This document shows positions 1 through 51,211 of a stretch of DNA of 51,211 nucleotides, one piece after another. This DNA comes from Deltaproteobacteria bacterium (lineage in GTDB: Bacteria; Desulfobacterota; Syntrophia; Syntrophales; UBA8958). The stretch is from contig JAKQIZ010000005.1 of NCBI GenBank assembly GCA_029561465.1, positions 1 through 51,211 of the forward strand, in the 5' to 3' direction. A program made the position numbers and the translations under genes. Numbering within the stretch: the first letter of the stretch is position 1; every line of letters starts with the position of its first letter. The notes under the pieces were generated by a model. That model was not told the DNA's origin, searched no databases, and saw nothing but the letters and a program-made list of their open reading frames with translations.

Positions 1-156
1 GCTATCGCCTCCCTCCTCTTCTTCTACCTCGGCTTCAAGATCGACCAGTACTTCGGGACGGCCCCCAACTTCATGTTCGGGATGTTCTTCCTGGCCCTCT
101 TCCTCTCCATCGGTCGTCTCTATCAGGAGGCCTGGCTGAAACGGAAAGAGGTGTGA
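1..156 (+). CDS. AtpZ/AtpI-family membrane protein, C-terminal end (partial)
   Basis: The open frame enters from the left edge and ends at TGA 154-156, giving the last 51 residues of a protein. The visible part has the AtpZ/AtpI pattern: a first membrane segment ending in FYLGFKID, the loop QYFGTAPNFMFG with the family's G-T-x-P, then a second membrane segment and a short basic tail (LKRKEV). Family members are small inner-membrane proteins linked to F1Fo ATP synthase assembly or cation supply. The gene is followed by a strong hairpin terminator, so it ends its transcript. The fragment is short, so the family call rests on the loop motif. Confidence 0.6.
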   Translation, partial: AIASLLFFYLGFKIDQYFGTAPNFMFGMFFLALFLSIGRLYQEAWLKRKEV

Positions 157-212
157 CGGGAGCATCAATACCTCAAAGACGCGTCTGGTGAAGACCCGTC
201 TCCAAGACAAAC

Positions 213-252
213 AAAGCCCGCTGATGAAACCGGTTCGTCAGCGGGCTTTTTG
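213..252. terminator. Bidirectional intrinsic terminator
   Basis: A 12-bp perfect stem (AAAGCCCGCTGA at 213-224 with TCAGCGGGCTTT at 238-249) flanked by an A-run and a T-run. It lies between the convergent ends of the AtpZ-like gene and the crotonase gene, and can serve both strands. Confidence 0.9.
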
Positions 253-253
253 T

Positions 254-982
254 TTATTGCAGGGCTTCCGCCGCTATCTTCAAGAGAAATTCTTGAAATC
301 CCTTATCGTGCTCGATGGAAAAGGACTCCTCGAAGCCCCTGTCGGAGTTGTCGAGGAAGAAGCGCTTGGTTTTTTCCAGGGCCAGTTGTGGGGCCGCCAT
401 TATTTTACCGGCGATTTCCCGGGCTCGCGCCAGTAATCTATCCACTGCGACCAGTTCGTTGACCAGACCAATGCGATACGCCTCGGCGCCGTCGATGATC
501 CTTCCGGAGAGGCACAGTTCCCGGGCCAGTCCAGCGCCGATGAGCCACTTCAGGGGAGTGAACAGGGTGGGGGAGCCGAACTTGATCTCCGGATGGCCGA
601 AGCAGGCTTCAGGGCTGCAGATGCGGATGTCGCAAAGCTTGACGAGGTCAAAACCGCCCGCCAGGGCGGGACCGTTGACGGCGGCGATGGTCGGCTTGGG
701 GAAATACCAGATATCCCGGTGATAGGCGGACGAGGTCTGATAGAGATCGTGGATCAGGGCGGGTTTCTTGAATTCACTGAGATCGAAGCCGGCGGTAAAG
801 GCGTTGCCGGCCCCGGTCAGAACCAGGACCCGGACGGCCGGATCGGCTTTCCAGGCCTTCAGGCAGGAAGATATCTCCCGGCGCATTTGGATGGAGACCG
901 CATTGCGCTTGTCGGGACGATTGAGGGTCAGGATAGCGAGGCCCTCGTTGTTTAGGTCGGTTAGAATGGTTTCAAAAGGCAT
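254..982 (-). CDS. Crotonase-fold enoyl-CoA hydratase/isomerase family protein
   Basis: 242 residues, the usual crotonase length. Crotonases bind acyl-CoA and stabilise an enolate in an oxyanion hole; here the two hole segments are AFTAGFD (about 61-67) and GPALAGGFD (about 104-112). The second catalytic acid of classical hydratases is kept (E132 in FGHPEI). The first, normally Glu in GGCEL, is Asp112 (GGFDL), so plain hydratase activity is not certain; isomerase, hydrolase or another crotonase reaction is possible. ATG 982 is chosen because GGAGGAGG lies just upstream (991-998). An upstream TTG at 1000 would put that site inside the gene. It is the last gene of the leftward CoA cluster, behind an attenuator-like hairpin. 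Confidence 0.88.
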   Translation of the reverse strand: MPFETILTDLNNEGLAILTLNRPDKRNAVSIQMRREISSCLKAWKADPAVRVLVLTGAGNAFTAGFDLSEFKKPALIHDLYQTSSAYHRDIWYFPKPTIAAVNGPALAGGFDLVKLCDIRICSPEACFGHPEIKFGSPTLFTPLKWLIGAGLARELCLSGRIIDGAEAYRIGLVNELVAVDRLLARAREIAGKIMAAPQLALEKTKRFFLDNSDRGFEESFSIEHDKGFQEFLLKIAAEALQ

Positions 983-1006
983 TGCTTCTACCTCCTCCAA
1001 AGGGGC

Positions 1007-1047
1007 AAAAAATAACGCCCCCGCCTCGCTGGGGAGGGGTGGGGGCG
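1007..1047 (-). terminator. Terminator/attenuator-like hairpin before the crotonase gene
   Basis: Read on the minus strand: CGCCCCC, an 18-nt loop, GGGGGCG, then TTATTTTTT. It sits in the 195-bp gap between the acyl-CoA dehydrogenase and crotonase genes, about 10 nt before the crotonase ribosome site. It may lower crotonase expression relative to the upstream genes. Confidence 0.6.
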
Positions 1048-1177
1048 ATATGTCATTGTCTTCCGGTAGTCTCCATCAGGTAATCGCTGTGGCGGTCGGT
1101 CTGATGGAGATCCTCCCCTTGCTCCGCCCGCTGTTCCCGTTGCGGGGGGAAGGGCGGGGATGGTATAGGGTTGTTGG

Positions 1178-2335
1178 TTACTTCAATTTACTCAGGATGT
1201 CCCGAGCGATGATGACGCGCTGGATCTGGTTCGTCCCTTCATAAATCGAGGTGATCCGGACGTCCCGGGCGTGGCGTTCCACTGGGAATTCCTTCGTGTA
1301 CCCGTAACCGCCGAGGATCTGGATGGCGTTGTAGCAGGCCCGTTCTCCCGCTTCCGTGGCGTAATACTTGGCCATCGAGGCCTCACGGGCGAAGAAGCGC
1401 CCGCACTCTTTCTGGTAGGCCGCATTCATGAGGAGCAGGCGGGCCGCCTCCAGTTCCGTATAGGACTCGGCGATCATCCACTGGATGGCCTGGAAGTTAC
1501 TGATGGACTGATCGAACTGTTTCCGCTCGACGGCGTACTTGGCGGCGTATTCGATGGCCGCCAAGCCGCAGCCCAGGCCCAGGGAGCCAATGCCGATCCG
1601 TCCGCCTGCCAGCTCGCCCACGGCGGTGCGGAAGCCGTCGTTCGGCTTGCCCATCATGGCGGTTTTGGGAATTCGGCAGTCTTCGAAGAGCAACTCGTTG
1701 GTTGCCGACGCATGCTGTCCCATCTTATGCTCCGCCCGGCCTACGGTGAAGCCCGGAAGGCCGTTTTCTACGAGGAAGCAACTGATGCCCTTGCCCTTGG
1801 GGGCGGCCTTGTCCGTAACGGCCCAGACGACAAACACCCCGGCGTATTCGGCGCTGGTGATGAAGATCTTGCTGCCGTTCAAGACCCATTCGTTGCCGTC
1901 CAAGACGGCGGAGCAGCGCATCCCCGCAGGGTCCGAACCCGCTGTCGTCTCCGTGAGGCCGAACCCGCCGGCATAGTACTCTCCGGAGCAGATCTTCGGA
2001 ATGTAGGCCCTTTTCTGCTCTTCCGAGCCGATGGCCTGGATGACCTCGCAGACCATATTGCTCACGGAACAGGTAACGGCCGTAGAGGCGCAGGCCCGGG
2101 CGATTTCCGTGATGGCGAGACTGAAGGCCACCGCCCCCGCCTCCGAACCACCGTATTCCGATTTGACGGCGATACCCATCAGACCCAGCTCGGCCAGTTT
2201 TCTCAGGTTCTTCAGGAAGGTTTCACGGTCTCCCTCCTCATCTAGTTTTGCGGCCACTGGTTCCAATTCCGACTTGGCAAAATTCCGGGCCGTATCCTGA
2301 ATCATCTTTTGGTCTTCCGTTAAATCTAAATTCAT
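1178..2335 (-). CDS. Acyl-CoA dehydrogenase (short-chain type)
   Basis: 385 residues, the standard length of the FAD-dependent family that oxidises acyl-CoA to 2-enoyl-CoA and passes electrons to electron-transfer flavoprotein. Seen in the sequence: the helical N-domain starting LTEDQKMIQDTARNFA; the FAD/substrate loop GFGLTETTAGSDPAGM in the middle; and the C-terminal signature IYEGTNQIQR with the catalytic base at E366, the butyryl/short-chain position. GGYGYTKEFPVER is also typical. ATG 2335 fits the family N-terminus; a longer upstream reading would run through the terminator region. It lies between gctAB and the crotonase, suggesting a carboxylic-acid degradation or synthesis cluster. 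The substrate cannot be read from the sequence. Confidence 0.93.
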   Translation of the reverse strand: MNLDLTEDQKMIQDTARNFAKSELEPVAAKLDEEGDRETFLKNLRKLAELGLMGIAVKSEYGGSEAGAVAFSLAITEIARACASTAVTCSVSNMVCEVIQAIGSEEQKRAYIPKICSGEYYAGGFGLTETTAGSDPAGMRCSAVLDGNEWVLNGSKIFITSAEYAGVFVVWAVTDKAAPKGKGISCFLVENGLPGFTVGRAEHKMGQHASATNELLFEDCRIPKTAMMGKPNDGFRTAVGELAGGRIGIGSLGLGCGLAAIEYAAKYAVERKQFDQSISNFQAIQWMIAESYTELEAARLLLMNAAYQKECGRFFAREASMAKYYATEAGERACYNAIQILGGYGYTKEFPVERHARDVRITSIYEGTNQIQRVIIARDILSKLK

Positions 2336-2423
2336 TGCGTCTTTTCCCCTTCCTGTATGATGATTATTGACGCCGCTTGTTCGGAAAACAGGCGGGTAAT
2401 TTCCCAATTATTGTCGGTGTAGG

Positions 2424-2456
2424 TAAAAAAGAGGGGAAGCAAGCTTCCCCTCTTTT
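2424..2456. terminator. Bidirectional terminator after gctB
   Basis: Near-perfect palindrome AAAGAGGGGAAGC/GCTTCCCCTCTTT with A- and T-runs on the two sides. It follows gctB directly, so gctAB forms its own transcript. The dehydrogenase start lies about 90 bp further on, so it needs read-through or its own promoter. Confidence 0.88.
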
Positions 2457-2469
2457 TCGTCATGTGTCG

Positions 2470-3372
2470 TTAGCCTTTGTCGATAATGGCCTGAATGTCA
2501 GGCGTGTAAGGAGTTTTTGCCGGCAGAAAGATCAACTCCGGATCCACGAATTCGCGGAGGACGAAGAGCTCCTGATAGGTCGGACGAGGTGTTTCGCCTT
2601 TTACCAGGGAAACGTTGAGGTCAAAGCCGCAATTTTCCTTAACCTGCTCCACCGTCACGCCGGGATGGTGAGTTTCCAAATAGATCTCACCCTTGTCGTC
2701 GAAGCGATAGACGCCCATGTTGGTCACGACGCCGCAGGGGCCGGAATCCGCGTAAGGCGTACCTTTCCATACCTCTTTTTTCGGTTTCCACTCGTTGGTC
2801 TTGAAATCCCAGCACCACCAGCCCGGGGTGGTGGTGTAGTCGTTCCTCTCGACGAAGCGGCGTTTTTCCTGGAGGATGATGTAGGCCACGCGCTTGGACA
2901 ATGTTCCGATGTCGGAGTTGCCGCCCGATCCGGTGAACCGGTGGGAAGGATTGAAGTAATCACCGATGGAGGTGACGTTGACGCCGCCGTACTTGTCGAT
3001 GGCCGCGCCGCCGAGGAAGCCCAGAGACACGTAACCCTGCTGGAGGTAATACCCGAAGGTATCCACGAGACCGCCCAGCGTCGAGCTCATGTTGGCTGCC
3101 CGCTGGTCGCAGACGGACATGGGGACGTGCATGGTCTTGCCGTCGCAGATGCCGGATTCATAGATCAGCAGCGCATTGGGAGCGGTGGTGAAGTTGGCCG
3201 TCATGATGCCCACCATGGGCAGACCGGTGCCGGCGAAGACGATGTCGTCGTTGCGGACCTCGTGGGCGATGGCGATGGCCATAAGTTCCGGCAGGATGAA
3301 TTCCCCTACGTTTGCCGGCGTATTGGGAATCTGATCGATAAGATCCATCAATTGTTCCATTGATTTTGCCAT
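2470..3372 (-). CDS. gctB: Glutaconate CoA-transferase-type, beta subunit
   Basis: 300 residues, class I CoA-transferase beta subunit. The family moves CoA between acyl-CoA and a free acid through a glutamyl-CoA thioester. The catalytic Glu is present (E72 in YESG, matching VESG of the Acidaminococcus enzyme), preceded by GTGLPMVG and followed by FLGGAAIDKYG, GDYFNPSHRFTGSGG and EKRRFV...DYTTTPGW, all family landmarks. This Glu argues against relatives that lost it (IpdB hydrolase, AibB decarboxylase). It is about 35 residues longer than the Acidaminococcus subunit, mainly an N-terminal extension and an insert near GWWCWDFKTNEW. Ribosome site GGGGGGAG precedes ATG 3372; 21 nt separate it from gctA. 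The acid substrate is not known. Confidence 0.88.
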   Translation of the reverse strand: MAKSMEQLMDLIDQIPNTPANVGEFILPELMAIAIAHEVRNDDIVFAGTGLPMVGIMTANFTTAPNALLIYESGICDGKTMHVPMSVCDQRAANMSSTLGGLVDTFGYYLQQGYVSLGFLGGAAIDKYGGVNVTSIGDYFNPSHRFTGSGGNSDIGTLSKRVAYIILQEKRRFVERNDYTTTPGWWCWDFKTNEWKPKKEVWKGTPYADSGPCGVVTNMGVYRFDDKGEIYLETHHPGVTVEQVKENCGFDLNVSLVKGETPRPTYQELFVLREFVDPELIFLPAKTPYTPDIQAIIDKG

Positions 3373-3393
3373 ATTAATTCTCCCCCCTTTCTC

Positions 3394-4446
3394 TTAATAA
3401 CCGCTGCGGGCCACGGACAAGGGCATCTTCATCCGGGGTGCGGGTTTCTTGCCTCTCAGCATGCGGGTGCTGTATCCGGTGCTTTCCGCCTTCAAAGAGA
3501 GAAGCTTTTGTGCCCCCAACTTGATTAGAAAATCTTCCCAGGAGGCCGGCCCGAATATCCATTCATCCAGCCATTTCTTCAGATCGTCGGTATTTCGGGA
3601 AGCGGCGTCCATACCTCTCATAAAGGGTACATCATAATCGTAGTAGTATGGTACCGAGCTCGGGAAGGCACCCCAGGGGCATTCCACGATAGCGTCAACA
3701 ACAAAGTAGGGGATCTGGTTTGCTTCGGGATATTTTCTCATCTCTGCTTCGGGGACGATTTCCTCGGCGATGATAACGACCTTTTCACAGGCAAAGGAGA
3801 GTTCCTTGTCGATGGTGCCGACACCGCGCCAAGTCGCCGTGCCCTTGTCACCGGCCTGGGATACATGGATGACCGCCAGATCCGGACGGGCGGCGGGCAG
3901 AAGGACGCACTCGCCGTCACCCCAGAAGGGTTCGGTCATCTGGATAAATTTCTTCAAGGGGATATTGGCCACCTTGCCATCTCGCTTGCCGGCCTTCCCC
4001 AAGGCATCGTATTTCTCGCTGTAAAGGTCTGATCCCAGGGGCGCATAGTAGGGAATGAAGGGGGCGCCGATGGCGCCGGCGAGGAACCGCATGGCCATAG
4101 CGCCATGAGAGTAATCCTCGAGGATGATCTTGCCTTCTTTATAGTTCCGGTTAAGATTGACGTCGAGCTTACCCGCCATTTCGCCCCAGCCCATCCAGTC
4201 CGTTTCATAGACGCTAATGGCGTTAACGGCATTAAGAAGCCAGGTGCAGCAACTGCCGTGTCTGTCGATACAATGAATATCTTTGACCCCCTGCCGGACC
4301 ATTTCCCAGGCGAAGGCCATCGGATTTCTGTTGAAACCGGTAAAACCACTGAATGCTACTTGAATTCCGCTTTGTGCGTATTTCTTGACCGCTTCGGAAA
4401 GGGTCAAGATTTCAGCGGTTTTTGACTTCCCACGAATTCTTGCCAT
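3394..4446 (-). CDS. gctA: Glutaconate CoA-transferase-type, alpha subunit
   Basis: 350 residues, partner of the beta subunit encoded 21 nt downstream. Typical alpha-subunit features are the early glycine-rich segment VAFSGFTGFNRNPMAFAWEMVRQ, the middle segment FIPYYAPLGSDL, and HVSQAGDKGTATWRG near residue 200, where the family has HVQ.AD..GN. A C-terminal region of about 50 residues beyond the core is rich in basic residues. AAAAGGAGGT sits just before ATG 4446, a very strong ribosome site. The gene heads the leftward cluster after an AT-rich leader of about 270 bp. Products of this pair probably feed the acyl-CoA dehydrogenase next door; which acid is activated is unknown. Confidence 0.87.
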   Translation of the reverse strand: MARIRGKSKTAEILTLSEAVKKYAQSGIQVAFSGFTGFNRNPMAFAWEMVRQGVKDIHCIDRHGSCCTWLLNAVNAISVYETDWMGWGEMAGKLDVNLNRNYKEGKIILEDYSHGAMAMRFLAGAIGAPFIPYYAPLGSDLYSEKYDALGKAGKRDGKVANIPLKKFIQMTEPFWGDGECVLLPAARPDLAVIHVSQAGDKGTATWRGVGTIDKELSFACEKVVIIAEEIVPEAEMRKYPEANQIPYFVVDAIVECPWGAFPSSVPYYYDYDVPFMRGMDAASRNTDDLKKWLDEWIFGPASWEDFLIKLGAQKLLSLKAESTGYSTRMLRGKKPAPRMKMPLSVARSGY

Positions 4447-4468
4447 AACTACCTCCTTTTATTGTTGA

Positions 4469-4531
4469 TTAACCCCCTACACAAATAAAGAAAAAAATAA
4501 AAAATCCCCCTTTCGTTTCACCTCCTTTCAT
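4469..4531 (-). other. Possible 20-codon leader ORF and orphan ribosome site in the gctA leader
   Basis: The gctA leader holds a perfect ribosome-site sequence AAAGGAGGTGA (4518-4528) with no start codon at a normal distance after it. It lies inside a short frame from ATG 4531 to TAA 4469 (residues MKGGETKGGFFIFFFICVGG) ending 22 nt before gctA. This could be a leader peptide, an anti-ribosome-site pairing element for the identical gctA site (about 75 nt on), or chance. The start of the short frame has no good ribosome site. Confidence 0.2.
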
Positions 4532-4717
4532 CAAAGAATCCAAAACCTGTTGGACAATCTATTAACTTATGGTGATACTTAAAATATATATAATCAAATA
4601 CTTTTGGAAGATTTGCGAACTTGCCAGTGAACCTAAGAAGCAGTTATTTTATATTGAATCCCGCTTAAAGAGTCAAGGGAAAAATACATAAATTTTGCAT
4701 TTTTCCCGTAAAGATTA

Positions 4718-5089
4718 TTAAAGTTGTTTTCGTTCCTGCCCCTGGTCCTCATCAGGGACCATTTCCGCCGCCAGTTGCCCGAGAAAATCGCCGGGGATTT
4801 CGTCGCGGATATCCGGGAGTTGCTTTTCCACCGTTTCGCAGTAGGCGTGGATGAAGCCTTCATAAAGGGCGATGAGATAAGATAGGCCGCCGTCGGGGTT
4901 TCCCTGGCAGATTTCCTCCTGCATGGTCGCGATGATGAATTCATCCTCCGCAAGCTGTAGAGAAGATTTCTTGAGGATATGGAGATATTGAAATGGATCG
5001 GCCAGATTCAGCTCCTGCAGGTGACTCAACTGGAAAAAAACAAGATAGCAGTATCTGGCCCGCTCGAGAATTTCCGCTTCCGAGAGCAT
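4718..5089 (-). CDS. Uncharacterised YcaO-linked protein, 123 aa
   Basis: I do not recognise a family. The protein is acidic and looks almost all-helical, with no signal peptide, membrane segment or cysteine motif; the only cysteines are scattered (C14, C61 and one near 84). It starts 12 nt after the ycaO stop, with GGACGGGAA before ATG 5089, so the two are surely co-transcribed and probably translationally coupled. It is not TfuA, the usual partner in thioamidation, because the TfuA motifs are absent. A role as a YcaO partner or substrate carrier is only an inference from position. Confidence 0.72.
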   Translation of the reverse strand: MLSEAEILERARYCYLVFFQLSHLQELNLADPFQYLHILKKSSLQLAEDEFIIATMQEEICQGNPDGGLSYLIALYEGFIHAYCETVEKQLPDIRDEIPGDFLGQLAAEMVPDEDQGQERKQL

Positions 5090-5101
5090 TTATTCCCGTC
5101 C

Positions 5102-6310
5102 TTACAAAAAATGATAGAGTCGTTCCCCAACGCGGGTGGGGTCGAATCCATAAACCTCCATCCCGGGGATGATGACCCGGGCGGTAGGAATCTGGATTTC
5201 ATCTCGCGTCAGGTTAATCACGATTACCTGGGACAGGCCGTGTTCCCGGAGCCGCGCAGAGACGGAAAGGATGTCCGCGAGGATGTCGTCGCTGTAGCCG
5301 ATGGCTAGTTCAGAGAGGCTTTTAGTCGGCGGATCGTCCCCCAGGACATCTCCGGCGAAGGCCTCGAACAAATACAACGGTCTGGCTTCGATGAGCCGGC
5401 CGACGCCGTGCTGCTGAAAGAGGAGTCCCCGGGTGGTGGCCACTTCCATAAGCGCCCGGGACGCCGCCGCCTTCGGATCGAGATGGGCTCCGAATCCCTC
5501 CATGGGCATGAGCATGTCGATGGCAAGATCATGAGCCTTGGCAGTGATGACGGGGATGCCGAGATCCAGGGTGTAGTCCATCAGGGCAACATCGATTTCC
5601 GCATCCCGTAATTTCCCGGCGATGGATAAAAGAAAGTCGTTCTCCGGTACGTCTTCGATGGATACCGATTCCGCGGCCAGGCGGCCGAATTTTACAATAC
5701 TCCAGGCATCGCGCTCTATCACCTCCAATAGCCCGTGCAATACCGCCTCCTCCATGGTGTTGCCGGCGGCGACGCCGTTGGTGTGGGTGGCCATCAGTTC
5801 CGGATCGTCGAGACCAAAGGGGTGGTAAACGCTGCAAGCGGGAACGAGTATGGCTTCTCCGGAGTCGAGATCGAAGCCTTCCACCCAGTGATAGCTTACG
5901 TCCTCGCGAAAATCGTTGAATTTGGGCAGGATCAGCCTTTCGGGATGGAGGACTCGACAACCGGCGGAAAGTTCCCGGAAACTCCCCTTGATCAACCGGT
6001 TTCGGTCGCAATCCCGATACTCCGAGGAGTAGCGCTCAATGGCCTCCATGGTAAGTGATACCTGGGCCTGGACCCTGGTCAGTCCCTTGCCGGTATGGTA
6101 GGTCCGCGATGCGTCGGGACGGATTCGGGAACAGGTGAAGACGGGCAGACCGATTCGGTCCCCCGCCGTGGCGTCCCGGAAGTCTTCCATCCCCAGGGCC
6201 TCCTTCATGGTGGCGATAAAGGCCAGCGTTTCTTCCGGGGTGCGGGAGCGGTGGGTATCCAGGATGTACTTTTTGGGACAGGACCGGAGCTGAAAGGGAC
6301 GACTGTTCAT
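5102..6310 (-). CDS. YcaO-domain ATP-dependent cyclodehydratase-like protein
   Basis: 402 residues. YcaO enzymes phosphorylate a peptide amide oxygen with ATP to make azolines, thioamides or amidines. The N-terminus (KKYILDTHRSRTPEETL, then GLPVFTCSR and TYHTGKGLT) resembles the stand-alone YcaO of methanogens that thioamidates McrA. The ATP/Mg glutamates are visible: MEAIERYSSEY (about 88-98), LLEVIERDAW (about 192-200) and SRALMEVATTRG (about 283-294). The C-terminus (PGMEVYGFDPTRVG...YHFL) has the PG(L/M)E segment but no proline-rich PxPxP tail. No TfuA, E1-like partner, thioamide peptide or McrA is in the window. A good promoter lies at 6435-6463. The substrate is unknown; ribosomal protein or another large protein is as likely as a peptide. 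Confidence 0.88.
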   Translation of the reverse strand: MNSRPFQLRSCPKKYILDTHRSRTPEETLAFIATMKEALGMEDFRDATAGDRIGLPVFTCSRIRPDASRTYHTGKGLTRVQAQVSLTMEAIERYSSEYRDCDRNRLIKGSFRELSAGCRVLHPERLILPKFNDFREDVSYHWVEGFDLDSGEAILVPACSVYHPFGLDDPELMATHTNGVAAGNTMEEAVLHGLLEVIERDAWSIVKFGRLAAESVSIEDVPENDFLLSIAGKLRDAEIDVALMDYTLDLGIPVITAKAHDLAIDMLMPMEGFGAHLDPKAAASRALMEVATTRGLLFQQHGVGRLIEARPLYLFEAFAGDVLGDDPPTKSLSELAIGYSDDILADILSVSARLREHGLSQVIVINLTRDEIQIPTARVIIPGMEVYGFDPTRVGERLYHFL

Positions 6311-6434
6311 AATGAATATAAATCCCTTCGCGGTGTTGGCGGGGCGTAGCCGCTTGTTTGTTTATTTTGACGCACGATTTGGTAAGGGCCGTGATTTCCG
6401 CGGTGAGCGGCACGAAAATCCTTTCCTATTAGAT

Positions 6435-6463
6435 GGTATAATTGACCCGGTACTTTCTGTCAA
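6435..6463 (-). promoter_or_regulatory. Sigma-70-type promoter for ycaO
   Basis: On the minus strand: TTGACA (6463-6458), exactly 17 bp, then TATACC (6440-6435). The -35 is perfect and the -10 matches 4 of 6. The start would lie near 6428, giving a leader of about 118 nt to the ycaO ATG. Confidence 0.6.
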
Positions 6464-6509
6464 CAGGGAAAAAGACCCGCGGAATCACGGCCCGTGGGAA
6501 AACGAAGCT

Positions 6510-6559
6510 TGACGACATCGTAAAAAGTCCATGCCTCTGGATCTTTTTACTTCGTCGTC
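6510..6559. repeat. Dispersed inverted-repeat element, copy A (short form)
   Basis: 50 bp. The left end TGACGACATCGTAAAAAGTCC and the right end (revcomp GACGACGAAGTAAAAAGATCC) are mirror images with few mismatches. The interior is almost absent. It belongs to the same family as copies at 17336, 27988 and 39585. Confidence 0.75.
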
Positions 6560-6666
6560 TCCATTATAACTATTTACGCATTCATCAAGCTTGAAATTCA
6601 TCAATCGCTGCTGGCCGTGGCTGCTCTCGCGGCGCCTGGTCCGGAATTCCTTGCCCGGGATGCCTG

Positions 6667-7758
6667 TCAATCCCTCCGGTTTATCCAGTTCTCCATGCGG
6701 GCGGCTTCCGCCGTCCACGCGTGGGAGCCACGCAGGGCGAGAAAAGCGGTAAAAAGCCGATCCATGACCGCCACGGCCTTTTCGATGAGGAAAATTCTCT
6801 CCAGCAGACGCCCTTCCGCCGCGATCTCCCCGTTTTCTCCGAATTCCTCGGCCGGGGCGGGAACTTTCATGGATTGAAACTGGAACAGATCGGCCTTGAA
6901 GGTAAATTCCCATTCCGCGGCATCTATTTCCAAAGAAAGGCGGGCCGCACGGATTTTTTTTCCCTGCCGGAGGGCCTCCTTACCTTCTAAAAGAGAGGCA
7001 TGCTGCCCCTGACAAACCACCGATTCCGCGTAGTCTCCCTGGCCCGATTCCAGGACCAGACGACGGACAAACAGCAGCATGATCTCCTCATCCCCGCCGA
7101 GATCGATGCGGCCGTTGCGCTCTTCGCTCTTGAACCACAGCCAGGTCAGAAACTCCCTGCCCGGTTCCCGGGTGAGAAAATCGGCCGGTTCGTTACCATC
7201 AGAAAGAGCGGCCGGGAGCGCGTCCACCCAGGGCGTGTATAGGGACAACCCCATGGAAAAGGTCTCGCGAAAGAAATCCTGGAATTCCTGGAGCACCTTT
7301 TCCCCATGGCCGGCAAACCAGATCATCCCTTCGGAGAGGTTCCAACAGCAATCGAACAGGGAAGGTATCGGCAGGGTCTGTTTGAGCAGTTCCTGATGAA
7401 CTGCTCCGTGGAGGGCCTCCTTTTCCTCCCGGTACAGTTTTTTCCCGCCCCGTTCTCCCCGCAGACGCTGTTCCGCCTCCAGGACCCGCAGCCGCAGCAG
7501 GGCGCCGGGAACCTTCTTCCGGTCGATGCGCAGGGAAAAGACCCGGTAGTCACCCAGGGTATGACTGCCGTATTTGAAATCGTTGTCGAGGATGTCCTGA
7601 AGGACGGTCCATCCCTGCGACTTATCATCGTTTTCCGGGAAGAAATCACGAAAGGCGAATGCCTTGACGCGGTCGGCAAAGGCGATGGAAAAATCGGGTG
7701 GGAGGGGATCGGCAACGCGAAGGCGCGTAAAGGTCAGAGTTCCTTTTTTCAGGCTCAT
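6667..7758 (-). CDS. rdgC: RdgC-family recombination-associated protein
   Basis: 363 residues, longer than E. coli RdgC (about 300) but like the long deltaproteobacterial form. RdgC is a DNA-binding ring protein that restrains RecA. Family-like features: N-terminal TFTRLRV, then the segment KAFAFRDFFPENDDKSQGWTVL, FSLRIDRKKVPGALLRLRVLEAE, and the conserved core LPIPSLFDCCWNLSEGMIWFAGHGEKVLQEFQDFF, followed by a C-terminal half that packs charged helices. ATG 7758 has AAAGGAAA eight bases upstream. The gene stands alone; its upstream region carries two hairpins with a shared sequence. The match is to the family as a whole, and DNA binding has not been shown for this branch. Confidence 0.75.
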   Translation of the reverse strand: MSLKKGTLTFTRLRVADPLPPDFSIAFADRVKAFAFRDFFPENDDKSQGWTVLQDILDNDFKYGSHTLGDYRVFSLRIDRKKVPGALLRLRVLEAEQRLRGERGGKKLYREEKEALHGAVHQELLKQTLPIPSLFDCCWNLSEGMIWFAGHGEKVLQEFQDFFRETFSMGLSLYTPWVDALPAALSDGNEPADFLTREPGREFLTWLWFKSEERNGRIDLGGDEEIMLLFVRRLVLESGQGDYAESVVCQGQHASLLEGKEALRQGKKIRAARLSLEIDAAEWEFTFKADLFQFQSMKVPAPAEEFGENGEIAAEGRLLERIFLIEKAVAVMDRLFTAFLALRGSHAWTAEAARMENWINRRD

Positions 7759-8183
7759 GGACGGTTTCCTTTCTTGAATCTATGAGGGTTATATTCCCCG
7801 AAGCTTGCTTTGTTCCTCGGGTTTTAGATACCCCGAAGCTTGCTGCGGGGTAGTTCACTGGCGTAGAGCCTTATATACGACCGGATCGATATTTGCAATC
7901 CGGAGCGGGGAAAAAAGGACCATCAATTGCTCATCGATGTACTCCCGGAACTGTCAAACTATAGGACTCTCCTGACACAGCCGGGGGTTTGTTCAGGATA
8001 ATTGCGGATGATCGCCCACCCGGTGCAGCAAAGACGGACAACTACAGATTGTCGCCGCGGCCGTTGTGACGGTCCGGCGATTCATTCGGCACTGGAGGAC
8101 GGATTGCGATTATCCGTTGCGGGCGGAGTGCGCCCATCGATCGGAGCGGGAGTGAGGTAAAAACCCCTCCCGCCCCTTCATGA
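7759..8183. other. rdgC upstream region without a gene
   Basis: 425 bp between rdgC and the end of iorB. Apart from the paired hairpins at 7794-7852 and a GC-rich 7-bp stem near 8149-8175 (GCGGGAG/CTCCCGC, without a T-run, possibly the ior operon end), I see no gene. Confidence 0.5.
7794..7852. repeat. Two hairpins sharing AGCAAGCTTCGGGG, upstream of rdgC
   Basis: On the minus strand, TACCCCG-(10)-CGGGGTA (7852-7828) is followed by CCCGAGG...TCGGGG (7820-7795). Both right halves contain AGCAAGCTTCGGGG, a direct repeat 34 bp apart. They fall in the probable rdgC leader. There is no T-run after them, so they are not classic terminators. Confidence 0.6.
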
Positions 8184-8807
8184 TCAGTCATTCCGGAGCA
8201 TGTCGTGGCCGGCGTCGAAGGCCTGGAGATTGATGTCCCGTTGGCCGGGGGGGAGGCGCCGGGCGATGGCTTCCTGAAAATCCTCCCGCTGGAAGGGGAC
8301 AATGTTCAGGCGTCCCAGGGCGCCGAGCATGACGATGTTCAGCAGGATGGGATTTCCCAGGGCCACCGCCCGGGCCGTGGCGTCGATGAAGTATGCCGCC
8401 AGGAAGAGACGGCGGACCGCTGCTTTTAGCTCCTCAAGAGGGGGGTAATCCAAATCTCCCTTGATCACTCCCACGGGATAGATGGGATGGGTATTGGTCA
8501 AAAAGACCGTGTCGGGGTTGCCGTAGCCCGCAACGACACGTACGGCTTCCACCGGTTCCAGGGAAACGACGACGTCCGCCCGTCCCCGGGGGATCTGGGG
8601 GCTGCTTACGGCCTTCCTCGAGACCCGCAGGTGGCTCATGACCGATCCGCCCCGCTGCGAGGCCCCGAAGGTCTCGCCGATGGTGACCAGATATCCTTTT
8701 TCCGCCAGCATGCCGCCCAGGAGGCGGGAGGCCAGCACGTTTCCCTGGCCGCCCACCCCGGTGATGATGATGTTGTAAGGATCTTTTGCAAGTTGCATGT
8801 CGGACAT
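8184..8807 (-). CDS. iorB: Indolepyruvate:ferredoxin oxidoreductase, beta subunit
   Basis: 207 residues, the gamma-type domain of 2-oxoacid:ferredoxin oxidoreductases, which with IorA decarboxylates arylpyruvates to aryl-acetyl-CoA and reduces ferredoxin. The signature is at the N-terminus: IIITGVGGQGNVLASRLLG (about 13-31), followed by GETFGASQRGGSVMSHLRVS, the classic IorB segment. The rest (ADVVVSLEPVEAVR, FIDATARAVALGNPILLNIVMLGAL) also fits. ATG 8807 is 2 nt after the iorA stop, so the two are coupled; a second Met at residue 4 is possible. It ends the operon. Confidence 0.93.
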   Translation of the reverse strand: MSDMQLAKDPYNIIITGVGGQGNVLASRLLGGMLAEKGYLVTIGETFGASQRGGSVMSHLRVSRKAVSSPQIPRGRADVVVSLEPVEAVRVVAGYGNPDTVFLTNTHPIYPVGVIKGDLDYPPLEELKAAVRRLFLAAYFIDATARAVALGNPILLNIVMLGALGRLNIVPFQREDFQEAIARRLPPGQRDINLQAFDAGHDMLRND

Positions 8808-8809
8808 GA

Positions 8810-10756
8810 TCAGGCTATCTCCTTTCTGACGATGGCCCCGGCGGGGCAGATGTCGGCGCAGACTCCGCAGCCGACGCAGATGATGTCGTCGATGCGGCTG
8901 ACCTTTTTCTCCCGGTCCCAGACCAGGCCCGGACAGCCGAAGATCCTGGTGCAGAGGCGGTTACAGCCGCAGTCCTCCCCGCGGCAACGCGATTCGTCCA
9001 CAACCATCTCGTACTTCTTCTTGCCCCGCCGCTCCGGGCTCAGGGCGCAGGCCTGGCGGAGAATCAAGACCTTGGCCCCTTCAGCGTATTCCAGCAGATG
9101 GTTGAGCTTCCGCCGGGTCTTTTCTAGGTCGAAGGGGTCGCACACCTCCACCTTGGCCCCCATGGCCCGGCAGAGCTTTTCCATATCCAGCGCCGGGGCC
9201 GGATCGCCCAGGACGTTGGCCGGGGAACCCGGATGGGGCTGGAAGCCCGTCATGGCCGTGCCCCGATTGTCCAGTAGAACCATGGTGATGGGTGACCGCT
9301 GATGGATGGCGTTGGCCAGGGCGGGCATCGCTGCATGGAAGAAGGTGGAGTCGCCGCAGACGGACAGGACGGGTTGATCCATGCCGAAGTGCTTGAGCTT
9401 GCCAAAGCCGCTGGCAATGCCGCTGCCCGATCCCATGGCGTGGAGGGTCTTGACGGTGCTGAAGCCAGCGGGGAGGGTGCCCATGACATAGCAGCCGATG
9501 TCGCCGCAGACGAATCCCCGACGGCCGTCCAGTTCCAGGGCGTTATGGATGGACCAGTAGGAGGCCCGATGGGGGCAGCCGGGACAGAATGTCATCCCCC
9601 GGGGCGGGGCGTAGCGAACCGCCAGATCCTTTAGCTTTCCGGAAAATTCATCGGTCAGGGGCTCATAGGGGATTGACAGCAGCGCCGCCAGGGCGTTGAT
9701 GACGAGGTCGGGATTGAGCTCCCCCACGGCGGGCAGATGGCCCGATTTCTTGCCGTAGAACGTCTTGACGCCGATCTCGGCGGCCGTTTCGGCGGCGATG
9801 ATCTTGACATGGTCCTCCAGGGTGGGGGCCACTTCCTCCACGAAGAGGATGCGCGCTGCCCGGGCGAGATGTCCGGTCAGGAGCCGCCGGGGCAGGGGCC
9901 AGGTCGTCGCCAGTTTGAGGATGCCAACCCGTTCTTCCAGGCCCAGAATCGCCACCGCCTCCCGGCTGTAAAGGGAGCAGACGCTGCTCGTGATGATGAT
10001 CAGTTCCGGATTCTCCGGTCCCGTGTAGGTATTGAAGGGACAGGTCTCAAAGATCTCCGCCGCCTTTTTCAGCTTTTCCAGTTGCGGTCCGTGCTGCAGC
10101 TCCGGAGCGGCTAGGATCATGCTGATTACCGGTCCGGTGTCGGGATCGAGGAGCAGCCCGTTGTAGTGGAAGACCGCCTGGGCGGCGGTGTCCGGCAAGG
10201 GTCCGAAGCGGACGTTGCCGCTAGCATGGGACATCCGGGTGACGCTACGGACCATGACGATGTTCCGGATCTGTTCGGAGAGCGCGAAGGCCCAGGGAAT
10301 GATGTCCTTCGCCTCCTGAAAGCCTCCCGGTTCCAGCAGCGGGATCTCCAGGAGCCGGGCAAAGAGCCGCGATTCCCCCTCGTTGACGCTGGAGAGGGCG
10401 CCGGGATCGTCACAGGATACAAGGATCATTCCCCCCCGGGTGCCGGAACTGGCCAGATGGAGGAGAAAATCGGAGGCCACATTGACGCCGTTCTGCTTCA
10501 TGACGCAGAGGGAGCGCAAGCCGGCGAATGATCCCGCCGCCGCCACCTCCACGGCCACTTTTTCGTTGGTGGACCATTCCACATACAGATTGCGTTCTTT
10601 GGCCACTTTCGAAAAGCTCTCGATGATCTCCGACGAGGGGGTGCCGGGATAACCGGCGGCGATGTTGACGCCGGCCTCCAGGGCGCCCCGGACGATGGCC
10701 TCGTTGCCCATGAGGAGATGCTGGATATTTTGTCCTTCCTCAATCAGATAAGACAT
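8810..10756 (-). CDS. iorA: Indolepyruvate:ferredoxin oxidoreductase, alpha subunit
   Basis: 648 residues, full length. The order of parts is an N-terminal pyrimidine-binding domain (LMGNEAIVRGALEAGVNIAAGYPGTPSSEI), a middle transketolase-like domain, a TPP-binding domain (TFCPGCPHRASYW near 385-397; CGDSTFFHAAMPALANAI near 462-480; LLDNRGTAMTGFQPHPG), and a C-terminal ferredoxin module. That module has an irregular first cluster (CRGEDCGCNRLC...GCPGL, about 590-610) and a regular second one (CVGCGVCADICPAG, about 626-639). Thus thiamine diphosphate and two 4Fe-4S clusters are predicted. The start overlaps the stop of the FrhB-like gene by 13 nt. TPP demand links it to the thiamine genes 28 kb away. 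Confidence 0.95.
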   Translation of the reverse strand: MSYLIEEGQNIQHLLMGNEAIVRGALEAGVNIAAGYPGTPSSEIIESFSKVAKERNLYVEWSTNEKVAVEVAAAGSFAGLRSLCVMKQNGVNVASDFLLHLASSGTRGGMILVSCDDPGALSSVNEGESRLFARLLEIPLLEPGGFQEAKDIIPWAFALSEQIRNIVMVRSVTRMSHASGNVRFGPLPDTAAQAVFHYNGLLLDPDTGPVISMILAAPELQHGPQLEKLKKAAEIFETCPFNTYTGPENPELIIITSSVCSLYSREAVAILGLEERVGILKLATTWPLPRRLLTGHLARAARILFVEEVAPTLEDHVKIIAAETAAEIGVKTFYGKKSGHLPAVGELNPDLVINALAALLSIPYEPLTDEFSGKLKDLAVRYAPPRGMTFCPGCPHRASYWSIHNALELDGRRGFVCGDIGCYVMGTLPAGFSTVKTLHAMGSGSGIASGFGKLKHFGMDQPVLSVCGDSTFFHAAMPALANAIHQRSPITMVLLDNRGTAMTGFQPHPGSPANVLGDPAPALDMEKLCRAMGAKVEVCDPFDLEKTRRKLNHLLEYAEGAKVLILRQACALSPERRGKKKYEMVVDESRCRGEDCGCNRLCTRIFGCPGLVWDREKKVSRIDDIICVGCGVCADICPAGAIVRKEIA

Positions 10757-11949
10757 GACGCCTCCTTGACTTGCCGCGAATGACCGCTTTTCTGCCGCTC
10801 CTCCCCCACAGGATGCGGGGATGTCGGGACCTCAGGGGTATTCTCCATAATTTGCCTTATAATTTCCTCTTTCAGGCGGAGGCAGGCCGCGCCTTCCTCT
10901 CCGTTGAGCCTTCCCGTTTCGAGACAACGGCGGACACCGCGCTGCTTCTTGTTGGCCGCCGCCCACTGTAGATGCGCCCGATTCTCCGCCGGCATGTCCT
11001 CCCGGATCAGATAACCGTCCTTTTCCGCCTCCCGGACGATTTTCTCGCCCCGGGCCGTGCGGACGATGAGGGTGTTGCGGTCCGGCCGGCCTTCGAGGAC
11101 CCCTACGGAGACATCGGCGAATTCGGCCGTCATGTCGATGCAGTACCCGCAGCCCGCCGGGACCAGCGGCCTGATCTCGTCGAGGGGAAACTCTTTCTTC
11201 CCGTCCCGGAGGTAAACCTCCAGGACCGCCGCCGGGGGCGGGGGGATATCGACCTTGACGATGTCCCGCAAGGGGAGCCGGGCGGCAAGGAAGGCTTCGA
11301 ACTGCCGGAAATCTAGGGCCCAGGTGCAGAACAGGCCGATCACCAGCGCCGCGGGATCCTGAAAAGACGGACGGTCCAAGGGGTTCATCCGCATCTGAGC
11401 CACGGCGGCGGCCTGGCACGGCGTGGCCACGATTCCCAGATTGTCGTAGCCGGCCGCGATGGCCCGGTTTAGGGCGGACAGGGTAGGGGCGGCGGCGTAT
11501 TTGGACAGGCTGCTGCCGAAGACCGCCGCCGGTCTGGTTGCCAGGCGGGGGACGGGAAGGAGACCTTCGCGTCCCGTGAGGATGGCTCCCCGGATGCGTT
11601 TGGTCCGAAGGGCGTAATAGGCGAGGGCGGTAACTGTTCCCCCGGCCTGAAAGGGCTGTTTTTTTAACCGGTCGCCGGCCCGGGAGATGTGGATGCTCCG
11701 ATGGATTCCCAGGGGATCGCCGTTATAGGGCGCGGCAAAGAGAAAGCGGCAAAGGGTGTCCGCATCAACCTCCACCTTGGGGCAGTGGGCGAAGCAGCGC
11801 CCCTCTTCCCGGTTGCAGGGGAACAGTTGCGCCGTTCTTCCCCGGTGGGAGCGAAAGTAGGGACAGAGATCGATACAGGCGCCGCAGCCGATGCACAATC
11901 CCGTCTGGAGGACCTGTTGGTTGAGTTTTTCGGAACCGAATTTATTCAT
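10744..11949 (-). CDS. FrhB/FdhB-family iron-sulfur flavoprotein (F420-hydrogenase beta-like)
   Basis: 401 residues. The family comprises FAD/FeS proteins that link ferredoxin, F420, NAD(P)H or thiols. Visible: an N-terminal 4Fe-4S motif C19-I-G-C22-G-A-C25-I-D-L-C29-P, further cysteines in FPCNREEGRCFAHCP, the family's conserved TPCQAAAV (near 158-165), GLFCTW, and the second cluster segment GCGYCIDMTAEFADVSVG near 265-282. A proline- and charge-rich tail of about 30 residues ends it. ATG 11949 has GAGGAGC eight bases upstream, better than the upstream ATG at 11976. It is tightly fused to iorA by a 13-nt overlap. I infer that it passes electrons to or from the Ior ferredoxin sites; whether F420 is used cannot be told. 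Confidence 0.85.
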   Translation of the reverse strand: MNKFGSEKLNQQVLQTGLCIGCGACIDLCPYFRSHRGRTAQLFPCNREEGRCFAHCPKVEVDADTLCRFLFAAPYNGDPLGIHRSIHISRAGDRLKKQPFQAGGTVTALAYYALRTKRIRGAILTGREGLLPVPRLATRPAAVFGSSLSKYAAAPTLSALNRAIAAGYDNLGIVATPCQAAAVAQMRMNPLDRPSFQDPAALVIGLFCTWALDFRQFEAFLAARLPLRDIVKVDIPPPPAAVLEVYLRDGKKEFPLDEIRPLVPAGCGYCIDMTAEFADVSVGVLEGRPDRNTLIVRTARGEKIVREAEKDGYLIREDMPAENRAHLQWAAANKKQRGVRRCLETGRLNGEEGAACLRLKEEIIRQIMENTPEVPTSPHPVGEERQKSGHSRQVKEASCLI

Positions 11950-11987
11950 CGTTGCTCCTCGCTCCTTGTTTTGCATTTATAGATCCA

Positions 11988-12001
11988 GCCGGTTAACCGG
12001 C
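11988..12001. repeat. 14-bp perfect palindrome within the ior operon
   Basis: GCCGGTTAACCGGC lies in the 105-bp gap between the first gene of the operon and the FrhB-like gene. It has no loop and no T-run, so a protein site or processing hairpin fits better than a terminator. Confidence 0.45.
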
Positions 12002-12054
12002 CGGACTTCGCTTCCGCGATTCGGTCCCCCGATTAACGCCGCCCGCGCCATTTA

Positions 12055-12402
12055 TCATCGCTGTTCTTTGACTGCCGGTATCAGCTCATTATCGCTCAAG
12101 GCCAGCTCCAAATTTCCGCAGCCTGCCGCTTCAATCCATAGAGAGTGGGAAATCAGTCCGTAGGCCTTAAAGACGTGGATCAGGCAAAGACCGGGAGTGC
12201 TCCCCTGTCTTTCGATCTGCGCTGTTTCCCAGTAGAGATGGATGCTGAGGTCACTGTTTACCACGGCATTGTGGAATAGCTTTATCTCCGTCAATCCACC
12301 CGCTTGATTAATGTCGGCCAGATGTTCCGTCAACCGCCGGAGGAGTGATTCCTGGATGTTTTCAGCCACTCGCAGCTTGATTATTTCCATCCACTTCATC
12401 AT
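12055..12402 (-). CDS. Uncharacterised first protein of the ior operon, 115 aa
   Basis: No family assigned with confidence. The pattern of a helix (ESLLRRLTEHLADINQ), then strands (EIKLFHNAVVNSDLSIHLYWE), then GLCLIHVFKAYGLISHSLWIEA resembles small dimeric alpha/beta-barrel proteins of the antibiotic-monooxygenase type, but this is by eye only. There is no signal or membrane segment. ATG 12402 follows GGAGG by 6 nt; ATG 12399 is also possible. It sits about 30 bp from a sigma-54 promoter and is the promoter-proximal gene of the ior operon, so it is probably needed in quantity when that operon is on. Confidence 0.78.
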   Translation of the reverse strand: MMKWMEIIKLRVAENIQESLLRRLTEHLADINQAGGLTEIKLFHNAVVNSDLSIHLYWETAQIERQGSTPGLCLIHVFKAYGLISHSLWIEAAGCGNLELALSDNELIPAVKEQR

Positions 12403-12432
12403 TGTTGCCTCCGGTCTCCTTGTCATAAATTA

Positions 12433-12450
12433 TAGCATAGGGTGTGCCAA
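12433..12450 (-). promoter_or_regulatory. Sigma-54 (-24/-12) promoter of the ior operon
   Basis: Minus strand TTGGCACACCCTATGCTA: TGGCAC at -24 and TGC at -12, with exactly 10 bp between the GG and GC pairs. It lies about 30 bp upstream of ATG 12402, and transcription should start near 12422. It must be activated by an AAA+ protein, and one is encoded divergently 130 bp away. Confidence 0.8.
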
Positions 12451-12498
12451 GAGATAAAATAAATAAAATCTTATATATCCATGATGCATGAAGAATTA

Positions 12499-12565
12499 TT
12501 GCGAATAATCGCAAAATAGATTGCGACATATCGCAAGGTTTGTGTTAAACTGCGAGATATAGCAA
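12499..12565. promoter_or_regulatory. Three palindromic operator sites TTGCGA-N4-TCGCAA
   Basis: Site 1 TTGCGAATAATCGCAA (12499-12514) and site 2 TTGCGACATATCGCAA (12521-12536) are perfect or near-perfect in the arms. Site 3 CTGCGAGATATAGCAA (12550-12565) is weaker. Centre spacings are 22 and 29 bp. They lie about 85-135 bp upstream of the ior sigma-54 start, the usual place for activator sites, and immediately upstream of the activator gene, where sites 2 and 3 would allow autoregulation. Confidence 0.78.
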
Positions 12566-12581
12566 AAGGAGGAGACGCCTG

Positions 12582-14123
12582 ATGATCGATGAAAATGAAT
12601 TCTTTCGCCAGTTGACCATGCGGATCTGCAGCTCGCTGGATATCGAGACGGCAATGCGCCGGTCCCTGGATTATTTTTCCCAGGTAATGCCGGTGGACCG
12701 GATTTACCTGCACCTCTATGAAAAGAGGATCGGCGCGGTGCAGACGATTGCCGAGGTGACGCCCTTCGCCAGCAAGACCCTCGACAAAGTGACGCCTTTG
12801 GACCCAGAGGGACGCGCCAGTCTGGAGCAGCCAGGGGTGCCGAATGTCCGCATCGTCAAACGTCCCGAAACCGATCCGGTGGTGAAGAAACTGGCGGCCT
12901 CCCTTAACATGCCGCAATCTTCATCGCTCCTTATGCGTTTGGTAATCGAAGGAGAACGCCTGGGAACACTGGCGCTGATGGCGGACGGCTTCGACCGCTA
13001 TACGGAAGAACACGCCCGCCTCCTGGCGCTGTTGAACGAGCCCTTTGCCCTGGCCCTGTCCAATGCCCTCACCCATCAGGAGGTGCTCCGCCTCAAAGAC
13101 CGGCTGACGGATGACAACCGCTATCTGCGCCAGGAGCTGTTCAGCATGTCCACCGGCGAGATCATCGGCACGGATTTCGGGTTGAAGGAGGTCATGGAAA
13201 TGATCCGAAAGGTGGCGCCGCTGGAAAGCCCCGTGCTGCTCCTGGGAGAAACCGGGGTAGGCAAGGGGGTCATGGCCGGGGCAATTCACCGTCTTTCCAC
13301 CCGGAGCAAGGGACCTTTCATTACCGTTAACAGCGGCGCAATTCCGGAAACGCTCATCGACAGCGAGCTGTTTGGTCACGAGAAGGGGGCCTTTACCGGT
13401 GCCATCGAGACCAAGCGGGGACGTTTTGAAAGAAGCCATCAGGGGACGATCTTTCTGGATGAAATCGGTGAACTGCCCCTCCCGGCGCAGATCAGGATGC
13501 TGCGGGTCCTCCAGGAAAAGGTCATCGAACGGGTGGGCGGTTCCAAATCCATCCCCTTGGACATCCGCATCATTGCCGCGACCCACCGCAACCTGACGGG
13601 AATGGTCCGGGACGGACGGTTCCGGGAGGACCTGTGGTTTCGCATCAATGTCTTCCCCATCCGTATCCCGCCGCTCCGGGAGCGAAAAGGCGATATTCCG
13701 TCGCTGGCCTTCTATTTCATCAACAAGAAGACCCGGGAGTTGAAGTTGACGGCGGTTCCTGAACTGGGGCCGGGGGCGGTGGAACGCCTGATGAATTATC
13801 ACTGGCCGGGAAACGTCCGGGAGTTGGAGAATGTCGTCGAAAGGGAGATGATCCTGACCCAGGAGGGACCGCTTAAGTTTCTCAATCTTTCGGGGCCGGC
13901 GGTGGGAGACGGACCGGCACAGCAATCCCCCCGCCTGCCGGTGGCCGAGCCCCGCCGTCTCGATGACGTCAGCGCTCGGCATATCGAACAGATCTTGACG
14001 GCAACCGGCGGCATTGTCCATGGCCCCCGGGGGGCGGCGGCCCTGCTGGGAATCAATCCCAGCACCCTCCGCAGCCGGATGAAGAAACTCGGCATCCCCT
14101 ACGGCAGGAAAAGACGCCCTTGA
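12582..14123 (+). CDS. Sigma-54-dependent activator with N-terminal GAF domain
   Basis: 513 residues. GAF-like sensor at about 15-165 (ICSSLDIETAMRRSLDYF...VDRIYLHLYE; LGTLALMADG; FALALSNALTHQEV), a linker helix, AAA+ domain at about 195-425 with Walker A GETGVGKG (about 221-228), the sigma-54 contact loop GAFTGA (about 269-274), Walker B TIFLDEIGELP and the arginine-finger region RFREDLWFRINVFPI; Fis-type helix-turn-helix at the end (GPRGAAALLGINPSTLRSRMKKLGIP). It is the FhlA/NorR layout with one GAF domain. AAAGGAGGAGA precedes ATG. The gene diverges from the ior operon and almost certainly controls it; the ligand of the GAF domain is unknown, an arylpyruvate or related acid being a reasonable guess. 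Confidence 0.92.
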   Translation: MIDENEFFRQLTMRICSSLDIETAMRRSLDYFSQVMPVDRIYLHLYEKRIGAVQTIAEVTPFASKTLDKVTPLDPEGRASLEQPGVPNVRIVKRPETDPVVKKLAASLNMPQSSSLLMRLVIEGERLGTLALMADGFDRYTEEHARLLALLNEPFALALSNALTHQEVLRLKDRLTDDNRYLRQELFSMSTGEIIGTDFGLKEVMEMIRKVAPLESPVLLLGETGVGKGVMAGAIHRLSTRSKGPFITVNSGAIPETLIDSELFGHEKGAFTGAIETKRGRFERSHQGTIFLDEIGELPLPAQIRMLRVLQEKVIERVGGSKSIPLDIRIIAATHRNLTGMVRDGRFREDLWFRINVFPIRIPPLRERKGDIPSLAFYFINKKTRELKLTAVPELGPGAVERLMNYHWPGNVRELENVVEREMILTQEGPLKFLNLSGPAVGDGPAQQSPRLPVAEPRRLDDVSARHIEQILTATGGIVHGPRGAAALLGINPSTLRSRMKKLGIPYGRKRRP

Positions 14124-14246
14124 GCATCTGGGACCACCATGGCGTCATCGCTGCAATTTCGGCCCGGAGCTTTCCGATCTGCACCGGGGGAGGCATCGGA
14201 GACGATCGGGTTGATCTCTGCCCACAATTCAAACGGGGATTGTCTG

Positions 14247-15767
14247 TCAGGCGATGAACAGGTCTTTGGTGGCGAAAAAGGGATCGGTGGTCATGTTGAT
14301 CCCCAGGCGGCGAAGACCAGCCTCGTCCCCCGGTGTGGGGATGTGGGTCATGTGGGCCTCGCAGTTCTTGAGATCTTTGAGCTTCTCCAGAGCCAACTGG
14401 GCGGCGGGATTGGTGGCCGCGCTGATGCTCAGGGCGATGAGGGTCTCCTCAAGATCGAGACTGACGGATTTTTCCTCGAGGATGTCCGTCTTGAGGGTCT
14501 TGATGGAATCGGTGATGTGGGGGGGTAGAAGCTTGATCTTGTCGGGGATCCCCGCCAGATGTTTGATGGCATGGATGACCATGCTGGAGGCGGCGTGGAG
14601 GAGGGGCGAGTTGCCCCCGTTGATGATGGCGCCGTCCTTCAATTCCAGGGCGGCGCCGCAGAAGATGCCCGCGTCTCCTTTTTCCCGTTCCTGGGCCTGG
14701 TGGGCGGCATTCCGGGCGGAAACAACCACGAAGCGACGCTCTTCCGGCATAAGCTTGAAATCCTTCATGAACAGCTCCACCCGTTGGACGGTTTCCCGGT
14801 CGGCAAAGCCCATGACATACTCGCACCGGTAACGGAAGTAGCGACGGATGATCTCCATCTCGGCCGCTTCCCGGGTGATGGGGTCGTTGACGATGGCGAA
14901 ACCGGCGCGGTTCACCCCCATGTCGGTGGGGGAACGGTAAAAGGAAGGTTCGCCGGTGATCTTTTCCAGGATGCGCCGGAGGATGGGAAATACCTCCACG
15001 TCCCGGTTGTAGTTGACCGCCGCCTCGCCGTAGGCCTCGAGGTGGAAGGGGTCGATGAGATTGAAGTCCCTGATGTCGGCGGTTGCCGCCTCATAGGCCA
15101 CGTTCACCGGATGTTTCAGGGGCAGGTTCCAGATAGGGAATGTCTCGAACTTGGCGTATCCCGATTTCAGCCCCCGCTTGTAATCGTGATAGAGCTGGGA
15201 GAGGCAGGTGGCCATCTTGCCGCTCCCCGGGCCAGGGCCGGTGACGATGACCAGGGGCTTGTCCGTGGGGATGCAGGCATTGGCGCCGTAGCCCTCGTCA
15301 CTGACGATGATTTCCACATCCATGGGATAGCCTTTGGTGAAGCGGTGGGTGAATACGGCGATACCCCGTCGTTCCAGTTTGTTTCGGAACTGGATGGCTG
15401 CCGGCTGGCCGTCGAAACGGGTGATCACCACGCCGAGAACGGGGATGTCCCAACTGCGCAAATCGTCAATGAGCTTCAGGGCGTCGGCATCGTAGGTGAT
15501 GCCGAAATCGGCCCGGATTTTCTTTCTTTCGATGTCCCCGGCGTAGATGCACAGCAGGACGTCGGCCTGATCCTTCAGCTCCCTGAGAAGACGCATCTTC
15601 ACGTTGGGATCGTAGCCGGGCAGGACCCGGGCGGCGTGATAGTCGTAGAGAAGCTTGCCGCCGAATTCGAGGTAGAGCTTGTTTTGGAACCGCGCGACGC
15701 GCTTCAGGATCTCCGCCGTCTGTTCCCGGATGTACTTTTCGTTGTCAAATCCCGGCGGCCCGTTCAT
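14247..15767 (-). CDS. DUF1846 family protein
   Basis: 506 residues, the full family length (about 500). The biochemical role of DUF1846 is not settled. It has an N-terminal nucleotide-hydrolase-like fold with the loop GPGPGSGKMATCLSQ at about 176-190, and conserved stretches FDNEKYIREQTAEIL, LYLEFGGKLLYDYHAARVLPGYDPN, MGVNRAGFAI, GIFCGAALELKDGAIINGGNSPLLHAASS and a C-terminal HITDSIK region. No membrane segments. AAGGAG lies seven bases before ATG 15767. It is a single gene, with its own upstream region of 177 bp, sharing direction with pncB but not overlapping. Confidence 0.9.
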   Translation of the reverse strand: MNGPPGFDNEKYIREQTAEILKRVARFQNKLYLEFGGKLLYDYHAARVLPGYDPNVKMRLLRELKDQADVLLCIYAGDIERKKIRADFGITYDADALKLIDDLRSWDIPVLGVVITRFDGQPAAIQFRNKLERRGIAVFTHRFTKGYPMDVEIIVSDEGYGANACIPTDKPLVIVTGPGPGSGKMATCLSQLYHDYKRGLKSGYAKFETFPIWNLPLKHPVNVAYEAATADIRDFNLIDPFHLEAYGEAAVNYNRDVEVFPILRRILEKITGEPSFYRSPTDMGVNRAGFAIVNDPITREAAEMEIIRRYFRYRCEYVMGFADRETVQRVELFMKDFKLMPEERRFVVVSARNAAHQAQEREKGDAGIFCGAALELKDGAIINGGNSPLLHAASSMVIHAIKHLAGIPDKIKLLPPHITDSIKTLKTDILEEKSVSLDLEETLIALSISAATNPAAQLALEKLKDLKNCEAHMTHIPTPGDEAGLRRLGINMTTDPFFATKDLFIA

Positions 15768-15944
15768 TTGCCGACTCCTTGCCTTATCCTTGCTGATTTT
15801 GCCGAAAGCGCCGCCTTGACTATCCTTTTTTCCTCCGCTTGTAAAGACTTACTATGTATTTGAAGCAACATCACGTAATATGGCAATTAACGTCGGGCGA
15901 TGCGCCCGAGGATTCAGAAAAGAGTCCTCGGGAGTCCCCCGCGT

Positions 15945-17294
15945 TTACCCGGAGGCGACCGCGGCCTCGGTTTCTCTGGCCAGATCGGCAAGGGCCGGGG
16001 CGATGGCGACGGGATAAGGCGGCGCCGCGGCCAGGCGGCGAAAATGAGCAGGCAGGGCTTTGAGTTGGTGTTGCGCGGAGGCCGCGATGGCGTTAAGATC
16101 CAGCGGGTCTTCGATACGTCCTCCCGCAGCCATGACCTGCTTCAGCAGGGGAGTCCCCGGGGCGGAGTCCGCGGCGATGGTAAGTAAATCACCCGCCATG
16201 ATCCCGTTTTCCATCCGGCGATAGATCTGTTTGGCCCCGGGGAGGGTGACCTTGCCCGGGGATTTCTTCAATCGGGGCTTGCCTTCGTAGGACATGAGCT
16301 TATAGGCGCATTCCAGATAAGGGACATCGGCGGAGGTATCCAATTTCGTGCCCACGCCAAAACCATCTATGGGCGCCCCCCGGCCAAGCAGATCCCGGAT
16401 GCTGAACTCGTCCATGTTGCCGCTGACAAAGATCTTGATTTTGGGAAAGCCCCCGCGGTCTAAAATGTTCCGGACCGCTTTTGACAGGGTAAGGATATCA
16501 CCGCTGTCCAGGCGGACGGCGTTGACCCGGATCCCCTCCCGGGTCAGAAGGGACGCGGCGGTTACGGCCCGAGCGGCACCGGTGAGGGTGTCGTAGGTGT
16601 CGATGAGCAGGGTGGTATTGCCGGGGTTGCTCCGGCAAAAATTGATGAAGGCGTCGAGCTCGCTATGGTGGGCCTGGATAAAGGAGTGGGCCATGGTTCC
16701 GTTGCCCGGGATGCCCAGCAACGGCTCGGCGATGACGGTCGAGGTTCCCCTGAAGCCGGCGATATAAGATGCCCGGGCGGCCAAAAGACCCGCCTCGGCG
16801 CCGTGAGCCCGCCGGAGTCCGAAATCGACAAGTATGGCCCGATCGTCGGCGGCGAGGAAGCAGCGGGCCGCCTTGCTGGCGATGAGGATTTCGTACTGGA
16901 GGATGTTGATCAGCCGCGTCTCGATGAATTGCGCCATCGGCAGCGGGGCGACGATGCGTACCACCGGTTCCTGGGCGAAAAATACCGTTCCTTCCGGTAG
17001 GGCGTAAACATCCCCGGAAAAACGGAATCCCCGGAGATAATCGATGAGCCGGCCGGAAAACCGGCCGGCTCCGACCAGATAGTCGATTTCGTCATCCTGG
17101 AACCGCATCGATTCGAGACATGCCAGCAGGGTTTCCAATCCGCAGGCGACGAGAAAGCCCCTTTCCGGAGGCAGGTTGCGGACGAAAAATTCGAATACCG
17201 CCTTCCCGGTCATGCCCTTATCCAGATAACCCTGGAGCATGGTCAACTGATAAAGGTCGGTCAGCAGGGGACTGGAGATGATATCTAGTTTCAT
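15945..17294 (-). CDS. pncB: Nicotinate phosphoribosyltransferase
   Basis: 449 residues. It makes nicotinate mononucleotide from nicotinate and PRPP with ATP use, the salvage step to NAD. Typical of the family: N-terminal SSPLLTDLYQLTMLQGY, FEFFVRNLPPERGFLVACGLE, the active-site segment GIPGNGTMAHSFIQ near 191-204 with the His that is autophosphorylated in characterised enzymes, LIDTYDTLTGA, VRLDSGDI, IFVSGNMDEF and DGFGVGTKLDTS. GAGGCACGATC precedes ATG 17294. Upstream it is bordered by repeat copy B, so its promoter must be within or beyond that element. Confidence 0.95.
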   Translation of the reverse strand: MKLDIISSPLLTDLYQLTMLQGYLDKGMTGKAVFEFFVRNLPPERGFLVACGLETLLACLESMRFQDDEIDYLVGAGRFSGRLIDYLRGFRFSGDVYALPEGTVFFAQEPVVRIVAPLPMAQFIETRLINILQYEILIASKAARCFLAADDRAILVDFGLRRAHGAEAGLLAARASYIAGFRGTSTVIAEPLLGIPGNGTMAHSFIQAHHSELDAFINFCRSNPGNTTLLIDTYDTLTGAARAVTAASLLTREGIRVNAVRLDSGDILTLSKAVRNILDRGGFPKIKIFVSGNMDEFSIRDLLGRGAPIDGFGVGTKLDTSADVPYLECAYKLMSYEGKPRLKKSPGKVTLPGAKQIYRRMENGIMAGDLLTIAADSAPGTPLLKQVMAAGGRIEDPLDLNAIAASAQHQLKALPAHFRRLAAAPPYPVAIAPALADLARETEAAVASG

Positions 17295-17335
17295 GATCGT
17301 GCCTCATAAACCAAGGAAATCGGAACAGTCAATAA

Positions 17336-17505
17336 TGACGGCATCGTAAAAAGTCTGGATGCTTCGTTGCGCTTCATCCCTCGCCTCGTCACTGCGACGT
17401 ACGTCCAAGTACGCCTCATTCCTCAGGATTCGCGCGCCTCGCCTGCGGATCTTTTTACGATGCCGTCCCAAATGGGACATTTTTTGCGCTTTTTACGATG
17501 TCATC
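17336..17505. repeat. Dispersed inverted-repeat element, copy B (long form plus extra end)
   Basis: The 131-bp unit 17337-17467 has perfect 17-bp terminal repeats GACGGCATCGTAAAAAG / CTTTTTACGATGCCGTC. The interior carries a second short symmetry around GCGACGTACGTCC. A further right end, GCTTTTTACGATGTCATC (17488-17505), follows after 20 bp, suggesting a second insertion or a nested partial copy. The remaining 341-bp gap between pncB and the next frame (17295-17635) shows no gene. Confidence 0.8.
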
Positions 17506-17635
17506 TTTGATGGGCATCCATAAAAAAGGATCAGTTCAGACGACACAAGAGGCAAATTATTCATAACGATAATAAAGGCGGGGGATTTCAACCAACCCCG
17601 CAGAGGGCGTCAATCATCCCGCCTTGTCAAATTTT

Positions 17636-18130
17636 CTAATTATCTGTGGCCGGCTCGTTTTCCGTTTGCATAAGGACAAGCAGACGATTAAGCAGCCAAA
17701 TGCACTTTCCCATCATCACGGTCAGGTCCAGGAGGCATCCTTTCTCCTTTGCCGAACCGAGTTTGTCGCTGTCCATATAGGCCTTGCGCAACTGTTCCAG
17801 CATCGGGCCGCTGCTGGAACTGAGGTCCAGGAGCAGCCGTACCTGCTCGGGGGAGTTTGTTTTTACCGTATCGGCGGCATAATTCAACAGGAAGTCCATC
17901 GCTTCCACGCAAACGTCCGTGAACTCCACCAGAGAAGGATACCTTCTGGGCCGCCGGATCGGGCAGTTTTGGTAATCCCGGCAGGTATGGCATTCCGGGG
18001 AGAGATTTTATGTAGAGGTCCCAGGTTTTCGAAAAGCTGCCGAAGAGGTCGCTGGTAAAGAGCGCTTTCGTTTTTGTGTCGTAGGTTATGATCCTCCCGC
18101 CGGCATGGTTCCGGGCAGCCCCCATATGCC
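17636..18130 (-). pseudogene. Remnant of an oxygen-binding di-iron/MBL-fold protein, 5' truncated and frameshifted
   Basis: The first part (from about 18120 down) reads NHAGGRIITYDTKTKALF then TSDLFGSFSKTWDLYIKS, the His and Asp ligand region of FprA-like MBL-fold di-iron proteins. The frame then degrades into low-complexity sequence. In the +1 frame it continues well: ECHTCRDYQNCPIRRP and a helical tail to a stop at 17636. Removing one base of the C4 run (GGGG on the + strand, 17997-18000) joins them as KSLPECHTC. The N-terminal half of the family (HxHxDH) is missing, replaced by the end of the DUF2939 gene. A sequencing error could explain the frameshift but not the missing front half. The tail does not show the usual PQHG motif, so the 3' part may be a separate small protein starting at GTG 17929. 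Confidence 0.5.
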
Positions 18131-18132
18131 GC

Positions 18133-18663
18133 CTAAAATTCCATGTGGGCAAGTTGCCAGGAAAGACCGCGGCGCCTCAGAATGAACCGCACCGCCTCCC
18201 CTTCTTCCCCCGCCGGCATGGTGACGGTGAACTCGGAGGGAGAGGTGTAAGCGAAATCGGCGTGGCGCAGGAAGGCCATGAACAAAGCCCGGGCGTTGGG
18301 CCGGTCCAGGCCGCCGGCCGCAGCCAGGGAGGCCAGGCGCTCTTTCATGTAGGCGGCCAGTCCTTCCGGGGTGATCAGGTCGTCCACAGCCCGGTCCACC
18401 ATCCGGGCGACCAGGGAATCACGGAGGTCCCGGGCGGCCGCCGGCGGGTCGTCCGCCGGGTCGCCGAGGATCTTGGCGCCCAGATAACGCTTGAGATTCT
18501 CTCTGACTTCGGAAAAATCGACCAGAGCGGCCAGCTTTTCAATATCCTGGTTTTCGAATGCCGCCATGATCCGATAGATCGCCACATAGGGCAGGCTGTA
18601 CAGCGCCCCCGCTCCCAGGGACAAGAGGACGCAGCTGGTGATTACTATCGCCTTCTTCTTCAA
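18133..18663 (-). CDS. DUF2939 family protein, membrane-anchored
   Basis: 176 residues. One N-terminal membrane/signal-anchor segment (about 5-23: AIVITSCVLLSLGAGALYS) is followed by the DUF2939 pattern: PYVAIYRIMAAFENQDIEKLAALVDFSEVRENLKRYL, where the family has sPy.al..l..A...gD...la..VDf..vReslk.ql. The rest is a helical periplasmic domain ending in a small beta part (FTVTMPAGEEGEAVRFILRRRGLSWQLAHMEF). Function unknown. It begins 5 nt after the lipoprotein stop, so the two form an envelope-protein pair. Its stop borders the di-iron protein remnant. Confidence 0.8.
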   Translation of the reverse strand: MKKKAIVITSCVLLSLGAGALYSLPYVAIYRIMAAFENQDIEKLAALVDFSEVRENLKRYLGAKILGDPADDPPAAARDLRDSLVARMVDRAVDDLITPEGLAAYMKERLASLAAAGGLDRPNARALFMAFLRHADFAYTSPSEFTVTMPAGEEGEAVRFILRRRGLSWQLAHMEF

Positions 18664-18668
18664 GGTCG

Positions 18669-19076
18669 TTACTCCCAGCCGATGACTTCGTAGCCCTTTT
18701 CACCCAGGCAGCGGTTGACGAAACCTTTATAAACGGCACTTGGTTCCGAGGCCTTGATCACCCCGGTAACCAGACCGGCGGCGGCCCCCGCCGCGGCCCC
18801 CACGCCTAGGTCCGACCCGAAGCTGCCCCGGGCCGCGCCGATGGCCCCGCCGACCACCGCCCCGCCAGCCCCGCCGATGGCCGTATCCTTGGCGACCGTC
18901 TTGGCGGCGTCGGACTTCACGTAAACGTCCGCCTGCTGCCGGCAGTCGGCAATATCCCGCTCCGCCTGCTCCTGGCCGACCTTGTTCAGGTGGGCGTTGG
19001 GGTACAGGACCGGATTCCAGGCACAGCCGCCGAGGAGCAGAATTAAGCCTATTGTTAAATAACTCATTGTTTTCAT
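18669..19076 (-). CDS. Glycine-zipper lipoprotein
   Basis: 135 residues. Signal peptide with lipobox LLGGC (Cys at about 18), so a lipoprotein at the inner or outer membrane. Residues about 65-105 form a glycine-zipper: repeated G/A-x3-G spacing in AIGGAGGAVVGGAIGAARG and DLGVGAAAGAAAGLVTG, which would pack in a membrane. Conserved cysteines flank it (CRQQAD, NRCLGEKGYEV); the closing C-L-x-x-K-G-Y motif is common in this small lipoprotein group. Runs in one transcript with the DUF2939 gene. Exact role unknown; envelope stress or outer-membrane stability is typical for the class. Confidence 0.85.
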   Translation of the reverse strand: MKTMSYLTIGLILLLGGCAWNPVLYPNAHLNKVGQEQAERDIADCRQQADVYVKSDAAKTVAKDTAIGGAGGAVVGGAIGAARGSFGSDLGVGAAAGAAAGLVTGVIKASEPSAVYKGFVNRCLGEKGYEVIGWE

Positions 19077-19104
19077 TTGTATTTATCCTCTGTTGTGTTG
19101 ATGC

Positions 19105-20460
19105 TCATCCCATCCCGGTTTCCTTTTCCAGCACCGCCCCAAAAAAACCGTCAGTGCCGTGACGGTGGGGGAAGGTGCGGAGGTATCCGTCGCCGTCCAG
19201 GAGTTCCGACGCCGGGGCTTCCGCCGAGATTCTGTGGAAATCCCGGCGTTGTTCGAGAAAAGCCCTTACCACGTCCTCGTTTTCCTCGGCCATGATGCTG
19301 CAGGTGCTGTAAACGAGCCGCCCGCCCGGTTTAACGTAGTCACCGGCCCGGGCCAGCAATCTTTTCTGCAGGGCGGCGTGACGCGCCAACCGGCCGGGCG
19401 CCAGACGCCACTTGATCTCGGGGCAACGCCGCAGGGTCCCCAGCCCCGAGCAGGGGACGTCCAGGAGGACCCGGTCGCAGGAACCAGGCGGGACCTCCAC
19501 GAGGGGATGGGTGGCGTCGGCGGCGACGGTGGAGATGACACTTATGCCCAGGCGGGCCGCCAAACCATGCAACTTCTTGATTTTACTCGTAAGAAGCTCC
19601 ACCGCGATGATCCGGCCCCGGTTATCCGTCAGTTCCGCCAGATGGGAGGCCTTCCCGCCGATCCCGGCGCAGAGATCCAAAATCGCCTCGCCGGCGGCGG
19701 GATGGACCAGCCGGGCGATGAGCTGAGAGGCCTCGTCCTGGATCTGAAAGTCTCCCCGCCGGTAGGAGAGGGTATCCCGGAGGAGTTTTCCCGCGGACCG
19801 GACCACCAATCCCTCGGGGGCGTAACGGGTTTTCTCCGCAACAACTCCTTCCCCGGCCAGTGCTTCTATAACCTTTTTCCCGGTGGTTTGCAACCGGTTT
19901 ACCCTCAGGACCGTATCCGGGATGGTGTTGTTGGCTCGGCAGAGGGCCAGGGTTTCCTCCGGGCCCCATTGCCGTAGCCACCGTTCCACGAGCCAGGGGG
20001 GGTGGGAATGGAGGACGGAGATATACCCCGGTAAATCCACGCGGCGCTCCGGATAGGGCAGGCGGTCCCGGCGGCGCAGGACGCCTCTCAGGACCGCGTT
20101 GACCAGGGCCTCCCGGCCGGGGCAAAGGGTTCTGGCCAGGGCGACCGCTTCATTGACGGCGGCGTGGGGGGGGATCCGTTCCGTATAAAAGAGCTGGTAG
20201 AGGGCGGTGCGGAGGATGCTTCGTAGGGACGTTTCCTCCGGGGCGAGGTCCTTGCGGAGAAACTGCGCCAGGACCCAATCCAGGAAGCCCCGCATCCGCA
20301 GGGTTCCGTAAACCAACTCCGTGACCAGGGCCCGGTCCCGGGGATCGCCGTCTCGCCACCGGGAGAGGCAGCGGTCGAGAAGCGGCTCGGCGAAGGCCCC
20401 GGATGTGTCGATGCGGTTCAGGATCATGACGGCGAGACGGCGGGGTTGCTGGGGAACCAT
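19105..20460 (-). CDS. rsmB: 16S rRNA (cytosine-967-C5)-methyltransferase RsmB
   Basis: 451 residues. N-terminal NusB-like RNA-binding domain (RRLAVMILNRIDTSGAFAEPLLDRCLS...LVTELVYGTLRMRGFLDW) followed by the SAM-dependent methyltransferase domain: SAM loop LDLCAGIGGKASHLAE (about 257-272), DVPCSGLGTLRRCPEIKW (about 330, structural/release Cys) and the catalytic YSTCSIMAEEN (about 383). It adds m5C at position 967 of 16S rRNA. ATG 20460 is taken as start since the family begins with RRLA-x-x-IL; a TTG at 20511 would overlap the fmt end. It follows fmt by 41 nt, the widespread fmt-rsmB pairing. Confidence 0.95.
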   Translation of the reverse strand: MVPQQPRRLAVMILNRIDTSGAFAEPLLDRCLSRWRDGDPRDRALVTELVYGTLRMRGFLDWVLAQFLRKDLAPEETSLRSILRTALYQLFYTERIPPHAAVNEAVALARTLCPGREALVNAVLRGVLRRRDRLPYPERRVDLPGYISVLHSHPPWLVERWLRQWGPEETLALCRANNTIPDTVLRVNRLQTTGKKVIEALAGEGVVAEKTRYAPEGLVVRSAGKLLRDTLSYRRGDFQIQDEASQLIARLVHPAAGEAILDLCAGIGGKASHLAELTDNRGRIIAVELLTSKIKKLHGLAARLGISVISTVAADATHPLVEVPPGSCDRVLLDVPCSGLGTLRRCPEIKWRLAPGRLARHAALQKRLLARAGDYVKPGGRLVYSTCSIMAEENEDVVRAFLEQRRDFHRISAEAPASELLDGDGYLRTFPHRHGTDGFFGAVLEKETGMG

Positions 20461-20501
20461 GACGATCCTGCCTATCCTATCCTTTCTGTCCGCGGCGCCG
20501 C

Positions 20502-21440
20502 TTACCCGCAACGGGACCGTTCGGGAAGGCGGAAACCCCGCAAAAAGTCGTGGATCGCCATACGGTTCTTGCCTTCCAGTTGCACGTCCTGGAGATAAAC
20601 CCAGCCATCGTCCGCGGCCACGGGGAGCCCATCCTTCGTCGCCGTCCCGACGGTTCCCGGCGCCGCCCCGGTGTCCCCCGGTCTCCCGGCCGCTCGATAG
20701 ATCTTCAGCATCTTGCCGCCCAGAAAGGTATAGGCTCCCGGCGTGGAAGAGAGGCCCCGGATCAGATTCACGATGGCCCCGGCATCCCGACGCCAGTCGA
20801 TGCAGCCGTCTTCCTTCCTAATGCGGGGCGCGTAGGTGGCCTCCTCTTGGCGCTGGGGTGTCCGGACCGCCCGTCCCGCCGCCAGCAGGGCCACGGTCTC
20901 CAGGAGGAGCTCCGCCCCCAGCCGGGCCAGGCGGTCGTGAAGGAGGTCGTAAGTCTCTCCGGGTGCCACCGGCGTTTCCCTCCGCATGATGATGTCGCCC
21001 GTATCGACGCCGGCGTCCATCATCATGATCGTCACCCCCGTGGTCGTTTCCCCCCGGATCAGGGTCCAGTTGAGGGGCGCGGCGCCCCGGTACTTCGGCA
21101 GCAGGGATGGATGGACGTTGATGCAACCCAGGGGCGGTCGTTCCAGGATCTCCGGGGGCAGGATCTGACCGAAGGCGGCGACCACCACCAGGTCGGGATT
21201 GAGTCCCCGGAACAACTGGAGAAAGGATTCGTCCCGGACTCGCTCCGGCTGGAGGATCAGCAGTTCGTGGGCCGCGGCCAGTTCCTTTGCCGGCGGCGGT
21301 TGCAGGCGCCGCCCCCGCCCCCGGGGTTTGTCCGGCTGGGTGATGACCCCCACGATGGGATAAACGGCCTCGATGAGGCGCCGCAGGGACGGTACGGCGA
21401 ATTCCGGAGTTCCCATGAACAACAAGCGTGGTTTGGACAT
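20502..21440 (-). CDS. fmt: Methionyl-tRNA formyltransferase
   Basis: 312 residues. It formylates initiator Met-tRNA with 10-formyl-THF. Signatures: FMGTPEFAVPSL at the N-terminus, QPDKPRGRGRRL, the catalytic segment INVHPSLLPKYRGAAPLNW (Asn/His), DAGVDTGDI (Asp) and the C-terminal tRNA-binding domain starting ATYAPRIRKEDGCIDW. ATG 21440 has AAGGAAGG upstream and gives the standard N-terminus; a longer reading would run into priA's stop. It lies 94 nt after priA and 41 nt before rsmB, a translation/replication housekeeping block. Low risk of misassignment. Confidence 0.96.
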   Translation of the reverse strand: MSKPRLLFMGTPEFAVPSLRRLIEAVYPIVGVITQPDKPRGRGRRLQPPPAKELAAAHELLILQPERVRDESFLQLFRGLNPDLVVVAAFGQILPPEILERPPLGCINVHPSLLPKYRGAAPLNWTLIRGETTTGVTIMMMDAGVDTGDIIMRRETPVAPGETYDLLHDRLARLGAELLLETVALLAAGRAVRTPQRQEEATYAPRIRKEDGCIDWRRDAGAIVNLIRGLSSTPGAYTFLGGKMLKIYRAAGRPGDTGAAPGTVGTATKDGLPVAADDGWVYLQDVQLEGKNRMAIHDFLRGFRLPERSRCG

Positions 21441-21534
21441 GATGAGCGGACCTTCCTTATTTTTATGTCGGCGGCTTCTCCGGCGGTATTTATAGGAAAT
21501 CTCTGCAAAGGAAAAGCAAAATCTTTCGGGGCGC

Positions 21535-23745
21535 TCACATGAAATATACCGGATCCACATCCACCTTGATCCGTACCCCGGGAACGTGAAACCGGGCCAG
21601 GAGTTCCCGGGCCAGCTTCCGCACTGTGCGGCTGTCGTCGCCCTTGAGGAGGATCTGCCAGCGATAGCGCCCCCGGAGCCGGGAGATGGGGGCTTCCGTC
21701 GGCCCCGCCACTGTTGGCCCGCCGCGCTCTTCGGCCGCCGTCAGGAGTTTTCGGGCCAGGGCGGCGAGGGCGGCGGCCGCCTGATCCCCCTTGGTCTGGT
21801 GGGGGCAGGACAGGGTTAGCTGGATCAGCCGGGCGTAGGGGGGATAGGAGAGGCTTCGGCGCAGTTTCGCCTCCTCCCGGTAAAAACCCTCGTAATCGTG
21901 ATCTTTTGCCCTTTGGAGGGCGTAGTGGCCGGGGTTGAAGGTCTGGATGATCACCTGTCCCGGATGGTCGCCCCGTCCGCCCCGGCCGGAGACCTGGGTC
22001 AGGAGTTGAAAGGTCCGCTCGGCGGCGCGAAAGTCCGGGAGATTCAGGGCGGTGTCGGCAAGGACGACGCCCACGAGGGTGACGTTGGGAAAGTCGTGCC
22101 CCTTGGCGATCATCTGGGTGCCCACAAGGATGTCGATCTCTTCGGCGCCGAGGGCCCGGAGCAGCTCCTCGTGCGCTCCCTGCCGTTCCATGGTGTCGCT
22201 GTCCATGCGCCGGACCCGGGCCGCGGGGAACCGGGCCCGGATTTCATCCTCCAGACGTTCCGTCCCCACGCCGTAAGTCCCAATCCGCGGGCTTTTACAG
22301 TGGGAGCAGACGGACTGTCCCGTGACGGAATAATCACAGTAGTGGCATTTCCACCGGTTGTCGCCGGCATGATGAATCAGGGAGACCTCACAGTTCCGGC
22401 AGCGGAGGGGACGGCCGCAATCACGGCAGACCAGGAAGGTATGATAGCCCCTCCGGTTGAGGAGGAGCAGCGCCTGTTGTCGCCGCTGGAGAGTGACGTC
22501 GATGGCGGCGAGAAGGCGCCGGGAGAGAATGGCGCCGGCCCCTTCCTCCCGAATGGCCTTTTCCATGGTCATATCGACGAGCTCCACGGCGGGCAGCGGC
22601 CGGTCGGCGATGCGCTGCGGCATGACCAGCAAGGAGACTTTGCCGCGGGTGGTGTTGAAATAGGTCTGCAGAGCCGGGGTGGCCGAACCGAGGAGCACCG
22701 TAGCCCCCTCCAGTCGCCCCCGGACGATCGCCATGTCCCGAGCATGGTAGGGCAGTCGTTCATCCTGTTTGTAGGAGGCGTCGTGTTCCTCGTCCACGAC
22801 GATCAACTTAAGGTTGCGAACCGGGGCGAAGAGGGCGGAGCGGGCTCCCACGGCGATGGATAGAGTGCCGGACTCCAGAAGCCGCCACTGGTCATAGCGC
22901 ACGGCGCGGGAGACCCCGCTGTGGAGTACGGCGATGTTGTCCCCGCCGAATCTCCCTTCCAGGCGGGTGAGCAACTGGGGGGTGAGGGAGATTTCCGGGA
23001 CCAGGTAGATCACGCCCCCGCCGTAGCGACGGGTTTCCTCCATGGCCCGGAGGTAAACCTCCGTCTTGCCGCTGCCCGTCACGCCGTGGAGGAGGAAGGT
23101 TTGGAAATGTCCGCGGCGGAGGCTGGTCACGATCTCCCGGAGGGCCGCCTTTTGTCCGGCGTTGGGTACGGGCCGGTCCGCCTTCGGCCCCACTTGCCGG
23201 CGGCGCGGCGGGGGACGGAACGTCTCCCGTTCGCTGATCTCCACCAGACCCTTTTTCACCAAGGCGGCCAGGACGGGCCGGACATCCCCCAGATTGCGGC
23301 GGAGCGTCGCGAGGGAAACCTCGTCGCTTGCGCCCTCCTCAGGGATCGCCTCTAGGACGAGGCGCTGCCGGGGGGTCAGGGCCGGGACGGCGGCGGTTTG
23401 TATCCGGAGCACCGTTTTTTCCTTTTTCGACCGGATGTTCTTGCCTCCCGGGAGGATTTCGTGCAGGGCCTTCCCTAAGGGATAGAGATAATAGTCTGCT
23501 ATCCAGCGGTAAAAGGCGAGTTCCCGGGCGCCGAACAGGGGCCTTGTATCGATGATTTCAGTGATTTCCTTGAGATTTTCCACATCCGTTGTGGCGGAGA
23601 TGGCAATGATGCAGCCGGTTTGCGGTTTGCCGCCGAAGGGCGCCCGGACCCTTTTCCCCACGGCAACGGCGGCGACCTGGGAGGCGGGCACGGCATAATC
23701 GAAGACCTGCTCGGCGGAGATGGGAAAGGCTACTTTGACGAACAT
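21535..23745 (-). CDS. priA: Primosomal protein N' (replication restart helicase PriA)
   Basis: 736 residues. The 3'-to-5' helicase reloads the replisome at stalled forks. Domains: N-terminal DNA-binding part (VAFPISAEQVFDYAVP...GKRVRAPFGG), helicase lobe 1 with Walker A GVTGSGKTEVYL (about 222) and DEEH (KLIVVDEEHDASYKQ), two zinc-binding clusters between the lobes (CRDCGRPLRCRNC; WKCHYCDYS...CSHC, about 440-485), helicase lobe 2 (GTQMIAKGHDFPNVTLVGVV, ...QVSGRGGRG) and a C-terminal domain. GAGGGGACG precedes ATG 23745. All eight zinc cysteines are visible. Confidence 0.97.
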   Translation of the reverse strand: MFVKVAFPISAEQVFDYAVPASQVAAVAVGKRVRAPFGGKPQTGCIIAISATTDVENLKEITEIIDTRPLFGARELAFYRWIADYYLYPLGKALHEILPGGKNIRSKKEKTVLRIQTAAVPALTPRQRLVLEAIPEEGASDEVSLATLRRNLGDVRPVLAALVKKGLVEISERETFRPPPRRRQVGPKADRPVPNAGQKAALREIVTSLRRGHFQTFLLHGVTGSGKTEVYLRAMEETRRYGGGVIYLVPEISLTPQLLTRLEGRFGGDNIAVLHSGVSRAVRYDQWRLLESGTLSIAVGARSALFAPVRNLKLIVVDEEHDASYKQDERLPYHARDMAIVRGRLEGATVLLGSATPALQTYFNTTRGKVSLLVMPQRIADRPLPAVELVDMTMEKAIREEGAGAILSRRLLAAIDVTLQRRQQALLLLNRRGYHTFLVCRDCGRPLRCRNCEVSLIHHAGDNRWKCHYCDYSVTGQSVCSHCKSPRIGTYGVGTERLEDEIRARFPAARVRRMDSDTMERQGAHEELLRALGAEEIDILVGTQMIAKGHDFPNVTLVGVVLADTALNLPDFRAAERTFQLLTQVSGRGGRGDHPGQVIIQTFNPGHYALQRAKDHDYEGFYREEAKLRRSLSYPPYARLIQLTLSCPHQTKGDQAAAALAALARKLLTAAEERGGPTVAGPTEAPISRLRGRYRWQILLKGDDSRTVRKLARELLARFHVPGVRIKVDVDPVYFM

Positions 23746-23805
23746 GGACGTCCCCTCATTCGGATCGCGGCCGACGCCGGTTCGAAAACGAGGGAAGAAG
23801 GGATT

Positions 23806-24174
23806 TTATTCACCCTTCATCTTTTCGAGTTTTTCCTGTTTGGTCTTGCAGTCGATGCACTGGGTGGTCACGGGCCTGGCGATCAGTCTCTTTTCGGAAA
23901 TGTCGCAACCGCAGGCGGTGCAGATTCCGTACGTGCCGTCGTCTATCCTCTGGATGGCTTCCCGCATCTTGGCGATCAGTTTTCGCTCCCGATCCCGGAT
24001 GCGCAACTCGAAGTTGCGGTCCGATTCCAGGGAGGCCCGGTCATTGGGATCGGGATAGTTCTCCTTGCCGGTCGTCATTTCCGAAACGGTCTTTTCCGCG
24101 TCTGAAAGCAGCCCATTGATCTTCTGATTCAGCATGTACCGGAAAAATTGAAGTTTTTCAGGCTTTAACGGCAT
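23806..24174 (-). CDS. dksA: DksA/TraR-family zinc-finger transcription factor
   Basis: 122 residues, shorter than E. coli DksA (151). DksA enters the RNA polymerase secondary channel and, with ppGpp, shuts down rRNA promoters. Long coiled-coil hairpin with the functional tip DPNDRAS (D-x-x-D-x-A retained) and a C4 zinc finger: CTAC followed 17 residues later by CIDC. ATG 24174 follows AGGTGAT; an in-frame upstream reading to 24237 lacks a site and breaks the family N-terminus. It is a single gene, with 185 bp to the FGGY kinase stop upstream. Confidence 0.9.
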   Translation of the reverse strand: MPLKPEKLQFFRYMLNQKINGLLSDAEKTVSEMTTGKENYPDPNDRASLESDRNFELRIRDRERKLIAKMREAIQRIDDGTYGICTACGCDISEKRLIARPVTTQCIDCKTKQEKLEKMKGE

Positions 24175-24422
24175 CACATCACCTAAATCTTTTATTATCA
24201 ACCTGATACGTATAGGTGAGACCTCATACACGATCACGGGATGTTTGTAAAGGAAAAAAACCGGCGGACGATGAACACGCCGGGCGGAAGTCGCCGGTTA
24301 TGCCGGTTCCTGATTTACCCCCGGCCGGGGGGAGGAATAACGAACATCCTGTTTAGAGCGGCCGGATTTCGATCCTCGGTTCTCCGGGCGGCCCCGCTGC
24401 CGCCGTGACGTGGCCGGGACCT

Positions 24423-25979
24423 TCAGCGGCGGTCGGCCCCCGTGATCTTCCGGATCTCCTCGTACAGGGGTTTGAGGCGCCGGTACATCTGGAGATAAAC
24501 CCGGTTATAGAGCTGCTCGTAGATTTCGCGATGGTCGGGGTGGGGCTCGAATACCCGGCCCAGGCGGGTCATGGCGGCAATGGCGGCGGTGAAGTCGGGA
24601 TGGAGCTTGAGACCCACGGCGGCATCTATCGCGGCCCCCAGCCCGGAGGTTTCGTAAAGGTGGGGGCGGACGGCGGGAATGCCGAAGATGTCCGCCGTAA
24701 GCTGGAGGGCGGCATCGCTCTGGGAACCGCCCCCGGCGACCCGGAGCTCCGTGATGGGGACGCCGCTCCGTTTCTCCGAGCGTTCCTTGCCCTCCCTGAG
24801 GGCATATGCCAGTCCCTCCAGAATGGCCCGGTAGAGATGGGCCCGGTCGTGGACGTCGGCGAAGCCGATGACGGCCCCCTTGGCTTCCGGTCCGGGTATC
24901 TTCACCCCCGGCGACCAGTAGGGCTGGAGGATCAGCCCCATGGAACCCGGCGGGACCTGCCGGACCAGGTCGTCGAAGAGTACTTCGGGGTCCAGGCCCC
25001 GCTCCCGGGCGAGCTTCTCTTCGTTGTGGGCAAACTCCCGCTTGAACCAGCTTACCATCCAGTAGCCCCGGTAGATCATGATCTCCAGGCTGTAGGCCCC
25101 GGGCACGGCGGCAGGATACGGGGGGATCAGGGGGATGGCCTCGATATAGCGCCGGTGGGTGGTGTTGATAGTGGCCGTGGTTCCGTAACTGAGACAGCCG
25201 ATATGGGGCTCCAGGCAGCCGGCCCCGATGACCTCGCAGGCCTTGTCCGCCGCGGCGGCGATGACGGGAAGGCCGGCGGGCAGCCCCGTCTCCCCGGCGG
25301 CCCGGGGGGTGATGCGGCCGATTTCCGCTGCCGGCGGGACGAGCTCGGGGAGCATCTCCTTCCGTACCGGCAGGAGCTTCCATTTCCAGTCCCAGGGTCC
25401 GGCCCAGCGGAGACGCTTATAGTCGAACGGGATGTACCCTACCTGGCTGCTGGTGGAATCGCGATATTCCCCGGTAAGACGGTAGGTGAGATAGCCGGAA
25501 AGGAAGAGATACTTGTAGGTTTTTTTCCAGATCTCCCGCTGGTTGTGGGCCAGCCACACGGCCTCCGCCTCGGCCTGGAAGTAGGCGACGGTCTCCCGCA
25601 TGCCGGAGAGACGGAAGGCCATTCCCCAGAGCCCGCCCAGGGGTTCCAGCCCCTCGGTGCGCCGCTGGTCGAGCCAGACGATGGCGGGGCGTAGGGGTCG
25701 ACCCTCCCGGTCGAGGTTGACGACGGTGGCCCGCTGGGTCGTCAGGGCAACGCCGGCCAGGGCTTCGGGACGGATGTCCGTTTCCTCCCAGAGCTGCCGG
25801 CAGGCCCGGCAGAGAGCCTGCCAGAAGTAGTCCGGGTCCTGTTCCGCCCAACCCGGCTGCCGGGAAAAATAGGGTTCGATCATCACCCTGGTTTTGGCCC
25901 GGAGATTCCCCCGGGGATCGAAGATCAGGGCCCGGATGCTCTGGGTGCCGTTGTCGATGGCCAGGATCAGTTCACCCAT
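24423..25979 (-). CDS. FGGY-family carbohydrate kinase
   Basis: 518 residues, full-length two-lobe sugar kinase of the ASKHA fold. N-lobe phosphate loop [16 protein letters not shown] (about 6-20), then [11 protein letters not shown] and WLDQRR; C-lobe [20 protein letters not shown] with the family's GG(G/A)-x-S and the closing [15 protein letters not shown]. It would phosphorylate a polyol, pentulose or heptulose; the substrate cannot be told from these motifs. It starts 4 nt after rfaE2, so both genes are co-transcribed. A palindrome CCCCGGCCGGGG lies in the 3' gap near 24318-24330. No transporter or isomerase for a sugar is nearby. Confidence 0.92.
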
Positions 25980-25983
25980 GACA

Positions 25984-26460
25984 TCAGCCGTAAACCTGCC
26001 GGATTTTTTCCACGATGTTGGTGGTCGATCTGCCCTCCGTGAGAGGGATGGTCACCACCCGGCCGCCGGTCCCCTTGACGAAGTCCGCCCCGGCGATGGC
26101 CTCTTCCCGCCAGTCGCCGCCCTTGACGAGAATGTGGGGCTCCAGATATTCGATCAATTCCCGGGGGGTCGTCTCCGGGAAGATCACGACAAAGTCGATG
26201 CATTCCAGGGCCGCCATGATATCGGCCCGCTCGTCCTCCGGGACCAGGGGACGCTTCTCCCCCTTGATGGCCCGGACGGAGGTGTCACTGTTCAGGGCCA
26301 GGATCAGCACGTCCCCGAGCTTCTTCGCCTCCCGGAGATAGCGGACGTGCCCCACATGGAGGATATCAAAGCAGCCATTCGTGAAAACAATGGTTTTTCC
26401 CTCCTGTCGCAGCTTTTGGAGTCGTGCTTTCAGTTTTTCCTTGGAGACGATTTTATGCAT
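25984..26460 (-). CDS. rfaE2: D-glycero-beta-D-manno-heptose 1-phosphate adenylyltransferase (RfaE2/HldE C-domain)
   Basis: 158 residues, equal to the stand-alone nucleotidyltransferase half of HldE. It forms ADP-heptose for lipopolysaccharide inner core. The HxGH motif of the cytidylyltransferase-like fold is present ([16 protein letters not shown], about 27-42); also [45 protein letters not shown] and the end signature [13 protein letters not shown]. The kinase half (RfaE1) is absent here and must be elsewhere. The FGGY kinase 4 nt downstream is of a different family (RfaE1 is a PfkB type). Confidence 0.93.
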
Positions 26461-26597
26461 GGCTTGCCCTCATAAGCGGCCGCGGTGCTTGCATAACTGA
26501 TTTCCGCGGCTAAGGTCTTTTTTTGCCGTCCGGCATGTCGCGTTGCCGGTCCGCCAAACATGGAAAGCGATCCCCGGGCGGATAGACCCCGCTCCGT

Positions 26598-27356
26598 TCA
26601 TGGCGGGTCGTCGGCTTCCGGGACCGCCCGGGCCAGGGTCAGGACGCCTACCCGGGCGGCGCCGCCGTCCAGAAGCGCCCGGGTGCACTCCGCCAAAGTG
26701 CTTCCCGTGGTGTAAACGTCGTCGATGAGCAGAACCTGCCGATCCCGGAGCCGGTCCCGGAGCCGGTCCCGGCGGGCGACGGCGAAGGCCCCCCGAATAT
26801 TGGCCTGCCGTTCTTTTCGACCCATGAGGGTCTGGGGCGGCGTGTCCCGCACGCGCCGGAGGCTGAGGAAATCCACCGGGATACCGCAGGCCGTGGCCAC
26901 CGTCCGGGCCAAGAGCAGGGATTGGTTGAAACCCCGTTCCCGGAGCCGCCGGACATGGAGGGGGACCGGGATGACGACGTCGAATCCCTCCGGATCTATC
27001 CCGGCGTAATTGTTGTCGGTTATCAGCCGCCCCAGTCCCCGCCCCAGTCCCGGTTGCCGGCGGTATTTGAAGTCATGGATCGCCCGCAGCAGGCCGCCGG
27101 CGTAAACGGCCACGGACCGGGCCACGGCGAAGGGCTTGAGTTCCCGGTGGCAGTCCCCGCAGAGTTGATCCGCCGCTTGCCCGGTCGGTCCGGGGGCGCC
27201 GCAGGCCGGACAAACCGGCGGGGTGATATAGCGGATCTCCCCGGCGCAGGCTGGGCAAAAGAGCCCGACGGTCAGATCGTCCGCCGTCCGCCCGCAGGAT
27301 TGGCACCGGGGCGGAAAAAGGACGTCGGCTAACGCCCGCAGGAGACGCTGCGCCAC
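26598..27356 (-). CDS. comF: ComF-family phosphoribosyltransferase-like protein
   Basis: 252 residues from GTG 27356. ComF/GntX proteins have an N-terminal zinc-finger pair and a phosphoribosyltransferase domain; they are tied to DNA uptake or carbon use. Seen: LFPPRCQSCG, LFCPACAGEIR, PPVCPACGAPG, LCGDCHREL (zinc cysteines at about 20-78), then HDFKYRRQPGLG, VIPVPLHVRRLRERGFNQSLLLA and the PRPP loop LLIDDVYTTGSTLAEC. GTG 27356 is chosen since GAGGG lies before it and it begins right at the rsfS stop; an ATG at 27398 would overlap rsfS by 41 nt. RLRDRLRDR comes from a 12-bp tandem repeat (26743-26772). Confidence 0.9.
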   Translation of the reverse strand: MAQRLLRALADVLFPPRCQSCGRTADDLTVGLFCPACAGEIRYITPPVCPACGAPGPTGQAADQLCGDCHRELKPFAVARSVAVYAGGLLRAIHDFKYRRQPGLGRGLGRLITDNNYAGIDPEGFDVVIPVPLHVRRLRERGFNQSLLLARTVATACGIPVDFLSLRRVRDTPPQTLMGRKERQANIRGAFAVARRDRLRDRLRDRQVLLIDDVYTTGSTLAECTRALLDGGAARVGVLTLARAVPEADDPP

Positions 27357-27357
27357 C

Positions 27358-27798
27358 TCAAAGGCCCTCGGCAAGTTCCTCGATCCGGTCGGTTTCATCC
27401 GGCACGGCCATCCGGGGGGCGTTCACCCAGAGGCGCTCCAGGTCGTAAAATTCCCGCAGGGGCTCCAGAAAGATATGGACGACCACATCGCCGTAGTCCA
27501 TAAGAATCCAGCGGCCGTGTTTTTCCCCCTCCACCCCGAGGGGCCGCATACCCAGTTTCTTGAGATTCTCCTGTAGATGGGAACACAGCGCCTTCACCTG
27601 GCGGTCCGAGGAACCGCTGCAGATGAGGAAATAATCGGCGAAAGAGGATATTTCCCGGACATTCATGACGACCAGTCGCTGGGCTTTGCGGGACAAAGCG
27701 GTATTGATGCAATGCAAAACCCTTTCCCGGGAGTCCGACAAGGGCGGGGCGCCGGCGTCGTTTGCCGCCGGCAGGGTTGGTTTTTCGGAGCTGAGCAA
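27358..27798 (-). CDS. rsfS: Ribosomal silencing factor RsfS
   Basis: 146 residues. RsfS binds uL14 and blocks subunit joining in starvation. Family core: KAQRLVVMNVREISSFADYFLICSGSSDRQVKALCSHLQENLKK...GEKHGRWILMDYGDVVVHIFLEPLREFYDLERLW, covering about residues 38-128, with a proline/alanine-rich N-terminal extension. The start is TTG 27798; GGAAGGGGG lies shortly before it. It is the first gene of the leftward run rsfS-comF, directly behind the 27.8-28.1 kb divergent promoter region. Confidence 0.94.
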   Translation of the reverse strand: MLSSEKPTLPAANDAGAPPLSDSRERVLHCINTALSRKAQRLVVMNVREISSFADYFLICSGSSDRQVKALCSHLQENLKKLGMRPLGVEGEKHGRWILMDYGDVVVHIFLEPLREFYDLERLWVNAPRMAVPDETDRIEELAEGL

Positions 27799-28148
27799 AG
27801 AGCCCCCTTCCGTATAAAGTGTATTAACCTGTTGTTTTCAGTAGCAGATTAAGCTATCCATGTCAACATAAAATACATCCGGCACAGGTGCATGCCGCCG
27901 CGGGGCTCCGGAGCCAATTCTTGATTGTCTTGAGCGCCTTTCCTATGGTAAAACCGCAAGCATCGCCAACAGACCCTGTGCGGCGCCGTGCTTCAACCTT
28001 CATCACTACGGCGTGCGCACGCACGCACCGCGTTTGTCAGGATGCGCACACCCTGCCTCCGGAGCTTTTTGCTTCGCCGTCTCGGTCAAGACTTTTTATG
28101 GAGGCAGCGTAACATATCACCATGAGCTTCGCGTGGTTAGGAGGTGAA
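27799..28148. other. Divergent intergenic region rsfS / TIM-barrel gene
   Basis: 350 bp with no gene. It holds a weak minus-strand promoter candidate for rsfS (TTGACA at 27866-27861, 17 bp, then TACTGA at 27843-27838) and the degenerate repeat copy D in its right half. Confidence 0.5.
27988..28081. repeat. Dispersed inverted-repeat element, copy D (degenerate, right part)
   Basis: The last 31 bases (28051-28081) match the right half of copy A at 26 of 31 positions. Further left, the segment TCATCACTACGGCG...GTCAGGATGCGCACACC aligns with the interior of copy B. The left end is missing or unrecognisable, so this is an old, truncated member. Confidence 0.6.
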
Positions 28149-28967
28149 ATGGAAACAATTGCCGAATTGTCCGTGACCAGGAAGGTGCAGGCCCATCTGC
28201 CCTTTCATTTCCTTTACGGGCAGTATCTGCCCAAGGTCCTGCAATATCGCCTCAATCCCGAACTGAGTTTCAACTTCCATACCTTGGATATCTTTCGGGA
28301 AAATGATTACCGCCGGGTGGCCGCCCCACTCCGGGAGGCGGGCCTGCGGGTGACCTTTCACGCCCCCTTCATGGACCTGCGTCCCGGGGCGGTCGATCCC
28401 TGGATCCGGGACGCTTCACGACGGCGGATACAGCAGGTGATCGAGGTGGCGGCGTACTTCCAGCCCGCCGCCATCGTCTGCCACCCCTCCTTCGATGATC
28501 GTTACTATGTCTCGTCGGAAGACCAGTGGCTGGAAAACAGCATTGAGACCTGGCGGCGGCTTCTGGCGGCGGCGGCGGAGATCCCCGTCCGGATGGTCCT
28601 GGAAAACGTCTACGAGCGGGGACCGCGGCAGTTGCACCGCCTGCTGGCGTCCCTGGATACGCCCCAGTGCGGGTTCTGCTTCGATACCGGTCACTTCCAG
28701 GTCTTTGCCCGGGAACCCCTGACGGAATGGCTGGAAACCCTCTATCCCTATCTCTGCCATGTCCATCTCCATGACAACAACGGCGATGTCGATGCCCATC
28801 TGCCCGTAGGGGAAGGAAAATTTCCCTTCGCCGACCTGTTTGAATTTCTCGAAGCAAAGGGCTGTCATCCGATCTTCACCATCGAGGCCCACAGCGAGCA
28901 GAACCTCATGAGATCCCTGGAAAATTTGGAGCGTCTGTCCTTTCTCGGGGGGGATGCCACTTGCTGA
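28149..28967 (+). CDS. Xylose-isomerase-like TIM-barrel protein
   Basis: 272 residues, AP-endonuclease-2/sugar phosphate isomerase-like barrel, usually metal dependent. The ordered metal-site pattern is visible: [33 protein letters not shown] (Glu), [10 protein letters not shown] (Asp/His), [10 protein letters not shown] (His) and [10 protein letters not shown] (Glu). This supports an isomerase, epimerase or endonuclease-IV-type enzyme acting on an unknown substrate. ATG 28149 follows TTAGGAGGTGAA, an excellent site; an upstream ATG at 28122 lacks one. Its stop overlaps the next start by 7 nt, so it is bound to the permease genes. Confidence 0.85.
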
Positions 28968-29935
28968 AGTATATCCTCAAGCGCCTGCTCTTCATGATTC
29001 CCATGCTGATCGGCATCACCATCATCTGTTTCGCCGTCATGCATCTCGCCCCCGGTTCACCCACGGACCTCCAGACCCAGATGAATCCCCGGGCCTCGGC
29101 GGAATTGAAGGAGCGTCTCCGGGCCATGTACGATCTGGATAAGCCTCTATATGTCCAGTACGGATTGTGGGTCCAGCGTCTCCTAATTCTGGATCTGGGA
29201 AAATCCTTCGCCCCGGACCGCCGCCCCGTAGCGGAAAAGATCGGTGAGCGTCTACCGGTGACCGTGACCCTCAACGTCCTGTCTCTGCTTTTGATCCTCG
29301 CCGCCGCCATTCCCCTAGGGGTGCTCTCGGCGGTCCATCAGGATTCGTGGTTCGATATGGCGGTGAGTGTCTTCGTCTTTGTCGGTTTTGCCGTGCCCAC
29401 CTTCTGGCTGGCCCTGCTCCTCATGATATTTTTCGGGGTGGATCTGGGTTGGCTGCCCATCTCGGGGCTCCGGTCCCTGAACTACGAATATCTCCCGCCG
29501 GGCGCCGCCTTTTGGGACCTCGTGAAGCACCTGATCCTCCCCGTGGGTATCTCCGCCTTCGGGGGCCTGGCTGGGTTGTCCCGCTACATGCGGGCCAACA
29601 TGTTGGAGGTGATCCGTCAGGATTATATCATGACGGCTCGGGCCAAGGGACTGAGCGAATTTCAGGTGATATACAAGCATGCCCTCCGAAACGCCCTGCT
29701 GCCGGTGATAACCATCCTCGGCCTTTCCATCCCGGGCCTCATCGGCGGGAGCGTCATCTTCGAGACGATCTTTGCCATCCCCGGCATGGGACAGTTGTTC
29801 TATATGTCGGTAATGGCGAGGGATTATCCGACCATAATGGGCATCCTCTTCATCGGCGCCGTCCTCACCCTGCTGGGCAATCTCCTGGCCGATGTCGCCT
29901 ATGCCGTGGCGGATCCCCGGATCAGGGTGGGTTAG
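28961..29935 (+). CDS. Dpp/Opp-type ABC transporter permease (DppB-like)
   Basis: 324 residues. One N-terminal membrane helix ([27 protein letters not shown]), a periplasmic loop, then five more helices. Family features: HLAPGSP, the DLGKSF segment, and the EAA loop [35 protein letters not shown] that docks the ATPase. TTG 28961 is the start, with a G-run as ribosome site, overlapping the preceding stop. It forms a heterodimer with the next gene product to import peptides, nickel or other solutes. Confidence 0.93.
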
Positions 29936-29944
29936 GAGTAGGGC

Positions 29945-30784
29945 ATGGGTAGCGAATTCCAGTACCGGTTGGCGGGAAACAGGATGGCCCTGGCCGGCGG
30001 GATTATCGTCATCCTCCTGTTTGTCGTCTCTTTGGCCGCGCCGTTGCTCGCCCCCTATGATCCTCTGGCCATAGATCTGACACGGATCTTGGCCCCGCCC
30101 TCATGGCAGCACTGGTGCGGTACGGATCAACTGGGCCGGGACGTCCTGAGCCGGATGATTTGGGGGGCGGGCATCTCGTTGAAGGTGGGTTTCGTGGCCA
30201 CCGGCATCGCCGTGTTGATCGGCGCCCTCCTTGGTGCCCTGGCGGGATACTACGGCGGCTGGTGGGATATGGTCATCATGCGCCTGGTGGATGTTATGCT
30301 CTGCTTCCCCACCTTTTTCCTCATCCTCGCAGTCATTGCCTTTCTGGAGCCCTCGATATGGAACATCATGATCATCATCGGGGCGACGGGTTGGATGGGC
30401 ATTGCCCGCCTGGTCCGGGCCGATTTCATGTCCCTCAAGGAGCGGGATTTCGTCACGGCGGCCCGGGTCCTCGGGGCCAGCGACACCCGGATCATCTTCC
30501 GTCACATCCTCCCTAATGCCATGACTTCCATTCTAGTGGCGGCAACGCTGGGGGTGGCCGGGGCGATCCTCACGGAGTCGGCCCTGAGTTTTCTCGGCAT
30601 CGGCGTCCAGCCGCCGACGCCAAGCTGGGGCAATATCCTTACCGCGGGGAAGGACAACATCGATATCGCCTGGTGGCTTTCCCTCTATCCCGGCCTGGCG
30701 ATCCTGATCACGGTCCTGGGATACAACCTGCTCGGGGAGGGGATCCGTGACGCCCTTGATCCCCGGCTCCGCGGCGGTCGGTAG
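29945..30784 (+). CDS. Dpp/Opp-type ABC transporter permease (DppC-like)
   Basis: 279 residues. N-terminal helix with the OppC_N segment (RMALAGGIIVILLFVVSLAAPLLAPYDP), HWCGTDQLGRDVLSRMIWGA typical of DppC, five further helices, and the EAA loop (MSLKERDFVTAARVLGASDTRIIFRHILPNAM). Ends in LGEGIRDALDPRLRG, the conserved C-terminus. Starts 9 nt after the DppB-like stop. A terminator follows, so no ATPase or binding protein belongs to this transcript; both must come from elsewhere. Confidence 0.94.
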   Translation: MGSEFQYRLAGNRMALAGGIIVILLFVVSLAAPLLAPYDPLAIDLTRILAPPSWQHWCGTDQLGRDVLSRMIWGAGISLKVGFVATGIAVLIGALLGALAGYYGGWWDMVIMRLVDVMLCFPTFFLILAVIAFLEPSIWNIMIIIGATGWMGIARLVRADFMSLKERDFVTAARVLGASDTRIIFRHILPNAMTSILVAATLGVAGAILTESALSFLGIGVQPPTPSWGNILTAGKDNIDIAWWLSLYPGLAILITVLGYNLLGEGIRDALDPRLRGGR

Positions 30785-30789
30785 AGAAT

Positions 30790-30824
30790 AAAAAAGGCTC
30801 CTGATAAACAGGAACCTCTTTTAT
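30790..30824. terminator. Bidirectional terminator
   Basis: AAAAAGG-C-TCCTG, loop ATAAA, CAGGA-A-CCTCTTTT: a 10-bp stem with one internal mismatch, A-run before and T-run after. It lies between the convergent ends of the dppC-like gene and the Lys/Ala-rich gene. Confidence 0.8.
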
Positions 30825-30847
30825 TTAAAGCTAAAAAGGTGCGCTTA

Positions 30848-31078
30848 TTACTTCTTCTCAGCGGCGGCGGCCGGTGCTTTCTCCTCGGCCTTCTCAGCCT
30901 TCTTGGCCTTCTTGGCCTTCTTGGTCTTCTTGGCCTTCTTCTCCTTCGCGGGGGCCTTCTCTTCCGCCTTTACGGGCTCAGCGGCGGGCTTTGCAGCCGG
31001 GGCCGCCTGTGCGAACGCCAGACCGGACATAGAAAGGGCGAAAAGGATCGAAACAACGATCGAGAGCAGTTTCTTCAT
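30848..31078 (-). CDS. Small exported Lys/Ala-rich protein
   Basis: 76 residues. A clean signal peptide (MKKLLSIVVSILFALSMSGLAFAQA, cleavage after AQA) precedes a mature part of about 50 residues made of only six amino acids (A, K, E, P, V, T), with a run of KK-A units (about 45-62). It looks like histone-H1-tail or nucleic-acid/polyanion-binding sequence but would act in the periplasm or outside. GGAGGT precedes ATG 31078. It has its own sigma-54 promoter with IHF and upstream sites (next entries). No known family; the function could be binding of LPS, surface polymer or extracellular DNA, but this is a guess. The low-complexity part could also be a frame-independent artefact, but the signal peptide, ribosome site and promoter argue for a real gene. 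Confidence 0.82.
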   Translation of the reverse strand: MKKLLSIVVSILFALSMSGLAFAQAAPAAKPAAEPVKAEEKAPAKEKKAKKTKKAKKAKKAEKAEEKAPAAAAEKK

Positions 31079-31117
31079 TTAGGGTGTCACCTCCTTTCAT
31101 TTTTTTATCCTACCTAA

Positions 31118-31132
31118 ACAAGAAGCGTGCCA
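31118..31132 (-). promoter_or_regulatory. Sigma-54 promoter of the Lys/Ala-rich protein gene
   Basis: Minus strand TGGCACGCTTCTTGT: perfect -24 TGGCACG, 4-bp gap, -12 TTGT (consensus TTGC). Start expected near 31106, 28 nt before the start codon. Confidence 0.72.
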
Positions 31133-31160
31133 TAAGCGGCGATTGATGAATATCCTGCTA

Positions 31161-31173
31161 TATCAAGATATTG
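31161..31173 (+). promoter_or_regulatory. IHF-binding site
   Basis: TATCAAGATATTG matches the IHF consensus WATCAA-N4-TTR at every position. It lies between the sigma-54 promoter and the upstream sites, about 60 bp from the predicted start, the standard spot for DNA bending. Confidence 0.65.
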
Positions 31174-31218
31174 TGATTGTGGCGGGGGATTTTTTCGGCC
31201 CACCGGCGGCATGATGAT

Positions 31219-31253
31219 GGGGAAATATTCCCCCTTTTGTGAGGAAATATTCC
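31219..31253. promoter_or_regulatory. Two inverted-repeat sites GGGAA-ATA-TTCCC, probable upstream activator sites
   Basis: GGGGAAATATTCCCC (31219-31233) and GGAAATATTCC (31243-31253), centres 22 bp apart, i.e. two helical turns on one face. They lie about 120 and 142 bp upstream of the predicted sigma-54 start. The sequence differs from the TTGCGA sites at 12.5 kb, so a different activator is expected. Confidence 0.6.
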
Positions 31254-31282
31254 CGCCGCGCCGCCCGGCGCCTGGTGGGGCG

Positions 31283-31990
31283 TCATGGCAGAGGCGGTGG
31301 TTTATGCTTGAGCAGATTGAGCAGCTTGTCCCGGTAAAGATAGGCGGCGACGACGGCGAGGAGACTGACGGCGGCCAGGATCCACAGGGGTCCGTGCTGT
31401 TCGTTTCTCAACATGTCGCCGCTGATGGACAGCATGGCGGTTCCCAGGAGCCGCCCCAGGGTGGAGACGACGAGAAACATCCGCACCGGCATGTGGCTGA
31501 GACCGATTATGTAGCACAGGGCGTCCTTGGGAAAGCCGGGGATGAGAAACAGGATGAAGACCACCCAACTCCCCTTGTGCTTCATGAAGTAGTCGTATTT
31601 CTGAAGGATCGTGGGGCGGACGGCCTTTTCCACAAAGGGCAGGCCCAGCCAGCGGGCCAGGGAAAAGGCGAGCCAGGAGCCGATGATGAGGGCGATGGTG
31701 GAATAGATCGTGCCGAGGACGGCGCCGTAAATGTAGCCGCCGATGAAGCCGGTCGCTTCTCCGGGAACCGGTGCGAACAGGACCTGGAGGATCTGGAGGC
31801 CGATGAACACCAGCACCGACAGGGGACCGAATGAATTGATAAAATCGATGGCCTTGTTTCGGTTCGTGAAGAACTGGATAAGATCATAATGAATGAAAAG
31901 CCAGGTCCCGCCGCCGAAAAGCAACCCGAATAAAAGGATCTTCAGAAGCGTGTTCTTGTTCATCCCGCGGCTTTGGCCTTTCTTCCCCAT
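31283..31990 (-). CDS. TVP38/TMEM64-family membrane protein (VTT domain)
   Basis: 235 residues, DedA-related. Six predicted membrane segments; the VTT-type motif lies at FAPVPGEATGFIGGYIYGAVLGT (about 77-99), the amphipathic reentrant region, and F-L-I-P-G-F-P-K-D-A near 145-155, where the family has [F/Y]-x-x-R/PG. Members are lipid scramblase or flippase-like proteins, the exact cargo being unsettled. Two starts are possible, ATG 31990 or ATG 31963; neither has a good ribosome site. It is a separate transcript, with no close partner; the GDPD gene upstream is 75 nt away and may precede it. Confidence 0.88.
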   Translation of the reverse strand: MGKKGQSRGMNKNTLLKILLFGLLFGGGTWLFIHYDLIQFFTNRNKAIDFINSFGPLSVLVFIGLQILQVLFAPVPGEATGFIGGYIYGAVLGTIYSTIALIIGSWLAFSLARWLGLPFVEKAVRPTILQKYDYFMKHKGSWVVFILFLIPGFPKDALCYIIGLSHMPVRMFLVVSTLGRLLGTAMLSISGDMLRNEQHGPLWILAAVSLLAVVAAYLYRDKLLNLLKHKPPPLP

Positions 31991-32065
31991 GGCGGCCCGA
32001 GACGACCGGCCACGGTACGGAGATCGTTTTGGTTTACGTTTCCTTATTGAACCTGTCGCCTGCCG

Positions 32066-32800
32066 TCAAGGACAAAGTCCCGGCCGGAGATCGGGATAAT
32101 CCGTAAAGACGCCGTCGGCGCCCCGGGCGAGCATAATATCCATATCCTTTCGGGTGTTGGCGGTGAAGGCATGGAATTTCAAGCCCCGGCGATGGGCGTC
32201 GGCGATGAATTTCTCCGTGGCGGCTTTCAGGGTGCCATGGACGGCATAGGCCCCCATCTCTTCGGCGAACCGGGCATAGCCCCGGGGGACGGCGGTCACG
32301 AGGGGGGCGATGCGCAGGTCTGGTCGCAATCGCCGCAAGGCGATCAATTCCTCGTAGTTGAAGGATGATACAAGGAGTTGTTCCGGGTCCGTCCGGGCTC
32401 CCTGCGGGGAGGCGGCGAGGAGGGCGGCCAGGGGGACGGCGGTGGCCGGGCCCTTGAGCTCGATGTTGAGGCCGTCACCCGGACCGAGCATGGCCAGCAC
32501 CTCTTCAAGGAGTGGGATCTTCTCCCCTTTCCCGGCATCGAGGGAGCGGAGATAGGCCAGGGTCTGGTCCATGACGTACCCCCGGCCATTGGTTGTCCTC
32601 TCCAGGGTTGCATCGTGAATGACCACAAGTGCGCCGGCTACGGCATAGACGTCCAACTCCAGCCACCGGGCCCCCATGGCCATGGCCCGCCGGAAGGAAC
32701 GGAGGGTGTTTTCCGGTTCGTAGCCGCTGGCCCCGCGATGGGCGAAGATGGTGAACTCCTCGGGGAGACCTTGTTGCCGGTCTGTGCCGACGCGGTACAT
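32066..32800 (-). CDS. Glycerophosphodiester phosphodiesterase
   Basis: 244 residues, GDPD TIM barrel. It splits glycerophosphodiesters from phospholipid turnover into glycerol 3-phosphate and alcohol. Motifs: IFAHRGASGYEPENTL (catalytic His and metal ligands at about 20-33), ELDVYA, VVIHDATLERTTNG (second His), and NIELKG (metal Glu). The ending AHRRGLKFHAFTANTRKDM...GADGVFTDYPD is typical for the family. No signal peptide: the cytoplasmic UgpQ-like form. ATG 32800 has GGTGACAG upstream. Confidence 0.93.
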   Translation of the reverse strand: MYRVGTDRQQGLPEEFTIFAHRGASGYEPENTLRSFRRAMAMGARWLELDVYAVAGALVVIHDATLERTTNGRGYVMDQTLAYLRSLDAGKGEKIPLLEEVLAMLGPGDGLNIELKGPATAVPLAALLAASPQGARTDPEQLLVSSFNYEELIALRRLRPDLRIAPLVTAVPRGYARFAEEMGAYAVHGTLKAATEKFIADAHRRGLKFHAFTANTRKDMDIMLARGADGVFTDYPDLRPGLCP

Positions 32801-32928
32801 TAACTGTCACCAAGAATTTTACAATCAGGGCGAGAGCTTGACAAAACTGCCGGCGCGCAACGCAAAAACCTTTTGCTCTTTTTCGTCTTCATTCCTGTTA
32901 CTATCAATAATCCCAAACAGTTTCCCCA

Positions 32929-33615
32929 TCAGAGCAATGACAGCAGGATCCGGACAAGATCCTCCGGGGCCGTCTGCATTGGGTGGTGTCCCGTGGCGAG
33001 CTCAAAGAACGGCCAACCGTCCGCCCGTACCCGGGCGGCGACGCCGATGATTCCCTGGTGCTGGGGACCGGCGCCGCTTTTATCCGTGCAGTAGATATAT
33101 GCCTGAGGAATAGCCCGGGCCTGGGGATTGTTCCGGGTCAGCGCCTGGAACATCGTGCGGGCGGGGTGATCGACAAAACGGGGGTCGCCCCGGGGTTTCG
33201 GGGGCGGATAGCGCCAGCCCTCTCCCCGGGCCTCGATGTAGGCGGCGAGAAGCTCGGCTGTATCATGGGGATACAGGTCTTTTACGGCCTGGCCGTCCTC
33301 CGGGATCAGGGCATCAAGATAGATCAGCCTCCGGATACGCTCGGGCATCCTTTCCGCCACGCCGGCAATAACGGCGCCGCCGTAACTGTGACCGACCAGA
33401 ATGATATCGTGGAGGTCTTCGAATTTGAACACGTTGACGATATCGGTTATGTGGGTGTCCAGATCGATGTCCGGCCGTAACAGGTGGGACCTCTCCCCCA
33501 GCCCCGTCAGGGTGGGGGTATATACTGTATGTCCCTGCCGGCGCAGCATCTCCGGCACCGGCGACCAGATCCAGCCCCCGGCGGTTGCCCCGTGGACAAG
33601 AACATAAGCAGCCAT
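32929..33615 (-). CDS. Alpha/beta hydrolase (salicylate-esterase-like)
   Basis: 228 residues, single-domain alpha/beta hydrolase. N-terminal oxyanion motif VHGATAGGWIW (7-17), nucleophile elbow GHSYGGA (about 75-81), Asp on YLDALIPEDG, and catalytic His in the closing ATGHHPMQTAPEDL. The pattern matches the hydroxynitrile-lyase/methylesterase subfamily, where Ser-His-Asp hydrolyses small esters or C-C bonds. GAGGG precedes ATG 33615. 32 nt after the MBL-fold gene, so they may form a two-gene unit. Natural substrate unknown. Confidence 0.9.
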   Translation of the reverse strand: MAAYVLVHGATAGGWIWSPVPEMLRRQGHTVYTPTLTGLGERSHLLRPDIDLDTHITDIVNVFKFEDLHDIILVGHSYGGAVIAGVAERMPERIRRLIYLDALIPEDGQAVKDLYPHDTAELLAAYIEARGEGWRYPPPKPRGDPRFVDHPARTMFQALTRNNPQARAIPQAYIYCTDKSGAGPQHQGIIGVAARVRADGWPFFELATGHHPMQTAPEDLVRILLSLL

Positions 33616-33647
33616 AAGCGATCAACCCTCTCTCTCTTTACCGGCCG

Positions 33648-34454
33648 TCAATGAGACATCTTCAGGACCGAGCGGATCAGGTTGGCCGTGGTGTATTGGC
33701 CGTCGGTCATCTGTGCGAACAGGTGCTCGCCGCCGAACAGCTCCACCACGATTTCCGTTTCGCTGTGACCCTGCTGCTGAAGGGTCCGGGCCTTACGGGC
33801 CAGATCCCGGAGGTAACGGATGTTCTCTTCCAGGGCGGCACGGCCGTTCTCCACGATCCGCCCCACGGAGGTGAAGAGCACCAACTTATCCGGTGCCGCC
33901 GCCATTATCCTCTCCAGGGAGCGGATCGTTTCGCCCATGTCCTCTTCCGGCCGGATGAACTTCGGCTTCTGACGGGCAAAGATATCACCGGAAAAACACC
34001 AGCCCCGGTTCTTTTCCAGAAGCGCAACGTGGCCGTCGGCATGTCCGGGCGTTGCCATGACCTCGAAGGTGTAAAGGGGAGTGGTAATGACTGCCGGTAC
34101 GGGCAGTACCGGCGAAGGCTCCGGGCGACCCCAGACAAATTCCTGATACGGGTACAGGAACGGTTTGCCGGCGATGATGGAAATGGAGGCCGGCGCGGCA
34201 TACACCGGGACGGAAAAATATTTTTCAATCCTGGCGTTTCCGCCGACATGATCTTCATGAAAGTGGGTGTTGACCACCATGGCCAGTTTTTTACCTGCGA
34301 GAAATTCCACAAGTTCCGCGGCGGTGTGAGCGCATCCCGTATCGACGAGGAGTCCGTCCACGAGGTAGGCGGCGACCCAGTACAGGGCCTTGCCTTCCCA
34401 TTCGCGACTCATTCTTATCTGAATTACGTCTTCATATTCCTTTATTTCCAGCAT
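33648..34454 (-). CDS. MBL-fold metallo-hydrolase
   Basis: 268 residues. Metallo-beta-lactamase fold with dinuclear site: VDTGCAHT, NTHFHEDHVGGN (HxHxDH, about 64-71), TPGHADGHV and FSGDIFARQKPKF (Asp). A C-terminal helical segment (LARKARTLQQQGHSETEIVVELFGG) is like that of lactonase/quorum-type or glyoxalase-type members. ATG 34454 follows AAAAGGAT; reading from further upstream would add 33 residues without a site. Substrate unknown; it probably acts with the hydrolase encoded 32 nt downstream. Confidence 0.9.
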   Translation of the reverse strand: MLEIKEYEDVIQIRMSREWEGKALYWVAAYLVDGLLVDTGCAHTAAELVEFLAGKKLAMVVNTHFHEDHVGGNARIEKYFSVPVYAAPASISIIAGKPFLYPYQEFVWGRPEPSPVLPVPAVITTPLYTFEVMATPGHADGHVALLEKNRGWCFSGDIFARQKPKFIRPEEDMGETIRSLERIMAAAPDKLVLFTSVGRIVENGRAALEENIRYLRDLARKARTLQQQGHSETEIVVELFGGEHLFAQMTDGQYTTANLIRSVLKMSH

Positions 34455-34837
34455 GTTGTATCCTTTTGGGGATAGGTTCTCCACCTCCGCACCTGACCGC
34501 GGCGCCTCACTGGCCGGGAAGGACCATGCGACGGGGCGGGTAAGGACGACCATTCGTTTCCCGCCGTCGCGGAACTCCGAAAAATTAGCCGATTACCCGC
34601 CGGGTGTCAAGGGTCGATAGGGCGGCAAGGGCGGAAAAGTATTGACATGGAGGCGAGTTTTCATTAAAACCAACTTCCCGTTGGGCCTTGCTTGAGAGAA
34701 GCTTTGGCGATAGAACAAGACACCCGCCGCGGGGATGAAGGAAAGGTCGAAGCGGAGCGGGGCGACACTCCAGATGGGCGGGCGCCGGCCGCCCCGGCCG
34801 TGAGCCGGGACGGGACCAATAATCCAAGGAGAAACCA
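34455..34837. other. Divergent intergenic region with nitronate monooxygenase promoter
   Basis: 383 bp between the MBL-fold gene and the nitronate monooxygenase gene. It contains the promoter at 34642-34670 and otherwise no feature I can support; its right part is GC-rich and probably transcribed as a leader. Confidence 0.5.
34642..34670 (+). promoter_or_regulatory. Sigma-70-type promoter of the nitronate monooxygenase operon
   Basis: TTGACA (34642-34647), 17 bp, TAAAAC (34665-34670): perfect -35, 4 of 6 at -10. It would give a leader of about 160 nt before ATG 34838. Confidence 0.6.
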
Positions 34838-35827
34838 ATGCTTTTTAAAACCGCCATTACCGAGATGTTCGGCATTGAATATCCCGTCATCTGCGGGGCC
34901 ATGATGTGGCTCTGCAAGCCCCGGTTCTGCGCCGCCGTCTCTAACGCCGGTGGAATGGGAAACCTGACGGCGGGCAATTACGAAACCGAGGAAGAATTCC
35001 GCGCCGCCATCGCCGAGACGAGGCGCCTTACCGACAAGCCCTTTATGGTCAACATTACCCTCCTGCCGTCCGTGCGGATCACCCCGGAGCATCACAAGAT
35101 GTACATCCGGGTCTGCACCGAGGAACGGGTCAGCGGCATCGAGTTTTCCGGGACGCCGGTGGACAAGGTGGCCGGCATGGCCGCCATCGAGGATCTCAAG
35201 CGGGCGGGGGTGAAGCTCTTTCACAAGGTCGGTTCGGTCCGCCACGCCCTCCATGCCGAAAAGGTGGGCTATGACGGGATCTACGCCGCGGGAATCGAAG
35301 AGGGCGGCCATCCCCTGGATGACGATGTGACCACCATGGTCCTCACGCCCCGGATTGTCGATTCGGTCCGAATCCCGGTGGTAACCGTGGGCGGTGTCGC
35401 CGACGGCCGGGCCCTGGCAGCCGCCCTGGTGCTGGGAGCCCAGGGGGTCATGATGGCCAGCCGGTTCGTGGCCACCCGGGAATGCGAGGTTCACGAGAAT
35501 ATCAAACAGGAACTGGTCCGTCGGCAGGAAAACGAGACGGTCATTTATGGAAAGTCTCTGGGCCTCCAGGGCCGGGGACTGAAAACCAAGGTCCTGGAAG
35601 AGGTGTGCGCCATCGAGAAGCGGGGTGGGGGTTTTGCCGAACTGATTCCCCTCCTTTCCGGCCAGAGGGTCAAGGAGGCCTGGGAAACCGGAGATGTGGA
35701 CTATGCGCCGCTCATGGTCGGCCAGTCCATCGGCTTCATCAATGATATCCCCACCTGCCGGGAACTTCTCGAACGCATGGGGCGCGAGGCGGCGGCATGC
35801 CTGGACCGGGCGAAGAAATCGCTCTAG
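34838..35827 (+). CDS. Nitronate monooxygenase / 2-nitropropane dioxygenase-family FMN protein
   Basis: 329 residues, FMN-binding TIM barrel. The start ITEMFGIEYPVICGAMM, VSNAGGMGNL, YAAGIEEGGHPL with the active-site His (about 158), and VTVGGVADGRALAAALVLGAQGVMMASRF, the phosphate-binding end, define the family. Members oxidise nitroalkanes, but many are enoyl-reductase relatives; in an anaerobe the role may be reduction or detoxification. AAGGAGAAACC precedes the start. It is followed by a 59-residue gene and tatD on the same strand with 18 and 8 nt gaps, indicating one operon. Confidence 0.9.
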   Translation: MLFKTAITEMFGIEYPVICGAMMWLCKPRFCAAVSNAGGMGNLTAGNYETEEEFRAAIAETRRLTDKPFMVNITLLPSVRITPEHHKMYIRVCTEERVSGIEFSGTPVDKVAGMAAIEDLKRAGVKLFHKVGSVRHALHAEKVGYDGIYAAGIEEGGHPLDDDVTTMVLTPRIVDSVRIPVVTVGGVADGRALAAALVLGAQGVMMASRFVATRECEVHENIKQELVRRQENETVIYGKSLGLQGRGLKTKVLEEVCAIEKRGGGFAELIPLLSGQRVKEAWETGDVDYAPLMVGQSIGFINDIPTCRELLERMGREAAACLDRAKKSL

Positions 35828-35845
35828 GAGAGTTGAGATAAAAAA

Positions 35846-36025
35846 ATGGCGAAACAGATTTACGAAGGCAGCATGGACAAGCGGATCCTGCAGATGAAGA
35901 TCAGGGCTGGGGAGTTGAAGGAGGAGGACCTGCGGGAGAATTTGAAGAACCTTCCCGATGTAGCCGCCAATGCGGAACCATTGACCACGGTGATGGAGAG
36001 GCAGGACGACGGCGGTGCTTCCTGA
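35846..36025 (+). CDS. Small acidic/helical conserved-type protein, 59 aa
   Basis: ATG 35846 to TGA 36023-36025; the residues begin MAKQIYEGSMDKRILQ. GGAGAG lies 14-19 nt upstream in CTCTAGGAGAGTTGAG. Length and codon use resemble the neighbours (GAGGAGGACCTGCGG...). I know no domain; a helical, charged protein with a KxxEEDLRENL segment (about 25-35). It lies between the nitronate monooxygenase and tatD genes, 18 and 8 nt from them, so it is probably made with them. Too short to be assigned a role. Confidence 0.65.
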   Translation: MAKQIYEGSMDKRILQMKIRAGELKEEDLRENLKNLPDVAANAEPLTTVMERQDDGGAS

Positions 36026-36033
36026 TCAAGAGC

Positions 36034-36816
36034 ATGTTCATCGACTCCCACGCCCATCTGGAAATGAGAGAGTTCGACCGGGATCGGGAGGAGGTTATCC
36101 TGCGGGCTGCGGCGGCCGGGGTCGATTACATCGTTACGGTGGGTACAACGCTCCGGGAGTGCCGCAAGGCGGTGGAGATCGCCCGAAGACATCCCGCCGT
36201 CTATGCGGCGGTCGGCATCCATCCCCATGACGCCAAAGAGATCGACCATAATACCTACGACGTATTGAAAACACTGGCCGGTGATGAAGCGGTGGTGGCA
36301 TATGGGGAAATCGGCCTGGATTTTTTCCGCAATCTGACCCCGCCGGAGATCCAGCGGCGGCGCTTCGCGGAGCAACTGGAGGTGGCGGCGGACCTGGGCC
36401 TGCCCGTAATCATCCACGACCGGGAAGCCCACGGGGAGACCGTCGCGACCCTGAAGGCATGGCGAGGGCGGACGGGGGGCGTGATCCACTGTTTCTCCGG
36501 AGATACAGCCATGGCCATGACCTGTGTGGAGATGGGTTTCCATATCTCCATTGCCGGCCCCGTGACCTATGCCAAGTCGGAGCGGTTGTGGGAGGTGGTA
36601 CGGCAGGTGCCGCTGGAGCGAATGTTGATCGAAACGGACGCCCCCTACCTTACCCCCCATCCGCGGCGCGGCCGGCGCAACGAACCGGCCTGTGTAGTCT
36701 TGACGGCCCAAAAGGTGGCGGAACTCAAAGGTGTTTCCCGCGATAAGGTGGGCCGGGAGACGTCGCGCAACGCCATGCTGCTCTTCGATATTCCCAGGAA
36801 GGCAAAGGAATCATGA
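36034..36816 (+). CDS. tatD: TatD-family metal-dependent hydrolase (DNase)
   Basis: 260 residues, the typical length. TatD-type amidohydrolase barrel. Motifs: FIDSHAHLEM (HxH, 6-8), AVGIHPHDA, YGEIGLDFFRN (Glu), IIHDREAH (His), GVIHCFSGD (His), IETDAPYLTPHPRRGRRNEP (Asp and the family-closing segment). Two divalent metals are expected. It degrades DNA or acts as a quality-control 3'-exonuclease. Its stop overlaps the start of the next gene by 4 nt (ATGA). Confidence 0.95.
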   Translation: MFIDSHAHLEMREFDRDREEVILRAAAAGVDYIVTVGTTLRECRKAVEIARRHPAVYAAVGIHPHDAKEIDHNTYDVLKTLAGDEAVVAYGEIGLDFFRNLTPPEIQRRRFAEQLEVAADLGLPVIIHDREAHGETVATLKAWRGRTGGVIHCFSGDTAMAMTCVEMGFHISIAGPVTYAKSERLWEVVRQVPLERMLIETDAPYLTPHPRRGRRNEPACVVLTAQKVAELKGVSRDKVGRETSRNAMLLFDIPRKAKES

Positions 36817-37703
36817 CCGGCGAACTCCTCTATTTTGCCTACGGTTCCAATTTGAATCGGGATGATCTGGCCAAATGGTGCCAGGAGCACAGGTTCGACT
36901 ATCCCCTGGGGGAGAAGGTGGCCAACGCCTATCTTCCCGATGCCCGTCTGATCGCCAATTACTATTCCCACTTTCGCCGGGGCGGCATCCTGAACATCAA
37001 ATACCAGCTCGGGCAGGTGACGCCGGGGGCGCTTTTCCGGGTCCTTCCCGGCTGCTGGAACGTTCTGGACATCAAGGGCGACACGGAGAATATGTACAAG
37101 CACCTTAATATCGTCGCCCTTACCGACGACGGCCGGGAGCATGTCGCCGTCGCCTATCAGATCGATGCCTCGAAAACCTCCCCGGTCTTCGTCCCCCTCC
37201 ATCCCGATTATCGCCGCATCGTCCGGGAAGGGATGGCCGCCCATGGGATCGATGCGGACGTCTTCACCGTAGTGGCGGAAGGACGAGACCCGGACTATCC
37301 GATCAAACACATCTTCGTTTACGGCACCCTGATGAGCGAAGGACCCCGGCATTATCTCCTGGCGGCATGGGCCGATCTCGAATCCCGCTTGCCCGCCCGG
37401 GTCCACGGGCTCCTTTACAACAGTTGGAAGGGGTTTCCCTGTATGATCCCCGATGTAACGGGACGGTCCCACGTGGTCGGCGAGATCTACACCCTGACGG
37501 ATCTGAAAAAGGCCTTCGAAATACTCGACATCGTGGAAACGGCCAAACGCTATGCCGCCACCGGGACCTTCTTCCGCCGGGCGATCATCGAGGTGACCCG
37601 GGAGGACGGCTCGAAATGCCCCGCCTGGACATATTTCGTGGACATGAGTGTCGAAGGGATGCCCCGCATCCCCTCGGGAAGTTGGCGGACCGTCATCGCC
37701 TAA
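36813..37703 (+). CDS. Tandem gamma-glutamylcyclotransferase-like protein
   Basis: 296 residues, about twice the usual GGCT length. Two GGCT/AIG2 folds in a row: the first starts at LYFAYGSNLNRDDL (about 6-19), the second at IFVYGTLMSEGPRHYLL (about 169-185). The catalytic Glu of GGCT enzymes follows an L-D motif. By eye it is kept in the second half (EILDIVETAKRY) but changed in the first (NVLDIKGDTENMY), so only the C-terminal copy may be active. Family enzymes release 5-oxoproline from gamma-glutamyl compounds such as glutathione. The first copy may bind substrate or serve the dimer. Last gene before the thiamine promoter. Confidence 0.82.
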   Translation: MTGELLYFAYGSNLNRDDLAKWCQEHRFDYPLGEKVANAYLPDARLIANYYSHFRRGGILNIKYQLGQVTPGALFRVLPGCWNVLDIKGDTENMYKHLNIVALTDDGREHVAVAYQIDASKTSPVFVPLHPDYRRIVREGMAAHGIDADVFTVVAEGRDPDYPIKHIFVYGTLMSEGPRHYLLAAWADLESRLPARVHGLLYNSWKGFPCMIPDVTGRSHVVGEIYTLTDLKKAFEILDIVETAKRYAATGTFFRRAIIEVTREDGSKCPAWTYFVDMSVEGMPRIPSGSWRTVIA

Positions 37704-37710
37704 ATAATCC

Positions 37711-37739
37711 TTGCATTTCCCGGCATGAATTTGTAAAGT
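37711..37739 (+). promoter_or_regulatory. Promoter candidate for the thiamine transcript
   Basis: TTGCAT (37711-37716), 17 bp, TAAAGT (37734-37739). The -35 is weak, the -10 matches 4 of 6. It lies about 65 bp upstream of the riboswitch; a hairpin GACCCCG/CGGGGTC (37747-37753 with 37788-37794) lies between. Confidence 0.45.
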
Positions 37740-37804
37740 TCCCGTAGACCCCGTGAAACGGCGGCGGATGCAGCGCCCGCCTCCTTCCGGGGTCGTCAGA
37801 TACA

Positions 37805-37898
37805 TATTCGACAGGGGCGCCGGTACGGCTGAGAAGCTACCCTTTGAACCTGACCTGGGTAATGCCAGCGTAGGGAGTGGCAGCAGAACGAACGAATT
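37805..37898 (+). ncRNA. TPP riboswitch (THI element)
   Basis: Holds the diagnostic core: ACAGGGGCGCC, GGCTGAGA, TACCCTTTGAACCTGA, CTGGGTAATGCCAGCG, TAGGGA. A closing helix ATTCG/CGAAT (37805-37809 with 37893-37897) is available. It senses thiamine pyrophosphate. The expression platform is the terminator at 37903-37940. The genes it controls are thiamine pyrophosphokinase, thiD and probably thiC. Confidence 0.95.
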
Positions 37899-37902
37899 TT
37901 TG

Positions 37903-37940
37903 TGGGGCCGTCTCCCATCCCGGGGCGGCCCCATTGTTTT
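37903..37940 (+). terminator. Riboswitch terminator
   Basis: TGGGGCCG (37903-37910), a 15-nt loop, CGGCCCCA (37926-37933), then TTGTTTT. Placed right after the THI element, it would form when TPP is bound and end transcription ahead of the thiamine genes. Confidence 0.8.
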
Positions 37941-38054
37941 GCCGCCGGCGTCGGCAGGCACGGGGAGCGTCCGATGACCCGCGACGGGGTGAAAAGAGAT
38001 ACGGCCGCCCTTGCCCGGGCGACCGGGAACGAACGTCGGAAAGGAAGAGGCGCG

Positions 38055-38723
38055 ATGCCCGGTGACGGGAAAAAAAGGATTGCCGTCCTGGCGGGTTCCC
38101 CGATCGGAGATCTGGAATGGCTTCGACGGGAATTGGCTGCCGCCGCTCCGGAAGCCGTTCTGTGCGCCGACGGCGGCGCCCGTTATGCCCGGCTCCTTGG
38201 GGTGGTTCCCGATCTGATCGTCGGTGATCTGGATTCCCTTACGGAAGAGCTGCAGCGCGCCTTTCGGGATGAGGGGGTCGCCATGGACGTCTATCCCGCC
38301 GGGAAGGATGAGACGGACACCCAGTTGGCCCTGGAGCGGGCCCTGGCGATGGGGGCCGGGGAGATTCTGGTTTTCGGCGCCCTGGGAAACCGCCTGGACC
38401 ACACCCTGGCCAATATCGGCCTGCTTCTCCTGGGGAGGAATAGGGGAGCGGCGGTTATCCTCCGGGATGAGTCCTGCGATGTCTTCGCAGTGACCGGAGA
38501 GTCCGTGATCCGGGGTGAGGCGGGGCAGACCGTTTCCGTCTTCCCCTTGGACGGTGATGCCGCGGGGATCGACCTTGCCGGTTTCGAATACCCCCTGGAC
38601 GGCGCCGCCATGACCCTATCCCGCCCCTACGGGATCAGCAACCGCCTGGCCGCGCCGACGGGGCGCATCAGGGTCGGGGAAGGCTGTCTTTTGGTTATCC
38701 ATTATCGGCGCGCCGTGGCTTAG
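38055..38723 (+). CDS. thiN: Thiamine pyrophosphokinase
   Basis: 222 residues from ATG 38055. Converts thiamine and ATP to TPP directly. Motifs: [41 protein letters not shown] (the ADG and GDLDS motifs that hold ATP and metal), [17 protein letters not shown] (the DETD acid pair), [18 protein letters not shown], and the C-terminal TPK domain with [22 protein letters not shown] sits before ATG 38055, which matches the family start; upstream ATGs (37974 and earlier) fall in or near the terminator. It follows the TPP riboswitch. That a kinase is first in the operon rather than thiC is less usual. Confidence 0.93.
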
Positions 38724-38759
38724 TCCGGTGCGGGGCCGGACAGAACAAAGGAGATCGTT

Positions 38760-39572
38760 TTGAAGGGGATTAAGAGGATATTGACCATCGCCGGTTCCGA
38801 TTCCGGCGGCGGCGCCGGCATCCAGGCGGATCTGAAGACCATCACCGTTTTGGGGGGCTTCGGGATGAGCGTCATTACGGCCCTGACGGCCCAGAACACC
38901 CTGGGGGTCCATGCCGTTCACGAGGTGCCGGTGGAATTCATCGCCGCCCAGTTCGACGCCGTGGTCTCGGATATCGGTGTGGACGCCGCCAAAACCGGGA
39001 TGCTTTCCTCGGCGGCCGTCGTGGAGGTGGTGGTGGAAAAAATCGGACAATACGGGATCAATAAGCTCGTCGTCGATCCCGTCATGACGGCCAAGGGCGG
39101 GGCGACGCTCATGGAACCCGGCGCCCGGAAGGCGGTGATGGCGAAACTGCTGCCCCTGGCCCTGGTGGTGACGCCGAATATCCCCGAGGCGGAGATCCTC
39201 ACCGACGTCATCATCGCTTCCGTCTCGGACATGAAGGCCGCGGCCCGAATCATCCACGAGCTGGGGGCGCAAAACGTGATCGTCAAAGGCGGCCATCTCA
39301 TAGGCGCCGCGGCGGATGTCCTGTATGACGGCCATGATTTTTACGAGTTTCCCTTTGTACGGGTCGCGACGAAGGACACCCACGGGACTGGCTGCACCTT
39401 TTCCGCGGCCCTGGCGACGGCCCTGGCCCAGGGCCGGTCCGTCCGGGAGGCCATGGCCGCCGTCGAGGATTATATGGCTGCCGTCATCGGAAACTCCCTG
39501 CGCCTCGGGGCGGGTCACGGACCTGTGAACCATTGGGTGTGTCCGGCACCGTCCGGCGGGACGGAAAGATGA
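38760..39572 (+). CDS. thiD: Hydroxymethylpyrimidine (phosphate) kinase
   Basis: 270 residues. Phosphorylates HMP and HMP-P for thiamine synthesis. Ribokinase-like fold: [21 protein letters not shown] (substrate end), [30 protein letters not shown] and the anion hole [20 protein letters not shown] near 220-240. The start is TTG 38760, with AAAGGAG seven nt upstream. It is 36 nt after thiN. ThiE is not fused and not present here; repeat copy C separates it from thiC. Confidence 0.95.
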
Positions 39573-39584
39573 ACGAGTAAAAAA

Positions 39585-39706
39585 TGACGACATAGTAAAA
39601 AACCCTCATGCCCCGTGGAGCACCACGAAGCATGAAAATGGCATTTTCATACCCAACCCTCCCCTTGAAGGGGAGGGCCATTTGCGACTTTTTTACGATG
39701 TCGTCA
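39585..39706. repeat. Dispersed inverted-repeat element, copy C
   Basis: 122 bp between thiD and thiC. Ends TGACGACATAGTAAAAA and TTTTTTACGATGTCGTCA are mirror copies (one mismatch in the arms). The interior has its own hairpins, GAAAATG/CATTTTC and CCCTCCCCTTGAAGGGGAGGG, and differs from copy B inside, so only the ends are conserved. Confidence 0.78.
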
Positions 39707-39768
39707 AAAATAACACGCGGCCGGAAGGAAAATAGAAAAGTCTGCCCCGGCCGCCGGGAGCGGGAGAC

Positions 39769-41070
39769 ATGACCCAGATAGAACAGGCCCGACAGGGCAT
39801 GATTACGGAAGAGACGACCATTAGCGCGGCGCGGGAGGGCTGCCCTCCCGAGTACATCCGCGCCGGCGTGGCGGCGGGGACCATCGTCGTCATCAGGAAC
39901 AAGGTCCACGGCGCCATTGCGCCCCTGGCCATCGGCAAGGGCCTGCGGACCAAGATCAACGCCAATATCGGTACCTCCAAGGACCGGGCCGATCTGGTGG
40001 ACGAACTGGAAAAGGTGCGGATCTGCGTCGAAGCCGGCGCGGACACCATCATGGACCTCTCCACGGGGGGCGATATCCAGGCGATCCGCCGGGCCATCGT
40101 GGCGGCTTCCCCCCTGGTGATCGGTACCGTCCCCATCTATCAGGCAGCGGCCCGGGTGCTGGCCCGGGGCAAGGCCATCGTGGAGATGACCGCCGAAGAC
40201 ATGTTTGAGGTCATTGAGGAAAACGGCGCGGACGGGGTGGATTTCATCACCGTCCATTGCGGGGTGACCCGGCGGAGCGTGGCGGCGGTGGAGGCCCAGG
40301 GCCGCATTCTGGGCATTGTCAGCCGGGGGGGGTCCATTACGGCCCACTGGATGGAATGCAACGGCGAGGAAAACCCCCTCTATGCCCAGTACGACCGACT
40401 CCTGGATATTGCCCGGAAATATGAAATCGTTCTGAGCCTCGGCGACGGGCTGCGGCCGGGGTGCCTGGCCGATGCCACCGACCGGGGGCAGATCCAGGAG
40501 TTGATCCTCCTGGGAGAGCTGGCCAAAAGGGCCCGGGACCGGGGCGTCCAGGTGATGATCGAAGGGCCCGGGCACGTTCCCCTCACCGATATCGAGAGCA
40601 ACATCCTCCTCCAGAAACGAATCTGCGCCGGTGCCCCTTTCTATGTCCTCGGGCCGTTGCCCACGGACATCGCCCCGGGGTACGATCACCTCACGTCCGC
40701 CATCGGCGGCGCCATCGCCGGGGCGGCCGGGGCCGATTATCTGTGCTATGTCACCCCGGCGGAGCATCTCCGCCTCCCGACCCTGGAGGATGTCCGGGAA
40801 GGGATCATTGCCGCCAGGATCGCCGCCCATATCGCCGACATCGCCAAGGGATTGCCGGGGGCGGCGGAACGGGACAGGCACATGGCGGTGTGTCGGAAGG
40901 AATTCGACTGGCAAGGACAGGTCGAAGCCTCCCTGGACCCGGAACGGACCGGCGCCTTCCTGGAAAAGAGCGCCAGCGCCCGGGATGAAGGATGTACCAT
41001 GTGCGGCGAATTCTGTGCCATCAAGCTGGGCCGGATGGCCAAAGACAGGGCGACCGGGGCGAAATGCTGA
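39769..41070 (+). CDS. thiC: Phosphomethylpyrimidine synthase
   Basis: 433 residues, the shorter anaerobe-type ThiC without the long N-terminal domain. A radical-SAM enzyme that turns aminoimidazole ribotide into HMP-P. Motifs: INANIGTSKDRADL, ADTIMDLSTGGDI, DFITVHCGVT, IVSRGGSI, SLGDGLRPGCLADATDRGQ, MIEGPGHVPL, DYLCYVTPAEHL, and the C-terminal cluster CTMCGEFCAIKLG (Cys-x2-Cys-x3-Cys), placed at about 407-418. The spacing to the last cysteine is one residue shorter than the C-x2-C-x4-C written for plant and enterobacterial enzymes. GGGAG precedes the start. Follows thiD after copy C. Confidence 0.95.
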   Translation: MTQIEQARQGMITEETTISAAREGCPPEYIRAGVAAGTIVVIRNKVHGAIAPLAIGKGLRTKINANIGTSKDRADLVDELEKVRICVEAGADTIMDLSTGGDIQAIRRAIVAASPLVIGTVPIYQAAARVLARGKAIVEMTAEDMFEVIEENGADGVDFITVHCGVTRRSVAAVEAQGRILGIVSRGGSITAHWMECNGEENPLYAQYDRLLDIARKYEIVLSLGDGLRPGCLADATDRGQIQELILLGELAKRARDRGVQVMIEGPGHVPLTDIESNILLQKRICAGAPFYVLGPLPTDIAPGYDHLTSAIGGAIAGAAGADYLCYVTPAEHLRLPTLEDVREGIIAARIAAHIADIAKGLPGAAERDRHMAVCRKEFDWQGQVEASLDPERTGAFLEKSASARDEGCTMCGEFCAIKLGRMAKDRATGAKC

Positions 41071-41137
41071 AGGATGCCTTTGCACGGCCCGCGAAGATCG
41101 CCGCCAGCGGTCGGGTCATGGAAGCGAGGAGGAGAAG

Positions 41138-41338
41138 ATGATGCAGGTGCTGTGGACATTCGTAATCGTTTCGGTGGTTTTATTAGCTTTTTTCTTCCTC
41201 CGCCCGCCCTGGAGCCTGGAGAATATCATCATCGGCGGCGTCCCCCTAGTGCTGCTGGTGATCTTCGCCTGCCGCTTACGGCAGGCAAAAAAGGAGCGGG
41301 CCGCCGCTCCCCCGGAAGACGACGACGAAGAAGGATGA
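41138..41338 (+). CDS. Small two-helix membrane protein, 66 aa
   Basis: ATG 41138 follows GAGGAGGAGAAG. The protein begins MMQVLWTFVIVSVVLLAFFF, then RPPWSLEN, a second membrane helix (IIIGGVPLVLLVIFACRL) and a charged tail (RQAKKERAAAPPEDDDEEG). It is a membrane hairpin with a cytoplasmic acidic tail. Ends 10 nt before the CCA/poly(A) polymerase start, so co-expression is likely. No known family. Confidence 0.72.
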   Translation: MMQVLWTFVIVSVVLLAFFFLRPPWSLENIIIGGVPLVLLVIFACRLRQAKKERAAAPPEDDDEEG

Positions 41339-41348
41339 AGGCCGCCGG

Positions 41349-42728
41349 ATGGTTTTGCCCTTGACGGTGAACGGAGCGGCGTCGAAACGGGACGGGGCGG
41401 TAAGCATCGCACGCGCCCTGCGCGGGGCGGGTCACGAGGCCTTTTTCGTCGGCGGCTGTGTCCGTGACCTCCTTCGGGGGGAAACCCCGGATGATTACGA
41501 TATCGTTACCTCCGCCCGTCCGGAACAGGTCATGGCCGTGTTCCCCCGCACTTACCCCGTCGGGGCCGCTTTCGGGGTGGTCCTGGTCCGGGAGGGGGAA
41601 CATGCCTACGAGGTGGCCGCCTACCGGAAAGAAGCGGATTACGAGGACGGGCGCCACCCTTCCCGGGTGTCCTTCGTCGGCGCCCGGGAGGATGTCTGTC
41701 GCCGGGATTTCACCGTCAACGGCCTCCTCATGGATCCCGAGACCGGGGAGATCGTCGATTACGTGGGCGGCCGGGCGGATCTGGAAAAGGGTCTCATCAG
41801 GACCATCGGCGCCCCGGAGGAGAGGTTTGCCGAGGATCATCTCCGTATGCTCCGGGCGGTCCGATTTGCCGCCAATCTCGGCTTCCGGGTCGAGGACGCC
41901 GCGCTGGCGGCCATCATTCACCAGGCGGACAAGATCCTCCGGGTCAGCGCCGAACGGGTCCGGGAGGAATTGAACCGGATCCTGGCCGGACCCAGACCCC
42001 GTCGGGGGATGGAACTGCTCGCTTCATCGGGGCTCCTGTCCCGGCTCCTGCCGGAGCTCGTCGCCCTCCGGGGCGTGGAGCAGCCGTCCCGCTTCCATCC
42101 CGAGGGCGATGTGTGGGAGCATACCTTACGCATGCTGGCCCTGATGCCTGCGGAAAATCTTCCCGGAGAGGAAGCCGAACGGCTGGCCTGGGCGATCCTC
42201 TTTCACGACGCGGGCAAAACCGCCACCCGGACGGAAGATGAAACCGGAATTCATTTCTATGGCCATGTGTCCAAAGGGGTGGAAATCGCCGCGGCGGTTC
42301 TGAAGCGGCTCAAGTTTTCCCGGGAGGACGGGGAGGTCGTCCTGGCCCTCGTGGCGAACCACATGCGGTTCATGCACGTCCGCCAGATGCGGGTCCACAC
42401 CTTGAAGAAGTTTCTGCGCCTGCCCGACTTCCACCTGCACCTGATCCTCCATCGCCTCGACTGCCTGGGGAGCCACGGGCTCCTGGACAATGAAGCCTTC
42501 TGCCGGGAACGGCTCGGGGAGATGACCGGGGAGGATCTGCATCCCTCCCGGCTCCTGACGGGCGACGATTTGCTGGCCCTGGGGTTTTCTCCCGGTCCGG
42601 TGTTTCGGGAGATCCTCACCATGATCGAAGACGCCCAGCTCCGGGGCGAGATCGCCACGCCCGCGGAAGCCCACGCCCTCGTCAGGAGGAAGTTTTTTCC
42701 AACTGCCGGCGCAGGCGGTCGTGGATGA
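41349..42728 (+). CDS. CCA tRNA nucleotidyltransferase / poly(A) polymerase with HD domain
   Basis: 459 residues. Class II nucleotidyltransferase head: FFVGGCVRDLLRGETPDDYDIVTSARPEQV (about 32-61, with the catalytic DYD), RRDFTVNGLLMDPETGEIVDYVGG, RMLRAVRFAANLGFRVE, then a C-terminal HD domain (FHPEGDVWEHTLRML, LFHDAGKTATR) and a tail. These enzymes repair the 3' CCA of tRNA or add poly(A). The two roles cannot be split by motif in this family; most bacteria of this group have one bifunctional protein. The 3' end overlaps the antisense lipoprotein gene by 47 nt. Confidence 0.92.
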   Translation: MVLPLTVNGAASKRDGAVSIARALRGAGHEAFFVGGCVRDLLRGETPDDYDIVTSARPEQVMAVFPRTYPVGAAFGVVLVREGEHAYEVAAYRKEADYEDGRHPSRVSFVGAREDVCRRDFTVNGLLMDPETGEIVDYVGGRADLEKGLIRTIGAPEERFAEDHLRMLRAVRFAANLGFRVEDAALAAIIHQADKILRVSAERVREELNRILAGPRPRRGMELLASSGLLSRLLPELVALRGVEQPSRFHPEGDVWEHTLRMLALMPAENLPGEEAERLAWAILFHDAGKTATRTEDETGIHFYGHVSKGVEIAAAVLKRLKFSREDGEVVLALVANHMRFMHVRQMRVHTLKKFLRLPDFHLHLILHRLDCLGSHGLLDNEAFCRERLGEMTGEDLHPSRLLTGDDLLALGFSPGPVFREILTMIEDAQLRGEIATPAEAHALVRRKFFPTAGAGGRG

Positions 42729-43089
42729 GGCGGGAAGCGATATTGCTCCCCCCCAGGCCGACGAGGATCGACACGTCGGTCTTGTCCTTGTCCTTGAACT
42801 CCACCTCGAAGGTCACCTTTTCCCCCTGGATGACCGCCAGCACCCGGGCCTTGCCGATCTTGACGGTCTTTTCGTTGACTACCGCCTGCATCTCCTTGAG
42901 CGTGTCGTCGAGGGCACGGCAAACCGTTTCGAACGGCCAGGGATAGGAGGAAACGACGTAACCGCTGGACTGGACTACCTGTCCGTCCTGTACGGCCACG
43001 GATTTTCCCCCGAGGACCAGCCCGCCCTCGCAGCCGGCCAGCACGGTCAGGATAAGGATCGATAATACAGCAATAAAGTTATTCTTCAT
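42682..43089 (-). CDS. DUF3568-type lipoprotein
   Basis: 135 residues. Signal peptide with lipobox LAGC (Cys at about 19). The short domain of about 100 residues has the DUF3568-like order: a Tyr-rich segment SSYPWPFETVCRALDDTLKEM, then strands VVNEKTVKIGKARVLAVIQGEKVTFEVEFKDKDKTDVSILVG. The function is unknown; members are periplasmic or outer-membrane anchored. GGAGG precedes ATG 43089. Its 3' end overlaps the CCA gene on the other strand by 47 nt. Confidence 0.75.
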   Translation of the reverse strand: MKNNFIAVLSILILTVLAGCEGGLVLGGKSVAVQDGQVVQSSGYVVSSYPWPFETVCRALDDTLKEMQAVVNEKTVKIGKARVLAVIQGEKVTFEVEFKDKDKTDVSILVGLGGSNIASRLIHDRLRRQLEKTSS

Positions 43090-43187
43090 CGGCTTTCCTC
43101 CTGCAAGTTTTATATAACCTTCGACAAGATCGATTTCCCATGCCGGTCTTGATCCGGCATCCAGTGTCTTTAGGGGTGGAGGTAAGA

Positions 43188-44045
43188 TCAGCGGAAATAG
43201 GCGGCATGCTGCAGAAGCTGGGAAAACGCCTGAAAGACCGCCCAGACCAGGAGGATCGCGGTGCCGTAGATGCAGGCCTTGCCCAGGACGCGATGCCCAG
43301 CCGTTTCCCGCTGCCGCTCCTCATAGCCCAGGATGAAGGCGGCGGCGACGCCGGCCGCCAGGCCTCCCCCATGGGCCCAGTTGTTGATCCCCGGTACGAG
43401 AAGCCCGAAGATAACCAGGCCCACCACCCAGCCCATGGCCTGGCGGTACATGGTCATTCCGAAGTAACCGCCCCGGCTACGGGCGAAGTAGAGAATGGCC
43501 CCGATGAGGCCGCAGATGCTCGCCGAGGCGCCGATAGTGAAGGGGATGCCGGCGAAAAAGGACAGGAGAAAACCGGCGATTCCCGTCAGGGTATAGATGA
43601 CGGCGAAGCGGTGCACGCCGAATTCCGACACCACGAAGGGCCCCAGTTGATTAAGGGCCATCATGTTGAAGAAGATATGGAGCAGCCCGCCGTGTAGGAA
43701 AGAGGCGGTGATCAGGGTCCACCAGCGGTGAAAGTGGCCGATGGGCAGGGTCCCCGTGGCCCCGAGGAGAAAGAGGCTCCCTTCCGAAGGAGAAAGGAGC
43801 ATCAGGGGGTTCATCGTCATCCCCATCCCCCGGGGATTCATAAGCAGGGAGAGGATATAGAAGGCGACATTGGTGTAAATAATGATCCTGACGAGGTCCC
43901 CGTTGCCTCCCGCCCAGCGGGACAAAAAAAAGCGCATCCGGCGCGAACCAGGGTTGGCGAGGCCGCAATAGGGACAGGACTTCTCATCGAGACTGATCAG
44001 CTTGCGGCAGTTGGGGCAGAGTCCGGATGTTCTTTCCGCCGTCAT
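43188..44045 (-). CDS. Rhomboid-family intramembrane serine protease with N-terminal zinc ribbon
   Basis: 285 residues. The N-terminus has a CxxC...CxxC zinc ribbon (CPNCRKLISLDEKSCPYCG, 10-28), followed by six or seven membrane helices. The active site is visible: Ser in GASASICGLIGA (TM4) and His in NNWAHGGGLAAG (TM6); the WR-type loop motif is replaced by HRWWTLITASFLHGGLLHI. These cut single-pass membrane proteins. The zinc ribbon is cytosolic and may recruit substrates. Starts 1 nt after the TraB-family stop, so they form a pair. Confidence 0.92.
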   Translation of the reverse strand: MTAERTSGLCPNCRKLISLDEKSCPYCGLANPGSRRMRFFLSRWAGGNGDLVRIIIYTNVAFYILSLLMNPRGMGMTMNPLMLLSPSEGSLFLLGATGTLPIGHFHRWWTLITASFLHGGLLHIFFNMMALNQLGPFVVSEFGVHRFAVIYTLTGIAGFLLSFFAGIPFTIGASASICGLIGAILYFARSRGGYFGMTMYRQAMGWVVGLVIFGLLVPGINNWAHGGGLAAGVAAAFILGYEERQRETAGHRVLGKACIYGTAILLVWAVFQAFSQLLQHAAYFR

Positions 44046-44046
44046 C

Positions 44047-45216
44047 TCAGCCTCCGGTGAAGAAGTATTTCATGATGACCGGGATCGCCACCAGGACCCC
44101 CGCCATCGTGGTCAGGTTCACGAACGCCACCAGGATCAGCAGCCTGGTGATCTTGTTGCGGAAAAACCCCCGCACCGAGCTGATGTCGTCCTTCAGTTCC
44201 AGGAAGTCCCGAACCTGGGGTTTCCGCAGTGTCGCCTCGGTCAGCCCGGCGACCCAGCCGGTGGCGACCAGGGGGTGGATGGTGGCGATGGGCGCGGAAA
44301 AGGTGGCGGCAAGGATCGTCAGGGGGTGAGAGAGCATGATGAGGGCCCCCAGGCCGGCGCAGGCCGCGGTGATGGCGGACCAGGAGGCGACCATGTGCAT
44401 GCTGGTCCGGCCGCCGGAATAGAAAAACCCGGCGATGAACAGGACCACGATCGCCGCGGAAAAAACCCATCCGGCGTACCGGCCCCAGATTCCCGGCGGC
44501 GGGACGGCGCTGATGGCGTCCATATCGACGCTCCGGCCCAGGTTCCTTTTGATCCCTGGGATGTGTCCCGCGCCGACGATGGCGACGATTTTCCGACCGT
44601 CCGCATGGCTGATGGTATGGGAGAGGTATGCATCCCGTTCGTCGATCAGGGTGGCCTTCAGGGTCGGCAGCTTTTCCCCGAAGGTCTTAAGGGCCACTTC
44701 GAGGACGTCCTGTTCCTTGAGCTTTTCCACTTCTTCCGCGGTGATGTCTTCGGTATAGAACAACGAGACGATCATCTCGGGCAGGACCCGGATTTTGGTC
44801 CAGAAGCCCATCTTCCGCCAGGCCCGCAGGAGGGTGACACGGATCTCCCGGTCGGCGAGGACGACGGCGATCCCCAGCGCTTCCGCCCGGTTGACGGCGC
44901 GGATCATCTCCTCGCCGGGGGTGATGCCGAGCTTCTCGGCGATCTTTTTCTGGAAGGAGGCCAATAGCAACTGGAAGAGGAGGACCGAGGTCCGTTTCTC
45001 ACGGATGACCTTGACGATATCCATTTCCTGCCATTTTTCGCGCTGTTTGATGGTCTCGTAACGGGAATTGCACAGCTCCACGCATACTGCGTCGGGGTGC
45101 TCGGCGGCGATGACGGCCTCGGCCAGCTCGGCGCTTTCCCGGGAGACATGGGCCGTGCCCACGAGCACCAGTTCTTTACCTTCCCAGCCCAGGCGGTGGA
45201 TGTTGGGATGATCCAA
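44047..45216 (-). CDS. TraB/PrgY-family membrane protein
   Basis: 389 residues from TTG 45216. The family motif of GumN/TraB type is right at the N-terminus: LVLVGTAHVSRES (about 13-25), then AVCVELCNSRYE and REIRVTLLRAWRKM (a helical region), and the second conserved piece VAIVGAGHIPGI (about 225). Four or so C-terminal membrane helices follow. Eukaryotic homologues sit in the mitochondrial outer membrane; the plasmid-coded PrgY blocks a peptide pheromone, and the fold is thought to be metalloprotease-like. TTG 45216 has GGAG 10 nt upstream and gives the standard start; an ATG further upstream adds 45 unlike residues without a site. Confidence 0.85.
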   Translation of the reverse strand: MDHPNIHRLGWEGKELVLVGTAHVSRESAELAEAVIAAEHPDAVCVELCNSRYETIKQREKWQEMDIVKVIREKRTSVLLFQLLLASFQKKIAEKLGITPGEEMIRAVNRAEALGIAVVLADREIRVTLLRAWRKMGFWTKIRVLPEMIVSLFYTEDITAEEVEKLKEQDVLEVALKTFGEKLPTLKATLIDERDAYLSHTISHADGRKIVAIVGAGHIPGIKRNLGRSVDMDAISAVPPPGIWGRYAGWVFSAAIVVLFIAGFFYSGGRTSMHMVASWSAITAACAGLGALIMLSHPLTILAATFSAPIATIHPLVATGWVAGLTEATLRKPQVRDFLELKDDISSVRGFFRNKITRLLILVAFVNLTTMAGVLVAIPVIMKYFFTGG

Positions 45217-45687
45217 AAATTTATCGCTCCATAAACAGGGTTTCGCAAGCGGGTCATTAGCAGTAAAAATATGGATTGTAAAGGGAAAGAAAAAAACGTG
45301 AAATTGAAAATGTTTGTTGATTTTCCCCGGATTTAAGGTAAAGTGCATCATTGAAAAATGTAAGTCGATCGACTTAATCAGGAAAAGTACCTAGGTAGTA
45401 ATTGGATATAGTTTAATATAATCATATGGTTACTGCCCACCACAAGCGGACCGGCAGGAAATTCCGTTACCTCTCCCTTATGTCGGCATCCAACCGGCGG
45501 CCCCGCTTCCGTTCCGCCTTTGACTATGCCCCGCGGAGATTTCTGATCCTGGGCGATCCGGAATCGCTTCGATATATTTTACTCCATACCAACCGTGATT
45601 CCCCGGCTAGAGCTTTGTGTTAACACCCCGGTGTCATTAATTTGCCTATTACATCAATGATAAAAGCTCATCTTCGGAGGGTTCGAT
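45217..45687. promoter_or_regulatory. Divergent control region between traB-like and RND genes
   Basis: 471 bp. Contains the perfect 16-bp palindrome TAAGTCGATCGACTTA (45361-45376), a second palindrome TACCTAGGTA (45388-45397), a perfect TATAAT (45417-45422) with no clear -35 on the + strand, and the inverted repeat AACACC/GGTGT near 45622-45633. A short frame 45426-45623 has no ribosome site and I do not call it. The palindrome is well placed for a TetR/MarR-type repressor of the transporter or of both genes. Confidence 0.55.
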
Positions 45688-48600
45688 ATGAATAAGTTAA
45701 TGCTCTGGAGCCTGCGGAACGCAAAGCTCGTTATTATCATCAACGTGGCGATCACGATCGTTTTCGGCTGGTTCGCCCTGCAGATCAAGGTGGATTCCTC
45801 CACGGAAGGGATGATGATCACTGGCGACCCGGCGAAGGATTACCACCAGGACACGGTGCGGAAGTTCGGCAGCGACAACATCACCGTCGTCTTCGTCCGG
45901 GACAAGAACCTCTTCTCTCCGGAAAAACTGAAAGATGTGGAAAAGCTTTACTATGAGCTCAAGGACATCAAATTTGAGCCGAAGGATCCCGAGGAATACG
46001 TCCGGGCCAAGGACCCCGAGGAATACCTGAAGATCAGGTATCCCGCGGTATATGAAAAAATATCCGCCCATGCGGAAGAATACGCCAAGCTCACCAAGAG
46101 TCGCGAGGAATACAACAAGCTCGTCTATGAACCGGAGACCTATCTGAAGCACAAGTTCCCCGACACCTACAAGGAGCTCCTCAAAGGCAAGACCCAGCCG
46201 TCCAAAGAGGAATTGAAGCAGCAGTTCGTCGAGGCCGTGGAGCGGATCGGCAAGCCCGGCGTGGGGCGCTGCGAGAGTCTCTTCTCCGTGACGAATTTCA
46301 AGGGCGTAAGCGGGGCGCTGGAGACCAATCCCCTCATGGACCGCGCCCCCGAAACCCAGGCCGACGCCGATCAGATCAAGGCTGACGCCCTGAAGAGCCC
46401 CCTGTTCATGAACAGCCTGATCGACAAGGAGGGGCAGATGACGGCCATCAACCTCTATGTCGATGTCGATCCCACGGAACCGGAGTTTCACACCTATTTC
46501 TCCCGGAAGGTTGACGAGATCTCCGGCAAGTACGAGAATCTCTTCGACCGGGTCTTCCAGTTCGGCAACTCCTACGGCCGCCGCAACATCGGCGAGAATA
46601 TCATCAAGGATCAAAGCCGGATCGTTCCCCTGGCCTGCGCGGTCCTCATTGGGACGATCATTATCGCCCTCCGCAATGTCGGCGCCGGTCTCATGCCCAT
46701 GATCACCGCCGGCACGAGCGTCATCTGGACCTTCGGCTTCATGGTCGTGGCGGGCATCCCCCTGAATGTCATCACGGTGATCATTCCCTCGATCCTCCTG
46801 GTCATCGGATCCGCTGAAGACCTCCACATGATGCACGAGTACCTGGAGGGGATCGAGGAGACGAACGGCAACCGGGACGGTTCCATCAAGCTCATGGCAA
46901 GCAAGCTGGGCCTGGCGGTCCTGATGACCTCGATCACGACGATTGTCGGTTTCGCCTCCATCATGTACAACGACATCTCCATGCTGATCCAGTTCGGCCA
47001 GGTGGCCACCTTCGCCCTCACCGCCAACTCGCTGAGCACCTTCACCTTCGGACCCGCCCTCCTCCATCTCTTCGGCCCCGTGAAGGTCCGGAAGCACGAG
47101 GAAAAAAAGCACTTCATCGATGCCTTTTTCCACGGCATCGCCGTGGGGACCCTGAAGCTCGTCACGCCTAAGAAGAATAAGATCATCATTTCCGTGGTCA
47201 TGATTCTCCTGACCCTGGGCATGTTCGGCAGCACCTTCTTCGTCAAGGTGAACAACGACTTCATGGGCTATTTCAAAGCGGATTCTGAGATCCGGAAGCG
47301 GAGCGACACCCTTCATAAAGAACTGGCGGGGGCCCAGACCTTTTTCATCCGCATCAACAGCGGCATGCCCGAAACCTTCAAGCAGTCCGAATACCTCTCC
47401 CAGGTGGCGGCCCTCCAGTCTTATATGGCCCAGAAGGGCTGGTTCGACAAGACGGAGTCCCTGGCCGACCGGGTGGCTTTGATCCACCGGGAGATGAACA
47501 ACGGCGACATGAAGTTCTATGCGATTCCGGCGGATTCCAATCTGATCTCCCAGTATCTCCTCTTCTTCCAGCGCGACGAGATCTCCCGCTTTACCACGCC
47601 GGACTTCAGCGAGGTGAGCATCATGGTCCGTCACAATGTAACGTCAAGCTATGAAATCCAGCAGATCCTCGAAGAGCTGCGGGAGTATATGCGGAAGAAC
47701 ATCAACCCGAATTTCAAGGCCGAGTTCACCGGGGAGTACATCCTCATCAACAAGGCGGCGGAAAGCCTGGTGCTGAATTCCGTCACCTCCCTGGCCTTGA
47801 CCCTCTTCATCGTCTTCATCTGTATCTATTTCCTCTTTTGGTCCATGAAGGCAGGGTTTATCTCCCTGGTCCCGAATGTCTTCCCCATCGTCGGCATCTT
47901 CGGAATCATGGGGCTCTTCGATGTCCCCCTGAACGTCGGTACCGCCATGGTGGCCGACATCGCCATCGGTATCGCCGTCGATGACACCATCCACTTCATG
48001 AGCCGCTACAACCAGGCCATGCGGGAGCTTCAGAACCGGGAGGCCGCCGTGGCGGTGGCGGTCCATGACGAGGTTCGGCCCGTGGTCTGCAGTTCCGTCG
48101 CCCTCGCCGGTGGCTTTGCCATCTGCGCCGTTTCCCAGTTCATTCCCGTCATACAGTTCGGCATCCTCTCCTCGGTGGTCATGATCATCGCCATCTTCAG
48201 CGAGCTCTTGATCACCCCTATTCTCCTCCAATCGACACAGCTCATCACCCTGTGGGATATGATCGGCTTGAAGCTCCAGGACGCGGTGGTGAAGACCTCG
48301 CCCTTCTTCGAAGGCCTCCGTCCCTGGTCGCGGCGCAAGGTCTGCCTCCTGGGCCGGATGGTGGAGAAGAACGTCGGTGAAAAAGCTGTCGTCCAGGGCG
48401 AGTTTGGTAAGAGCATGTACCTCCTCCTGGAGGGCAAGGCCGAGGCGGTAGGCGTGGATGCCAAAACGGGCAAGGAGATAGTTTTTGCCTCCCTCCATCC
48501 GGGGGATATCTTCGGCGAGATCGCCCTGGTCAACCCCGGTCCCCGCTCCGCCGACGTCCGGGCGGTGGAGCCCGTCAAGTACCTGGAGATCGACTGGGAA

Positions 48601-48720
48601 GGCCTCAAGCGCATCCAGAAGATCTACCCCCGGATCGGCGGCCAGTTGTTCCTCAACCTCTCCCGGATCCTGGGCGAAAAACTCGTCCATACCAACGAGA
48701 TGCTCTTCGGGAAGGCGTAA
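45688..48720 (+). CDS. RND-superfamily (MMPL/HAE3-type) transporter fused to a cyclic-nucleotide-binding domain
   Basis: 1010 residues. Membrane helix 1 at about 14-32; a large periplasmic loop (about 35-305); helices at about 310-460; a second set starting at about 496 and 694-860, with a periplasmic loop between, the standard 12-helix RND layout. GIAVDDTIHFMSRY in the C-half is the RND helix-10-like motif with acid pair. The last about 120 residues form a cyclic-nucleotide-binding fold: VVQGEFGKSMYLLLEGKAEAV, LHPGDIFGEIALVN, then GPRSADVRAVEP with the phosphate-binding FGE...R-S-A cassette (about 930-950). No helix-turn-helix follows. GGAGGG sits 6 nt before ATG. Likely exports lipids or hopanoids, as HAE3 members do, with activity set by a cyclic nucleotide. 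Confidence 0.93.
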   Translation: MNKLMLWSLRNAKLVIIINVAITIVFGWFALQIKVDSSTEGMMITGDPAKDYHQDTVRKFGSDNITVVFVRDKNLFSPEKLKDVEKLYYELKDIKFEPKDPEEYVRAKDPEEYLKIRYPAVYEKISAHAEEYAKLTKSREEYNKLVYEPETYLKHKFPDTYKELLKGKTQPSKEELKQQFVEAVERIGKPGVGRCESLFSVTNFKGVSGALETNPLMDRAPETQADADQIKADALKSPLFMNSLIDKEGQMTAINLYVDVDPTEPEFHTYFSRKVDEISGKYENLFDRVFQFGNSYGRRNIGENIIKDQSRIVPLACAVLIGTIIIALRNVGAGLMPMITAGTSVIWTFGFMVVAGIPLNVITVIIPSILLVIGSAEDLHMMHEYLEGIEETNGNRDGSIKLMASKLGLAVLMTSITTIVGFASIMYNDISMLIQFGQVATFALTANSLSTFTFGPALLHLFGPVKVRKHEEKKHFIDAFFHGIAVGTLKLVTPKKNKIIISVVMILLTLGMFGSTFFVKVNNDFMGYFKADSEIRKRSDTLHKELAGAQTFFIRINSGMPETFKQSEYLSQVAALQSYMAQKGWFDKTESLADRVALIHREMNNGDMKFYAIPADSNLISQYLLFFQRDEISRFTTPDFSEVSIMVRHNVTSSYEIQQILEELREYMRKNINPNFKAEFTGEYILINKAAESLVLNSVTSLALTLFIVFICIYFLFWSMKAGFISLVPNVFPIVGIFGIMGLFDVPLNVGTAMVADIAIGIAVDDTIHFMSRYNQAMRELQNREAAVAVAVHDEVRPVVCSSVALAGGFAICAVSQFIPVIQFGILSSVVMIIAIFSELLITPILLQSTQLITLWDMIGLKLQDAVVKTSPFFEGLRPWSRRKVCLLGRMVEKNVGEKAVVQGEFGKSMYLLLEGKAEAVGVDAKTGKEIVFASLHPGDIFGEIALVNPGPRSADVRAVEPVKYLEIDWEGLKRIQKIYPRIGGQLFLNLSRILGEKLVHTNEMLFGKA

Positions 48721-48757
48721 GGGGCCTGTCGGACCAAGGCGCATCGATTTGCCGCAT

Positions 48758-48802
48758 CTCCCGGGGGGACGGATTCCCAGTTCGGTCCCCCGGGGTTTTT
48801 TT
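48758..48802 (+). terminator. Terminator of the RND gene
   Basis: CCCGGGGGGAC (48760-48770) pairs with GTCCCCCGGGG (48785-48795) followed by seven T. Very stable; ends the RND transcript. Confidence 0.9.
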
Positions 48803-48853
48803 GCCGGCGGCGTAACGGCGGGGGACGGCCTCCGGTCCGGTAACGCACCGGAT

Positions 48854-48899
48854 CTTGCCATCGGCGGGTCGGCTAACCGGCAAACCCGCCGATGGCAAG
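48854..48899. repeat. Perfect 16-bp inverted repeat with nested hairpin
   Basis: CTTGCCATCGGCGGGT (48854-48869) and ACCCGCCGATGGCAAG (48884-48899) are exact mirror copies around a 14-nt loop that itself holds CGG-CTAA-CCG. No T-run follows. It lies in the gap between the RND terminator and the Na/Pi cotransporter gene, 110 bp upstream of the latter. Confidence 0.85.
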
Positions 48900-49009
48900 G
48901 GACGACCCGGCGGTTCATCCGCGGCGTCCCGACTGGTCCCGTCCTTGTGTAAAGATGCCATAGCTGATATGATCGCTCCCAAATCACTTGGGAATACAGC
49001 CGCGCCTTT

Positions 49010-50620
49010 ATGATCGAATCCTTTCTTCTCCTCAGTTCCGGGATCACCCTATTCCTCTTCGGCATGATGAAGCTTGGGGCGGGGATCCAGCAACTCTTCA
49101 CCGCCCGAATCCGGGACCACATCAAATACGCCGTCCGGCGCCCCTTTTTCGGTCTCCTGACCGGTGTAGCGGCGACGGTCCTGTTTCAGAGCAGTTCCGC
49201 CACCACCGTCATCGCCGTGGGGATGGTCAGCGCCGGATTGATCACCTTTTATCACTCCCTGGCCATTGTCCTGGGGGCCGATCTCGGGACGACGGTCATC
49301 GTCCAGTTGGTGGTCTGGAAGATCACCGACGCCTCCCCGCTGTTTGTCATCGTCGGCGGCATCATCTGGTTTACCGCCCAGGAGAGGCGCAAAAGTCTGG
49401 GTGAGGCGATCTTCTACTTCGGCCTCCTGTTTTTCGGCCTGAGCGTCGTGGGGACGGCGACGGCCCCCCTGCAGCAGCACCCGGAGATCGTCGGCTTTTT
49501 CCGGGAGGCCAAGCATCCCCTGCTGGGATTCACCCTCTCGGCGCTGTTCACGGGCCTGATCCACGCCTCGGCGATCCCCATCGGCATCCTCGCCATTCTC
49601 GCCCAGCAGGATCTGGTCAGCCTGGACAACGCCCTGCCCATGGTCATCGGGGCCAATGTGGGCACCACCGTGACCGCCCTTTTGGCCGGTATGGTCTCCG
49701 GAGTCGGCGGCAAGCGGGCCGCCTTCTCCCACTTCTTCTTCAAGGCGGTGGGGGCGGCGATCTGCATGGCCGCCCTGCCGCCGTTTCTCGCGTTGCTGCG
49801 AAGCCTGTCGCCCGGCGTCGCCCAGCAGATCGCCTTGGGACATCTCCTCTTCAACCTGATCATCGTCGTCCTTTTCTTTCCCTTGCTCCGTTTGGTGGCC
49901 CGCCTCCTGGTCCGTATCCTCCCCGGGGAGGAAAAGACCCTCCCCCTGTGGCCGGAGTTTCTCAAGGAAGACGCCCTGGCGGATCCTGTCTCGGCCCTGG
50001 AAATCGTCTCCCGGGAGCTGGAGCGCCAGATCGTCATCGTGGAGGAGCTGTACCGCCGGGCGACACCGCTGCGGACCGCCTATCGGGAGGGGCAGCGGCG
50101 GGACGTCCTGTATGTGGAGATGATAATCAATCACCTGCGCGCCGAGATCGTTTCCTATCTGCGGAAGATCTCATGCCAGGATCTTTCCCCAGCACTGTCG
50201 GGGCGGCTTTTCGCCTATACGGCCATGGCCGACGATATTGAGCGCATGGCCAACCACATGATCAATCTCGTTTCCCTGTCCCGGGAAAAGCAGCGGCGGC
50301 GGATCGAGTTCACCCGGTTTGCCGAAGAGGAACTGGATGAGATCGAGAGGCTGGTGGAGATGAATATCGCCGACGCGGTGCGGCTGATCCGCCAAGGTGA
50401 CGGTGACCGGAGCGCCGCCGTCACCCGGCGGGAAAACGAGATCGACGACGCCGTAAAAGCGGCCCGGGAGCGCCATCTGGTTCGCTTTCACAAACGGCTC
50501 TGCCAGGCCGAGGCCGGGCCGGTATTCGTCGAGATGCTCATCCATCTGGAGCGTATCTCCGACCATTGCCAGAATATCGCCGATCATGTCGCCGAGCTGG
50601 AAGCAGCGGAAGTGTCTTGA
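49010..50620 (+). CDS. Na/Pi cotransporter family protein with PhoU-like domain
   Basis: 536 residues. NptA/YjbB family: two inverted transport repeats with the QSSSATTV motif (about 61-68) and its partner VIGANVGTTVTALLAG (about 213-228), a total of about eight membrane helices to about residue 305, and a C-terminal PhoU-like helical domain (about 335-530: three-helix segments with REGQRRDVLYVEMIINHLRAE, ERMANHMINLVSL, ERISDHCQNIADHVAELE). The domain probably gates phosphate flow. No strong ribosome site is seen before ATG 49010; the SCF-like context AATACAGCCGCGCC is weak. Single gene, next to the rubrerythrin-like gene. Confidence 0.93.
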   Translation: MIESFLLLSSGITLFLFGMMKLGAGIQQLFTARIRDHIKYAVRRPFFGLLTGVAATVLFQSSSATTVIAVGMVSAGLITFYHSLAIVLGADLGTTVIVQLVVWKITDASPLFVIVGGIIWFTAQERRKSLGEAIFYFGLLFFGLSVVGTATAPLQQHPEIVGFFREAKHPLLGFTLSALFTGLIHASAIPIGILAILAQQDLVSLDNALPMVIGANVGTTVTALLAGMVSGVGGKRAAFSHFFFKAVGAAICMAALPPFLALLRSLSPGVAQQIALGHLLFNLIIVVLFFPLLRLVARLLVRILPGEEKTLPLWPEFLKEDALADPVSALEIVSRELERQIVIVEELYRRATPLRTAYREGQRRDVLYVEMIINHLRAEIVSYLRKISCQDLSPALSGRLFAYTAMADDIERMANHMINLVSLSREKQRRRIEFTRFAEEELDEIERLVEMNIADAVRLIRQGDGDRSAAVTRRENEIDDAVKAARERHLVRFHKRLCQAEAGPVFVEMLIHLERISDHCQNIADHVAELEAAEVS

Positions 50621-50712
50621 CCGGTCGGGGATGAAAATGATACCTTCCCGGATAATCAATATGTGAAGTCGATTCGGTAGGGACCACGGATGAGCAAGGA
50701 AAGGAGATCGTT

Positions 50713-51211
50713 ATGAAGGATCGTTTGAACGCCCTGGAAGTAGCCCTGAACAACGAACTGCGGGAACACGAGTTCTATCTGAAAAACGCCGAGCGGACCA
50801 AGAACCCCGTCGGCAAGGCGATGTTCCTGCAGATCGCCGCGGAGGAACTGGAGCATTACGAGCGCCTGCACGCGCTCAAGGAGACCTGGGAGGCGAAGCG
50901 GCAGTGGCCGGAGACCGTCCCCCTGAAGGTGAACGGAACGGCCGTGAAGGACGTCCTGAAGGGGGCCCTGAAGCAGGCGGCCGGCGCCCCGGCGGGCGAT
51001 GCCGACGATCGCGAGGCCCTGAAGACGGCCATCGCGTTCGAGGCCAGGGGGACGGAATTCTACGCGGGGCTCCGGGATCGGGTCACCGATCCCCGGGAGA
51101 AGGCCTTCTTCGACTTGTTGGCCTCCATCGAGCACGAGCACTACACGTCGCTCAAGGACACCGAGGAGTATCTGACGGACCCGGCCGGCTGGTTCTGCAA
51201 GACGGACCGCG
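50713..51211 (+). CDS. Ferritin-like/rubrerythrin-family protein (partial, runs off the window)
   Basis: The first 166 residues are present; no stop before the right edge. Two ferritin-like halves: NNELREHEFYLKNAE (ExxxHxF) with AEELEHYERLHALKE, then IAFEARGTEFYAGLR with ASIEHEHYTSLKD. These are the paired E and ExxH sites of di-iron proteins. A glycine/alanine-rich linker (KQAAGAPAGDADD) joins them. It likely removes peroxide or handles iron in an anaerobe. AAAGGAGATCGTT precedes the ATG. The closing GWFCKTDR may lead into a rubredoxin-like or C-terminal extension beyond the window. Confidence 0.88.
   Translation, partial: MKDRLNALEVALNNELREHEFYLKNAERTKNPVGKAMFLQIAAEELEHYERLHALKETWEAKRQWPETVPLKVNGTAVKDVLKGALKQAAGAPAGDADDREALKTAIAFEARGTEFYAGLRDRVTDPREKAFFDLLASIEHEHYTSLKDTEEYLTDPAGWFCKTDR

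Follow-up and report, generated by a model that had tools for sequence, protein, structure and literature searches.

A lysine/alanine-rich exported protein gene as the probable detached output of a lineage-specific, sigma-54-linked two-component system in Syntrophales

Introduction

In Escherichia coli and Salmonella, ZraS and ZraR use sigma-54 promoters to control the small periplasmic protein ZraP as well as their own operon, an essentially single-target regulon that responds to envelope stress (PMC4987338, PMC8249747). Another small exported protein is Asr, reportedly an intrinsically disordered chaperone that helps to keep the outer membrane intact (PMC10746267). In Desulfovibrio, many sigma-54 enhancer-binding proteins are present, most of them with one to four target operons, and a linkage of ior genes with a sigma-54 regulator (DVU1949) has already been reported (Kazakov et al. 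2015, PMC4641369).

Here we analyse a small gene with an elaborate promoter in a 51,211-nucleotide stretch of DNA (the window) from a bacterium of the order Syntrophales. The gene encodes a lysine-, alanine- and glutamate-rich exported protein, the KA protein. The shared enhancer and the operon linkage described below suggest an arrangement like that of ZraPSR, in which a kinase and an NtrC-type regulator act on a small exported protein and on their own operon. The regulator and kinase are not equivalogs of ZraR and ZraS, scoring 339 bits against a cut-off of 760 and 150.6 bits against a cut-off of 479, respectively. Unlike the zinc-binding ZraP, the KA protein is a K/A-rich polycation of predicted disorder that has no ZraP match and contains neither His nor Cys. 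The kinase operon also has an extra secreted protein, and the output gene is located elsewhere. Judged on these comparisons, the system is ZraPSR-like in its apparent working, is not ZraPSR by sequence, and has an unrelated small protein.

The KA protein resembles the acid shock protein Asr in being small, exported, basic, Ala/Lys-rich and predicted to be disordered. It differs in regulation and scores 25 bits against the cut-off of 50 for NCBIfam NF033636, a match driven by composition. Similarity to the Bdellovibrio host-interaction protein Bd0108, also small and exported, is faint (E 0.015; 15.8 bits against a cut-off of 40). In contrast to the Desulfovibrio regulons, the activator group considered here was confined to the order among the genomes sampled, and neither a GGGAA...TTCCC motif nor a lysine-rich target was found in the main text of the Desulfovibrio study (PMC4641369). 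In the open literature we found no title or abstract describing such a system in Syntrophus, or describing tandem-HTH enhancer-binding proteins.

Results

Promoter anatomy and conservation

Families within the order were labelled f1 to f21, the window genome belonging to f1. The initial annotation described paired upstream repeats with centres 22 bp apart, a perfect IHF consensus, a −24/−12 element and a 76-residue gene with a signal peptide. This layout is present on the minus strand, with the following features.

29945-30784, plus strand: oppC-like permease gene, convergent on the KA gene; neighbour kept in family f1
30787-30825, minus strand: terminator hairpin with a 17-bp stem and A/U flanks, common to the KA gene and the convergent oppC; −24.5 kcal/mol, z −6.2
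30848-31078, minus strand: open reading frame of the 76-residue K/A/E-rich exported KA protein; homologues in 22 of the 41 relatives searched
31010-31078, minus strand: predicted Sec-type signal peptide MKKLLSIVVSILFALSMSGLAFA, strongly conserved among homologues and confidently modelled
31087-31097, minus strand: extended Shine-Dalgarno sequence AAAGGAGGTGA, 11 nt long and 8 nt 5' of the ATG; identical or nearly so in almost all homologues
31118-31132, minus strand: −24/−12 (sigma-54) promoter TGGCAC-N5-TTGT (TGGCACGCTTCTTGT) with exact spacing, conserved; predicted start near 31106
31161-31173, plus strand: IHF site TATCAAGATATTG, a perfect match to the consensus, located between promoter and enhancer; 9 of 24 homologous promoters have a perfect or one-mismatch site in the equivalent position and orientation
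31220-31232, no strand assigned: promoter-proximal enhancer site GGGAAATATTCCC, an imperfect palindrome of the GGGAA-N3-TTCCC type
31242-31254, no strand assigned: promoter-distal enhancer site AGGAAATATTCCC, an imperfect palindrome of the same type, its centre 22 bp, or two helical turns, from that of the proximal site
31283-31990, minus strand: VTT-domain membrane protein gene, adjoining the KA gene upstream; neighbour kept in family f1

Taken singly, these elements are near chance levels. The exact match TGGCACGCTTCTTGT is the sole one at up to one mismatch in the 51-kb window, where 1.54 are expected by chance, making it a weak pattern alone; the IHF consensus has 3 matches against 0.67 expected. 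The single enhancer site GGGAANNNTTCCC gave 8 matches at up to one mismatch against 5.15 expected, which is not significant alone. A search for single sites through the genome pointed to eight places; besides the window's own, those inspected fall inside coding ORFs or at their margins and have no comparable promoter layout, so that single sites are uninformative. The tandem enhancer pattern, in contrast, occurs once in the 2.6-Mb genome at up to three mismatches, with 0 reversed-control matches. It is this uniqueness of the enhancer pair that bears out the original observation.

The −12 element reads TTGT (GT) in place of TTGC (GC), a deviation kept in 7/7 congeneric primary copies. No sigma-70-like promoter was found between 30700 and 31400. 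The genome encodes RpoN (Sigma54_DBD on contig C118, 222 bits) and IHF-alpha, the latter passing one curated cut-off and narrowly missing another.

A proposed check on the initial annotation was conservation of the three elements together with the gene. The paired sites and the −24/−12 element hold up: each of the 10 family-f1 genomes in which we found the KA gene has them with it, at similar spacing. Conservation of the IHF site is partial: WATCAANNNNTTR is perfect in the window genome and in genome G002, and has diverged in 5/7 congeneric primary copies. We regard the promoter architecture and its conservation as practically certain.

The KA gene and its product

In family f1 the KA gene lies between the VTT-domain gene and oppC, with an equivalent place in nine other genomes. 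Compared with G002 over 72 codons, it has 9 synonymous and 2 non-synonymous codon differences, the pattern of a translated gene; a comparison with G004 was set aside because of an indel. The repeated Lys codons also produce, as a reading-frame artefact, a 92-codon leucine-rich ORF antisense to the KA gene (30839-31117, plus strand). A scan with a closer homologue set returned 13 loci, in records named Syntrophus sp., Syntrophus aciditrophicus (a metagenome bin), Syntrophaceae, Syntrophobacterales and Deltaproteobacteria. A plasmid DNA search gave no match. In genome G007 a KA paralogue (L088, 9828-10034, plus strand) seems to carry a frameshift some 50 codons in, yet retains an intact distal enhancer site.

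The mature chain had been described as consisting only of A, K, E, P, V and T. It is indeed K/A/E-rich, but begins with Q. Besides Ala, Pro and one Val it has no hydrophobic residues, and its net charge is about +10. Across intact homologues the net charge ranges from +7 to +17, and most mature chains lack hydrophobic residues. Residue order and length vary among homologues while composition is kept, the mature chain being of low complexity and fast-changing. In a single-sequence structural model, which is weak evidence, the signal helix (approximately residues 1–20) is the only confident structure, and the mature protein is predicted to be disordered. The KA protein matched no Pfam family, and no anchoring or sorting motif was seen. 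Its signal peptide makes export to the envelope very likely. A role in envelope protection or as a chaperone is a tentative proposal, to which we give slightly less than even odds. Some genomes have at least two copies of the gene, which, together with the strong ribosome-binding sites, suggests that the protein is abundant.

A candidate activator linked to KA genes in other families

The window genome encodes 19 full sigma-54 enhancer-binding proteins, none of which adjoins the KA gene. In families f10 and f14 the KA gene adjoins an activator and a kinase, and the orthologue of that activator in the window genome is on contig C38. This contig carries a response regulator of the NtrC type (REC-AAA+-Fis HTH), a convergent histidine kinase (HAMP, HisKA, HATPase) and a small secreted protein. 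For a survey of operon linkage, 40 additional loci were fetched. At 20 loci of f4, f10, f13, f14 and f19, L095 and L096 among them, the KA gene is inside an operon with the small secreted protein and the kinase, and this operon is convergent with the activator gene. A KA sequence is fused with the small-protein gene in f5, and in f8 the KA gene lies close by, within 2 kb. The kinase operons of f1 and f16 have no KA gene.

Orthologues of the C38-type activator were found in 11/11 family-f1 genomes searched and in 89/154 genomes of the order. Sampling 395 genomes across the phylum gave 14 matches, every one of them within the order and none in the sampled genomes outside it.

The small secreted protein is the first gene of the kinase operon (L178, 3842-4423, plus strand, in the window genome; also L182, 3535-3939), and that of the window genome had no Pfam or NCBIfam match. 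In genome G014 it is fused with K/A-rich sequence (L183, 9239-9658). A GAF-domain protein is encoded near the activator gene in the window genome (L178, 8529-9095, minus strand), and a similar one is likewise encoded near it in G019 (L095, 4471-5034, plus strand).

The shared enhancer

In the families inspected, kinase-operon promoters have a paired site near TGATGAATAATTCCCCA-N4/5-TGGGGAATTATTCATCA, about 100–120 bp upstream of the −24/−12 element. A composite-site pattern found exactly two matches in each of five congeneric genomes, one at the KA promoter and one at the promoter of the small-protein/kinase operon; for the window genome's own kinase operon the site is at C38:33830-33854. There was no further match in 11 genomes, and there were 0 reversed-control matches. 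This pattern was written after both classes of site had been seen, and a matrix scan served as the independent test. The weight matrix was trained on 25 operon promoters with family f1 excluded. It ranks 31220-31254 first in the 51-kb window at 31–32 bits, compared with 20.9 for the best of only 20 Markov-simulated windows, and scores the genome's own operon promoter at 37.4 bits. The assembly of the window genome comprises 194 contigs and has 5.6% contamination; the pairing of KA promoter and operon promoter also holds in congeneric genomes.

These results make the C38 response regulator, very probably, the regulator of the KA promoter. A second activator, distinct from that of the ior genes, had been proposed at the outset, and the C38 regulator is a strong candidate for it on operon linkage, composite sites and matrix score. 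The KA promoter is the matrix's sole strong match in the window, from which it follows that the ior region does not use this activator. The claim that the full layout is spent on one small protein fares less well, as the elements appear to serve a small regulon, namely the KA gene and the two-component operon. In family f1, the KA gene has probably kept its enhancer after moving away from the kinase operon, as judged from the shared sites.

The window has an enhancer-binding protein gene of its own (12582-14120, plus strand), which had been placed with the ior genes. We consider it a poor candidate for regulating the KA gene, because a scan of the window with the activator matrix gave no strong site besides the KA promoter.

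A different activator in two families

In f6 and f12 the KA gene is mostly directly 3' of a REC-AAA+ activator with two tandem Fis-type HTH domains. These double-HTH proteins were found in only these two families of the order, examples being the following.

L092 10287-11870, minus strand: double-HTH enhancer-binding protein
L093 8514-10079, plus strand: double-HTH enhancer-binding protein
L097 8084-9646, plus strand: double-HTH enhancer-binding protein
L098 7518-9080, plus strand: double-HTH enhancer-binding protein

Most of them immediately precede one or two KA genes, each with its own −24/−12 promoter. None of the ten genomes that encode a double-HTH activator has a listed C38-type orthologue, and in eight of the ten the KA gene comes directly after the double-HTH activator. 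Shared ancestry bears on both this mutual exclusion and the order restriction of the C38-type activator, and we count these two facts as supporting rather than independent evidence. The double-HTH activator was rejected as a regulator of the window's KA gene because no f1 genome encodes it.

Discussion

We propose that the KA gene is a detached output of the lineage-specific two-component system of C38, ending most likely in a role at the envelope, and put the probability of this reading at about 75%. Its anatomy, conservation, shared enhancer, operon linkage and order-restricted distribution are read directly from the genomes; phosphorelay, binding, induction, periplasmic location and biochemical role are what we infer from them. 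In the proposed mechanism, the kinase would sense an envelope condition and phosphorylate the C38 response regulator, which would then occupy the two enhancer sites, at approximately −120 and −142, with a pair of dimers on a single face of the helix. In the window genome, IHF may bend the DNA between enhancer and promoter. The AAA+ domain would drive open complex formation by the sigma-54 polymerase at 31118-31132, giving a short monocistronic mRNA that would be translated very efficiently into a burst of disordered polycation with a mature net charge of about +10. Once exported, the polycation would work at the envelope, where it would most likely stabilise the outer membrane or serve as a charge-based chaperone, and/or be a feedback partner of the kinase.

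That the whole arrangement is a promoter-like chance sequence before a spurious low-complexity ORF is scarcely credible: each element alone occurs in the window about as often as chance predicts, but the conservation of order, spacing and association across genera, together with the coding-type substitutions, refutes it. The promoter could instead be sigma-54 dependent and driven by another enhancer-binding protein, the likeness of the enhancers reflecting cross-recognition or convergence. Such a protein might be sought among the 19 encoded, the operon promoter's site 1 (GATGAAAAATTCCTCA) has an outer half-site unlike that of the window site, and a different activator serves the KA-type gene in f6 and f12. 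Against this, there are only two composite sites per genome, a matrix built from other families puts the window site first, and KA genes are physically linked to a C38-type activator in seven families, so that we consider a different activator distinctly improbable.

The remaining alternatives concern what the protein does. Its main job might be signalling, as a periplasmic damper of the kinase in the manner of CpxP or ZraP, rather than as an envelope effector. The operon shared with the kinase and the small secreted protein in many families points this way, as does the enhancer before the system's own operon, which implies autoregulation; that ZraP represses ZraSR is the title of a reference cited in PMC4987338. 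Multiple gene copies and strong ribosome-binding sites suggest an abundance that sits poorly with such a function, and so does a low-complexity, rapidly changing mature chain of which composition alone is conserved. We hold signalling as the main function to be doubtful. The polycation could also be a structural coat or a binder of acidic polymers such as LPS, nucleic acid or other polyanions, consistent with its family's high positive charge, general lack of hydrophobic residues and predicted disorder. The absence of a recognisable anchoring or sorting motif and the link to a stress-type two-component system weigh against a coat or binder, which we rate as unlikely.

On the preferred reading, that of a detached C38 output, the locus may be part of an order-wide envelope stress system that we have not found described, with a Lys/Ala polycation as effector, its gene moved together with its enhancer in one family and its control handed to a tandem-HTH activator in two. 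We give this broader picture an even chance. The analysis provides a concrete assignment of regulator, target and site in uncultured Syntrophus-like anaerobes, which are genetically hard to study. A relocated target gene that retains its enhancer, and a natural swap from a single-HTH to a tandem-HTH activator on one output gene, would make the evolution of enhancer sites directly testable. Beyond this, the locus suggests that disordered polycations form a class of envelope proteins that would be under strict sigma-54 control.
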